Assembly (NCBI RefSeq): GCF_000203815.1
Contig: NW_004457735.1
Location: 1,426,001-1,490,000, forward strand
DNA length: 64,000 bases
Source: Cavenderia fasciculata
Taxonomy: Eukaryota > Evosea > Eumycetozoa > Acytosteliales > Cavenderiaceae
Direction of reading: 5' to 3'
In this document: positions 1-64,000 of the stretch, one piece after another
Layout of the letters: each line of letters begins with the position of its first letter
Numbering within the stretch: position 1 is the stretch's first letter
Translations under genes and position numbers: made by a program
Notes under the pieces: generated by a model
Database searches by the model: none
The model's input: only the letters and a program-made list of their open reading frames with translations
Told to the model about the DNA's origin: nothing

Positions 1-3334
<3,334 letters not shown>

Positions 3335-3429
3335 TAAATTAAATAAATATATAATATAATATAATATATATTGTTTGTTTAACTTATTAATATATCTAAA
3401 TGTTTATTTTTTTTCTATTTTTTGTTTTG

Positions 3430-6099
3430 TTAAGCCCATTTATGAAAAGTATCCAAAGATGAAACTATATTTTTGTCCAAGAATTCAATGGTCGATGGTG
3501 ATAGGAATTTTGGTTTTGTAACAAATGCCCAAGATCTATTTAGGATGCGTTTGAGTTCTTCGTCGTGAGGTAATTCATCAGAGATGGCTCTCATGCGGAC
3601 AAGGAGCTCGTGTGGGTAACGTTCACGTTTTGGAACACACTTGAAAATATCAGAGCAGGCTTGGTTGTCACCGACAAGCACCTCATTGATGAGTTCTTGC
3701 ATCATGTGAATATCGAGGTTGGATCCAATGCTAAAGAATGCATAGTTTTCTTGATAGTATTGTTTGGCGAGATAGGCCATGTTGTTGCCAGTGTAAAAGA
3801 GGATCATAGAGTGGTGTAGATAACGTTCGTCGATTGGATGGACGAGGTGCTTTGAGATGAATTGGGTCATGGACATCGAGTCAAAGGTTTCAGATGGGTC
3901 GTTTGATTTGATTTTCTTGTATAGTTTGAGTGCAATCATATAGGTGTTCATGTCCTTGATGGATATGCTCTTGAGGTAGATGAGTGCTTCTTGGCAGCGA
4001 TCAGTATTGACCATGTTGTTGAGATGACAGTTTTTAATGTGCGAGTGGATGGGTGATGGACTGCGCAAGTAGCTGACTTCGAGATCGAGCAAAAGTTGTT
4101 CTGGATAGAGGTCGAGTGTGATGAGCTCCATGCACACACTGGCAGTGGCCCAGTCAAATATGTAGATCTGGTGTTGAATCATCTTGGACATCATAGTGAT
4201 GACGAGATCCATTTGGTGGCACCTAGACAACCCGACGATAATATCGTTGAGTATCATGGGGTTGGATGCATAGAGCAGTGGGCTCTCATTACGCAAGTAT
4301 GCAACACCAATGTTGAGGTTACGCTTTAGCAACATCGAGTAAAACGACGATGTAAAGATCATTGATCTAGCTTCCTTTGGCATGGCGTCCAAAAAGTCGA
4401 GGAAACCTCTTTGGTGTAGTTGGAAGAGGAGTAGCGATGACTGGTGGAGTAGTGTGCCTGATGGAAGCTTGCCCTGTGCAAACATACCACGGAGCACCTG
4501 CAAAACACCATCAGTATTACTAATGTTGATAAAGTTGGACAACATGCTATCCTCTTGCGTGAAGGGCTGGATTGGAGTCATCATGGTCTCACCAGGCTCG
4601 TGGAACTCGAGGTTGTGAGTCATGTTGGTGAGGAAGTTCTTATTAAAGTCGCGCAACACAATGTCGTCGAGACGCTTGCTAAAGAGACGGTCAAAGCGCG
4701 AGTTGTTCCAAAACTTGCCGAGCTCCGATCCCTCTTGGCCGAGTGCCTGGTGGTAATGGAGGAAAAAGTAGATTGAAAAGTGGTCGGGCGTCAGGCCATA
4801 GTCGAGACGGCGGGCGAACCACTTGAGCGCCATCTCGTAACGGTCCATCTGCAGGTAAAAGACAATGATGAGGTTGATGATCTTGTTGAGCACCAACACA
4901 TCTCTAAACGTGGCGCCAATCGAGTGCTCGAGCGAGTTGAGCAGGTCCTGGTTCATACCCAACTGGTTGTAGATGACGAGTGCGGCAATCGTCTCGGGTC
5001 CGCGCGACCGCGATGCGTTGAGTTCCATGACAAAATGGTCGACTGCGCCACCACCCGATATCTCATTGTTCATGTCCCTGTAATGTGCCTCTTCGAGGTC
5101 CTTTTGGTACTCGAGTGCCATCGACGTCACATTCTTGAGGTACAAGTTATTGGACCATGTCTTGAGGTACGGTCCCATCATCTCGGATATAAACTGTGAG
5201 CACAGGTTACTAGTGCCATAGGTTGGAATGACGGTCATCTTTTGATCGAGGTATTCCAGTGCCAAAAGAGGACGTTTGTTTCGCACGTGGTACATTAGAA
5301 TGCAGTGGAAAGACGACACGCTTCTGAAACGGTCAAACAAGTTCTCTGCCAACTCTAAATGGCCTCTTATCAAATGTGCCTGCACCAAATTGCATGCCAA
5401 TCCCTCTGTCCAATCGAGTTCTGATCGTCTCGACATCATAAAATCCTCCAAGTATTGTAAATACACCCGGATACTTTCTTCGGGAATACCATCAAATCTA
5501 CTTCTAACCAATTTAGATAAATCCTTTTCAAGTGTTCCTCTATCAATTACATGTCTAACGTATAATCCAATTTGACTAAAAACATACACAAATACAAACT
5601 TGTTAATATATATTTATGTATACCAAATGTATCATTTCTTTTTGCTTCATCTTTCTTACTTTTCAACATCATCACCTTTTAAAAGATCAGCAATTGGATG
5701 TGATTTAAGGTGTATAATTGTTTCAAAGCTACTGAAATCCAATAAATAGTGTATGTTGTTATCTATCTGTCTAGAGTGACGACCTTCTGTTGATTCTCTA
5801 TGAACACGTTGTGATTTCTTTCTTTCAATACGTTGTTTTTCTTTCCATTCGGGTACCATCTTTTTTGGTTTACTTTGATTATTATTATTATTGCTATTAT
5901 TATTATTGTTATTGTTATTATATTTGAATGATGATGGTGGTGGTTTTATTGTATTGTTTGAGTCTATTGAATATGATCTAATTGATGTAGATGTTGATGT
6001 AGATGTAGTCGATGTAGTCGATGATTTGATCAAATTACTTTGATTGATCAATGATCTCATCAATGATTGACCACCACTACTTTTAAATAGATTATACAT
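3430..6099 (-). CDS. Mitochondrial helical-repeat (PPR-like) protein
   Basis: Two exons, 5660-6099 and 3430-5575, join in frame to 861 residues. The N-terminus (MYNLFKSSGGQSLMRSLINQ, then a Ser/Thr stretch and IRSYS) has the basic, hydroxylated, acid-free character of a mitochondrial presequence. A poly-Asn linker and a very basic segment (about 90-120) follow. The rest is alpha-helical with degenerate paired-helix units such as ACNLVQAHLIRGHLELAENL and NLIIVFYLQMDRYEMALKWF, which fits pentatricopeptide-type repeats acting on mitochondrial RNA or translation. The repeats are weak, so a related TPR-like organellar factor is possible. It is convergent with the PH-domain gene, with 95 bp between the stop codons. 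Confidence 0.6.
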
Positions 6100-6540
6100 T
6101 GTTGTTTAATAATCGTAATAATAATAATAATAACAATGACGACTAACCTATTACTATTACTATTACAACTTATACAACTATGAAATCTAAATGTTGTTAA
6201 ATTAACAATTTCAGTGCAGAAACGATGAAAAAGACGAAAGAAGATGATCGTGTTGTAAATTTTTTTTTAAAATTATAATTATAATGGTGGAAAATAATAT
6301 GTTTATTTGTTTGGTTTGGTTTAGTTTGGTTTATTTAATAATGTTAATGTTAATGTTAATGTATTGTATCTTTGTCTTTTTTTTTCTTTTTCTCTGAGAG
6401 TATTAATTTATATGATTTATGTTAGTGTGTTTTGTTTTGGCTGGCCACTGAGATAGAAAGAAAGCAGAGTGAATGGCATGGATGGATGGATGGATGGATG
6501 GATGGAAATTAAATGGCAATGGTAATGGTAATTGGATTGA
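6100..6540. other. Intergenic: 5' flank of the PPR-like gene, 3' flank of the bromodomain gene
   Basis: No coding frame. It contains AT-rich promoter-like sequence near 6100-6300 and a GGAT/ATGG microsatellite at about 6476-6506. Confidence 0.7.
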
Positions 6541-9395
6541 CTAGTCATCATCATCGTCGTCATCTCCAACTTCAACATCGTCATCTTCTTCTACCTCTGC
6601 ATTTAACAACTTATCAACTTCTTGATCATCTTGGTCATCATCCTCTTCATCTTCACCCATTTCAACATCTTCATCTTCCTCTTCTTGATCTTTTTCTTTT
6701 TTTTCGTCTTCTTCTTTTTCCTCTTCCTCTTCTTCTTCATCATCTTCATCCTCGCTACTTGAAGAATCCTCTTCTTTAGAAACATTATTCTTTGTTGTTG
6801 GAGATGTCGATTTCTTTTTTGGTTGTTCAATTTCCACTTCTTCTTCTTCTTCATCTTCATCTTCATCCTCGCTACTTGAATCTTCTTCTTTTTTAGACAC
6901 TTTCTTTGTTGAAGTAGGTGATTTCTTTTCAATGGATTTCTTTTCCACCTTTTTTTCTTCTTCTTCTTCTTCTTCTTCTTCCTCTTCACTACTACTGTCA
7001 GTTTCAACTGGTTTCTTTTGTTTCTTTTTATTCTTTTTTTGGTGTATTATTTTTTGTTGGAATTACTCTTTTAATTCTGACTAGTTTTTCCTCTTCCTCT
7101 TCCTCTTCTTCCTCTTCTTCCTCTTCCTCTGGTAATTTTTCTATTTCCTTTGCAATATCTTTTAATCTTTGATCAACCTTTTTCAATCGTTTGTCAACTC
7201 CACTAAACAACTTGTCACCAACCAAATATTCGGCAAATAGTTTAAATATCAAGGTGGCTTCTTGAGATACAACACATGGACCAAGATAATTGTAAGAGTT
7301 GTTGGCCAATAGTTCAAAGTCGTTGAATACATCCTGTGGAAGATTGGCATATCGATTACCAACCAACTTGTTCTTGATGACATTGATGCTGATTGGATGA
7401 TCGATCAATTTATAGTAGACCATGAAATCATTGTCGTTTGCAAAGTCACCTCGTGGTGGAAGAGTCTTAAACATATACACCAAAATAGTATTGTCCGGTC
7501 TGAGATATTTCTCCAATTTAGCGATTGCCTCCAAGATTGATTTTTGTTTTGGTGATAGTTTACTTATCAATGTGGGTGTTAGCAACAAGTCATAATCCAA
7601 GTCATCTCCCAAAGCATCCAATGATTCCATTAGTTTACCAACACTGTTTTTGTTGATAAGTTCTGAAACACTCTTTCCAGTTGTTATTTTAACTGTTGGT
7701 TCAACTTGTTTCTTTTTTGATACTTCTTTTTCTTCCTCTGATGATGATGATTCTCCAACAACGACTTGTTTTTCAACAACTTGTTTCTTTTCTTTTGGTG
7801 TTGGTTTCTTTTTAGAAGAAGTAGAAGTTTGTTGTTCTGTTGAAGTGATTTTGATGACTGGTTCAAGATCACTTTCATTGTCTTTATCTTTTTTGTTGGA
7901 TTTGCTAGTTGTTGACTTTTTCGATGGAGTATCTTTTGCTTTGGTAATTTCGGTTAAAAGATTGGTAACCTTTTTTTGTTCACGTTTCGATGATGTAGGT
8001 TCAAGACGACGTCCAACAACCAATGATCCCTTGCGAGTTGGTGTGGTTGGTTCATTACTGGTTTGTTTTGTAGTTGTTGTAGTTGAGGTCTTTTTGGTTT
8101 GTTGTTGTTTGTTGTCCTTCTTCTTTTTGTTGTTTTCCTCTTCCTCTTTTTCTTGCTCTGTAATTGATACCTCTGACATATCCACTTGAATCTTTTCAAC
8201 TGGACATTTCTTGTTCTTGTCAACCTGCTTTTTGGGTTTAGTGGCAACAGCACCAGCAGCAGGTGCAGTAGTATTGACTGATTTGGACAAACTAGTTTGT
8301 GCATTTCTCATTTTGTGATCCGAAGAGGAGGATGATTCATCCTCACTACTACTACTACTCTCTTCATCACTGCTCTCCTTTGAAACAGCAACTAGAATCG
8401 ATGAAGGATTCTTTGGTGCAGTTGCATCTGTAAACGGACTTCTAGTCTTTACCTTGAATACTCTTCGTATGGGTTGAGCTGGTTTCTCAATTAATTCTTC
8501 CAACTTTTCTTTTACCTTGTCTGATGCCGATGATGATGATGACGACATACCATTTTGTGCACCAATCTTGTTGTTATTTGATTTAAGATTTTGGACTACT
8601 ACCATGTTGTTGGAGTTGGAGTTGGAGTTGACCATGTTGGCATTGGAGTAAACCTGTTGGTTTAAGATTGGATAGAATTGTTTGAGGATTGGTTGATCAT
8701 AGTAAGAGTCGGGTAGTGTAGTTCCAATGGGTATGGTTTCATTAAAACATATCTTGAATGATCTGAATCCAACAGTGATGATGTCTTGGTCTTTGAGTAC
8801 TTCAATCTTGAATATTGGGATAGCATTGATTCTAATCGAATCCAACGATCTGATCGGTACCAATGGATGGAGCATAAACAACTTGCAATCTTCATGATAA
8901 ATGATTTCACAGTGTTTGTCATAGACATCAACTCGATTAATAACAACATGACAAGCTGTTTGATCCCTACAAATATACCAAAGTTTGTTTGTTTGTTAGT
9001 TTGTTTGTTTATACACATTGTTACTATCATACATGTCTTGTCTATTATACATACTTTCCAATTAAAAAGGTCTTAGAGTCCATAGGACGGGATTGAGAGA
9101 TTGACATATCCTTGTGCAACAACTTCATCGTTGCGTATCTACCCTCAGTACGTTTCTTTTTCGGTGCAGTTGTTGCAACTGCAACTGCTGCAGAGTTGGA
9201 GGAGGTGGTGGTGGTTGTGATACCATTTGTCGATGATGATACAACAGCTGCTGCTGCTGCTGCTGTTGCTGGTGTAGTGGAAGAAGGTGCCACAACTACC
9301 ACCACTTCATCAGTTATTGTCGTAGTTGACATATCTACATCTGGAGATGCAGTTACTGTCGTACTACTACTACTACTTTCTGTAGCTACTGTCAT
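6541..9395 (-). CDS. FHA and bromodomain chromatin protein with acidic tail
   Basis: Exon 1 (9055-9395) and exon 2 (7028-8966) join in frame, giving 759 residues. Residues about 105-190 (from FLIGKDQTACHVVINRVDVY to ITVGFRSFKICF) look like an FHA phosphothreonine-binding fold. Residues about 595-685 (KLEKYLRP to LANNSYNYLGP, with YYKLIDHPIS, the conserved helix-B entry of the fold) are a bromodomain, which binds acetyl-lysine. Between them lie Ser/Lys/Thr-rich low-complexity linkers. The frame stops at 7028, but an acidic frame offset by one base runs on to 6541 with two repeats of a K/S/E-rich unit. A 52-nt intron (GTAATT to AAAAG) would join it, so the gene is drawn to 6541. The FHA-bromodomain pairing suggests a reader coupling phosphorylation to acetylated chromatin (inference). 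Confidence 0.7.
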
Positions 9396-9982
9396 TCTTG
9401 TTGATTGTATCTATCTCTATCTGATCTATTGTTAACTTGTAGAGTGAGAGAGAGAGAGAGAGAGAGTGGGTTGATGTATTTCTAATAGTACAATACAATA
9501 CAATATGATATGATTGTAGATTAGATTGTTAGATTGGTTTGATTGATATCTGTTTGAGTTGGTTCGATCCTCTACTTTCACAAGTTCATTTATTGATGAT
9601 TTGGCGCCAAATCTTTGTGCTGTTGAATTTTCAAGAAGTTTGAATTTTCGATCTTTGAAAACAACAAGAACTTGTAGTTAGTTCTCTGTATGTAATGTAT
9701 TCGTTCATTTAGATCTGACTATATAAAATATGTAGTAGTAGTATGATATATATAGGTCAAGCTACTGGCTAGTGGGACTTGGGATGAGACTATGGGGGTG
9801 GTGTGGTGGGTTGAAGAAAATTGAGCGAAATGCGTAAAATCGGGACCCTATTAAATTAATTCATCGATTGGACGAGACATTATTGTTATTATTATTATAT
9901 TTATTATTATTATTCTATCCTTTTTTGTATATTACAAAGAGTTAGTTTGAATTAATAAACAAGATATATATAGTATTAGATT
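9396..9982. promoter_or_regulatory. Divergent promoter between the bromodomain and cap methyltransferase genes
   Basis: A 587-bp head-to-head intergenic region with no coding frame. It holds a GA microsatellite (about 9445-9468), the 16-bp palindrome at 9598-9613 listed separately, and AT-rich sequence before the plus-strand start. Confidence 0.6.
9598..9613. promoter_or_regulatory. E2F-like palindrome GATTTGGCGCCAAATC
   Basis: A perfect 16-bp palindrome around TTTGGCGC, which matches the known E2F/DP consensus TTTSSCGC on both strands. Dictyostelids have Rb, E2F and DP homologues. It lies 203 bp upstream of the bromodomain gene start and 370 bp upstream of the cap methyltransferase start. 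GGCGCC is rare in DNA this AT-rich, and the only other clear copy in the window is in front of the ATAD5/ELG1 gene. Confidence 0.5.
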
Positions 9983-12672
9983 ATGAGCTATGCCCCAGTT
10001 CAAGATGACAGGACTAGAAAGGTAGTGTATATATATATATGTATGCATATGATATCATCATATTAAATTTGTATTAACTCTCTCTCTTTCTCGCAACTAT
10101 AGTTCTTTCATAGTATCTTTAATCAACATGATATGAGAATAGCTGATATTGTGAGAGAGTACGGTGCAAGCAGCAGCAGTAACAATAACAATTACACAAA
10201 CAATTACACAAACAATTACACAAACAGTTACACCAACAACAATAATAACCAACAAGCATCACATTACCAACAACAACAACAAAGTAACCATCATCAGCAA
10301 CATGCACAACAATATCAACAGCAGCAACAACAACAACAACATCAACAACATCAACAACACAATGAACTACAAGAATTTGGAGGAGTAGATGGCGATGAAG
10401 ATGATGATGATGGTAGTAGCGTAAGCTCAAGTAGTGGAAGTGATGAAGAAGAAGAGGAAATTGAACAACAACAAAAACTACAAAAACTACAATATAAACC
10501 TACATTTGGTTCAAATATGTTGGTATGTAATAATTATAATTTAATTATAATTGAAGAGAATATATTACTAACAATTTTAATCTCTCTCTCCTCGTTTTAG
10601 GCAAAATTTGGATATAAAGAAGGACAAGGTTTGGGTAAAGATAATGATGGTATTGTGAATCCAATTGAAGCAATACAAAGAGTAGGAAAGGGAGGTATTG
10701 GTGCTGCACAACCAACATTGGGTGAGATACCCAAACCAGATTACACGGCAGATGAAATACATGGTTTAGAAACAAAAATATTCCCAGCTGATCAACAAGT
10801 TGTTTGGATACGTGCAGTCAATGGTGATCAATGGGAAATAGAAAAACAAAGAATACTCGATGTTCAATCAGTCGATGACCTCGACTACCAATTACAAGTA
10901 TCTGATGCATTTGTCATCCCTGAACGTGGCAATCAAATATGTCCTCCAGAATTGATTGCTAGATTGGAAGAACAGAAAAATGTATTGGACACTGTCGACA
11001 GAAATATATTTATTAGAGCTCGTTCAAGAGCCAATCCATATGAAGATATCAAAGGTGCTATTTTCCAAAATAGAGCTGCTCTTAAAATGGCAAATTTAGA
11101 TCAACTTGCTCAAGTTTCAATGGTACCTAAAATTAAAATCATTTGTTTTTTTTTGTTTTGTTTATTAACTATCATTTCTTTTATTTTTTGTTTGTAGCCA
11201 GGAAAAAAGATATACTTTGCAGATGTTTGTGCAGGTCCTGGAGGGTTTACAGAATATTTGTTGTATAGAAAGGTAAAGGAAGGTGGAGCAAGAGGATTTG
11301 GGTTTACATTGGAAGGTGATTGCGATTGGAAATTGGACAACTTTACAGATGATAGTCACATTAAATTCACAGCCAATCCAGCGAGTCCCGGACGTGTGTT
11401 TCGAGAACATTCGAGAAACTATGTCAATCCAGCTGACACCAATTGGAACTTTATGATTGATTATGGTGCCGACAATGATGGCGATGTTTTAAAGAGTAAA
11501 AATATTAAGCATTTTTCAAATCTAGTCTTGAAACGTACAGATGGAAAACGATTGGATCTCTTTATGGCAGATGGTGGTGTGAGTACCGATGGCAATGAAA
11601 ACAACCAGGAATTCCTTCTTCAACATCTCATTCTTTGTCAATTCCTCATGATGTTTGAAACACTTGGTGAAGGAGGTAACTTTGTTTGCAAGATTTTCGA
11701 TACATTCAATCCATTTACAATTGGTCTAATGTATTTAGTCTATCTACAATTTGATTCATTTTCAATTATTAAACCTTATACAAGTAGACCTTTAAATTCT
11801 GAAAGGTAAAAAGAAATAGAAAATAGAAAATAGAAAATAGAAATAGAAATAGAAAATAGAAATAGAAAATCAATCATACTTACTTTTTATTTATTTTAGA
11901 TATGTTGTTGCCAAAAAAAAGATGGCAAGAAATCAAAACATTATTGATTATTTACATGTGGTAAACGAAAAATTAAACAAAGGAGAAAATGTAACAAAGA
12001 TTGTCGATTATGCTGATGATCAATTTAAACAATATGTTTATAAAACAACTAAAGAGTATGTCGAATCATTTGAAAAAAATTAGAAATAGATTTATTCAAA
12101 AATATTAATTAATATTATTTTTCTCTAGTTTATGCGAAATCCAAATTGAAGCTTTTAACCATTTATTCTTATGCTTTGGAGACAATACTTTACAAATAGG
12201 TGATCATGTAAAAATTAAAGAAGATTGTCTAAAGATATGGAATATCCCAAATGAATCTAGAAATGATAGAAGAAGAAATAATAATTTTAATCGTAATAAT
12301 AATCATAATAATAGACATAATAATGGTAATAATAACAATGGTAATGGTAGACCATCTTATCATCCATATCCATCACACCAAAATCAAACCAATCGACAAG
12401 GTGCTTATAGCCACTTTAATAATAATAGAGATAATAATAATAGAGATATGGGAGAAAAAAATTATGAAAGATTCAATGTGGAAGCTTTGGCAAACGATAG
12501 TGAATCATATTCTCATAGTGGAAGTGGAGGAAGAGCACAAACTCTCAAACCATCATCTGCTTTGGGTAAAAGAACCCATCAACAATCTACTACAACCGAT
12601 CCACAGCTCGACACATCGTCACCTCAGTTTGCAGCTGCAGTTGCAGCTAGAGTTGTAAAAATCCCTAAATAA
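9983..12672 (+). CDS. CMTR1: Cap-specific mRNA (ribose-2'-O) methyltransferase 1
   Basis: Six exons: 9983-10021, 10103-10522, 10601-11122, 11198-11805, 11900-12055 and 12129-12672. All are in frame, giving 762 residues. A Gln/Asn-rich, then acidic N-terminus leads to a G-patch (about 150-195, GYKEGQGLGKDNDGIV). The RrmJ/FtsJ-type methyltransferase spans about 327-545: the SAM motif DVCAGPGGFTEYLL, the aspartate in FMADGG, the lysine in NFVCKIF, and the late KPYTSRPLNSERYVV motif make up the K-D-K-E set of cap ribose methylases. It methylates the 2'-O of the first transcribed nucleotide to make cap 1 in the nucleus. The C-terminus is Asn/Arg-rich and lacks an obvious WW domain, which animal CMTR1 carries. 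It is divergent from the bromodomain gene and convergent with the RING/UBR gene. Confidence 0.9.
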
Positions 12673-12822
12673 TTATTTATTTATTTCCAAAGATCTATCA
12701 AAAATGTGATAATAGAGATTTTTATTTGTACAAACAATTAATCATAAAGATTAAATGATCCATTTGGAAAAAATCAAACGTTGAATAAAAATAAAAAAAA
12801 GAAAACATCTTTGTTCTTTTTT

Positions 12823-14263
12823 TTAATTTTTGGCTATTTTACATTTGTTATGTCTTTGATCATAACAACAAGCAAAAGATGCTTTATGATTTGGTAAATA
12901 GATTATTTTGTTATGTCCTTTATGACAATAATCTGCACATGGTTTACAAATCCCTAAAAAAAGAAATATTATTTGGTTAATTATTTTTTTTCTTTTTTCT
13001 TTTTTCTTTTTTCTTTTCTTTTCTTACAATTATAAGCACAATCATTACATCTATAATAATCCATTGTATCACCTGGTTTGTAAGAGGTTGAAAAACATTC
13101 CTTTGGAATATCTCCTTGAACTGAAATACCTCCGGGTTGAACTATAATTTTTGATCCCTGTGGTAGGTTGCACATTGACAGTGGTTTGCTTTCATCGTCC
13201 AATGATATATAATTTGCACCCATTGCCATGGGAGTTTGGGCAACAAATTTACAATTATCATTAAATTTGATAAATGTATAGTCTCCTCCTCTTTGATTCA
13301 ACTTTTCCACTAGAATCTGTTTGACATCATAAATTGTTGCAGAAGGCTTGAGTGAAATATGTTCTATAGTAATATCTTTGTCTGGAATGATTATTGAAGT
13401 TTGAATATTTACAAAGTTTGGTGTAACTGCCACCGATTTTAAATGACTAAAATAAATAAATAAATAAATATATTAATATTAATATTATTTTGTTTAACTA
13501 CCAAACTTTAGTTTCATACTCTTCAAATGATTTTAATAAAAGATCTATAGTTTGTTGATTACTCTTTTCCAATTTCTCCAAGGAATAACGATATTCCTCT
13601 TTTGTTTGTTGTAATATCAAATCATCGCCTTTGTGTTTTAATAATATAGCATTTTTCTCTTGCTCCAATCTATCCCTACCCTCCTTGCATTTTAATTCCA
13701 ATTGATTATAAAATTCATCATATGCCATTAAAGAAGTTTTAATATATTTCTAAAAGAAATAAAAAGTATAAGTAAAATGTCAACTGTGAATGTTATCTGT
13801 AGCATACATACACTAAATAGATCTTGAATAGGTGACAATTTTTGTTCATGGTTGTTGGGACGATTGTTATTATGTTGTTGGTTCTGACTGTTTGCAATCA
13901 AATTGTTAAAATAGTTTTTGGAAGCATCTTCCTTTTCCTTGTCAATGATTGAAATGATCTTATCCAATTGATGATTTCTAACGATTGATTCTTTTGTAGT
14001 TGGAGCATTACAACAAGGACACTTTTTGTTACGATTTACACATTCAAATATACATTTACTACAAAAGTTGTGTCCACATTGAGTCATTGATGCTTCTTTT
14101 ATATTACAAAAACCTAAATACAAAGAGTCAATATTGATTAGTAATGATGAGGTAGGGTAAGGAATATAATAGTCATCGTACAAATAGGACATGATATCTC
14201 TTCCATCAATGGTTTGAGAGGGATAGTAAGGTTAATCTCTGGGTCATCTTCTATTTGAATCAT
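12823..14263 (-). CDS. RING-finger and UBR-box-like zinc-finger protein (putative E3 ligase)
   Basis: Five exons: 14182-14263, 13812-14113, 13502-13749, 13028-13446 and 12823-12953. They join to 393 residues. The first intron splits the RING: CPIC ends exon 1 and FCNIKEASMTQCGHNFC opens exon 2, followed by CIFECVNRNKKCPCC, giving a C3HC4-type RING at about 24-68. Then come a coiled coil (about 135-205, rich in Glu, Lys and Leu), a globular part with a possible ubiquitin-like fold, and a Cys/His-rich end at about 335-385 (YRCNDCAYNWICKPC, then CHKGH and CCYDQRHNKC) resembling a UBR box, a substrate or N-degron recognition module. The RING implies ubiquitin transfer; substrates are unknown. The RING itself resembles that of COP1-type ligases, but there are no WD40 repeats. 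Confidence 0.75.
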
Positions 14264-14594
14264 GATAGTTGTTTGTTTTATTTAGTTGTGGTTGTATATA
14301 CAGATTCCTTTTTAAAATCTTTATTTATAGATAAGTTGTGAATAGTTAATATATACAAATATATTAATGATAATGAAAAGTTGTCAAGCGACCATCACTC
14401 TCAGTAAAGACCAAGATAAAATTGTATTAATTTCCAAAGTAATGCATCGAAATAGTTTCAGCGAAACCGAAGTTCTCAAATTTAAAAAACTCACCTTTCT
14501 CCACCTCACACACTCAATGAAGATACCTCATTTAGTTGTTGTTCAACTTAGATTGTACAAATATATATCTTATCGTCTCGACTATTAGAGTTTG
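14264..14594. promoter_or_regulatory. Divergent promoter, RING/UBR gene and HMG/PHD gene
   Basis: 331 bp between two start codons. AT-rich, with a T-tract and an ATATATAC stretch near 14335-14365. A 73-codon open frame crosses it on the plus strand but has no recognisable composition or splice partner. Confidence 0.5.
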
Positions 14595-17022
14595 ATGATG
14601 AATAATAATAATAACAACAATCTAGCAGCAGCAAATGCAGCAGCGGCGGCGGCGGCAGCAGCAGCAGCAGCAGCGATGGACGCTGAAGCTACGGGAGGAA
14701 CATACTTTTGTAGCAAATGCGGGCAACTTAAAAAGGGACATACCTGTCCTGTAGTAGCACCTAGATCGATGGCTACAGAGACATCGTTGCCTCTGATGAT
14801 GGCAGCATCGACACCTGTCATGTCTACACGTAGACAATACACACAACAACTACAGCAACTACAACAACAACAGCAACAAGTCGCATCTATCCAACAACTG
14901 GCACCAGCTCAACTACAACAATACCAACAACAACTAATGATGCAACTCGCAAATCTACACTCACAACAGCTACAGTTACAAGGACAACCTCAACAGTTGC
15001 AACAGATACAAGCACAAATCATGCAAGTTCAACACATGCAACAACTATTTGCACAACAACAACAGGCTCAAGCAGTTGCCCAACAACAACAAATCATACA
15101 ACAACAGCATCTACAACAACAACAAGCTCAACAAGCTGTCGCTGCTGCAGCCGCACTTCAACAACAGCAACAACAACAGTTACATCAACAACCCTCATCT
15201 ACACAAATCACCAATACACCACACCAACAAACTACTATAGTACCTCCACAATTACAACTACAAGGTACTCCAGGTGCAATGCCATTGGTGTTTATGGGTG
15301 CATCATCTGAAGAAAAAAGAGCAAGAGAAAAGAATGCCTCTGATTTTAATATGTGGTTCTTGTTGGAAAGACAAGAAAGATATCCTTATTATGTATGTAA
15401 CAAAATATAAATAGTTTGATTTATATTTAAACTAACTTTTGTTGTTTTCAATTTAGTTTGATCTTCATACAAAAACAATTCAAGTAATTGGTAGTTGGTA
15501 TGTTGATGTATCGGATGCATGGGATGGATATTCATTGGTTGAAAAGAGACAAATGCTAAACAATACACAAAAGTTGGCAAATCAACGTCACTCTTTTCTA
15601 CAGAAACAACATGATATTGCCAGTCACGAAGAGGAGAAGCAAAAGAGAGAGCAAACAAGAATAAAGGACGAAAAGAAGATGGAGATTGCCAAACAGATGC
15701 GTCAGAAACAAATAGATGAAATCAAAGAGAAAATAACAAAGCCAAAGACCAATGTGACAGCCTTTTTCCACTACCTCAATGACAATAGAGAAACGGAAAA
15801 GAGAGCACAACCAGAACTATCTTTGGCAGACATTTCAAAAGTGTTGGGTCAGAAATGGAGAGTGTTGACAGACGACGAAAAGAAGCCATACCACACCAAG
15901 GCTGCAGATGATCGTGTCCGTTTTGATGCCGACATTATAGAATACAAAAAGCAAATCCAAGACGCAATTGATATGCTCGCTCCTATCGATCTCAATACTA
16001 TAGAACTACCAGAAGAACCTGCTCCCGTTCAACCACAACCACCTCCACAACAACAACAACCTCAACCAACCGTCATCAATCCACCACAACCAGGTGCTGA
16101 AAAACGTTGTGAAACATGTGGAAGCTCCGATAACAAAGATCAAACTTTTTCTTGTATCGGTTGTCATCGTGTATATCATGGAAAATGTCTTCAATTAAAT
16201 CAATTAGCTATTGATACTATTAAAAGAAATGGTAATTGGAAATGTATTGTAAGTAAAAAAAGGAAATAGATAATAGAAAAAGAAAAAAGAAAAAAAGTAT
16301 ATTTATTTATTTTATTTTATTTATTTTTTTAGGATTGTAAACTTTGTGAAGTATGTAATGAAGGAGTACATGAAGATAAAATGATGTTTTGTGATGTTTG
16401 TGATAAAGGATATCATACATTTTGTTGTTCACCAAAATTGGATGCTCCACCTACTGGTGGTTGGAAATGCAGTCAATGTGTACATTGTATTCATTGTGGA
16501 TCTAGATCGGCAGGTCCATCTTCGAGCTCAAAGTGGAATGCCAACTATACAGTGTGCGAAGTTTGCACACCAAAGGTGCAAGACAAGAAATACTGTACAG
16601 TCTGTAGAAAGATCATCAAGAGCAGTGGTGAAAAGAAACCAATCGTACAATGTGTCTATTGTGATCGTTGGACACACGCTGGTTGCGATTCAATCACTGA
16701 AGAATTTTTAGAAAAGATGAAAGAGAATCCAAACTATCACCAATACAAGTGTCCCACCTGCAAGACTGGTAACTATGCCCAGAGCATCTCCAAAACCGTC
16801 CAAGGAAGAAATCTCATGAAACCAATTGTAGAAACATCAGAATCATCAGACGATGAAGAAGATGAAGAGGAAGTAGTTCAACCAACATCAGTCTCTAAAC
16901 GTCGTTCAAACAACAATAACCAAGAAGAAAAACCATCATCTAGAAGACCAACCAAAAGAAAGAAACGTACTGAAGAAGATGATCCTGAAGAAGAAGTTTC
17001 TGATGTTAATGTTGATGAATAA
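14595..17022 (+). CDS. HMG-box and multi-PHD-finger chromatin protein
   Basis: Three exons, 14595-15392, 15457-16248 and 16333-17022, give 759 residues. I chose the ATG at 14595 because it opens the Asn/Ala-rich N-terminus. A Cys-rich knuckle (FCSKCGQLKKGHTCP, about 35-50) is followed by a long Gln-rich segment with activation-domain character, then a basic coiled coil. The HMG box (about 362-432, from KPKTNVTAFFHYLNDNRE through VLGQKWRVLTDDEKKPY) binds or bends DNA. PHD-type zinc fingers follow: CETCG...CIGCHRVYHGKC (about 480-530), CEVCNEGVHEDKMMFCDVC (about 535-580) and CTVCRKII...CVYCDRWTHAGC (about 605-660). The middle finger resembles those of the DPF/MLL class, which read histone tails. 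The tail is acidic and basic with no fold. A subunit of a chromatin-modifying complex is likely (inference). Confidence 0.85.
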
Positions 17023-17295
17023 ATTAAAATATAAATAAATACAAACAAAATAAGAAATGGTAATATATAGATATTCCAAAAAAAAAAAAACGGTGTCTAT
17101 ATCAACACCTGGTTAGAGTTGGAAAAAAATAAAAGGACTGAAATTATTGTTTATGAATCAAAAAGTGAAGTATATAAAACACATCGTATTTTAAAAAGAG
17201 TTGGGTATAAAAGAATCTTGTCTTGCTAAGCTTTGGATTCTATTATTGTTTTATTATTTTTTTGTTATTATTTATTTGTATATACATTATTTAAT

Positions 17296-18125
17296 TTATT
17301 CGTTACCACTGGTAGATAAAGTTTTGGCTTCAGATAATTTAGCAATGGAAAGTCTATAGTTCTTTTCCAAAGATTCAGCACTACAATAATTAAGAGAAAA
17401 GATAGATACATAGTTAGTTAGGATGTAAAAAAAATAGTAATAATTATAATTATTAATCTTTCTTACTTTTCAGCAGTAATTCCGAGGTCACGTAAATAAC
17501 CATCTTGAATACCATAGACAAAACCAACAACATCAACCTTTTGACCACGTTTCCAAGCGTTTTGCATAATGGTAGAGTTACCAATGTTCATGACTTGTTC
17601 GACAACATTTAATTCGCACAAGAGGTCAACTAATCTCTTGCGAGAGAGGTTGGTGAGCATCGATTGATGCTTGTAGATGGTATCTCTAATGTGGAGGAGC
17701 CAGTTGTTGATAAGACCCAACTCTGGATTGTCATAGGCGGCCATGACACCACCACAGCCATAATGACCACAGACAATGATGTGCTCGACCTTGAGGACAT
17801 CGACGGCGTATTGGAGGACGGACAAACAGTTCAAATCAGTATGAACGACCAAGTTGGCGACGTTACGGTGAACAAACAATTCACCTGGCTCCAATCCAGT
17901 CAATCTTTCGGCTGGCACACGACTGTCAGCACATCCAATCCACAAGTACTTTGGTGATTGAGCCAATGACAATCTTTCAAAGAATGTTGGATCTTCATTT
18001 TTAATTCTTTCACACCATTGGTGATTGTTATCAATTAACTTTTCAACATCTTTATTCATTTTTCTTGGGGAAATTGAATTTGAAGAAGAAGCAGATGTAG
18101 CAATGGTAAGATTGTTGGGATTCAT
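17296..18125 (-). CDS. Beta-class carbonic anhydrase
   Basis: Exons 17467-18125 and 17296-17380 join in frame to 247 residues, the usual size of the family. It interconverts CO2 and bicarbonate. Zinc ligands and the catalytic dyad are visible: the Cys and the Asp-Arg in [16 protein letters not shown], and the His and Cys in [19 protein letters not shown] is a further family signature. There is no clear targeting peptide in the Ser/Asn-rich N-terminus, so a cytosolic location is likely. It is convergent with the HMG/PHD gene, 273 bp apart. Confidence 0.95.
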
Positions 18126-18473
18126 TTTTTTTAAAAAAAGAGAGAATATTAAAGATTAATAATTATTATTATAAACAAAAATATATTATATTATATTTGT
18201 GTGAAGTTGGTTGTTTAGACAAAAAAAAAGAAAAAGAAAATAAATTATTATTATTATTTATATTATATACAAAAATTTTATATACAACTAATGAGAAGGA
18301 TTATATATATATATATATAGTGAATGAGGAGGGGATTATTTGTTTTGTTTTTTTTTTTTAGATAGATTGAGTGAATGAGATTATGACGATTGTTGGTTAT
18401 GATATTTGATATTATTCTGTTTTTTTTTTTATCTATTGTTTGTTTGTTTGTTGGTAAGACCAAGTGTGACACA
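18126..18473. promoter_or_regulatory. AT-rich intergenic region upstream of the carbonic anhydrase gene
   Basis: 348 bp with poly-A, poly-T and TA-repeat tracts (for example about 18301-18319). No coding frame. It probably holds the promoters of the carbonic anhydrase gene and the small plus-strand gene. Confidence 0.45.
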
Positions 18474-18872
18474 ATGAGTGGATTGGTTGATGATATGCTA
18501 GTTGTTAAGATGAACTACTACTTTAATGAATTAAATTTAAAAGTAATATATGGTGTATTTGTCGTTCTTTCTTTTTATCTGTTTATCTCTATTTATCTGT
18601 TTATCTATCTATCTATGTTCTTGTTATTATCGTTGTTGTTGTATGTACAAGAGCAAATAATGGATCAATCATCACAAAAGAACAAGGAGGGATACTATCT
18701 AATCACTGGTAAAAACAATTGTTGTTTGTTTGTTGTTTGTTGTTTTGATCACGATGATGTATGTTTGCTCACCTTATCGGGGTATTGAAGAATGATAAAA
18801 CTAATTCTTCGACTTTCGTTTATAGACACTACAGAATCAACAACCGTCCTTGAACAATTAATTTATGATTAA
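18474..18872 (+). CDS. Small three-exon gene, 56 residues, function unknown
   Basis: Exons 18474-18542, 18654-18708 and 18826-18872 join through proper GT/AG introns to MSGLVDDMLVVKMNYYF... ending TTVLEQLIYD and a TAA. Each join preserves frame and both introns are T-rich, as in neighbouring genes. I recognise no family. The N-terminal half is amphipathic and the product is acidic overall. A chance open frame with plausible splice sites cannot be excluded, and the middle acceptor has an alternative two bases upstream that would lead straight into a stop. Confidence 0.4.
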
Positions 18873-18879
18873 AAAAAAA

Positions 18880-19050
18880 AAAATCAGCACCCGACCTGGT
18901 GTGTTTAAAAAATCGATTTTTTGTGAGTGAAATGGGGTCGGTCACGGCCCTAAACGGTGGTAGTGTTGATGGGGTCGACCGAGCGCTTCAGGAGTGATGA
19001 TGGGGTTTACCTGGGATTGATCCAAACACCATTCAGTGCCGAGAATATCA
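18880..19050. other. GC-rich island with three imperfect repeat units, possible structured RNA
   Basis: In AT-rich surroundings this stretch is about half G+C. A unit of the form AGTGNNGATGGGGTC occurs three times, beginning at 18925, 18961 and 18992. A perfect palindrome AAAAAATCGATTTTTT lies just before it at 18907-18922. TCGGTC in the first unit can pair with GACCGA after the second. No open frame is present. It lies between the 3' ends of two convergent genes. I could not match it to U1-U6, SRP, RNase P, RNase MRP or a tRNA. Confidence 0.4.
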
Positions 19051-19282
19051 AATAATCAAAAATGTTTAAAGTAAGTAAATGAAACGAGTTGTTTAAACAA
19101 TCGGAATAAGAGGGATTAATCAATCAATCGTTCCCAAAGCCAAAGATATTGAATATTAATTTATATTATTTATATTATTTATAATATTATTATATTTGAC
19201 ATTCTTTAAAGAACATTTATTTATTTAAATACTAAATAATCGTGAATTCTGGGATGTACAAGCGGGGGTAGGTAGATAGATA

Positions 19283-19300
19283 CCTGCTAAGAAAAGCAGG
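19283..19300. other. Small perfect hairpin CCTGCT/AGCAGG
   Basis: A 6-bp perfect stem with a 6-nt loop (AAGAAA), between the GC-rich island and the 3' end of the minus-strand gene. It is followed by G-rich GAGGATGTGG repeats at about 19308-19345. The purpose is unknown. Confidence 0.3.
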
Positions 19301-19355
19301 GTTGAAGAGGATGTGGGAGGATGTGGGAGGATTGGGGAGGATGGATAGATCATCA

Positions 19356-22300
19356 TTATCTAGATTGAGATGGTGAATAACGTTTTGGAGCAGATGAAGG
19401 AATCCTTTTGGAGTGTTGTGGTTGGTTCCATGAACGTTTCGATTTATCGGATTGGTCGATGGTCGACGAAAAGGGTTGAGTCTTTTTTCTTTTTGGTGGC
19501 GTTTCTGATGTTGTTGTTGTAGTGGTAGTAGTGGTAACGGACTCGGTTTCCTTTTCTTCGTCTATATTATTATTATTATTGTTGTTGCTGTTGCTTACTT
19601 CTTCATCTTCATCTTCTTCTTCTCCTATATCACTGGATGTAGTTGAAGAGGATGGAAGAGATGTGGAGGTGGTAGTAGTTGTGGATGTAGTGGATGGTGG
19701 TTGTGGTGGTTGTGGTGGTTGTGGTGGCGGTGTCTCTGTATCTCTCTTTCTCTTGTCTGTAGTGGCGACGGCGGGAGGTTCATCTGAACTTGAATGGTTG
19801 TCATTCATGGTATCGTCACTAGTTGAGAGGTTGGCACTTGAAATGGCGGCAGTATGGAGTGCAAGAAGAGAGGATGGTGATGCAGTGCCTGGTGGTGTGT
19901 TGGCGGCTGGTGGCGTTGTGGTTGTGGTTGTGGTTGGATTGGTAAGAATTGGTGATTCGACAGTTATACAATTCTTATTAAATGCAATTACAAACTCTCC
20001 AAAATCTTCATAGGGATCTGGAATAATATCAACAACTCCCCAATACCCTAAAATAATAATTAAATAAACCATAATTAATATTCCAATCAAAAAATGAATA
20101 AATAAATCATTCTACTTACGAATATCAGCTGATTCTATTTGTTGGAAAAGTTGAGTTTGTTGAAGTAATATATACATTAAATCCATTCTTGAAATTTGTG
20201 TTTCTAATTTGAAAATAATTGGTTAATTGGTTAGTTTTTGATTTGATTTTGATTTGATTTGATTGGATATATTTACTAGAATAAAATTTATGGTGTTTGT
20301 TTACAATGGTCTCTAAAAGATCCAACTGGAATAATTTGATTCCATTATGAACAACAAAGTTGGCAGATGGTGGATGATTTTTTGTTTTCTTGGTAAGAGT
20401 AAATAGACATGTTGCTGTAATATAAACCCTAAAATTAAAATAGATAGATAAGATAGATTGGTTAATAACTATTTACTTTATAATTTATATATTAGAGGAG
20501 GTACTTACAATTCAGTATTTTTCAAACTTGATTCAAATGGAATACCTTCACTACAAAGTATACAGTTATTGACGATACCACAAGGTTTGAATTTACCCCT
20601 TGGTTTTGATGGTCTTACAGTTGTTGGAGTAGACACTCTTTTAAGTGGGTTAGAGAACCTAGCAATAACAGGTTCAATTGATTTATCCGATGAATCATAT
20701 AAATCACCAAGTCCAAGACTTTCATTTAATTTCCATGCAATCGATACTAAATAAATAAATAAATAAATTAATATCTTAATATTTATAATTTCACAATTTT
20801 ACTCAACATACCACCTTCCTCTTTTGGTCTTCTAACAAATACTTCTACTTGACGATTAATCAATGATACCAATGCCTTTTTTATTCTTTGGTCATCTAAT
20901 AAAGAATAACAAAAATAATTAATAAATGTTAAATATTATGATTATTATTGATTTCCACCATGTGTAATTAAAACATACATTGTTTTTTTGGACTAAACAT
21001 TGACCAATGATATTCAATGATTGGATCAAGTTCCTTTCTTGAAACATATACATTCTTATTGTTAATTTGTAATACATAGAATACAACTAATAATATTTCA
21101 AATCTATAAATAAATAAATAAATAAATAGATAGACAAAGATTTGGGGGTGAGTGTATGAACAATTGGATATATTTTGAATAGTCAAAACAATAATTGATA
21201 CTTACGTTCTCAATTCAACATCTTTTGTCAATTTTTCACGAAGAATGGGTGGTAAACCTTTATGACAAAGTGCACAACTAATCAATCGACAACTTGTAAC
21301 TCTTTCATAGGAACTTGAATTTTTTGTCGATGACGAAGTGTCTTCATCTTCCTCTTCTGATGTAGTGCAAATTTCATCTTCATCTTCTAGACTGACGGAA
21401 TTACGGTTGTAGCCGTATTGACGTGGTGATGACGATTGGGGTGATGACGATATAAGTGGAGATGATGGTGGTTGTGGTATGGCTATTGGAGGCATACGTG
21501 TTGGAATTGATATTGATTGTGATGAACCTTGTTGTTGTTGATATGGACGTTGGTTGGGTTTGTAATGTGGTACTGCTCCAGAATGAAATGGTGGAGTTGA
21601 ACTGATATTGGTTGTGGTAGTATTAGTGGTATTGGAATTCATTCCTTGTAGAGTTGATGGGGATGATGATGGTGAATGATGATGGTGATGGAAATGTTGA
21701 GTTGTTGGACTTGTTGATGAGGATGATGATTTTTGAGAGGAAGAAGAAGAGGATGAAGAAGGTTGTTGAACTTGAACCATAAGAGGTGGTTTATGAGATG
21801 ATGATGAAGATGATGAAGAATATAAAGCAAGAGAAGGCATACTATTTAAAGATGCGTATTGTTGAGCAATTGCTTGATGATAGTTCATTTGTTGTTGTTG
21901 CAATTGTTGTTGTTGTTGAAGTTGTTGTTGTTGTTGTTGGTATTGCGCGTGTTGGTGTTGGTGTTGTTGCAAGATTTGTTGTTGGTGTTGATTATGTTGT
22001 TGGTGTTGTTGACTGTGTTGTTGGTGTTGTTGGCTATGATGTTGATGCGTTGGTTGTTGAGGTGGTGGTAGTGGTTGAGGTTGAGGATGTGTTTGCGGTT
22101 GCGACATTGATAATGGTGGAGTGGTGGATATTTGGGAAGAACTAGAAGGTTTATAGATACGAATAGGACCACCTCTATAGATACTATCAGGTTTGGCCGT
22201 ATTGGCCTCTAGATCCAATTCCAATTGATCCAAAATATGAACTCTATTGGTCTCACTTTCCTCAGCCTCTTTGGGAGAAAACAAAGTTTCATTATGTCTA

Positions 22301-22968
22301 GTATCATTGTACGACGCTATTCTACCCATGATCGTTGATGAGCTTAGTAAAGCACCAGGTATCGATGGGTCACTATTATTATTATTATGATCCATGATAT
22401 TTTTGACATAAAATTGGTGTATTGTTCCAGTATACCTATTTTTACATTCTGTCAGTGTACATTCTTTGGATCTTATAAATTCCTTAACCTAAACAAAAAA
22501 CAATAAATAGAAATAAATCATTTTTGTTAATACACAAATTTGTGATTGATTGGATTGATTGAAATTAGATCGATATATTATACTACTACATACTTCACCA
22601 GATTCATCAAATCTAACATTATCAGCAGTAAAATTAATAGTTTTTTTTGGCTTTAATTTTCGGTGGATGACAGACATGGCCGATGTTATTAGTTTTTCAT
22701 CGAGAGATTTCAAGAACAACGACCAAACATATTTTGTAAAGTTGTCTAGAAAGATGATGATAAAGATGTTGTCTCTTGGATCTCTTCCCAATACTTCTTC
22801 AACTCCAAATATAATTCTTTCATGTCTATCCTTTTCCTTTTCTTCTTCATGATTATTATTATTCTTTGTAGAATTGTTGTTGTTGTTATTACTATTCCTT
22901 ATTCCACTCATATTACTATTACTACTATTACTATTATTATTGATGTTCATGATTCTTTTATGTTGCAT
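19356..22968 (-). CDS. Large protein of unknown function with integrase-like N-terminal region
   Basis: Eight exons: 22594-22968, 21206-22488, 20979-21103, 20812-20895, 20509-20746, 20277-20428, 20120-20203 and 19356-20047. They join in frame to 1010 residues. Residues about 50-150 (FIIIFLDNFTKYVWSLFLKS, later TADNVRFDESGEV) resemble the core fold of LTR-retroelement integrases. A long Gln/Ser/Pro-rich linker follows. The conserved-looking C-terminal part (about 525-830) carries two CxxC pairs (CALCHKG and CILCSEG), two helical segments and the motif YWGVVDIIPDPYEDFGEFV. The extreme C-terminus is Thr/Pro-rich, then acidic, then basic. Eight clean introns and long open exons argue for a working host gene that contains an old captured domain. 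No function is assigned. Confidence 0.6.
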
Positions 22969-24184
22969 ATATATATATATAATAATATAAATATATATTT
23001 ATATAAGTGTTGAAATTTGAAATTTGATCAATTTAGATCTTGAATGTCCTTGATGCAAGAAGAAAGAGAAGTTAAAAAATAAACAAAAAAAAAAGAGTTG
23101 AAGTTGAGGTTTTGAATATGTATGTATGCAGTGATAGTATTAATTGTAGAGGATAGGGTGCGTGTGTGTATGTGTATGTATGTTTGTGAGTTGTGAAAAA
23201 AGTATCATTCAGAGATGAACTTGAAACTATGAAGTAAGGGGGTATCTCTCTATTCACTCTCACCACACACTGCTGATACTACTGTTTGAGCGATGCGACG
23301 ATGATAACTGACAAAAACACTAATAACAATAATAATAATAACAGAGAGGCACTGATGTGCTTTGTCAGCTGTCAATTGTTGGGTTGTCTCTCTGTCTGTT
23401 TTTTTGATTTGCGCAAACAAACAGTTTTTAATAGGCTAATTGCGAAGAGAAGGAGGAGAAGGAGCGCGGGTACGGGCAGACGAAACCAAAAAATCTGTAA
23501 GGTTTGCCCAAAATAACAATATGAGCCACCGATCCGTGGATAGATGATGCACGTCAGATGGAATTGGCAATTGTTGGTAGCCCTTTTTTGAAAGATGCCA
23601 CCTATGGAAAGAAAGGCAGGGAGGACTCTCTGAGACCGGGCCTATATTAAACATCATTGGATGTTCCAAACAACACTAGTGCAGATGTCAGCAGGTCTTA
23701 TCTGGTTTGATTTCTTGAAAACTATGTTGGTGAGCGGCCGTTACCTAAAGATCGCAGTTGTTGTAAAAGAGTGACGATAGATGCCAGCTCCGAGTTAACT
23801 GCTCTTGTTGTTGTTAACAGCGCTGCCCCATCTGCTGCTCTGTTCAAAGTGCTGAATCGACAAAGTAACAACAAAGCATCCACCCAACCCAGCCTGCCAT
23901 AAAGACAAAATTAAATTTTAATCAAATGCACTGAGGTGGTCAAATTAACAGCAATGCAAACCAACTTTGCTTCACTTTTACTCCCTCCTTTCTCCTCACC
24001 TCCCCCAAACTACCAACCAATTAGTTTAGTAGCAACACGTGCTAGTGATCAGACACTGTTCTTTAAGCAGAGAGAGACAGACAAGACAAGAAAGAGTGGG
24101 TCAATAGAGAAAGAGAGAGTATCTTCAACCACCACCTACTTTATTCTAAAAAGATCCAATCATCATATATATATAGCTAGCGCG
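22969..24184. other. Intergenic region with a compositional island at about 23440-23900
   Basis: Near 22970-23060 the sequence is TA-repeat rich (promoter side of the minus-strand gene). From about 23440 to 23900 G+C rises and several short coding-like frames appear in different phases, for example WIDDARQMELAIVGSPFLKD near 23530-23600, but none is long or spliceable. It may be a decayed gene or element, or an undescribed transcript. Confidence 0.4.
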
Positions 24185-24334
24185 ATGACTAACGAGGAGG
24201 AACAAGTATCTAGAATAGAAGGTGAAACTAGCGTCGTTAACCATGCTAGCGTTACAGTGGTATCTGGTTACAATAATAGTAACAACGATATATATCTTTT
24301 GAAACCAATTCAAAGTATGATTGATGTTCAATAA
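24185..24334 (+). CDS. Possible 49-residue protein
   Basis: The open frame from ATG at 24185 to TAA reads MTNEEEQVSRIEGETSVVNH..., acidic and without a known domain. It lies 127 bp upstream of the MED19 start on the same strand, so it could equally be an upstream frame in the MED19 leader. The evidence is only the open frame and its ordinary residue composition. Confidence 0.25.
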   Translation: MTNEEEQVSRIEGETSVVNHASVTVVSGYNNSNNDIYLLKPIQSMIDVQ

Positions 24335-24461
24335 TATATAAGATGGGATGAGATCGAATAAAGATAAAGAAGAAGATATGAATACAAAGAAAGATATCTT
24401 TCTTTTCTTTTGTTACTTCCTTCCTTTCTTTCTTGAATGATCAAGATCAATTGTACTGACT

Positions 24462-25136
24462 ATGACCATCAATTCTCAATTTCAACTTCAATCATCTATA
24501 GGACCTCCAGAATGTATAACGGGAGAAGTCAACCTACTTGAAAAGTTTAACATGTTAAAGATACTAAGAGACTTTAACTCTAAACATCTATCATCAACTT
24601 ATAAATCTTATGTTAGAAATCTACCTGGTGATAATTATATTAGAAGAGAAAAGAGTCATTCTTCTTCCTCTTCACATCAGTCTAACAATATTGCTGCAAA
24701 TCAACAACATCCAACACCTCCAACACCCAACTCAATTACTTCACCTCCACAACAACAACAACAACAACAACCAGATGGATCTATATCATCACCTAGTACA
24801 CAATCTATAAATGGATTAAGCAAGTTGGTCGAACAAGAAAACTATTATGACGATCAACAAGAACTCATTTTACTTTCACTTGGAGAGAGCCAATTAAAGT
24901 CGGCATTTACTCTTCAGGATGGTGGATACATTCGACCTGATAAAGACAAAAAGAAACATAGACATGATAAAAAGAAAAAGAAAAGAAAACATCGTGATGA
25001 TCCACAAAATGGTTCTGGGTCTGGAGGAATGTTTCCAGTTTCATTATCAACAAATATGAATGCAGATGGAAATATGGAACATAAAAAGAAAAAGAAAAGA
25101 AGAGATAGAGATGATAATATTACTGTTGAACATTAA
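24462..25136 (+). CDS. MED19: Mediator complex subunit 19
   Basis: A single exon of 224 residues. The MED19 signature runs from about residue 13: [18 protein letters not shown], then [10 protein letters not shown] (the short helix ending in LPG), and later [18 protein letters not shown] after a Gln-rich insert. The end is the family's typical Lys/His/Arg-rich tail with [11 protein letters not shown] and [11 protein letters not shown] blocks. MED19 sits in the Mediator head/middle region and helps link sequence-specific factors to RNA polymerase II. The poly-Gln insert is lineage-specific. It is convergent with the TBC gene, 154 bp apart. Confidence 0.85.
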
Positions 25137-25290
25137 TAATAATAATAATAGAATACTTTAAAAAATATAGAAACTAATAAATAATAAATCAAATTTGTAA
25201 ATAATTATTAAATTAAAAAAAGTATAGGATTGGGATTGATTTTTGTTTTAGATTTATACAATTATTATTTTATTTATTTTACTTATTTAT

Positions 25291-27414
25291 TTATTTATTA
25301 AATGATCCACCAAATTTATATAACCAACTCTTTAATGAATCTGCAATAGGTGATGTATTATTTTGTTGTTGTTGTTGTTGTGCTGATAAATTATTACTAC
25401 TATTATTATTATTATTAAATGTATTATTATTATTATTTGTTGGTGATACTGAAGTTATAATTGGTGATGAATAGGTTGGTGAATAACTACCAATTGGAGA
25501 TGATGGATTATTATTAACTTTGGCAAATGGATTGAACATTTGCAAGTAGGATTGACCAGATTTGAATACATCCTCTGTATTCAATTTAAAAGTTCCGTCT
25601 CGCAATGATAACGCAGTCGAATAAATAGTATGAAATTCAATATTTTGTGGATATGATTGTAATAGTTTTAAACTATCTGCAAATGATGATTCCAATATTT
25701 GATTTCTTACACATCTAAATAAATAAATAAAGAAAATTAAATTAGAAATTATATAATTATGATTTCTTTCTATATAATAATTTTAATACAAACATTAACA
25801 TTGCACAACAAAAATAATACAAGAATTCAAATCTATTTGGATCAGAGAATAATGAATCCCATAATCTTAATACATCTGGTAACTCAAATTCTTGTGATAA
25901 AAGTAAAGTAATCCATCTAAAACTATAAAATTGTGGATGTATTTGTTTTGTTTCCTAAAAATAAATAAAAAAATAATAAATAAATAAGTATTCATTATCA
26001 TATATTATATTTATATCTATTTGACATTTACCAAATCATTCCATAATTGTCTATCCTTTTTTCTTAATAAAAAGTTTAGTTTTTTGATACTACTAATGAC
26101 ACCAACATCTGATTTATCGAGTGTCTTGCAAAAATTGTCTCTAATTTCGCTCATTATATTGGTAAAACAAAAGAAAGAGTCGGCTTCGGCACCCTCCTTG
26201 CAATCGGCGTCTGGATCGGTTGCAAATATATAATAGATGGGTCCCAATATCTCATTCATGCCTTGAACATATTTAATTCCTGGATTCAACTTTGCATAGA
26301 TGAATAATATACGTCTGAGTGCTTCATAGTGGATGGTCTTTCCCTCTTCTTGTTGATGATTGAAAAAGTGTAACGATGGGAATGTTCTTCTTACATCTTT
26401 TTCAATATCAACTAAAATATTTTGATCTTGGAAATATTCATTCCATTTACTATCAACTGATACACTTAGTGGCTAAATTAAATGTAAATATTAGTATTGA
26501 TAAAATAATAATTATTAATTATTATTGATTGATTGATTGATAATTACATGATCATCACGATGAATTTTCTTTTCTTCTTGTTCTTTCCATGGATTAATCA
26601 TTAATTCCATAACCCAATCTTGATATATCTTTCTACTTCTTTCTACATCTGATTTCCATGATCCCTTTTCGCTTGGTAAATATCCCAATATGATCTAAAG
26701 ATACATAACAATCTATATTAGTTATCTCATATGATTAATTTAATATTTATACTATACCTTCCAATAAATTGATCTTAATCCTTGAGATTCGGGAATACCT
26801 TGATCGGCAAGATGTTGAATGACCGATAAATCAATGGTTGATGGTTTGAGTGCTTCCTTGTAATAATGAAGTCTCTCTTGATAGGTTATATTACTTTGTA
26901 ATGATGGTGATTGATCACCACCTCCTCCCAATACATTAATAGTTGGTATATTTGTTGTTGTATTATTGGTATTGGTAGAAGTGGTAGTACTGGTAGTTGA
27001 TTCGGTGATTACTACTTCTACTTCTTGTTGTTTTGTTGGTTCTTGAGTAGTTTCAATTACTTCTGATGATTGATTTGTTGTAGTAGCTTCATCGGTGGTG
27101 GTGATGATAACTGCTGTTGCAGTAGTTGTAATCAAAGTTTCTTGACTGTTGTTGTCAACATCATCGGATAGAGTAATATTCTGTAATGCCTCTTCGTTGT
27201 TGTTGTTGTTGGACAATGATACAGCTTGCAAGTCACTATTGTCATCTTCTTGATCTACCTCATTGCCACTACTACTACTTATATTAATCTGATCGCTGCT
27301 ACTGCTTGTAGTGTCATTGTTGATGGTGACGAAATCCTCATCTTCAATTCCTTCTTCTTGTTGTTGTCGTAGTTCTGATGCTGCTTCTAATAGCGTATGA
27401 TTAGGTTCGCTCAT
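25291..27414 (-). CDS. TBC1D13: TBC-domain RabGAP, TBC1D13-like
   Basis: Five exons, 26758-27414, 26548-26694, 26032-26472, 25794-25954 and 25291-25714, give 609 residues. The N-terminal 180 or so residues are acidic, Thr-rich and disordered. The TBC domain follows from about 200 (QGIPESQGLRSIYWK) to about 510. It shows the catalytic arginine motif VRRTFP, the glutamine-finger motif KYVQGMNEILGPIYYIFA, and IHPQFYSFRWITLLLSQEFE, which is diagnostic of the TBC1D13 branch. It stimulates GTP hydrolysis by a Rab GTPase, and the animal homologue acts on Rab35. The C-terminus has Asn and Gln runs. Both catalytic residues are present. Confidence 0.9.
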
Positions 27415-28030
27415 TCTCTCTAACTAACTTTTTTTTATTTGTGATTGATTGATAATGATGATCGAGAATGTAGAAACTGAACTGAAATGGAAAAGGAATA
27501 AAAAAGAATAAAAACAGAGCTGTTTAATTGAGTTGTCTTGTTGTCTGTTTAGAAAACAAAAAAAAAATCTCCCTCAAACAACGCATACGTATACACTCAC
27601 CCGCTAACAACAAGGTAGGGTTGTTTGATACTATTATTATAAAGATGAATCATTCTTTCTATTTCGTCGCATCAGAATCAATCCATTCATCCATCTCATC
27701 ACATTATTATTAAAATACAATGATTGATTGATTGATTGATACATATAATAAATCTACAGATTATTATTATTATTAGTTTAGTTAAATTATTATCTCTTTT
27801 TAAATAAAAAAGGAGATGTAAAAGATGAATGACTATGTCGTAGTATTGACTGTCGATGACAGATATAAAATATTATATTATTTATATTATTATTATTTTA
27901 TTACTGGTTTATTCGAATTTGAGAATAATAGGTAGAAAAATGGTTTTGCAGATTTTACTATGATGACCAGACTTTTAATTGTTTCATTTATTTATTTCTC
28001 ATCTGCTCTTTCTGTCTGTCTCTTCTGGTC
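27415..28030. promoter_or_regulatory. Divergent intergenic region, TBC1D13-like and RAD51D-like genes
   Basis: 616 bp with no supported gene. It contains a TTGA/TGAT microsatellite at about 27720-27741 and AT-rich tracts. No E2F-like site was seen here, although a repair gene follows. Confidence 0.5.
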
Positions 28031-29104
28031 ATGATTAGTGAATACCAATCGTCAGTGATCACTGAAGAGATAATTGAAAAGTTTCAAAAGGCACACTTGG
28101 AGGATGTCGAGCGTATCCTGGTGGACAGCGTCACCAACCTAAAGAGGTTTGTCAACTTGCCTATCGACAAGATCAAGGCTGTGCATGAAGAGTTGGCAAG
28201 AACCTATGCATTCTCACCTGTTTGTGCATTGGATATGTATCAAGATAAATTACAACAGTCTCAACAACTTTGTAACAACAACAACAATGTACTTGAAACC
28301 AAGTCTATATTGGATAGACTGTTAGAGGATGGTGGATTGGTTCGTGGAGAGATAATAGAGATTGTTGGAGACACTGGTTCTGGAAAGACACAAATAGCAA
28401 TGCATACAACACTATCTATTGTTGAACCTGTAGATGGAAGAGCCTATGGTGATAGTGGTAGTGGTGGTGATGATGATGATGGTGATGTGTCAGTAGGTGA
28501 TCTTCATCCTACTACTACTACTACTACTGCTACTAAAATCACACCAATAAACACGGCTATCTATATTGATGCATCTAATGCATTCTCGGTAGATAGAATA
28601 GTAGAGATGCACAATCATAGATTAATCAACAAGGGTATTGGAACTGACCCATTGCAAACTGTCAATCACATGCTCGACAAGATCAAGACATTTAGTTGTT
28701 TTGAACCAATGCAATTGTTTCAAACGTTGGAACATGTAATGACATCACTTCAGTCGACTGATGCACCTGAAGAGTTTTTTGGCTTCTTGGAGAATGGTAA
28801 TGCACAAGGCAACAATAACAATCGATTCGATCCAGGTGCATTCTATCGTAACCTCAAGCTAATTGTTATTGATTCGATAGGTACCATATTCTCTGGTACT
28901 CTTGGTATCAAACAAATACATGGACACTATATAATGATAATGGTATCTAGATTACTCAAAATCATTGCCTATGAACATAATATCGCTGTTTTAATCATAA
29001 ATAATACAGTATCACAAGATAATTATCAATTTAATAATAATAATGACAAATTTACTCCTGTAACATCAAATCAACAAGATGAAGATGATGAAGGAAATAC
29101 TACC

Positions 29105-29147
<43 letters not shown>

Positions 29148-29344
29148 TTAGTACTGGATTATTGGATAGTCAAAAACCTGCATTGGGAGAATCATGGGCA
29201 TCCATTCCAAATCATCAACTAATGATCTCTTATCAAGTCGATTCAGATGATACTGAAACACGATCCATATTCATATCTAGGTCCACTAGATACCAACTTT
29301 TAAAACAATCTGATTTCCAGATTGAACCACATGGCATTGTTTAA
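28031..29344 (+). CDS. RAD51D: RAD51 paralogue, RAD51D-like
   Basis: A single exon of 437 residues. A helical N-terminal domain (about 1-70) with the linker FSPVCALDMYQDKL is followed by the RecA-type ATPase: Walker A GDTGSGKTQ (about 117-125) and Walker B LKLIVIDSIG (about 277-286). Late in the protein, QKPALGESWASIPNHQL corresponds to the PALGxSW motif of RAD51D. The related recombination mediator complex (BCDX2) helps load RAD51 at breaks and stalled forks. Acidic/Thr-rich and Asn-rich inserts make it longer than the roughly 330-residue animal protein. XRCC2 is the main alternative, but that motif favours RAD51D. Confidence 0.8.
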
Positions 29345-29843
29345 ACAATCCCAGTGTCATTGTAAATAAATGTACAAATATATTATATTATATGCTTGAT
29401 CATAACATCTAACGATCTCTCTATCACATGTTTTTTTTGGTTAATATACTTTTTGATTTATTGGTTGGTGTGTAGGAGGTGAATTTAATTAATCTTGGCT
29501 ACTCTATCTTGTTATGTTATTGTTGTTGGTTCCACTTGTATTGTCTTTGTTGTTGTTGTTGTAGTTATTGGTTGTTTGTTTGGTTTGTTTAAAATAAGTC
29601 TAAAACGGTAAAATATTACAGGTTGGTATATATTTATGAATGGTGATGAATTGATTGGATTGATTGGTTGATTGGAATGGCCATAGTCGATTATGCATAA
29701 ACGCATGATTCGGTTCATTCATGAATGGATGATGGTATACAAAGTGGTGTGGATAAATAGAGAGAACGTTGATGTTGTTTGTTGTTGTTTTAAAATGTCG
29801 ATTATTATTGTTGGTTATATTATTATTATTGATTCAAGTTGAT
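29345..29843. other. Convergent intergenic region
   Basis: About 500 bp between two 3' ends. AT-rich, with ATTG-type simple repeats near 29645-29690. I see no gene. Confidence 0.5.
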
Positions 29844-30527
29844 TTACTTTCTCCACCATGTGAGAAGAGCTTGTTCTCTTTGAATCTTCTTTTGGAGTTG
29901 GAGGATACCATAAACAAAAGCCTCGGCAGTTGGTGGACAACCTGGGATATAAACATCAACTGGAATAATACGATCACAACCTCTGACAACAGAGTAACTG
30001 TAATGATAATAACCACCACCATTGGCACATGAACCCATAGAAATTACATATCTAATCAATTAAACAACAAACAACTTGGTTAGTTATCGTTTACTTATGC
30101 TCTATCTTTTCTATCTAAACTATATCTATCTTGTCTATCTATCTTCTATTTGTATTCTCTCTCTCTCTCTCTCTTCTTATCTATTCTCTAATTACCTTGG
30201 ATTTGGCATTTGATCGTAAACCTTACGAAGAGCAGGAGCCATCTTGTTGGTGAGAGTACCAGCAACGATGATACAATCAGATTGACGTGGTGAAGCACGA
30301 GGAATGACACCAAATCTATCCATATCGTATCTAGCAGCGTAACCGTGCATCATTTCTACTGCACAACATGCAAGACCAAAGGTCATTGGCCAGAATGAAC
30401 CTGTACGAGCCCAATTGACCAAACCATCGAGCTTGCTAATAACAATCTCTGGTACTGAACTTGGTGGTGCTGCCTTGAATGAAGATGCCAAAAGCTTTGA
30501 AAGATGTTGTCCTGCTTGTGATGCCAT
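29844..30527 (-). CDS. NDUFS7: NADH dehydrogenase [ubiquinone] iron-sulfur protein 7 (complex I, PSST/NuoB)
   Basis: Exons 30196-30527 and 29844-30051 join to 179 residues. It carries iron-sulfur cluster N2 at the quinone end of mitochondrial complex I. All four cluster cysteines are visible: the pair in [11 protein letters not shown], one in SMGSCANGG and one in [10 protein letters not shown]. The N-terminus ([20 protein letters not shown]) looks like a mitochondrial presequence. Length and motifs are standard, so the gene looks intact. Confidence 0.95.
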
Positions 30528-30866
30528 TTGTACTATCTATCTATATCTATCTCTATGTGATACGATTAAATTGACGATGAATATAAGAAGTTAAATTAAT
30601 CTTTCATTGACCCACTCGATTGCTGCTCAGTCTGAGGTGTGAGAAAGGACAAGGAGAAGCAAAAAAAAAAAAAGATAAAAAATTCAAAAAATTACACCCT
30701 CGAAAATGATCATCATCCAGTCGGTCCACTCATAATATTAATATATATATATATATGTATTTACTATTAATTATGGATCACTAAAACAACCAACCAACCA
30801 ACCAAACCAACCAATTACAATTTAACTATACAACTTTATTTTCTATGATTGGATATGATATTATTA
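30528..30866. other. Intergenic between NDUFS7 and the Eaf6-like gene
   Basis: 339 bp: the promoter side of NDUFS7 and the 3' flank of the Eaf6-like gene. It holds a TA repeat (about 30742-30758) and an ACCAACCA repeat near 30788-30815. No gene seen. Confidence 0.5.
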
Positions 30867-30933
30867 TTATCCTCTTTTCTTTAATTTATCGTGAGTAGAT
30901 GACCGAGTTTTTCTTTTTATTACTGCTGCTTCA

Positions 30934-30980
<47 letters not shown>

Positions 30981-31544
30981 GGAGAGGTTAAAGAAATAAA
31001 TAAATAAATAAATGGAATTAATAAATAAATAAATAGATAATAAATTAATATGATTATTATTAATATTAATATTTTTATATTTACCTCCAATATCTTTATA
31101 ATTATCAGATAGATTTTTATCATTTATGGAATCTTGATAGGTGGAAGATGACTGTGAAAATATTCTATCGGCCTCTCTCCATCTTAATTTTTTGAGGGCA
31201 CCCGATCCAGAAACATATCCATCCCAACCTCTAATGACATTGCCAATATGATGTGTTTCCTCTAGATATCTTCCTTCCAATGCATATATTTGTTTCTCGA
31301 GTGATGATATCTTGTTCTCTATATTCTTTTTCTCTTCTAGTAATGATTCTATTTCGTGTATCACTTCTGTTTTCTCTCTTATTTGTGTTTCTGTAAGTCC
31401 AGGTGCTCCTCCTCCTGTATTTGTCGTTGATGTAGTTGATGTCGTAGTCGTCGATGTTGTTGATGTTTGATTTGATTCTTCATCTTCTTCTTCCTCGTTT
31501 TCAACATCTTCACTCTCTTCATTCATATCTTCATCTTCATCCAT
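30867..31544 (-). CDS. MEAF6: Eaf6/MEAF6-like histone acetyltransferase complex subunit
   Basis: Exons 31085-31544 and 30867-30934 give 175 residues. An acidic, Thr-rich N-terminus precedes a coiled coil (about 60-100) that runs into IYALEGRYLEETHHIGNVIR and GWDGYV, the core Eaf6 signature, then DRIFSQSSSTYQD, also conserved. A short basic tail follows (KRKTRSSTHDKLKKRG). The family is a small scaffold subunit of NuA4/TIP60, HBO1 and MOZ acetyltransferases. The 150-nt intron is a multiple of three, has no in-frame stop and ends in a long TA/GA tract, so retention would keep the frame open and insert a hydrophobic stretch. Confidence 0.85.
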
Positions 31545-31920
31545 TTTCTATATATATTTTTTTGTTTGTATGTGTCTCGAGAAATGATAATGAGATTACA
31601 ATAGACACAATATAGTAAGTAGTACTATTAGAGTAATGTATTGTTATTTACTCTATAGAGTATATATTGATCCGTTAAAGATTGGGTGAGTGTTGCTTCC
31701 CTCTCTTTTTAAAACAAGAAATGAAAGATCACTTTTTTTTTAAATTTTTCAAAAAAGTAATCTTTGATCCAGTATTATCTTTTAATAAATATATATATAT
31801 ATATATATCTGTGTGTATATGTATATTTTCCAACTTTAATAAAATAAATGAAAACTATAAAATATTTTTTTAGAGGGAAAAAAAAAATATACTTTTTAAA
31901 AATAGTATATTGTTGGGGTA
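31545..31920. other. Intergenic between the Eaf6-like and bZIP-like genes
   Basis: 376 bp, very AT-rich, with a TA repeat at about 31791-31808. No gene seen. Confidence 0.5.
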
Positions 31921-32161
31921 TTATGCTTTATTATTCAACAATTGGTTAATTGACATTGAAAGAGGTGATAATGGCAAAGAAATCGATTTTGGTTTAAAAT
32001 TGCTATTTGGGGTAGTTGGAAAGATATTGTTATTGTTGTTGATGGTTTGTTGTTGTGGTTGTTGTAATTGTGGTCTGCATTCCTCTAATACATCACATAA
32101 TAGAGAAAGGTTTGATACGGAATTGTTATTATTATTATTAGTATTGTTATTGTTATTGTTA

Positions 32162-32202
<41 letters not shown>

Positions 32203-33255
32203 TTGGATAAAATCTCTTGGAGAGGAGTTGATTGCTAAAAGTTTACTATTGGATTCATTCAAACTGTCTGGAACAAGACGAAAAGATGATTGAGATTGGA
32301 AAGGTGACATTGATGGAGTGGAAGTTGGTGTAGATGGTGATGATGAATTGGGTGGAGTATAAGGTGGAAGTGGTAAAATGGAACCAGATCCCGATAAACT
32401 ATTGTTGTTGATGTATTGTTGTGGTTGTTGTTGTTGGTGTTGAATATTAGTATTTCTTGGTGAAGTTGGGAAATGTAAAGATGGTGATGATGGTGGTGAA
32501 GAATAATTTGGATTTAAACTGAGTGTTGGAATATCTCTTTGTTGTTGATTCAAAGAAATATTATGATGTGTTGTTTTGGTTCTCTTGGTTTGTGACGACA
32601 CATTATTTTGATTATTATTATTATTATTGTTATTGGATTGAATTTGTGAAATATGTAATGGAGATGATGATGGGGAAGTTGTAGCACTTGAAATGTCATT
32701 ATGGTTAATATTAATATGGTTGCTACTTGAACCGAGTTGATCATGTTGTGATTGTTGTTGTTGTTGTTGTTGATAGTGATGATGTTGATAACCCTTCAAA
32801 CCAAAAATATTTTGAAGAGAGTTTATAATTTGTTGATGATATTGCAATGGATTGATATCATTTGATGCAGGGGATGTTTGTAAGACGGCAACGATTTGAT
32901 TGATTTGTTGCTGTTTGATGTCATTGTCGTGTTGGAGTTTCTCAATGACCGACATGTAGTGACCGGGGACTAGTGATTCCTTTTCCAAAACGTCGATACG
33001 GAACTTGGTGTCCTTGAGCTCTTGTTCGAGGATCTTGACGCGCAATGCTTGACTGTCAATGGTGGTCTCTAACGTGTCAATCTCTGATACTTGGCGAATG
33101 GATTCCATTTTTTTACGTTTGCGGTACTCGGCGTTTTGTTGTCTAATCTTTTCACGATTTTCTGGCTTGGATCGATACTTTTGCATGTAGACACGACATG
33201 CCTCTCGGTGTTCCTCTGAACTAATCATGGTATTGGCAAGAGATGGATCCATCAT
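31921..33255 (-). CDS. bZIP-like basic/coiled-coil protein, probable transcription factor
   Basis: A single exon of 444 residues. The N-terminal part has a basic stretch (about 26-52: YRSKPENREKIRQQ, then NAEYRKRKK) directly followed by heptad-like hydrophobics (about 55-115, for example LETTIDSQALRVKILEQEL). That is the layout of bZIP factors, though the basic region is not the canonical NxxAAxxCR form. The remaining 300 residues are Gln-, Asn-, Ser- and Pro-rich, as in dictyostelid activators. A non-DNA-binding coiled-coil protein remains possible. About 1.8 kb of upstream DNA without a gene hints at complex regulation. Confidence 0.6.
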
Positions 33256-35073
33256 TTTTTAATTATTAATTATTGTTGTTGTTTATATATTTAATTAATT
33301 GGGATAATATTATTATTATATGTTTTGTCGTAAAGAAAGGGATTTAAAATATTTGATAATGTTGGAAATGGAATATATAATAATCGGCAAAGATGACGAT
33401 GATGCAATGATTATTATAATGGGTGGTTGAGTATAAAGTGGTTGGTTGGTGGTGGTTGTGGTTGGTTTGATTGGTTGGCACTTGGACAATGAACAAGGCA
33501 GGAAAAAGGAATTGATAGAAATGTAAAAATCTACAACGACCACGACAACGACGACGAAGATATAAGATAGATAGATATAGATATAGATATATATGTATAT
33601 GTGTAAAAGAGAATTATTTTCTTTTACTTTTTACTTGTTGCAAAGATGAATTTTTCTTTTTGAAATGATGATCTGCGCCTGCCTACTACTACTACGACTG
33701 TCAAGTTTGTGCAAACTAAGAAAGCTTCTAATTTGGTAAGTGTGTGTGTTGGTGTGGTTGTTGTTGTCAATATGAGACAGATATTCTAATAATGGTATAA
33801 AATAAAAAAAATAGACAATATGTTTGTTGCTCTACGATTATTATTATTATATTATAGTTTGAGTTGTAAAAGTTTTTAGAGATAGATAATATATATATAT
33901 ATTTATATGTGTGTGTGATTTATAGAGTTATAGATATATGATGATAAATCGATATATTTATTTTAAAGAGAGTGCAAAGTCAACTATTGAATATGATTGT
34001 CTGTTTGTTTGTTGTTTTATGTGTATGTATATATGTATGAGTTTTTTGTTCAACTAGTTGTCACAACATAATAATCAAAAGAGAGAGAACAACAATAATT
34101 CTAAGGAGTGCACCCTCATACAAAAAAAAAACTAACCAAAGGGATACATTTCTAATCGAGATTTGCAATCGCGATTGACGCGCCCTTTGGGTATCGTGAT
34201 CGAGAAGTCGAGATATTTTGTCTTTTTTTCTGTTGATGGCTTCTTGGTCACTGTGATCCGTTTACGACTCTTATCGTAAAACGCTGATTTGCTGTCTAAA
34301 CTACAGCCTTCTCGTTCACTCTATTCTCAACCCAGGTGCTCTTTGACCAACCATCGACCCTTGGAACCCATTTGCATAAACCTGTCATAAAACTCCAAGG
34401 AGAAATCATGATTTCAGTGACCTCCTCACCCCTCCCTCACTGCTTATCATGTCCCTCTCCTATGCTGCTTAGGGGTTATAAATATCACAAGGAGGTCGGT
34501 TCAAAACCAACTCACACGCAAAATACACTCTGGAAGGGAAATTGTCTGACACACGGATCTATATTGGATCGTAAACTAACAGCCCACAATAACAAATTGC
34601 TAGTGTTTTATTCCTATTTTAGAAGTGCAATTATCAATCAACCTCATCGTTGTTTCATTTTTTGATTCATCATTAATTAATTATCGCTCATTGCATCGTC
34701 ATCGACGTCGTCTTTTGACGGTGTTGTAACAATGTGTGATTGATAAAATCAAACAAACAAAACTACTATTGTTGCCATCATCAATCACCATCAAACTCTC
34801 TATCTCCTACTGCCTGCCTGCCTACCTACTACTATTAAACTGTTTGTTGAGATTATTATGATAAATAGTAATCGTAATAAGCTTCAATAGAAGATCGATC
34901 CGATCTAGATATATCGATATTAATTAATTATCACCGATTGCAAATCATTTTCTAAACTGATCAGTACTTTGTTTTCAGGAAGGAAATTTCAAGGAAGCAA
35001 TAAATGTGAGCTTTTACATTATTCATTATTTGTTTAAAGTTGTAATTTATTTCCTTGATTAAATAGTTTTGTT
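33256..35073. other. 1.8-kb region upstream of the bZIP-like gene
   Basis: No supported gene. The first part is TA/GATA-repeat rich (33565-33595, 33885-33960). From about 34085 to 34660 base composition becomes more even, with a 110-codon open frame that has no recognisable content. Two short coding-like pieces with good splice borders (ends at 33734 and starts at 34979) are described under rejected items. Confidence 0.45.
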
Positions 35074-36428
35074 TTAGTCAGCCTTTCCATATTTCTTTTT
35101 TGAAGAAGACTTTTCAGCAACCAATTGATCCTCAACCCATTGATCGATTTGAGCCCAATTTTCTAGCATCCAATTGATTCTTGCTTCCTTTGTCTTGGGG
35201 ACATCTTCATATTTGTATTGGAGGAGTTTGATCTTTACGTCACGATTGCAAAGCTTGCCCTCCATCATTTGAGCAAAGTTGGACGATGCTTCAAGTCCAA
35301 TATGTGAACAAAAGACGACATCACCACATGGATTAGACTCGAGAAGAGCCAATGCACCACCAAGTCTGGGGAGAAGTGTGTGCTTGAGTTTGGAGGCGAG
35401 TTCATACTTGGAGTCTCCCTTTTTCTTGAGACTCTCCAGTACCTTTTCTCGCTTTGACTTTGTGAATCTAGTACCCTCTGGCCAGATGCATGTCACCTCA
35501 TTTCCTCCCTTTTTAAAGTCACGTACCAAATTACGAATAGCTTCCATCTCTACATCCATTCCTTCGGCACCTGCATCTCTAAACAAGAAAAAGTTTGGTG
35601 TACGTGATCCTGAAATATCCAATCCTGGATCCCACAATAATTCTTGTTTTACAATATATCTCATTGCAAATCCACAATTTGATAATAATCCTCTAAACAA
35701 ATAAATAAATAGAAACTAATTAGTTGGTCTATCTTAATTTGTTTTGTTTTGTTTTGTTTGTTTGTTGATATTTACTGAGGAACAAGGGTATCAGCAAAAC
35801 TTGCATGACGAAGGAACATAATCTTTGGATTGACACCCAAAGTTTGAGCGATTCTATCTCTTGTTGATTCGTTAGAGACATAGTCGGAAAAGGATGGGTC
35901 GGTCTTTCTCGATCCGCACACTTCAATGTGTGGTTTGAGACCGAGTATACGGGTACTCCATCCAAAGAGCATGGTACCACCCCACCAACGTTGGTACCAG
36001 TAGTTCCAACGGTTCCAACGCTTCTTGTCCTTGTCGCCACTGACAATCAACGACAACAAGTAGATGATATAGATAACAAAGCACGATGACATGGCAATGA
36101 ATTGAATGAAAAGGTAGGTCTCGAAAAACGAGAGTACACGTACATAGTTGAGTCCCTTGCGACGGTGGTATAATGCCATATCAGCAATCAACGCTGCAAC
36201 AGCCAACACTGGAAAGAGTGCAGTAAGGATGATAAAGATGATCGATATCATTGTGATGGCAATAGTACGACGCCACCACTTTTCAGCCCATAGTTTGAAT
36301 GGACTAGTATGAACACTAGAGTATTTACCATAGTCATGTAAATATCTCTTTTTAATTCTTCCAACTGATGACTCGACCGTAGATGAAGAGGAAGAGGATG
36401 AAGTAGAAGAAGATGTAGAAGATGACAT
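35074..36428 (-). CDS. Lysophospholipid acyltransferase (AGPAT/LPLAT family)
   Basis: Exons 35776-36428 and 35074-35692 join to 423 residues. It should transfer an acyl chain to a lysophospholipid such as lysophosphatidic acid in the ER membrane. After a Ser-rich N-terminus, two hydrophobic segments lie at about 48-85 and 97-130 (for example ISIIFIILTALFPVLAVAAL). The catalytic H-x4-D motif reads LRHASFADT at the exon junction (about 208-216). The acceptor-binding motif is WPEGTRF (about 280). It is longer than bacterial PlsC (about 250) and nearer the AGPAT3-5/LCLAT1 branch. The C-terminus is charged (SSSKKKYGKAD) and could be an ER-retrieval-type tail. Confidence 0.85.
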
Positions 36429-39206
36429 CTTATTAATTAATTAATTAATAAAACACACAAACACACAAACAATCGATGATCTGATTGAGTGATTGATCTG
36501 TCTGCTGTGTTGTTGAAACTAACTAATTAATAGGTATTATATTATCTTTGCAAAAACTAACTATAATATATTAAAACATGTGAACTTGAGCAAGTCATCC
36601 ATGAATATCACATCGTAAAAAAAAAAAAAAAAAAAGAGGGAGACAATTCAAACAAAAAAACACATTGTATTATTTCCCGTGCATCCCGAGTGTAAAATCA
36701 CGTCATTGACAACGCAATGTATATCCGAATCCGATCTATCTATCAATCTTATAAATATCAAATAAATGAAATATCTGTACGTAGTGTGTAGAAAAATAAT
36801 ATGTTCTTTGGGGCCAACACGATCATAGAAAACAAAAATTGAAACAAACTACTAACTATTGAGTTACTAACAAATATCAATGTACTAATTAATTATTATT
36901 TTTCTTCATGCATCGTCAAAACTAGAAAATATCTTTTTTCTAGAGATCAAGTTTTGAATCGAAGGGTGCAAAGGAATTAGGAAAACTCCAAAGATATTTA
37001 TCAATGCATTCAGAACACCCAAATTTCCTTCCAATGGAACGTAGAAATGGTTGATTTCCACTCATCAAACCTCGTTTATGATAATTTTGAAAGGGTGAGG
37101 AGATTTTTGTTTATGTACATTCCTCGCATGGTTTGTGATTTGGGATGAGCTGTCTTACCAAAACCTTTGTTGTTGGTACCCAACCAATTGATCAAGCTCT
37201 AGACACCCTTTGAGGTGATGCATTAAAACATATTTTAGTCGCTGAGAGAGGAGAGAGATGGGTTACGAATCAGCTGAGACATCCCACCAAAGAGCAGAGG
37301 TTCTAAAAACTTTTTGGTTTTTGTCGTCTCACCAATTTGTGTCCTTGGGTATAAGAAAAGGGGGCTCATGCGCATGTCATCCTTTGAAAAATACCAATTT
37401 TTCGTCAATGCCGAGAGATATGACATCATTGCGATTGATTCAGAGTAGAGAGTAAAGAGACAGAGCCCTTATTTAAGAAAATATCTCGAAAGTATGAAGA
37501 GGGGTGTGTTTGATGATGCAACAGGAGGAGAGGTGTATCAACCATCAACAAACAAAATAAACTATCTTGGAGATACTTTTTTTTTTTATTCTCTTCATCA
37601 AAAGTCTATCTATCCATTTTATTAATAATTGCCTTTGCTGAGCTGTACCGCTGCTGACCCCAAAGCTAGCTCATCATTTCGATAAATATCTATTTATTTA
37701 TCCATTGCTTTTGACGTCACACTAGATACAAACAGAGAGACACCAACAAATATTTTAATTTTATCATTAAAAAAACAAAAAGATCAAGACCGCCTCTCCC
37801 GAAGTTATCTTGGCATCAATCAAGATTATTACTAGAGTGCAAAAAACAAAAAAAAAGGTAAAATCTATAAATTATCTATAAAATCCTTAAACCCACTCAT
37901 CACCATCAAAACAACAACTTTCTCCCTTCTTAGTTCACAAATCCAAAACCAACTACTACACCTTTGGTTTTTCGTAATTGTTTGTTTATCACACAAACAA
38001 ACAAACGTCAATGTACATGATCATCTGTGTGTGTGTGTGTGTGTGTGGCTAAAGATAACTCATACTCACTGTTCTCATTAATTTACTATTTACTCTAAAT
38101 TGGGAGAAGTCTCCCACAATTTATTAATGTGTTGTGGGTGTGTGCTGGGGCTGAATACTGTTTTATGCCCACTGACCATCATAGTGGCTGTTTTGTGAAA
38201 TTGTGTTATTTTAAAGGGGGGAGATTTAAACAAATAATATTATAGATGGGTGGGGGTGGCAGTGTGCTTGCTTGAACATCAAAATAAGTATTTTGATTGG
38301 ATTGGATTACAACAATGTGTGTCTTTGGTTTGTTGTTGTGTGTCCTGGATGCAAGTTAGCATCTATCAAATCAATCATATCCTCACCAGCTGTTTCAAGT
38401 AGATTTATTTGTTTGTTCATTAATTATCTATTCTATCTCAAAAAAGTATCTTTTTATAAATTCTCAACACCGATACCACCAACGTTGTCAACCTAAATAT
38501 CACACGTCCCTCTTCTTCTTCGTAGTCACATTGTATTATTAAAAGGTCGAAATCCTCTCCTCCTCACCCCAACAAAAGCAAAGGGCCATGACCCACTTTA
38601 CTCTCAAAACTTGAACAAGATTTTTAGAAAATATTTTTTGCCTTGTCCAACCTTTCAAAATAGTCTCAAACAGCATCATCTCGTTGATGGATATTATGGA
38701 TAATATCTAAAAAACTTTCCGTCTTTTACCAACTTACTCCCGTCGACCTTTTTGTAATTAATTAATTACAAAAAGCGATACGGTACCGTTGTCTGTCGAT
38801 CGCCTATGCCATCAGATACCCATTCACATGATGTGGCAGACGAAACAACCGAAACTCTAAATTAATTAATCAACACTCTATTACCCAACCTACTCATTAC
38901 TGTCGGTTAGAGTTTGTTAGTTATCTTTTTCTCTTCACATTGTTATTATAATCTTGCATGGATGGGATGGGATGAGATGGTCGGAGAGACGTTGTTGTTG
39001 TTTGTTGATGAGGACTCGTATCAAATTCAATTGAATTGAACGGGGTTCTAAAGACCAACCCCTCGCGCACACCGTCAATTTCAGGTACCTTTCATCCCAA
39101 CAACCAACACAACCACAACACAACGCCACACCCGTGCCTCCCTTTTCTTTGGCTTGATGGCTTCTGCAATCTTACAATTTTTATTCTCAAAAAAAAATAA
39201 CGCACG

Positions 39207-39237
<31 letters not shown>

Positions 39238-41858
39238 CAACTTGCATCACGCTTTTGAATCAACAAATATCTTCTCACTTATATATCCCGTGTACTCATC
39301 ACACAACAATCAAATATTTATTTATTATTATTTTTTTTAAAAAGAGTAGAGTATCATACCGTCATCATCTTTCTACTATAGTAAGACTATACTAGTAGGG
39401 TTTCACTTTGTCCTTGTCCTTTTCTTTTTTGTCAAAAAAGGACACAAAAATACCCCTACAAAAAGAAAAGATATTTTTTTTTTTTTGTGATATCATTTTA
39501 CAAAAAGTACCTAAAAATATACTTTTTACTTTGTAAGATCACTTTTTGTCTCCAATTACATCATCCATCATAGTAATAATATTATTATTACTTGTATATA
39601 TTAAGAGATAGATATATATATTTATATATTTATATTGTTGTGAATTGATTGGCGGACAATCAATACCATAAACAACCAATAGTAATAATCTAGTAAGGAA
39701 GGCATAACACCCGCTTCAACTCTATATATCCAATATCGCATCATCTCTCTATCTCGCTCACTCTTTTTGTAGGAGGAGGGTGATAATAATAATCAATCTA
39801 TAATCACAACAAAAAGGAGAGTGGATCCTGTCCTGCCACAAAGAAAGCTCAGGATTCCAGCAGCATCAGTACCATGTTGGAAAAAAACAAATGTGGTGTG
39901 TGTTCCCAAGCAGAGCAGCAGCAGCTGGAGGGGGGAAGAGCGTCACCCACCCACCCACCACCATACCGATGATTGATCAGAGTCACCATGATTTGTTGTT
40001 GTTTGGGTTTTAAGAAGGAAAGGAGTAGTGTAGTGAACGCAACAACACATAACATACCAATTTTAAAAAATATCATCATCGATCAGGCAAGCAAGCAAGC
40101 ACCTGTACTGTATAGTATTGTAGAAGGAAGAGGAATCATATTTTACATTATTTCATTTTTGATCTATAAATCTTCAAATAATAATAATAATAGATAGATG
40201 TGTTAAATTTTAATTAAGAATATTCATTTATTCTAAATCTCATTCCGATCCTCTTCTACCCACACACAACCAACAACCAAAACAACAACAACAACAACAA
40301 CCCTCCTTTTTTTTATTTGTTGATCAGTTCATCAAAAGAGAAGGATATTTTCGATTATATCTATCTGTATAGTATAGTATAGTATAGTATCTCTATAGTA
40401 GTAGTAGTACATTTACATTCACAATCATTGCATTACATTCAATCGATCAACCAACCGTCGTATTATGGTTCGAGGACCTTAGATATTTGTTGTTTTTAAA
40501 GATTTATTTTCTATCAATCTTTCGTATGATAGATTGATAAGATAGATAGATATATAGATATATATATAGATAGGTACATAGATTCATTACATTTCAACAA
40601 TATCATCAGTATATTCGAGTAAGAGTTGTATGAATAGTCATACAGCGAGCGTGCATCAACAACAACAACAACAACAACAACAGCAACAAGTACAATATTG
40701 AGTGATTAGTTATACATACATACGAATGATAGATTCATATCTATATAGACATTCACTCAGTACTATTGTTTGTTTACATCATATTTTATAGTGTACAATC
40801 TATGTTTAAAAACATTATTCTTTGTTGTATGTGTGTGTGTTGTGTATCTGTTTTTTTGTTTGTCTGTGGTGTGGGTGTGTGCGTTTTGACACGAATCACA
40901 ATATCTGTTGTTGACAATGGCAACAACAACAACAACATTGCAAACAAAGTACACAAACATATATATATATATATATATTATAGTGATAGGAAAATGGATC
41001 GAAATATTAGCAACAACTATATAGTTTGGTCGGACAAAACAACAACAACAACAACAACAATGATGTATTTATTTATATAGCTGCTGTTTCCGAATTCCCA
41101 TCCACGCACCACCCCTCTCCCACTCCTCCCACTTCTCCCCCACTGTTTATACTTATATGCATCTGAAACTTAAAATGTCGGTCAATGAATGATGTGGATG
41201 CCGCTCTCTCGGCGGTACAACAACGTGCCATGGAACCATAGCATTCCATTGTTATCGTACACTCGCGAACCCCACATTTGACTGACTCTGACTCTTTGTT
41301 GCCACCCTTTGTGTTTATAATATAATGCATTGCGATTACATCCAATTATGAATTGACTTCTGACCTCTCCTCTCTTTTTTTCTTTTCTTTTCTCTCTTTT
41401 TTTTATTTTAGGTTATCTCAATAACAACAACATACAACCTCAATATTCACACACCTTGTTTATTCATTCCTTGTCGTATCTGTTAGGCCAATTCTCACCA
41501 CTTTTCATTCTCTTCCACCACCACCACTCACTCCATTGGATCCAATAGAAATACACCATAGATTCTCATTCCTTGTTTGTTCTTTTTCAATTAAACAAAT
41601 CTACCCAACAACAACAACATACAATTCATAATCGCAAAGCAAACACAACAACAACAAGTAGCAATTTAAACAAAAACACTACAACGACAACCATTCTATT
41701 AACTGTCGCAAACAACAACAACAACAACAATATTTTCCATCCAGAATATTGAACTACTCCACCAAATATTTACACTCAACCCATCATCTATAAAAAAGAT
41801 ATATATATATATAATATTCTTATCCGACTGACCGACCGACAAACAAAAAAAAAAAACA
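36429..41858. other. 5.4-kb region without a convincing gene, upstream of the Myb gene
   Basis: No long coding frame on either strand. It contains poly-A (about 36617-36637), a perfect CRE-type site TGACGTCA at 37712-37719, a GT repeat (about 38029-38047), a 28-bp perfect palindrome at 38748-38775, a T-run of about 24 (39207-39230), CAA-rich leader-like sequence (40650-41760), a T-rich acceptor-like site at about 41412 and the A-rich start context before 41859. G+C is raised at about 36960-37460 and 39840-40010. A long 5' regulatory region or spliced leader for the Myb gene, or noncoding transcripts, would explain it. Confidence 0.45.
38748..38775. repeat. Perfect 28-bp palindrome
   Basis: Each 14-base arm reads CTTTTTGTAATTAA on its own strand. 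The flanks (C on both sides) do not extend the symmetry. A second 10-bp palindrome ACGGTACCGT follows within 20 bp. It is too long to be a chance AT palindrome, and the purpose is unknown. Confidence 0.7.
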
Positions 41859-43218
41859 ATGAGTTACAATCAAATGGTACCCCAACAATTACAGGGAATC
41901 AACCCAAAGACTCGTAAGCCATATACCATCACAAAACAACGTGAAAACTGGACCGAAGAAGAACATCAAAAGTTTTTAGAAGCTTTAACATTGTAAGTGA
42001 AATCTGATCTGGAAAAAATCAAATCATTTCCAGTTTTCATCCGGATAAATATTAACCACATTTTTTAATTTTTTTAGATTTGATAGAGATTGGAAAAAGA
42101 TCGAAGGATTTGTTGGAACAAAGACAGTGATTCAAATCCGTAGTCATGCCCAAAAATATTTTATAAAAGTACAAAAGAATAATACTGGCGAACGCATCCC
42201 ACCTCCACGTCCCAAGAGAAAGTCGGTGCAGCCATATCCCCAAAAGGCAAAGTCTGACATGTCTGGAATGGGCGGCATGCTCCCCGACAACCTCACAGGC
42301 AACCCCTTTATCAGTCCAAGCAACTTTACATCGTGGATGGCATACCGTGGGTTAATGCCACCCATGGATCTAAATGGAGGCGGCGGAGGTGGCGGCGCCA
42401 GCGCATCGCCCACCCCTCCCTCCAACATGGACGTGAACCGTCATCACCTCGAACAGCTCCAACAAGCCCAACAATACATACAGTCTGCCTTGTCGGTTGC
42501 CACGACCGGCGGCCGCGCACAGGCGCCCGGATCGGCCTCGCTAGCCCCCAACTACCCCAAAATATATAGTTTTTTGTCGACGCTGTTTGACTCGAGCCAC
42601 TCGTCGTACCCCGACTCGCTCAATGAGATGTCGCAGACTGACCGCGAGACCATGCAGCTGCTCATGCACAACCTCGCCATCAACCTTGCCAACCAGCAGT
42701 ATCGCGACCAACACCAATCCCTCATAGACCAATGCCGCTCGCTCAAGCGCGAAGACGACGACGACAACCTCGCATCACCCCGCCAAGGAGGTGCCACTAC
42801 CGACTTTGACACCTCGAATCTCGACTCTTCCTATGGATCATCTACACATCACCAATCCCTGTACATGGCAAACATGCTCAACAACCATCACCACCAAACA
42901 CAACAACAACAACAGCAACAACAACAACACCAACAACACCACTCCAACAACCCGTTGAGCAACCTCAACTCGCTCAGCGCACTCACCAGCCTCAACAATC
43001 TCAGCGCGCTATCGCAGCTAAACAACCTCAACTCGCTGGCCATGGGTGCAGCGGGTCAACCCACCAATTCTTCTGCCAACACAAACGCCGCCGGCGCCAA
43101 CAATACAAACTCTGCACTACAACCAAATTCCTTAAATCAAATGGGCAATTTAATGAATCTCAACTCTTTACAACAATCAAAACCATTTATTTTAAATCCT
43201 CCTCAAACTTCTTTTTAA
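41859..43218 (+). CDS. SHAQKYF-type single-repeat Myb factor (REVEILLE/LHY-like)
   Basis: Exons 41859-41992 and 42078-43218 join to 424 residues. The Myb repeat (about 25-75) reads ENWTEEEHQKFLEAL, LFDRDWKKIEGFVGTKTVIQ and IRSHAQKYFIKVQK; SHAQKYF marks the plant circadian REVEILLE/CCA1 branch, which binds the evening element. A basic proline motif (PPPRPKRKSVQPYP) follows, as in plant RVE8-type proteins. The rest has Gly/Ala, Gln and Asn/Leu-rich segments (repeated LNNLSALSQLNNLNSL). Codons between about 42200 and 43100 use more G and C at third positions than neighbouring genes. The long upstream region suggests regulated expression. Confidence 0.9.
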
Positions 43219-44182
43219 AAAAGTAATTAAAAGAAATGAAAAGAATATCCATATTCATACATCGCACACATACACATTATATATATAACTACCAATGGTA
43301 ATATCTTGCCGACAAAACAAATCAATCACACAAACACACTCATCCTATAATCACCCATTCTAACTTATAATAATAATAATAATAATAATAGTAGTCAACA
43401 ATAATAATAATAATAATAATAATTTAAATAATAGTCATTTTTTTTCTCAACTGTTTTCAATGCTGACATCAATAACAAATCGATCAATTGTTGAATGAAC
43501 TTATCATAAATAATAATAATCATCATTCCAATTGTTTCTTTTGTTTTTTTCCCATCAATCCACAACACCATCATCAAATTTGAATATTAATTCCTCTTGT
43601 AACATTTTTAATCCAATCCAAAACCTACCTACCTACCTTCCTCCTCTTCTTTTTTTTTTTCTTTTTTATTTTTATTTTAATTCATGATGCCAACTAACAA
43701 TAACAACAATCAATATTAATACCCTAAACATAAAATAACCAAAGAAATAAATACATCATCTATTAAAAACTAAAAACAAATTTCCCCTTTTAGGGGAAAT
43801 ATAATCATTTCCTATTTATTTATTTATTTAGACAAACCTTCATAATAATAAACCAAATTATCTTTCACTATGTGATTAATTGTTAGTTCCAATGTTTGCC
43901 ATTCATCCAAAAAAAAATCGTACTGCTTGTTCAGCACTGATGCACCCTTTGAATGGGAAAAAAAAAAAATTAAAAAAAATGACAAAAAAAAGAAGTGCTC
44001 AGCGTAGAGTGCCCAAAAACGAGTCTTGTCATTATTTAGGTGTCTCTTAAATATATATTATATATTATTATATAGCTTAGACTTAGATATTCCTTTCTAT
44101 CTATCTATCTATCAATCTCTTACAAAACCTATTAGTAGTAGTTAAGAGAAAAAAAAAGCAACTTAAACATATATATATAATA
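43219..44182. other. Intergenic between the Myb gene and the TPR-like gene
   Basis: 964 bp, no gene. It holds AAT repeats (43367-43423) and an 8-bp perfect hairpin at 43780-43800. A GC-richer patch at about 43918-44032 (TTCAGCACTGATGCACCC and GTGCTCAGCGTAGAGTGCCC, whose AGCACT and AGTGCT could pair) lies between A-runs. Confidence 0.45.
43780..43800 (+). terminator. Perfect hairpin downstream of the Myb gene
   Basis: ATTTCCCC, a TTTTA loop, then GGGGAAAT. It lies 560 bp past the Myb stop. Eukaryotic mRNA ends do not need hairpins, so this may be a 3'-UTR element or chance; the label is tentative. Confidence 0.25.
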
Positions 44183-46376
44183 ATGGTAGCTTTTTCAAAG
44201 GTAGTCACATACGTATCATCTGTATTATTTGCAGGATACCTTATCAATAGAGTCTATGATTCATACAGCGAGTATGTTGCAGAAGAGGGATACAAGGTAG
44301 AGGATATCTTTGGTGGAGGATCACAAAGAGACTCGCAATCAAGTTCATCACGTAAACGTGGTGGAGCTCAATCTCGTGGTGGTTCTAGCGCTGGAGGTCG
44401 TGGTTCACAACAACAACAACAACGTGGTGGTAGCAAGCAACAACAACAACAAGACCCAGCAATGCTCAAGTATCAAGGTCTTCGTCGTCTCTTTGAAGAG
44501 ACTGTTCAAGATGAAGAGTATGCAAAGGCTCTCGTCATCTCTGAGGAAATGTACGAACTTGTTCAATCCTCTCCACTCCTCGCTAGTCAAGATGGTAATG
44601 CTCTATACACTATCCTCAGACTTGCAAGTGTCACCAAGAATCATAAGAAATTAGCTCAATATGCTCCAAGGTATGTAAACAAACAAACAAAATGAATCAA
44701 TGTCAATGATTCAGTAATATTAATTAACTCGCATCATTCAGAGCAATTGAACTTATGGGTCCAAATCCATATGGAGAAAAGTTAATGGAAATTGTTGATA
44801 TGGTCGATCTCATTGTCAAGGACAAGTTGGAGGAAAAGAAATACGACGAAGCTATCGCAACCATCAAGATGTATCTCAAGAAATACAACACTTACAGACC
44901 AGAGAATGTTGCAACCTTATATGGACTCTTGGCCGCCGTCTATCGTCAAATGGACAGCCAACAAGAATACGAAGATGCCATCCAATACTCTGTCGAGATG
45001 GCCAGAAAATCAAATGACCAAAATACTTTGGCTTCTGCTCTTGTAGACATTTTGGAATTCCAAGTTAACAAGGGTAAACTTCAACTTGATGACGTAGAAG
45101 AAGAGGAAGTGCGCATTTTGATATTAACTATCTATCTATTTTCAAATCTAGGCGAATATGAAAAGGTTGACAAGACTATTGAGGAATTATTACCATTATT
45201 CCCAACCAACGAACAAAAGCTCACCATCTTTAGAGTAATGTGTCCTATTTTACTCGCTGGAAAGTATTTGTCAAAGTATGTCGAAGTACAAAGAGAGATT
45301 GTCGAAATCTTTTCAAACAAATTACAAACCAAGTTTGCAGATTTTGTCGATGATGACAAGGTTAAATTGGTCAACCATTTGTTACGTGAAAATATTTGTT
45401 TGGCATCTGCTTTGGTACTTGTAGGAAATGAAGATGAAGCTATGGAAATGTATAACAAGGTTAAACAGTATGTATTATAATACAAAGGGAAACAACAACA
45501 ACAAAAAGAAAAGGTTCTAACAATCAATAATAATATTTAATTTTTATTTTCTGTAGTAATGAAACCCTTGTTTATACATTATCAACATTCTCTAAATACT
45601 ACAAGACCAAGGAAGCTTCAATTGACTTGAACGATCAAGACCAATTTGTCTTCTCTGTCAAGATTGAAGTCCCAGAATACCCTCAAGAAGCATTGACCGA
45701 CGATTTGGTCGCCATCTGCAAATTTGAAAACCCACAATTCGTCCAACCAAATGGTTCGACCATCGTTGTTGATGAAGTCAAGTCACAATTGATTGAAGAT
45801 AACCAAGAAATCAAACAAGAACAAGAACAACAAGAACAAGAACATAAGACTGAAGAAAAGGTTGAAGAAGAAAACAAGGCTGAAGAAGAGAACAAGGTTG
45901 CATCAAACTTAGTTGTTGATGAAGTCAAGTCACAATTGGTTGAAGATAACCAAGAAATCAAACAAGAACAAGAAGAAAAGAAGGATTCTGAAGAACAACA
46001 AGAAGAAAACAAGACTGAAGAAAAGGTTGTAGAAGAAGAAAAGGTTGAAGAGGAAAAGAAGGAGGAACAACAACCACAAGAAGAAGAAGAAAATAAGACT
46101 GAAGGAGAAGAAAAGGTTGTTGCAGAGGCTCAACCTGAAGAAGAAACCAAGATCTTGACTGAAACTATCGATGTTGAAAAGAAGGCTGAAAAGGTTGTCA
46201 CTTTTGAAGCTGTTGTCGGAAAGATCGTCGAACCAACCAAGGCTTTCCTCGCCACCATCTATATCTACAAGGGAGATGACAGAGAAAATGTCCTTTCAAA
46301 GCACATCCAAGTTATTTCACCACGTATTCCATCAAAGGGATTACCAGACAAGGAACAACAAAAGGCTTACTATTAA
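44183..46376 (+). CDS. Membrane-anchored helical-repeat (TPR-like) protein with charged tail
   Basis: Exons 44183-44670, 44742-45467 and 45557-46376 join to 677 residues. An N-terminal hydrophobic segment (VVTYVSSVLFAGYLINRVY, about 7-25) looks like a signal anchor, followed by a Gln/Gly/Arg/Ser-rich linker. Residues about 95-440 are helical with TPR-like pairs (for example KYDEAIATIKMYLKKY and YEKVDKTIEELLPLFP). A segment at about 425-470 (FVFSVKIEVPEYP) is predicted beta. Then comes a long Glu/Lys-rich stretch with a duplicated unit (VVDEVKSQLIEDNQEIKQEQ and its near copy) and a short globular end (FLATIYIYKGDDREN). I do not recognise the family; an organelle-membrane assembly factor is one guess. 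Confidence 0.65.
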
Positions 46377-46492
46377 AAATATTAAAGATATCAATAATAA
46401 TAAATTAAATTAATCCCATCCTTTTAGTAATAATAATAATAATAATAATATTTGTTAAGTGTTCCAGAGTTTAAACTCTTGTTATTCTTTTA

Positions 46493-49400
46493 TTATTTAA
46501 TACTGTGCATTAAAATGATTTTAGAAAATACATCATCTAGATCAAGGTAATGACTAAATCGATTTCCTCTCTTTGGATTATTGGCTTTACGATGATTTTC
46601 AGAGATGCAAATAGCAGAGATAAAAGGTAGGTAATCTCTAATCATTTCCTTGTAGCTGATGAGATTACATTTTTCCACAATAATACTGTCAATATACTCT
46701 TGGAATAGTGATCTTTCCCATGGCTTTATATCATCAGATTCAACCAAATCAACTACACCTTGTTGTTGTTGTTTACAATTGCTATTATTCACAGCAACAG
46801 CAACAGTGTCAGAGGTAGAGTTGGTATGAAGAGTTAATGATACAACTGGAATAAATGATTGGATTGACAATGTTAATGTGTCAATTACTGTTGCCCATTG
46901 ACTATTGGATCTACGATTAGTATGAGTTGTTTCTGGTGATTGAATGCAAGTTGGTGAATTTTCATCAACCTCAAATAGTTCACTATCAAATTCCCCATTT
47001 GAATGTTGCTAATTAAATAAAAAAAGAAATTAATATATATATATTGGGTCGAGTAGTATTCTTTTTCTTCCTAATTTACATACATCAAATGGTAAGAAAC
47101 AAGTTTGAGGGTAATTTTTAAATGATAGGGTATCAGATAATGACATGTCATCGGAAATCTTCCACAGGTTTTCCAATCCATTGGTTTCTTGATCTGATTG
47201 CTCTTGTTGATCTTGTCTATTTGATAATATATTTAAATAGTTGTTATAGTATATATTAATATCCATATCCAATAGTGATGATTGTAATCTTGTTTGATCA
47301 TCAATGATGTTAAAGTTGAATTGTTGTTTGGTTGTTGGTTCATTATTATTCTCATCTGGTAGATGGTTGGTGATGAGATTCTGTTTGGAGATGAGATTAT
47401 AAAATCCATCATGTTGGTCGATGAGTTGATGGAGATGGAAAAGATTAATGTCCGATGTTTGTAGCTTGGAGCTACTAGTGATTAAAAAAAAGTCGAGGTG
47501 GTTGATACAGGCTCTAATATCACAATCATATCTTTCAACCATCGATAGTAGATTCGTAAAGTGGTATGGTGTGAGGTAGTATTGAACAACCTTTTCTTGA
47601 ATCATTATAAAATACAATAAAAGGATGACAAATAATTTGTTTGGTTTTGAAAGATAAATAATATCCAATTCGTTTGATAATATAAGTCTTGATATTGATG
47701 GTGTTAATTCTAAATAGAAAATAAAAAGGTAAATAACTAATTTTTAGATATTGTTTGTATCTTTCTTTCTTTTTTTTTTTTTTACTTACCGTTACAAGTT
47801 AATACAATGGGGATTTTTGAAGCAGTAATAAGGTTAGATAGAGATGTTAAGAATCCCTTATCTTCTTCGTACAAAATATCAACTTCTTCAAATAAAATAA
47901 TAGATGCTCCATTACTACCACAAGGTTGAGCTGGTGGTGATGGTAGAGATGATGATGATTTTTTTCTGGTTGATGTTTTAGTTGTTACAGTGTTGGCTAG
48001 TATGGTTGGTGGTGAATTTGTATTTAAATTACTATATAATCCAAGACTTTTGGATTGGGTGGCCTCTCCAAACATTTCCATAATGTATTTTCCATTTCTT
48101 TTTGTCGAAGGATTAGCCTCGATGATTTTATAATCATACTGAGCACCAATCGAATAAACCATGCTACTCTTTCCACATCCATAAGGTCCAAATATAATAA
48201 TACCAGGTTGTAGATTCTCATCACCTTTTTTCTTTTTCTTTTTAGTTGTCGTTGTAGTGGTCGCACTTCTTTGATTGTCTTTATCACTCCACGACGAAAC
48301 CCATTGATTAAATGATTCGATGCCAGTTCGATTCAAACATTCTTCGTTTTCAATCAACTCTAGAATTCCCATCAAACGATTGGAATAGTATCTCTCGGCC
48401 ATCGACACATTCTTTGGGTTTGGTATTGGTGTCAACGATGATTTGAATAGTTCAAATGAATTTAATATCCATGCAACTGTAACCTTGTCTTTGTTTCTAA
48501 TTGGAGATTTAAATTGTGTATCTATCAAACCTTTTAAAGTTTCAATTATTATTTTAATTTCCATCTCTTCTTTTAATTGACATGCAGTAGTAGTAGTAGT
48601 AGTAGTACTATGTTGACTATTATTAATATTATTATTTAAATGATTATTATCTTGACTAAGTTGACTATTATTTGTTGATGATGAGAAAACTCTATTATAA
48701 GTTTCTGTGAATCCTGGAACTAGTGAATCATCCTCTAATACACTAGAACCAACATTGATACTTGTTTTTAGTTGATTATCAAACATGAATATCGATTGTG
48801 ATGGTTGATTGTTGTTGGTCCAACCAACATGTGATAGTGCATAATCGATTGGGAAATCAGGTAGATCAAACACCTTTCCAGCATACAAACTGTCACATGA
48901 TTGATCGACATCGATTGATTTCTTGTCATCCAACGAGGTTGTAGCAGGAGCTTGTTTCTTGACGGCAGCAAAGAATGGATGTATTGGTTTACCAGCATTG
49001 ACAGTTTGGTGATCAACCGACGATTTGATGACATCCTTTCTAAACTGTTCTTGTATTCTTTCCGTGTGCACTTGATCTTTTTCCTCTTTGGTCATAAACA
49101 TATTGGGAATGACACCAGTTGTCTTTAACTTGTCTTCCAGTACCTTTTGATTCTCTTTCTTTTTCTCGGCAACTTCATTCTTTTTAGTTGTTGTTTGAAA
49201 GAATGGATGGATTGGTTTAGATGATGATGATGAAGGTGGTGGTGAAGATGCTTTAGAAGAAGTTGTTGGAGTAGTTGTGTTATTATTATTATTATTAATA
49301 TCGCCCAATACACCTGAAACATCGGTAGTATCAGGAGAGGTAGTTGCCAATATTGCACCAAGGATACCACTGCTAGCAGCTCTTCTTGGTCTCGCAGGGG

Positions 49401-49653
49401 ACATTGTAAATGTTATTTTTTGTTGTTTAAGATCCTTTACAACCGTTGTGGTTGCTTCTGCTTCCGTCGTTGTTGTGGTTGGTTCCTTTATCTTTGATTT
49501 CTTGATTGATTTTGATGTCTTTTCTTCTTCTTCTTCATTGTCATCATCCTCTACTTGTTCTTCTTCTTTTTGTCTCGTGACTGATTCTTCAGTTGTGTCA
49601 TCAGCTGTTGGCTTACTCTTGCCATCTTTCTTCTTTCTTTTGTTGTCTCTCAT
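46493..49653 (-). CDS. ATAD5: ATAD5/ELG1-type PCNA-unloading clamp-loader subunit
   Basis: Exons 47790-49653, 47084-47709 and 46493-47008 join to 1001 residues. The frame is open upstream to 49818, but I start at the ATG at 49653 (MRDNKRKKKDGKSK) because the longer start would place the E2F-like site inside the coding region. Two copies of KPIHPFF followed by Lys (about 160 and 220) resemble PCNA- or SUMO-guided docking motifs. The AAA+ core has Walker A IFGPYGCGKSS (about 480), Walker B ILFEEVDIL (about 580) and sensor 1 PIVLTCN (about 608), then the RFC-type collar. The end RDYLPFISAICISENHRK with RFSHYLD is typical of ATAD5. It forms an RFC-like complex that removes PCNA after replication. 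Confidence 0.85.
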
Positions 49654-49776
49654 TCTATACTGTATAGATTGAGTGGTCGATATCGCGACAGACAGAGAGA
49701 GGGATAGATAACACTTCAAAACTTTGAAGAGGAGTAGAGTCACTATATTAAAAAGAAACAATGAGCAAACATACTT

Positions 49777-49786
49777 TTGGCGCCAA
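49777..49786. promoter_or_regulatory. E2F-like palindrome TTGGCGCCAA
   Basis: It reads TTTTGGCGCCAAC in context and lies 124 bp upstream of the chosen ATAD5 start. Replication genes are classical E2F targets, so function and motif agree. Confidence 0.5.
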
Positions 49787-50137
49787 CTTTTAGAGTTTGT
49801 GGAAATCTCATCTCTCAAGCCAGCTCACGAATAAAATCAGATGCTCGCCTATTCTTATACACTCATTATTCATTTTTTGTTGTCGTTGTATGAGTACTCA
49901 TCCTTATTATCAATCCTTATTAGAAAAGTCTTTTCTTTTTGTGTTACTACTACACCATCAAAACATAATCAGAAACTACAGAAGAATATTAATATCAAGT
50001 GCTCATACTTTTCAATAACATCAACACAGAATACACATACAGAGCAAGCAACCTCGATCTTGGTTCAAATAGATATGTTTTTTTTCATCAGTAAGGCTCT
50101 ACACCCACGCCCAAAGCATCAAAGCCCATCATTGGAC

Positions 50138-50217
50138 GATCCCATCAAAGACCTACATTTGAATAATCTACACAAGTGTAATATTTGATATTTCAACAAT
50201 AGGTCTTTGATGGGATC
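50138..50217. repeat. Perfect 18-bp inverted repeat, 44-nt loop
   Basis: GATCCCATCAAAGACCTA at 50138-50155 is exactly matched by its reverse complement at 50200-50217. An RNA from either strand would fold into a long hairpin. No coding frame covers it. Confidence 0.7.
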
Positions 50218-50608
50218 AGTCGTTGTCATTCTCCCCTTTATTCGACGTCAAATCGACGGACGGTTATAACCAGTTTGTAAACTACCAGCAATTGTTTATC
50301 AGAAACAAACATTGCCCAAAACAAAATTAATCATCACTAATTGCCATTTATTTCATTGATAATAGTATCTTTCTCTCAGACTACATTCGGTACCCCGATA
50401 TTAAACTATATTCCGTCATCCCTTTTATCAAATCACGTCAATCAAACGGGATATTGTATTAATGGGCGACCAACCATTGTGTCAATTGTAAACCAACATG
50501 TTGGGCTCTTTCCCGCCGCAAAGTTATCCTCTCAATTTGATGACACCGGAACATTTAAATAGAGTGAGGATCCGAGTAACCTATTCATTATTATAATTAT
50601 AATTTAAA

Positions 50609-51442
50609 ATGAAGTTTATTAATTCTCTTTATATATTTGTAGTAGTATGTGGTGCTGCTATCATGTCATTGTCTCTTGTGTCTGGTCATGGATTCATGAT
50701 TGAACCAAAGTCACGTCAATTTGTTTGTAATTCCAATCCAAGTAACTCTATTTGGTGGCCTGAAAATGGAGATGGTATTGTAGATGCTGGTTGCAAAGCT
50801 GCCTTTAAATATGTCAAGGCTCGTGGTGGAAATGCTCAATATCAATTCACTCAAGCTAATGAGTATTCAGGTATGAATGATATAACAACTGGTTAATATT
50901 TCTATATTTATAATTTATTAAATTTCCTTTTTCAAGTCAATATTCCACAATATGCTAATGGGTATAGTGCACTAACAGCAGCTGTTCCACAATACCTTTG
51001 CTCTGCCAATGCTGATGGAACAGGTAATTTTGGGGACAAAACAGGTATGTCTGCTGGTGTACCATCACTTGTTGGAGGTGCTTGGACTGTTGGTACTACC
51101 TACCAGGTCGCTTCGACATCTGTCACATCAAAGACTGTCAACTTTACATTTTGTGCAACTGCAACACACTCTCCATCATTCTGGGAGATTTACATTACCA
51201 ATCCAGGTGTCAATGTCGATACAACCAACTTGACATGGAACCATGTGTCATTGGTCCAATCATTTGGCAATATCGTCCCAGTTACTGGTTCATGGACTGG
51301 ATGTCCAGCAACCAAAGCCTACATCTTTACAGTCACTCTACCAACCAGATTTGCCAAATCAACTATCATTTCTCGTTGGCAACGTGATGATCCAGTTGGT
51401 GAATGTTTTATCAATTGTTGTGATATTTTATTTACTGTTTAA
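50609..51442 (+). CDS. Secreted AA10-like lytic polysaccharide monooxygenase / chitin-binding type-4 protein
   Basis: Exons 50609-50870 and 50937-51442 join to 255 residues. A signal peptide (about 1-26, hydrophobic core FVVVCGAAIMSLSLVS) ends just before HGFMIEPKSRQFVC. A mature N-terminal His followed by GF or GY and an SRxxxC motif is the hallmark of AA10 monooxygenases, where that His is half of the copper-binding brace. WWPENGDGIVDAGC is also a family motif. The late region TRFAKSTIISRWQRDDPVGECF matches the RW.R.D..GE..... element. The second copper His may be in TWNHVSL or in CATATHSPSF. It would cleave chitin or cellulose oxidatively, or bind it. It is secreted, perhaps for feeding on bacteria or for remodelling cellulose walls. 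Confidence 0.8.
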
Positions 51443-51520
51443 AACTAAAAACAAAAAATAATAAATAATATTTATATATATATAATCCTCAAACAAAGTT
51501 TAAATGTTTATTTAATAATT

Positions 51521-51805
51521 TTAAAGTGCTGCAACAATTGAATTAACCAAACCCAATACTGGGCTTAATAATCTATGTAGGAACATGGTTTGATTTATCG
51601 ATTGATCCATTCCATTATTCATATTGGATGAAGAAATATATTGTTGTGAATTATTTGATTGATGGGCAGTGGCAATTGCAGCAGTATCATGAATAGATAA
51701 TTTTAAAAGTGATTCTATACATAAACCAATTTAAATATTTATATTAATTAGATTTTTTAATAGGTTTGGTTTGTTCGTTTTATTTTTCAACATACTGTAT
51801 AGCAT
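51521..51805 (-). CDS. Tiny two-exon gene, 67 residues (MLxK small-protein family, member 1)
   Basis: Exon 1 is only 10 nt (51796-51805, ATG CTA TAC A) with a GTATGT donor. Exon 2 is 51521-51714. The product begins MLYKSLLKLSIHDTAAIATA and ends in a hydrophobic stretch, LLSPVLGLVNSIVAAL. Exon 1 length, intron phase and the N-terminus match the second intact gene at 53167-53448. A TATA-like AAAACTATAAAT lies about 115 bp upstream. The layout recalls the small hssA-type families of D. discoideum (tiny first exon, short Ser/Asn-rich product), but the sequence is not one I can assign. It is convergent with the monooxygenase gene, 78 bp apart. Confidence 0.6.
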
Positions 51806-52559
51806 TTCTTTAATTTTTTAAATTTAATTGGTTGATTTTTATAATTATCAAGATAGTCGATTGATTGATTGATGATTTTAGATGAAAATAAAAAAAGAAT
51901 GATGATCAAACCATCAATTTATAGTTTTTATAATTATTGATTCATCATCACCATCATCTGAATAAATTGGAGATAGTGACAAATTCCTACCTTTTCAATC
52001 GGGGTTCGTATTTAAATAAAATAAAGATTGAAATTATCCATCCAATCGGAAATGGGTGGGTGATGTCATAGAAAACAAATGTGTCTATGTTATGAGTACC
52101 CCAATACCAAAATAGATTACACATTTTTTTCAATATTTTAGAGAACCATTTATTCTATTTTTGGTTGGTGCATGGAATTATACTTTTCTATACCGATAAT
52201 TCATTTTAATTAAAAATATCGGGTAAATATTTATATCTAGTTCTAACTATATATGCATATCTGAAACTCATGGAGATGAAAAAAACATACCTTAAATAAT
52301 ACAAATGAAATGATGTATTAATTCTCATTAGACATTAATGTTTTTTTATTCATTTATAAAAATAACATAAACTTGATGATGATGAATTCAATTTATCTGT
52401 TCTAGCTATAAAAATACTCTGATCTATTGAGCAATGATGTGGAGTTTTTAATTTTGGAGCTAGAGGGACTCTGTTTTGTCTACTAGATTATAAACCAAGT
52501 ATACCAAACCAAGAATCCACCCAAAAGGTGATGACGAATTTTTGATTTATTTATTCAAT
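51806..52559. other. Upstream region of small-protein member 1
   Basis: About 750 bp without a gene. It holds the TATA-like element (51917-51930, minus orientation), a GGTGGGTGATGTC block near 52045 and AT-rich filler. Confidence 0.45.
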
Positions 52560-52694
52560 CTAGCTCTTTTCAATAGTCATGAGCATCATTGTGTTAATTC
52601 CATAAGGTTCTCTATAATATATCCAATAGAAAAAAAAAGAAATGTAAATTAATTGGATCATTTTGAAAAATAAGATCTAAATCTTGAATAACAT
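52560..52694 (-). pseudogene. Degenerate copy of the MLxK small-protein gene
   Basis: An exon-1-like ATGTTATTCA at 52685-52694 lacks the GT donor (AGATTT follows). An exon-2-like segment from 52611 (AGAACCTTATGGAATTAAC) matches the intact member at 53330 for about 19 bases, then reaches a TGA after encoding KNLMELTQ. The TATA-like box (52772-52785) and the upstream block at 52800-52930 are retained. It reads as a decayed tandem duplicate of a host gene. Confidence 0.55.
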
Positions 52695-52769
52695 ATCGTA
52701 GAAAATGGATTGATTTATTAACAAAATAGAGATAGATTGTTGGATCGTTATTAATTGAGAAATTCAAGG

Positions 52770-52935
52770 TTTTATTTATAGTTTTTAAAATATATTAATA
52801 TATGAATTCAAGGATCCTAGTTAAAAGTTTGAAAAGTACAACCATGTATGGTAATGGGGCAGATGGATAGAATAGATAAATAGATAGATTTTAAGGGGTA
52901 AAGTTTTAGATATGTGGGCGATCATCATCGAATCG
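52770..52935 (-). promoter_or_regulatory. Promoter block of the decayed member, matching the intact member's
   Basis: On the plus strand it contains TTTATAGTTTTT, AATTCAAGGAT, GTTAAAAGTTTG, a TACAAC and ATGG cluster, and finally GTGGGCGAT. The same items occur in the same order at 53565-53790 upstream of the member at 53167, with high identity in the blocks and divergence between them. Confidence 0.55.
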
Positions 52936-53166
52936 CACACACCAAATGTGTGTTTTTAATTTAGATACTTTGGAAGCAGTTGAATTTGTAGGTTTAAAAA
53001 ATGTGGATGGGTCTACAACTCTTTAATGATGAAATATTGGTGTGGTGCAATTTATTAATTGATGTTACAATTTATTTATTTTGTTATAATACTATTTTCA
53101 ATAATACTTTTGGTTTGTATTATTGGTAAAAATAAATAGGAGGGAGGGAAGGTATGATCTAATAGT

Positions 53167-53448
53167 TTATAAAAGACCCAATACACCCAAACCTAATAAT
53201 CCTCCTTGTGAACCCAAAAGACCAGCAACCTTCATTTCTGATAATTCAGCCGAGTTTGGATTTGTGGATTGAATATTGGCCTTTTCAATTGTCTTGGCAT
53301 CATGGTGGACACTTAATTTCATAAGGTTCTCTATTTTATTTCAAAAATAAAAAGAAAAAGAAAAAGAAAAGAAAAAGAAATTGGAATATATCATTAGAAA
53401 TTGATCTAGAAATAAGAAATTAAATCTTGATTATTTACTGAAGAGCAT
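53167..53448 (-). CDS. Tiny two-exon gene, 57 residues (MLxK small-protein family, member 2)
   Basis: Exon 1 is 10 nt (53439-53448, ATG CTC TTC A, GTAAAT donor). Exon 2 is 53167-53330. The product begins MLFKNLMKLSVHHDAKTIEK and ends GGLLGLGVLGLL. N-terminus, intron position and phase, product size and hydrophobic end match the member at 51521-51805, while the middles differ. A TATA-like AAAAACTATAAAT lies about 120 bp upstream. The intron carries an A/G-rich stretch (53346-53378 on the plus strand). Function unknown. The short Gly/Leu-rich hydrophobic end could insert in a membrane or drive self-association. Confidence 0.65.
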
Positions 53449-53564
53449 TTTTTAAGATAGTTGTTTTTTTTAAAAAAAAAGGAAAGATAAATTGTTTGTT
53501 TAATTAACTGAATAGAGATGAAAAGTAGATTGTTATTTGAATTGAAATTGAGAAAACAGGGCCT

Positions 53565-53790
53565 TATTTATAGTTTTTTCCATACCTATTAAACTCTGCA
53601 TAATCATCGGTATAGACAGTAGGTAGATAGGTTAATTTATCAATTCAAGGATTTCGGTTAAAAGTTTGTAAATTACAACTATTCATGCATGGTTGATGAC
53701 AATGAAATTGACAGGACTGACGGATAGATCAATCGATAGATATATTAATGGGGCAAAGTTAACGAAACAAGTGGGCGATTAGGATCCATT
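53565..53790 (-). promoter_or_regulatory. Promoter block of small-protein member 2
   Basis: Plus-strand order: TTTATAGTTTTTT, CAATTCAAGGATTTCG, GTTAAAAGTTTG, TACAAC, ATGCATGG, GGGGCAAAGTT, AGTGGGCGAT. It is shared with the block at 52770-52935. Read on the coding strand, ATCGCCCAC is the most distal shared item and the TATA box the most proximal. Confidence 0.5.
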
Positions 53791-53799
53791 TTTATCATT

Positions 53800-54248
53800 C
53801 GAACCACAAAAATAAAAAGACATAGGAAAGAATGTGTAAATAAAAATAGATACTATTACAGTATAACGAAACGAATAAAGTAATTCGAAATGTGGATATT
53901 GTAGGTTCAATACAAAAATTATTGACTGTCTTTTTGATTCCAAGTATATTTTATCATGTGTTTAGTTTTCACCCATCTGCATACAACACACACACACAAA
54001 TCATATACAACATGTGTAGTTGGTTTTATTTATCAATCTATTTATAGAATAATAAATATCTCCTATGGTATTTGACATCTTTCTTGGCTACACTGTAGTG
54101 ATTAATAAGAATAATATTAATTTTGTTGGTTCAGTCAATTGAAAACCAAGAACTTCTTCAAATTTATTGTTTCCTCCAAAATGAGATATCGACACCCATG
54201 ATTCGGTTATGAATATCTAGCTAGAATTCAAGAATATCTTTATTTTAG
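53800..54248. other. Intergenic, AT-rich
   Basis: Between the small-gene promoters and the LTR-like repeat. It contains a CA-repeat (about 53988-53999). No gene seen. The repeat may extend into its right part (about 54220-54248), which I cannot verify from two copies. Confidence 0.4.
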
Positions 54249-54743
54249 TATTTTAATGTCTTGTATACTTTTGAATTTATAGGTTATCTTATATTTTTCC
54301 AACAATGAAAAATAGATTCAATAATTTTCTTGAATGATCAAAATAATCTTTATTTATCAATATTCACAAATGGATCACACAACAACTATAAATACACTGG
54401 TAGAGTGATTGAAAAGAATTGTCACTTGGTTTAATAGCCTTGTGACCAAACACCTTCTCTCAGAGTTTATGCTCTGATTATGTGTAGTATCTGTTCTAGA
54501 AAGCTTAATCTCTTTCTGCCTCCACACGTTGCGATGGCTTTAATGATTAATCTAATTTATTTACGGAGCACTCAAGACTATTCTATCAATGCCAACTATG
54601 TTGTTCAATTGTAAATAGTCTTCTATCGACCATGAATCGCACTATTATCATGGTAATACAATGGTAGACTCCACACGCCCCCTTAATTTAATTTAAATGA
54701 AATATAATATTTAAGATAGCCTAGGCTGTGATACCAATCCTTC
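54249..54743 (-). mobile_element. LTR-like dispersed repeat, copy 1 (fossil)
   Basis: About 495 bp, nearly identical in inverse orientation to copy 2 at 62795-63288. Read on the minus strand it begins with TTGGTATCACAGCC, close to the initiator-tRNA primer-binding sequence known from many copia elements, then about 50 bp later a purine tract AAGGGGG and TGTGGAGTC, the look of a polypurine tract followed by an LTR start. No gag or pol region lies between or beside these parts, so it is an incomplete remnant. High identity of the two copies suggests a recent origin or gene conversion. Confidence 0.6.
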
Positions 54744-54982
54744 CTTTAAAAGAAATATATAATATATTATTTGAGTTTGAGACATATCTATTTGGTTGTA
54801 CAACCCCCTCTTTGTATTCCTTTATATTTGTATTAATATTTATATTTATTCCTATTTTGTTTGCTAAATTAAATTAATTTATTTATTTAAATTAAATTGG
54901 ACAACACTAAAACTAAAAGGTGAAATCAGTGAGATGTTCATTTGAAACGAATGAAAGAGACAGAGATAGATAGATAGATAGA

Positions 54983-57900
54983 ATGAATAAGTCACCTATC
55001 AATACAAATATACAGTCGGGTAGTGGTACTACTACGACGACGACGACGATTACTACTGCACCAACAGCAACACCTAAAAAGTCAACATCATCATTATCAT
55101 TCTCATCGACATCTGTCAATAATACAGCTCAACAACAACAACAACCAATCTACCCTCCAACATCAAATATAACTCAATTTGCACCATTTGATCAATATCT
55201 ATTGGCTCTTACCAGTCAAGATCATAGAACTAGGGTAGAAGCAATACTCTACCTGCAATCATATCATCTACCACTAAACAATCAAGAGAATGGATTCGAT
55301 CTAGTGTACACTGTCAAGAAACAACTATCATCTGAACAAGACAAGAATATCAGAGTTCAATTGGTTGGTCTACTTAAATCACTTGCTTTGGATCCTTTTG
55401 TTGAATCAACATCTATCATTCATTACTTGTTATCAACTGTTGTATGTAGTTATAAAGATGAATGAACGGTAATATTAGTATATGTATTTAATTAACCCAA
55501 TCAATCATTCATTCATTCATTCTATAGATCAAGAATGTACATACTTCTAAAAAAGTAATATGTGCATCACTTATTGCAATTCGATCGGTTGTCCAATCAA
55601 AGAATCTAAAGTTATCATTATTGATTTCATCGTCTATACAACCACTATTAAATCATCCAAATCCACTCATTAGAAAGTATGTTGCAACAACAACAGTAAC
55701 ATACACATAAATATTTATAGTTACTAAACAATCAATTATATTATAACCTTTAGGGAATGTATTTTAATATTTGGTCATTTGGTAAAGACATCTGAAGAGT
55801 TGGATGAAATACAAATGATTCTTGTAAACTTTTTAAGAGATCCTGATTTTAGAGTAAGAGAGGCTTCTCTTAGATCACTGTCATTATTATTTTATAGATG
55901 TCATAATCTATCAATTAACAAGTATGGAATGAATCATCAATTGATCAAATGAGTGGATATTAATATATTTATTATTTTTTCTAGGATTTATCAACAAGCA
56001 ACATTATTATTAGTAGATTCATTTGAACAAGTTAGATTAGAATGTATAAAGTTATTATGGATATTTAGTAATGTATTTCCAAATCATATATTGGGAACTA
56101 TCAATGATAGGAAAAAGAGTGATAAGATTAGATTGGTTGATGATGTATTTAAAAAGATATGTAATGCTGTAAATGATCCTTCTGTTGTAGTTAGAAATTG
56201 TGTAAGAAATTTAACTTTAATTTCTTGAAATGATTATTAATCGACTTTTCATTCTCTAGGCATGTAAATTATTAGGATGTATTTATGATGTATCATTACA
56301 TTATTTAATTCAAACACTTAGTAAAGAAATATTATTCGATCATGATAACAAGGGAAGAAAGAAATTTCAAATTGGGCACAGTCGATATAGTAATGCAGGT
56401 AAAAATCAAAAGCAACAACAACAACAAGTTTTATCACCTCTGCAACAACAATTACAACAACAGCAACACCAACAACAACAGCAACAACAGTATACCACTA
56501 TTCAAGTGCCAGAAGGAGATATTGACTTTATGGCATCTACCGACTCATCGCTAAGTCTTGTCGATGCTGGTGCAACAGGTGCATTTATTCAAGGTTTGGA
56601 AGATGAATTTTATGAAGTTAGATCATCTGCAATTGATAGCATGTGCGAACTCAGTCTAAGAAATAATGAATTTGCACAAAAGAATATAGATTTCTTGGTC
56701 GATATCTTTACAGATGAAATTGAATCGGTTCGAATCAATTCGATCAATAGTTTAAGAAAAATTGGTAAAACTATCACTATTAAAGAGGATCAGTTACATA
56801 TTATTTTGGCGTCATTGGATAATTCAAGTCAAGCTGAAAGACAAGCCATTCATCGATTATTGACAACTATACACTTGACCAATTTTTCATGTTTACATGC
56901 CACCGTACAAGCACTTTTGGTGAACCTTCAAAAATACCCCAGAGATATGTACTCTATCTTTGAATGTCTCTATAAAGTTGCAACCAAAAATCAATTTACT
57001 GAATTTATTGCAGAGGATCTATTACGTATTGATTCTAAATTTGCTTCGGTTGAACCAAATATGGATGATATTTTTTGTATGTTTAACAGAAAATAATGAT
57101 GGTGATGATTCATTTAACTAATAATCCAAATTTAATTTAGATGTTGCAATTATGATTGTCATTTTAAATAGTGCAAAGAATAATAATACGATTTTATCAT
57201 TATTACCACCATATTGGGTACAACATCATCTTTATTTTAAAGATAAATATCCTGCCTATTTCCAACAAAATATAATTACCACAGATACAAATAATAATGT
57301 CAATAATTATAGTTTAAATTCAACTTGTAAGTTAAACAGAACAAGACAAGACAAGAATATTCTTTAATTGTTAATATATTAATTTAATTGTTTTTTTTTT
57401 TGTAATTTGTAGATGAAATGAAATTAAAATCACAAGAAGATTTAACATTATTTTTAAAGAATACATTATCAATGTTGTATGGTAGTAACAATGGAAATGA
57501 CGATTCATTATATAGTTTATTAAAGGTTGGAAAATTTGATCAACTTTCAATCTTGATGGAAGAAATTCAAAGAAATCTTTTACGTATTTCAAACATTAAT
57601 AGAATCCTAAAACCAACATCTGATTTTTATTTAATGTTTATAAAGGTTTTAAAAATCATTATTCATGTATGTATAATTAAAACTAAACAAATCAAATCAT
57701 TCTTTGTACAAGTTATCTAATAATCAATTTTTTTTTTTACAATATAGATTAAAAAAGAATTATTCTCTTCAAGTAATAGTCAACAACATATTATTGCAGA
57801 GAAATTGATAAAGACATCATTTAAAATGCAAGGACTTTTTATTGGATTGGACAACAAAATACAATCTATATTGTATGAAATAAGATTGTATGGTACTATA

Positions 57901-58791
57901 GTCTTGACCATTTCAAAGATGTTGAACCTCAATGATCCATCACCATTTGCATCTCCACCATACCCAAGTAATATTTTTACCAATTTACAATCATCAATTA
58001 ATATTTATAAAACGTATGTAATAAGAAGAAGAAAAGAGGTAAAAAAAATGGAATGATATAGATTATAACCTTTTATATATTATTTTTTTTTTTAGTTTCT
58101 TTAAAGATAATTTAATGACAATACCAGAAAAGAATCAAGAGATTATGGATACTATTGGTAATTATATAATTGAACAACAACAATCCAATATAAATCAAAG
58201 ACCATTTAAAATGCAAAGAACTGGTATCAATACAAGACAACTTTTATTGGATAAATTAATTATATTCTTGAAAGAATATCAACTGCCACAGTTAATGATA
58301 CAAAATCAAATCAAGAAAAAGGTTGTAAATACCTTGATGCCACCATTTGAAAAACCAATAGAATCATTTGATAATCTACCAATTAAATTGGTCATTAATG
58401 CAAATATTGAAAATATTTCAAATGTTGAATATCTTTATTTACAAGTATGGAGGAAAAAGAAAAAGAAAAAAGAAATATTATAATATAGTTATTAATATAT
58501 TTATTTAAATCTTAGGTAAATTATTTAGGTAAATCACAATTATATACAATTGGATCACAATATTTTGTACCAATTAAACCTCTTTCATATTCTATTTGTT
58601 TACCAATTTATGTATCACTACCAAAGAGTCAAAAACAAAACAAAGAAATGGTTCAATTGACTGTAAATATTATCGAAATCGTTCCAATTGATCCATATTC
58701 AACCAAAATATTATCATTTGAACATATCAATGAACATTTTAAATTGGTAAACCTAAGAGGTAATCGTATCTCTTTTAATATAATAAATTAA
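54983..58791 (+). CDS. INTS4: Integrator complex subunit 4
   Basis: Ten exons: 54983-55441, 55528-55676, 55754-55921, 55985-56201, 56260-57076, 57141-57326, 57413-57666, 57748-58013, 58096-58444 and 58516-58791. All are in phase, giving 1046 residues. A Thr/Ser/Gln N-terminus leads to HEAT-type repeats (about 70-420). The diagnostic stretch is in exon 5: GATGAFIQGLEDEFYEVRSS, NIDFLVDIFTDEIESVR and LRKIGKTITIKEDQL, matching INTS4 nearly motif for motif, then EPNMDDIFYVAIMIVILNSA across the next junction. INTS4 scaffolds the INTS9-INTS11 cleavage module, which processes snRNA 3' ends and attenuates RNA polymerase II. A Gln-rich insert (about 345-380) is local. The final exon's end is the least certain part. 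Confidence 0.9.
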
Positions 58792-58901
58792 TAAATACAT
58801 AGTACTATTATTATTATTAATTATTATTATTAATTATTTGACGTAAATATTATATAAATTTATTATTTTTAGAGGGGGAATTGAAATGTATGTTTTAGGG
58901 A

Positions 58902-60574
58902 TTAATATGGTTTGAATTTTCTGCTTGCTGACATTTTAGCAATCTTTAATTTATCTTGTTCAAAACTTCTTTCTTAGATCGTCTAATTCCTTCTTCTTTT
59001 GTTGTCTCTGTTGGAACATGTAAAAGTTTTTAGATTTCTTCTTTTCCTCTTTGTCTTTGAGTTCATCAAGTGATGGACCACTGTAAGATGACTTTTTGCC
59101 AGTCACCAAAACAAATCCATCCTCGTCCTTGACACCCTTGTTGGCTCTGGCCTCTCTGTTTTTCAATAATCTATCCTTATCAAACTCCATCATATAAGTA
59201 TCCAATTGATTTTGTAATGCATCAAAATCAACTACTGTTTGTTCAAAATATAAATTTTGTAAATCTAAAAATGGAAATATAAAAGGTTGTATTAATAAAA
59301 CTGGATAATAAAGATTTGAATTGATTTGATTTACCTTTTTCAGCATTTAAAACTTTTTGAGTTGATAATTTAATCTTTAAAAGATCCTTTAATAGAGAGG
59401 CAAGCGAATCTGAATCTTTGAGAACAACGTGAGCAGCCTTTGGAATTGGTTCGGCGGCAGTCTCACTGGAGAAGAGAACTTGTTCAATGTCTGGAGTTTG
59501 GAAAAATAGTTGGATGGATTCGATATCTTTACATTGGGTTGGTAGGTTGAGCACAAACATGGTGCGTCCAACTGGATACTTTTTGTTGGTTTCCTTTCTA
59601 TAATAAATGTATTGTTTGTATTGTGAATCGTGTATTTGAACTGGTAAGATATTGAATCCACTTATTGAAGCATTTTGTAAATTGACTGCTGCTGTAGTAG
59701 TACTATCACTAGTACCAACAACACCATTAGATTTCAAATGACCAACTTTAGACTTTTGTTGTTCTTTTTCTTCTTCTTTTTCTTTTGGTTTTGGTTGTTC
59801 TGCAGCTGGTTGTTTTGATTTGGGAAGCCTCGCATATTTAGCATTTCCATTAGTCGATGCTACTGGTTTTTCTGTTTCTTCTTGTACGTCTTTCATTTCA
59901 ATATCTTTTTCTTCTTGTTCTTGTACGACTACCACGACTGGTTTAGCTTCTTCTTTCTTTGATTTTTTGTTGTTGGTAGTTGTTGTAGTAGTAGAGGTAG
60001 AGGTAGTTGGTTGTTGTTCCTTTGGTGTTACGACGACTGATTGCTTCTTTTTCTTCTTGTCTTCAACTGGTTGTTTAACTTGTTCTTCTTCCACCTCTTG
60101 TTGTTGAACAACAGCTTTAGTTGGAGTCATGATGACCTCTTCTTGTTGCTCTTCAATCTTTGTTGCAGTAGGTTTGTTGTGTGTCTTTTGCGATGGTACA
60201 ATATCTGTTACGACTGTCTTGAGCTTATGGAATAATTGAGTATGGTTGTTCTCTAATGAAAAGACAACCTTTTTCTTTTGTGAGGGTGAAGAAGAGGCAG
60301 CGGCGGCAGCAGCGGCAGCGGCAGCAGAAGCTTGTTCTTTTTTCGACGATGAGGAGGTTGATGTCAGTGTGGTTGTCTTTTTGACTCTGAGGATTGGCTT
60401 GATGTCGCTAATCGATGCAGCAATCTCGAGGGGTGAAGGAGAGTCTGATTTTACATGGTCTTCATCTCTGCTCGATGTCACCTCTGATATCTTTTTAATG
60501 ATCTTCTTCTTGAGTGCTTTAGTCGGGATCAATTGCTTTTTACTACTGCTATTATTCTTTTGAACCATTCTCAT
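58902..60574 (-). CDS. RRP7: Ribosomal RNA-processing protein 7, with an apparent frameshift before the C-terminal tail
   Basis: Exon 1 is 59335-60574. Exon 2 is 58960-59264 to the first stop, giving 514 residues. The N-terminal half is Lys/Glu/Thr-rich with an Ala run. The RRM-like domain lies at about 310-410 (YPVGRTMFVLNLPTQCKDIE). The RRP7 C-terminal region has GVKDEDGFVLVTGKK and NFYMFQQRQQKKKELDDLRKKF. Then the frame stops, yet one base off it continues EQDKLKIAKMSASRKFKPY and ends in TAA at 58902, which is the expected conserved tail. The T-run TTTT in place of TTT accounts for it. RRP7 acts in early 40S pre-rRNA processing in the nucleolus, near U3 and the UTP-C complex. I draw the gene to 58902. 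It is convergent with INTS4. Confidence 0.85.
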
Positions 60575-60907
60575 AACTTCTTCTTTACTACTCTTTCTTT
60601 TATATATCTATAAATATATATATACAAATAATAATAATAATAATAAAAATAGTGTATTTCTTTTTTGATTTGATACAAATAAGAAAACAGCGATTGATAC
60701 AACAAACGTACTTTCGTTCGTTTCTTTTGTGAGCTGGGGGATGCACTTGGGCAACTGTCCAAAAAAAATTTTTGAAAATTTTGAACCCCCAACTTAAATT
60801 ACATTTTTGAAAGAATTAATTAACAAAGTACTTATTAATCTCTCTTTGAGCCAATCATTCATTCCAGAATAACAATTATTATTATTATTATTATTTATTA
60901 TTTATAT
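60575..60907. promoter_or_regulatory. Divergent promoter, RRP7 and F-box/FNIP genes
   Basis: 333 bp, AT-rich with AAT repeats at 60630-60645 and 60880-60905. It includes an A-run followed by TTTTTGAAAATTTTGAA near 60764-60785. No gene seen. Confidence 0.5.
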
Positions 60908-62722
60908 ATGAATAATAGAAATACTAATCATAACAAGAATAGTACTAATAATCATGTCCAACACCTGACAAATAATAACAATAACAACAAGAATCATAAT
61001 CAACAACAACAACATATGATTAAAATGAACTCTAATATAAATAATATATTTGTATCATTACCAGATATATTGATACTACATATCATTGATCATATGGAGA
61101 CTATAGATAGAATATGCTTTGTATTGGTATGCAAGAGATGGTGGGATAGAATAACCAAGATTATGAGATTTGTTATCCCACCTCATGTGTTGACATCAAA
61201 GGAGCGATACTCTGTTGCATCTTCATCTTCCTTTTCATCGACTTCCACCTCTTCTGTCACCATTCCATCTTCTTCCATCAAACCACTCTCCAATCAACTA
61301 CTCACATTTGTATATTTAAATTCCTTTAAAGAAGTGTTGGAAAGGTCGACTACCAACAGTTTTATTCTGGAAGAGATAACAGATGACATTCCGAGGGACA
61401 CTGGTATAACGCATTTGTATCTCTCCAAATCGTTGAATAAACCAATACCACCCATGAAAATACCTCCAAGTGTCCAGTACATTGATTTGGGACATCTCTT
61501 TGATCAACCATTGTCGGTGGGTGTACTGCCACCGAATCTAGTGACACTCAAGGTTAGTTACAATTTTGCACATCGATTGGAGCCGGGTGATCTACCGGCA
61601 TCTCTGCAACGTTTGGAGCTTGGCGGACTCTACAACCATCCTTTGGAGCTTGGATTGCTTCCAAAGGGGTTGAAAAAGGTGATCCTAAGTGATTGCTATA
61701 ATCACCCTATCGAAGAGCCAGGTATCATCCCCGAGGGTGTAGTCTATTGTTTCTTGGGATTCAAATTCAACAAACATATCCCCGCCGGTGTTTTACCCAA
61801 CTCTGTACAGTCGCTAAAGCTGCCCTTCCAAATGGAGAGCGAGTTGGTGCCAGGCAGCGTTCCTCCCAATTGCACGTTGCTATCGATTGGAAGAATGTAC
61901 GATTCGCCAATAGACGAGGGAATCATACCAGACACTGTCACCAATCTCAGAATAGCACCTCAAACCCTAGTCATTGGCGAAACAATTACTTTGCCACCAC
62001 GACTAACTCATCTTAGATGTTCGTTTGTGTCGCAGCCCATTACACCCTCTCTCATCCCGCCAACAGTCACTCATTTGGTCATTGATGAAATTTCGACTGC
62101 TCTTCCAGTCGGTGGTATCCCCAACTCTGTGGAATATTTGACCATCAACTCTGAATTCCCGAGTCTGGAAAGTGGTTCGTTGCCGCAGAATCTAAGACAA
62201 CTCATTCTCGAGTCGTACAACCACCCAATCGAGGAAGAAGTACTGCCAAACTCTTTGCAAACACTCGAACTTCACCAATACAACTACCCACTGCCACAAC
62301 TACCGCAGTCATTGACTAAACTTCATCTATCGAATCGTGTCTATTCGTCCGAACTCAATCTTCCACCATCCATCAAACATTTTACCATTAGATCCGAAAT
62401 TATCAAGCTGTCAAGCATCCAACTCCCAGTCAATCTTGAACAATTGGGTGTATTTTACGACTTTAATTCCTCACTACCAATATCAAAAATTCTAAATACC
62501 CACATCAACAAACTAACAGTCATTATAAAGAATAGATTTGGCTTTGGACAATTGACCTACGATATCAGACAATTGAATCAATCCCATATCCTATTTGTTG
62601 AAGATTCAAAAATGCTCATTGCTGGAATGATCCCAACTAAAAATGATATTGATGTTTTGGGTTCTTTTATAGGTCCAAAAACTTACGATATATCAAATAA
62701 CTATTCTCTAAGAGAGTCTTAA
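60908..62722 (+). CDS. F-box and FNIP-repeat protein
   Basis: A single exon of 604 residues. After an Asn/Gln N-terminus, the F-box lies at about 48-90 (FVSLPDILILHIIDHMETID, then VLVCKRWWDRI), which would bind Skp1 in an SCF ubiquitin ligase. From about 160 to 520 run FNIP-type repeats of about 22 residues with a phi-P-x-S/G-V/L-x-x-L-x-L/F-G pattern and FN/YN-x-P/H-I/L cores (for example YNHPLELGLLPKGLKKVIL, FNKHIPAGVLPNSVQSLKL). This repeat family is greatly expanded in dictyostelids. The repeats presumably recognise the substrate, which is unknown. Confidence 0.9.
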   Translation: MNNRNTNHNKNSTNNHVQHLTNNNNNNKNHNQQQQHMIKMNSNINNIFVSLPDILILHIIDHMETIDRICFVLVCKRWWDRITKIMRFVIPPHVLTSKERYSVASSSSFSSTSTSSVTIPSSSIKPLSNQLLTFVYLNSFKEVLERSTTNSFILEEITDDIPRDTGITHLYLSKSLNKPIPPMKIPPSVQYIDLGHLFDQPLSVGVLPPNLVTLKVSYNFAHRLEPGDLPASLQRLELGGLYNHPLELGLLPKGLKKVILSDCYNHPIEEPGIIPEGVVYCFLGFKFNKHIPAGVLPNSVQSLKLPFQMESELVPGSVPPNCTLLSIGRMYDSPIDEGIIPDTVTNLRIAPQTLVIGETITLPPRLTHLRCSFVSQPITPSLIPPTVTHLVIDEISTALPVGGIPNSVEYLTINSEFPSLESGSLPQNLRQLILESYNHPIEEEVLPNSLQTLELHQYNYPLPQLPQSLTKLHLSNRVYSSELNLPPSIKHFTIRSEIIKLSSIQLPVNLEQLGVFYDFNSSLPISKILNTHINKLTVIIKNRFGFGQLTYDIRQLNQSHILFVEDSKMLIAGMIPTKNDIDVLGSFIGPKTYDISNNYSLRES

Positions 62723-62794
62723 ATAAACAGAGAAAAAGGAATAAATATAAATATCAATTTAAATATTTATATATTTTTTGTAAATAACAAAAAA

Positions 62795-63288
62795 GAAGGA
62801 TTGGTATCACAGCCTAGGCTATCTTAAATATTATATTTCATTTAAATTAAATTAAGGGGGGTGTGGAGTCTACCATTGTATTACCATGATAATAGTGCGA
62901 TTCATGGTCGATAGAAGACTATTTACAATTGAACAACATAGTTGGCATTGATAGAATAGTCTTGAATGCTCCGTAAATAAATTAGATTAATCATTAAAGC
63001 CATCGCAACGTGTGGAGGCAGAAAGAGATTAAGCTTTCTAGAACAGATACTACACATAATCAGAGCATAAACTCTGAGAGAAGGTGTTTGGTCACAAGGC
63101 TATTAAACCAAGTGACAATTCTTTTCAATCACTCTACCAGTGTATTTATAGTTGTTGTGTGATCTACTTTAGAATATTGATAAATAAAGATTATTTTGAG
63201 TATTCAAGAAAATTATTGAATCTATTTTTCATTGTTGGAAAAATATAAGATAACCAAAAATTCAAAAGCATACAAGACATTAAAATAT
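62795..63288 (+). mobile_element. LTR-like dispersed repeat, copy 2 (fossil)
   Basis: About 494 bp, the inverted partner of copy 1. The primer-binding-like TTGGTATCACAGCC is at 62801-62814, the purine tract at about 62855-62861 and the LTR-like TGTGGAGTC from 62862. The far end runs through ATTGTTGG and ATATAAGATAACC to about 63288, where similarity to copy 1 fades. No coding region is attached. It lies 73 bp past the FNIP gene stop. Confidence 0.6.
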
Positions 63289-63429
63289 TATTTAAGTTTG
63301 AATATAATATTAAATAATAATATTATTGTTATTATTATTATTATTATTATTATTAATATTATTATTATTTGATATTTTATTATTCTTTTTAAAAAAAATC
63401 AATTAAAATCTTCTTCTTTTTTAAAGTTT
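63289..63429. repeat. AT-rich simple-sequence spacer
   Basis: TAT/AAT trinucleotide repeats (about 63314-63368) between the LTR-like repeat and the HTTM gene. Confidence 0.6.
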
Positions 63430-64000
63430 TTAGAAACAAACATGAGACCATAATTCTATTGGTTCAGCTGGAGGGTCTTGAGGAATGACATGATCGATTG
63501 GGAACATGGGAGTCATTTCAACCATGTATATAATTTTAAAAGATTTTAATTGTCGGCTTCCTGGATTCCTGTTGTACCAATTCCATTCTCTACAAAGATA
63601 ACGACCATAGTGAATACGTTTGTCCTTGTTGTAGTAGGATTCGAGGTTCATTAGATACTTTCTCCATCTTTGGGTTGGGAACATTTGTGAAACCAACTCT
63701 GGCTTGTCATAGGTGACGTTTTGGCCAGGTCTAAACACATCCACTTCAGTTCCATCGACCAAAATACCTGGGTACACCAACCAACCATCATCCTTGCTTG
63801 GGTATGGACTAAACATTGACCAATATTGATCAATCTTGAATAATGGAGCAATCCATCTAACATTTTCAGAAACTGAATAATCATAAACACCTGCACAATT
63901 CCAATTGAAAATGAAAATAATTGCCAAGAAACATAAAAGTTCTTTCCAATATCTAAAAAATAAGAAAGAAAAGAGAAGAGAAAAAGAGTTAATAACTATT
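63430..64000 (-). CDS. HTTM-family (vitamin-K carboxylase-like) membrane protein, 3' exon only
   Basis: The last exon is 63430-63952. Its acceptor AG lies at 63953-63954, and earlier exons are beyond the window. The visible 173 residues begin inside a membrane helix (YWKELLCFLAIIFIFNWN), then NVRWIAPLFKIDQYWSMFSP, a motif found at the end of HTTM domains (horizontally transferred transmembrane domain, related to gamma-carboxylase), followed by a lumenal or extracellular beta-rich part (GWLVYPGILVDGTEVDVFRP) and a Trp/Arg-rich end. The substrate cannot be told from this fragment. Confidence 0.65.
   Translation of the reverse strand, partial: IVINSFSLLFSFLFFRYWKELLCFLAIIFIFNWNCAGVYDYSVSENVRWIAPLFKIDQYWSMFSPYPSKDDGWLVYPGILVDGTEVDVFRPGQNVTYDKPELVSQMFPTQRWRKYLMNLESYYNKDKRIHYGRYLCREWNWYNRNPGSRQLKSFKIIYMVEMTPMFPIDHVIPQDPPAEPIELWSHVCF

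Follow-up and report, generated by a model that had tools for sequence, protein, structure and literature searches.

Two very small genes and the remnant of a third lie in tandem on the minus strand of Cavenderia fasciculata contig NW_004457735.1, within a 64,000-nt stretch of DNA (the window), and both intact genes open with a coding exon of only 10 nt. This raises the question of whether so unusual a start is an accident of one AT-rich locus or the mark of a larger family and, if so, of which one. Our analysis favours a family origin: with a probability of roughly 0.83, the array belongs to a large clan of small-protein genes with a 10-nt split start, which is an offshoot of the hssA/sigN lineage.

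The trio, two intact genes (named gene57 and gene67 after the length of their products) and one decayed copy, was re-derived from the sequence at the positions given in the preliminary description, and re-splicing reproduced its junctions (53439/53330 and 51796/51714) exactly and its claim of an identical intron phase, which is phase 1 in both genes. In gene57 the coding part of exon 1, ATGCTCTTCA (53439..53448; all features are on the minus strand), encodes MLF and the first base of K and is also found by the genome-wide pattern described below; it is followed by a 108-nt intron (53331..53438, GTAAAT...TAG) and by exon 2 (53167..53330), placed by re-splicing and by its start motif relative to the family profile. 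The 57-aa translation starts with MLFK|NLMKLS and continues with a polar middle and a Gly/Leu-rich hydrophobic end. On the same grounds, gene67 comprises ATGCTATACA (51796..51805, matched by both genome-wide patterns), an 81-nt intron (51715..51795, GTATGT...TAG) and exon 2 (51521..51714), and its 67-aa translation has an MLYK|SLLKLS start, an Asn/Ser/Gln-rich middle and a hydrophobic end; neither protein contains Cys. The third copy retains an exon-1-like ATGTTATTCA (52685..52694) that has lost its donor, and an exon-2-like stretch (52490..52611) whose start lies at 52611 and which, in the expected frame, runs through seven full exon-2 codons before it meets a stop. The locus amounts to a small tandem array, with two intact genes plus a pseudogene. 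The term "10-nt first exon" holds for the coding part but not for the physical exon: since the TATA box lies ~120 nt 5' of the ATG, the latter, with its leader, probably measures ~90–100 nt.

The members expected elsewhere in the genome do exist, and a pattern search of this genome, akin to the one proposed for finding them, returned many matches in the same phase. A pattern for exon 1 and its donor occurs at 69 sites genome-wide vs 21 for the reversed pattern, and 46 of the 69 yield a spliced protein of 40–120 aa with the start motif. Without the window pair, which served as the seed of the search, 44 of 67 sites share the 10-nt exon, phase and start, vs 7 of 3,450 in shuffles (0.2%), with the reservation that the search pattern and the motif criterion themselves fix or restrict residues 2–4, 6, 9 and 10 of this short motif. 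The full pattern of exon 1, intron and acceptor gave 22 matches vs 1 in the control, gene67 being among the 22 and gene57 escaping it because its intron exceeds the pattern length. Clan introns are 67–133 nt long and end in TAG (43/46) or CAG (3/46). The other 23 of the 69 exon-1 matches give no such product. Inspected by eye, about a dozen of the 69 look like chance. One might argue on this basis, and from the 21 reversed matches, that an AT-rich genome simply yields starts, donors and short frames, and that the two window genes are alike as duplicates within an array; this is most improbable (and for the clan already refuted) given the ratio of 22 to 1, the motif in 44/67 sites outside the window against 0.2% in shuffles, and the purifying selection found in four subfamilies.

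Both window genes have the ATG plus seven coding bases, the phase-1 intron and the standard donor and acceptor that define the clan, and their exon-2 starts, NLMKLS in gene57 and SLLKLS in gene67, read x-L-x-x-[LIMV]-[SGTAN]. Against a profile of exon-2 starts built from the 43 other distinct clan members, each scored better than its own shuffles (p 0.0035 for gene67, 0.0095 for gene57) and scored best exactly at the exon start, with values (7.5 and 5.2, respectively) well under the leave-one-out median of the others (14.5, range -2.3 to 19.8). Among the clan genes that we call 'IDID' (MIFKNLSKLS.../MLFKNLSQLS...), which share with the window genes the 10-nt exon, its phase and the place of the TATA box, the first ten residues match those of gene57 at 9/10 positions in the best case (C3:2434220) and at 8/10 in others, while the best match of gene67 is 7/10; unlike the window proteins, the 'IDID' proteins have a Cys/Arg-rich body with IDIDID and mostly Trp or Cys at the end. 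We consider it very probable that the window genes are members of the 10-nt clan.

The upstream regions bear on the same question. Word search and upstream scan placed AAAACTATAAAT, which contains the TATA box, before all three copies, as had been described: at 53566..53577 (C3 1479566), with CTATAAA at -125 from the gene57 ATG, at 52774..52785 (C3 1478774) before the decayed copy, and at 51917..51928 (C3 1477917), with CTATAAA at -119 from the gene67 ATG. By itself this word is weak evidence of a family, because it occurs 127 times genome-wide vs 80 times for the reversed word and because a nearby U2 RNA gene also bears CTATAAATA. At the level of the clan, CTATAAA is present within 250 nt upstream of 29/46 members, at -92 to -133 in 27 of these 29, compared with 6.9% of shuffles and 4.9% of random window pieces, and both window genes share this trait of a CTATAAA about 90–135 nt before the ATG. 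The series of upstream blocks reaching to ATCGCCCAC fared less well. ATCGCCCAC itself is exact before gene57 (53771..53779) and the decayed copy (52914..52922), and gene67 has a form with one mismatch, ATCACCCAC (52056..52064), which coincides in part with a site fitting the published GBF consensus, but the series does not extend to the family and is mostly common to gene57 and its own decayed duplicate. As a family promoter element the ATCGCCCAC/GCCCAC block was rejected, being present within 450 nt upstream of 2/46 members, including gene57. GBF-like sites occur upstream of all three window copies and of 35/46 clan members, vs 30–37% of control 500-nt pieces, a modest excess among members that are not independent because they are related. 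The CCCAC block lies ~130–195 nt 5' of the TATA box, and we take it to resemble the upstream element found at small RNA genes in dictyostelids. This likeness led us to consider a non-coding RNA at the window genes, which was rejected: the Rfam search of these genes gave only mir-4766 (E 0.67, opposite strand, far below the gathering score).

That the clan consists of protein genes is indicated by the position of the TATA box, by the head-to-head gene pairs and by dN/dS values of about 0.2–0.4. In four subfamilies of 8, 11, 6 and 5 genes (27, 53, 14 and 10 pairs; the window pair lies outside them), of which the first two are the 'IDID' types (8 MIFKNLSKLS-type and 11 MLFK/MLYK-NLSQ-type genes), the median pairwise dN/dS is 0.22, 0.35, 0.42 and 0.35, and the introns differ at 27–40% of aligned sites. 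These four subfamilies are under purifying selection. The genes could nonetheless act as RNAs, the functional product being a transcript with a conserved promoter and intron, and single deletions of six D. discoideum family genes indeed had no significant developmental effect (PMC8554618); with dN/dS of 0.22–0.42, frames kept open in four subfamilies and nothing plausible from Rfam at these loci, we regard this as improbable.

The window proteins themselves offered few further clues. Both have a hydrophobic C-terminus (best 19-residue Kyte-Doolittle mean 1.56 in gene57 and 1.51 in gene67). Across clan members, amphipathicity is weak when each is taken singly (shuffle p < 0.1 in 9/45). The predicted structure of gene57 exon 2 (mean pLDDT 63, pTM 0.17), too uncertain at these values for a fold search, shows one C-terminal helix (its residues 42–52), no strands and no sign of the supposed N-terminal helix. 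Full-protein searches with both sequences found no other locus, and none similar to their C-termini, apart from one weak match (E 1.78), so their relatedness had to rest on gene structure and start motif. A Pfam search found nothing for gene57, and the matches of gene67 to COX15, tRNA methyl transferase and VP19C were sub-threshold and unconvincing.

Shimada 2008 is said to deal with GBF-dependent genes of the family to which the window genes had been compared, hssA. Nearly a hundred hssA/sigN genes are present in D. discoideum, reported to be under developmental regulation and of unclear function (PMC2257962, PMC6198379). In this hssA/2C/7E-sigN group the coding part of the first exon measures 13 nt and the phase is the same (PMC2257962, PMC6198379), a frame found in 89 of 96 sigN-like genes (PMC2257962); GBF-like boxes occur in the promoters of the closest genes, and the two reporters that were tested proved to be prestalk (PMC2257962). 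The likeness includes a tiny coding exon 1, one small phase-1 intron, a protein of <120 aa, clusters with inverted pairs, and a conserved start with a divergent end, and may extend to the GBF-like sites (PMC2257962; PMC6198379). The differences are the exon of 10 rather than 13 nt in both window genes, i.e. one codon fewer, and the lack, in both translations, of the Ser/Cys/Gly-rich body. The remark that the genes recall hssA-like small proteins but differ in sequence was thus apt: phase and structure are shared, and PF05710, the Pfam model of the family (named 'Coiled'), matches neither window protein. The split-start design is not new, since the 13-nt first exon is published as the usual hssA/sigN structure (PMC2257962), but the 10-nt form differs from it; in the accessible literature searched we met no description of that form, which may nonetheless have been published.

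The C. fasciculata genome contains 12 PF05710 matches (10 over the cut-off) beside the 46 gene models with 10-nt exons. Six of the 12 are genes whose first coding exon is 13 nt long. In another four it is 10 nt long and they read MIFK|NLSKLS, three of them over the cut-off by a slim margin (21.7–22.4 bits vs 21.4) to which body composition could add; of 38 clan proteins submitted from the 46 models, six match PF05710 with an E value of 1 or less, the best being 1.6e-4. Here 13-nt genes start with MTIL, MSIL or MTLF and 10-nt genes with M[LI][FY]K. One 13-nt gene outside the 12 matches, L093, reads MTLFA|ALSQIS, comparable to the 10-nt MLFK|NLSQLS. The two forms coexist in this genome, bridged, if by a slim margin, by 10-nt proteins that match PF05710. 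Convergence, with the window genes or the entire 10-nt clan unrelated to hssA/sigN, would agree with the absence of both window proteins from PF05710, the motif of about 10 residues, the narrow passage of the 10-nt genes, and the statement of the Mef2A paper that a D. discoideum group of 57–59 aa proteins is not significantly hssA-like (PMC3640940). It leaves unexplained why the intron of both forms has one phase and sits at one place with respect to the conserved Leu, and likewise the three 10-nt genes above the cut-off, the 13-nt gene with an ALSQIS start, and the similar TATA position (-77 to -124 in 7/7 family-like 13-nt genes, -92 to -133 in most TATA-bearing 10-nt genes), and we find it unlikely. 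Descent from a common lineage is the probable link between the 10-nt clan and hssA, and the window pair represents a diverged 10-nt version of the hssA/sigN kind rather than hssA proper.

Two further D. discoideum systems deserve comparison. The "small proteins (57–59 aa), prestalk specific", e.g. DDB_G0283503, are in the size class of the window genes; decoded by eye, the forward RT-PCR primer of DDB_G0283503 gives (F)K-SLQSITS, a clan-like start, and the reverse primer VAAVA, hydrophobic like a stretch of gene67 (PMC3640940). The Mef2A paper calls the group not significantly similar to hssA, yet elsewhere counts G0283503 as hssA-related. As a counterpart of the clan, compared by primers and description, this group is a lead. 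SRCP1 (serine-rich chaperone protein 1), of about 9 kDa, is grouped with sigN among the small developmental proteins (PMC8554618) and suppresses protein aggregation through a pseudo-amyloid C-terminus, whereas in the window proteins a hydrophobic C-terminus is what we see. Gene57 also has a hydrophobic Gly-rich end but is shorter and not serine-rich.

Taken together, the genes very probably belong to a large family in which a single phase-1 intron interrupts the coding sequence 3 1/3 codons from the start, the 10-nt clan most likely having branched off, by loss of codon 2, from the lineage behind the 13-nt hssA/2C/7E-sigN genes. A GBF-type and TATA promoter would switch them on during the multicellular stages, with prestalk-type cells as the probable site; such developmental expression of the clan is reasonably likely. 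The conserved N-terminus, M-L-F-K-x-L-x-K-L-S, would be a short segment that could bind a membrane or a partner, and the fast-evolving remainder would determine the action of each product. For the window proteins, the hydrophobic C-terminus, as in SigN and the chaperone SRCP1, points most readily to self-association or to binding of aggregation-prone proteins or membranes, a molecular activity that we propose very tentatively.

We take C. fasciculata to be a Group 1 dictyostelid. Its PF05710 genes conflict with the statement in PMC8067170 that the hssA family is specific to Group 4; on that placement, the family is older than Group 4, and a role as accessory to the cup cells of Group 4 cannot account for it. 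It is possible, at somewhat less than even odds, that social amoebas inherited the split-start small-protein system from their common ancestor, instead of its being a Group 4 invention, and that it exists here mainly in the 10-nt form, with codon 2 lost and with diversification into several subfamilies of unrelated-looking C-termini behind a fixed start and promoter. A search rule of a 10- or 13-nt coding exon 1, phase 1 and an xLxxLS start could recover dictyostelid genes that frame-based annotation may miss. If the ancestral reading is true, the social amoebas would possess a modular, fast-evolving repertoire of developmental small proteins in which the intron-bearing start is a conserved cassette, and the window pair would be one hydrophobic, SRCP1-like branch of that repertoire.

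Re-derived from the sequence and re-spliced, the two intact split genes of the window, gene57 and gene67 (57 and 67 aa), match the preliminary description base for base. On the minus strand, gene57 comprises a 10-nt coding exon 1 (53448-53439), a 108-nt phase 1 GT-AG intron between 53439 and 53330, and exon 2 (53330-53167); gene67 likewise has a 10-nt coding exon 1 (51805-51796), an 81-nt phase 1 GT-AG intron between 51796 and 51714, and exon 2 (51714-51521). Between them sits a duplicate of gene57 with a lost donor and an early stop. Over aligned ungapped columns, gene57 and this decayed copy are identical at 96/141 positions (68%) far upstream, 64/84 (76%) between the TATA box and a point close to the start, 59/72 (82%) in the early portion of exon 2 and 20/49 (41%) in its remainder, in a window of 66.7% A+T. 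gene67 is a remoter copy, with 37/63 positions (59%) identical in the early portion of exon 2; its exon 1 was left unaligned by the automatic procedure, so identity figures for that part are excluded. A U2 spliceosomal RNA gene (54452-54674, plus strand; RF00004, 58.7 bits, gathering 46, E-value 3.4e-10) stands roughly 1 kb away from gene57 in divergent orientation and is preceded, some 65 nt upstream, by CTATAAATA, and a probable split LPMO_10 gene (lytic polysaccharide mono-oxygenase; 50609-51442, plus strand; PF03067), with two open frames (E-values 3.5e-6 and 2.2e-21), is convergent with gene67.

Genes with a 10-nt coding first exon form a family. In the Cavenderia fasciculata genome (30,995,898 bases, 21 contigs) the exon 1 and donor pattern ATG-NTN-TWY-A|GTAWRT occurs at 69 sites, versus 21 for the reversed pattern. 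The DNA around all 69 was searched for YAG acceptors lying 40-180 nt downstream and yielding a 40-120 aa product with x-L-x-x-[LIMV]-[SGTAN] after codon 4. Such a protein was found at 46 sites, or at 44 of 67 once the two window genes, which had suggested the criterion, are left out, compared with 7 of 3,450 trials with Markov-shuffled downstream sequence; members thus occur elsewhere in the genome, as had been proposed. The combined exon 1, intron and acceptor pattern matched 22 times versus once in the control, with 20 matches already listed and two new ones having GC donors. GC-AG introns follow the 10-nt exon in members or candidates at C2:923282 (L018), C2:1072054 and C2:1076705. About nine of the 23 remaining sites resemble members or pseudogenes by eye (e.g. 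MLFKNLSQLSSVSG... at C2:936219), the rest being chance-like. C2:936219 and C18:1797732 are likely pseudogenes of the MLFKNLSQLS subfamily, with exon 1, intron and start intact and a frame that ends after ~30 residues.

The 46 models, with introns of 67-133 nt, encode 45 distinct proteins of 50-113 aa (median 68), classed by body or C-terminus as IDIDID (21), RP-[YSA]-[WY] (12), SQIQT (2) and others (11, including the window pair). Agreement in the start motif is partly built in, as residues 2-4 are constrained by the search pattern, and Leu-6 together with the residue classes allowed at 9 and 10 by the criterion; at free or wide positions, the 43 other distinct proteins have Lys-4 in 35 cases, Asn/Ser/Thr-5 in 38, Ser/Thr/Ala-7 in 41, Lys/Gln/Asn-8 in 39 and Ser-10 in 34. 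Among the 69 sites, twelve adjacent pairs are arranged head to head at no more than 1.1 kb, with a spacing of 376-409 bp in seven, and 11 of these twelve consist of two genes that each give a protein of the required kind; two further pairs are convergent and six tandem, the window array among the latter. Clusters at C1:670400-675700 (L025-L030; three head-to-head pairs) and C13:253700-257800 (L065; two) have one partner ending in FSRPYWCKW and the other in RPSWAFGYC or a near form, and there these subfamilies are kept together as pairs.

The members are protein genes with a common promoter layout. Selection is seen in four subfamilies (median pairwise dN/dS 0.22, 0.35, 0.42 and 0.35; the window pair, too divergent and too few, lies outside this set), in which 27-40% of the aligned intron sites are different. 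CTATAAA is present within 250 nt upstream in 29/46, at -92 to -133 in 27 of these; it also precedes 9 of the 23 remaining sites, which fits some of them being members. A GBF-like site is present in the 500 nt upstream of 35/46 members, compared with 30-37% of controls; this enrichment is modest, and the members are related. The series of repeated upstream blocks in the window array, earlier taken for a conserved promoter, is not supported as a family-wide one: the GCCCAC block precedes 2/46 members, so that the series mostly represents traces of the duplication.

Against a profile built without them, the exon-2 starts of gene67 and gene57 score above their own shuffles (p 0.0035 and 0.0095, respectively), each peaking exactly where the exon begins, and below the median of other members. 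The ten-residue start of gene57 is 9/10 identical to that at C3:2434220; the best match of gene67 is 7/10. A Pfam search with both proteins gave nothing noteworthy, and a full-protein search of the genome found no other locus resembling them beyond the start. Both proteins have a hydrophobic C-terminus (highest mean over 19 residues 1.56 for gene57 and 1.51 for gene67; 2/45 distinct family proteins reach at least 1.6), and a low-confidence, alignment-free structure prediction for gene57 exon 2 (mean pLDDT 63, pTM 0.17) contains a C-terminal helix only. For the pair, the role that we tentatively favour is self-association or the binding of proteins prone to aggregate. PMC3640940 describes D. 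discoideum prestalk proteins of 57-59 aa without significant similarity to hssA, and counts one of that group as hssA-related; a printed primer for DDB_G0283503 therein, decoded by eye, reads K-SLQSITS, a start of the family's kind and a lead only.

The hssA/2C/7E-sigN family of D. discoideum typically has a first-exon frame of 13 nt, whereas that of the window genes has 10; PMC6198379 gives 13 bp for hssA genes, the length that PMC2257962 gives for most sigN-like genes. The latter paper reports 96 sigN-like genes, of which the 13 closest fall into two clusters that include inverted pairs and carry GBF-like boxes; reporters of two of the promoters were prestalk. The Pfam profile of this family (PF05710) has 12 matches in C. 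fasciculata, 10 of them above the cut-off. Upstream DNA revealed a 13-nt exon in six (starts MTIL or MSIL) and a 10-nt exon in four (MIFK|NLSKLS; the donor is GC in one); no clear exon 1 was found there for the other two (L020 and L022). A 13-nt exon pattern matched eight times versus four for its reversal, and seven of the eight gave family-like proteins, including L093 (MTLFA|ALSQISGS...), which is outside the 12 profile matches and, in its start, differs from MLFK|NLSQLS mainly by an extra codon 2. In both forms the intron falls at the same position, and in the same phase, with respect to the conserved Leu or Ile, and the simplest reading would be one ancestral gene followed by loss (or gain) of codon 2. 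Three of the four 10-nt matches exceed the profile cut-off, by 0.3-1.0 bit, and because this bridge is narrow we slightly lowered our overall confidence and gave more weight to the alternative that the 10-nt genes, or those of the window, converged on the design and are unrelated to hssA/sigN, which we nevertheless regard as improbable. The window genes and their relatives are best read as a divergent 10-nt form related to the hssA/sigN genes; our overall confidence in this account is roughly 0.83.

The family is probably induced in development, through GBF-type and TATA promoters. The common short N-terminal segment, in which residues 2, 3, 6 and 9 are hydrophobic (the moment averages 0.33 versus 0.23 after shuffling; p <0.1 individually in 9/45 proteins, and no helix at the start in the low-confidence gene57 model), might bind membrane or a partner, while the variable C-terminus would set the role of each subfamily; simple inheritance may be enough to account for the survival of the early intron. 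The hssA/7E/2C peptides have been stated to be specific to Group 4 (PMC8067170). With PF05710 matches in C. fasciculata, a Group 1 species, this restriction would need revision.
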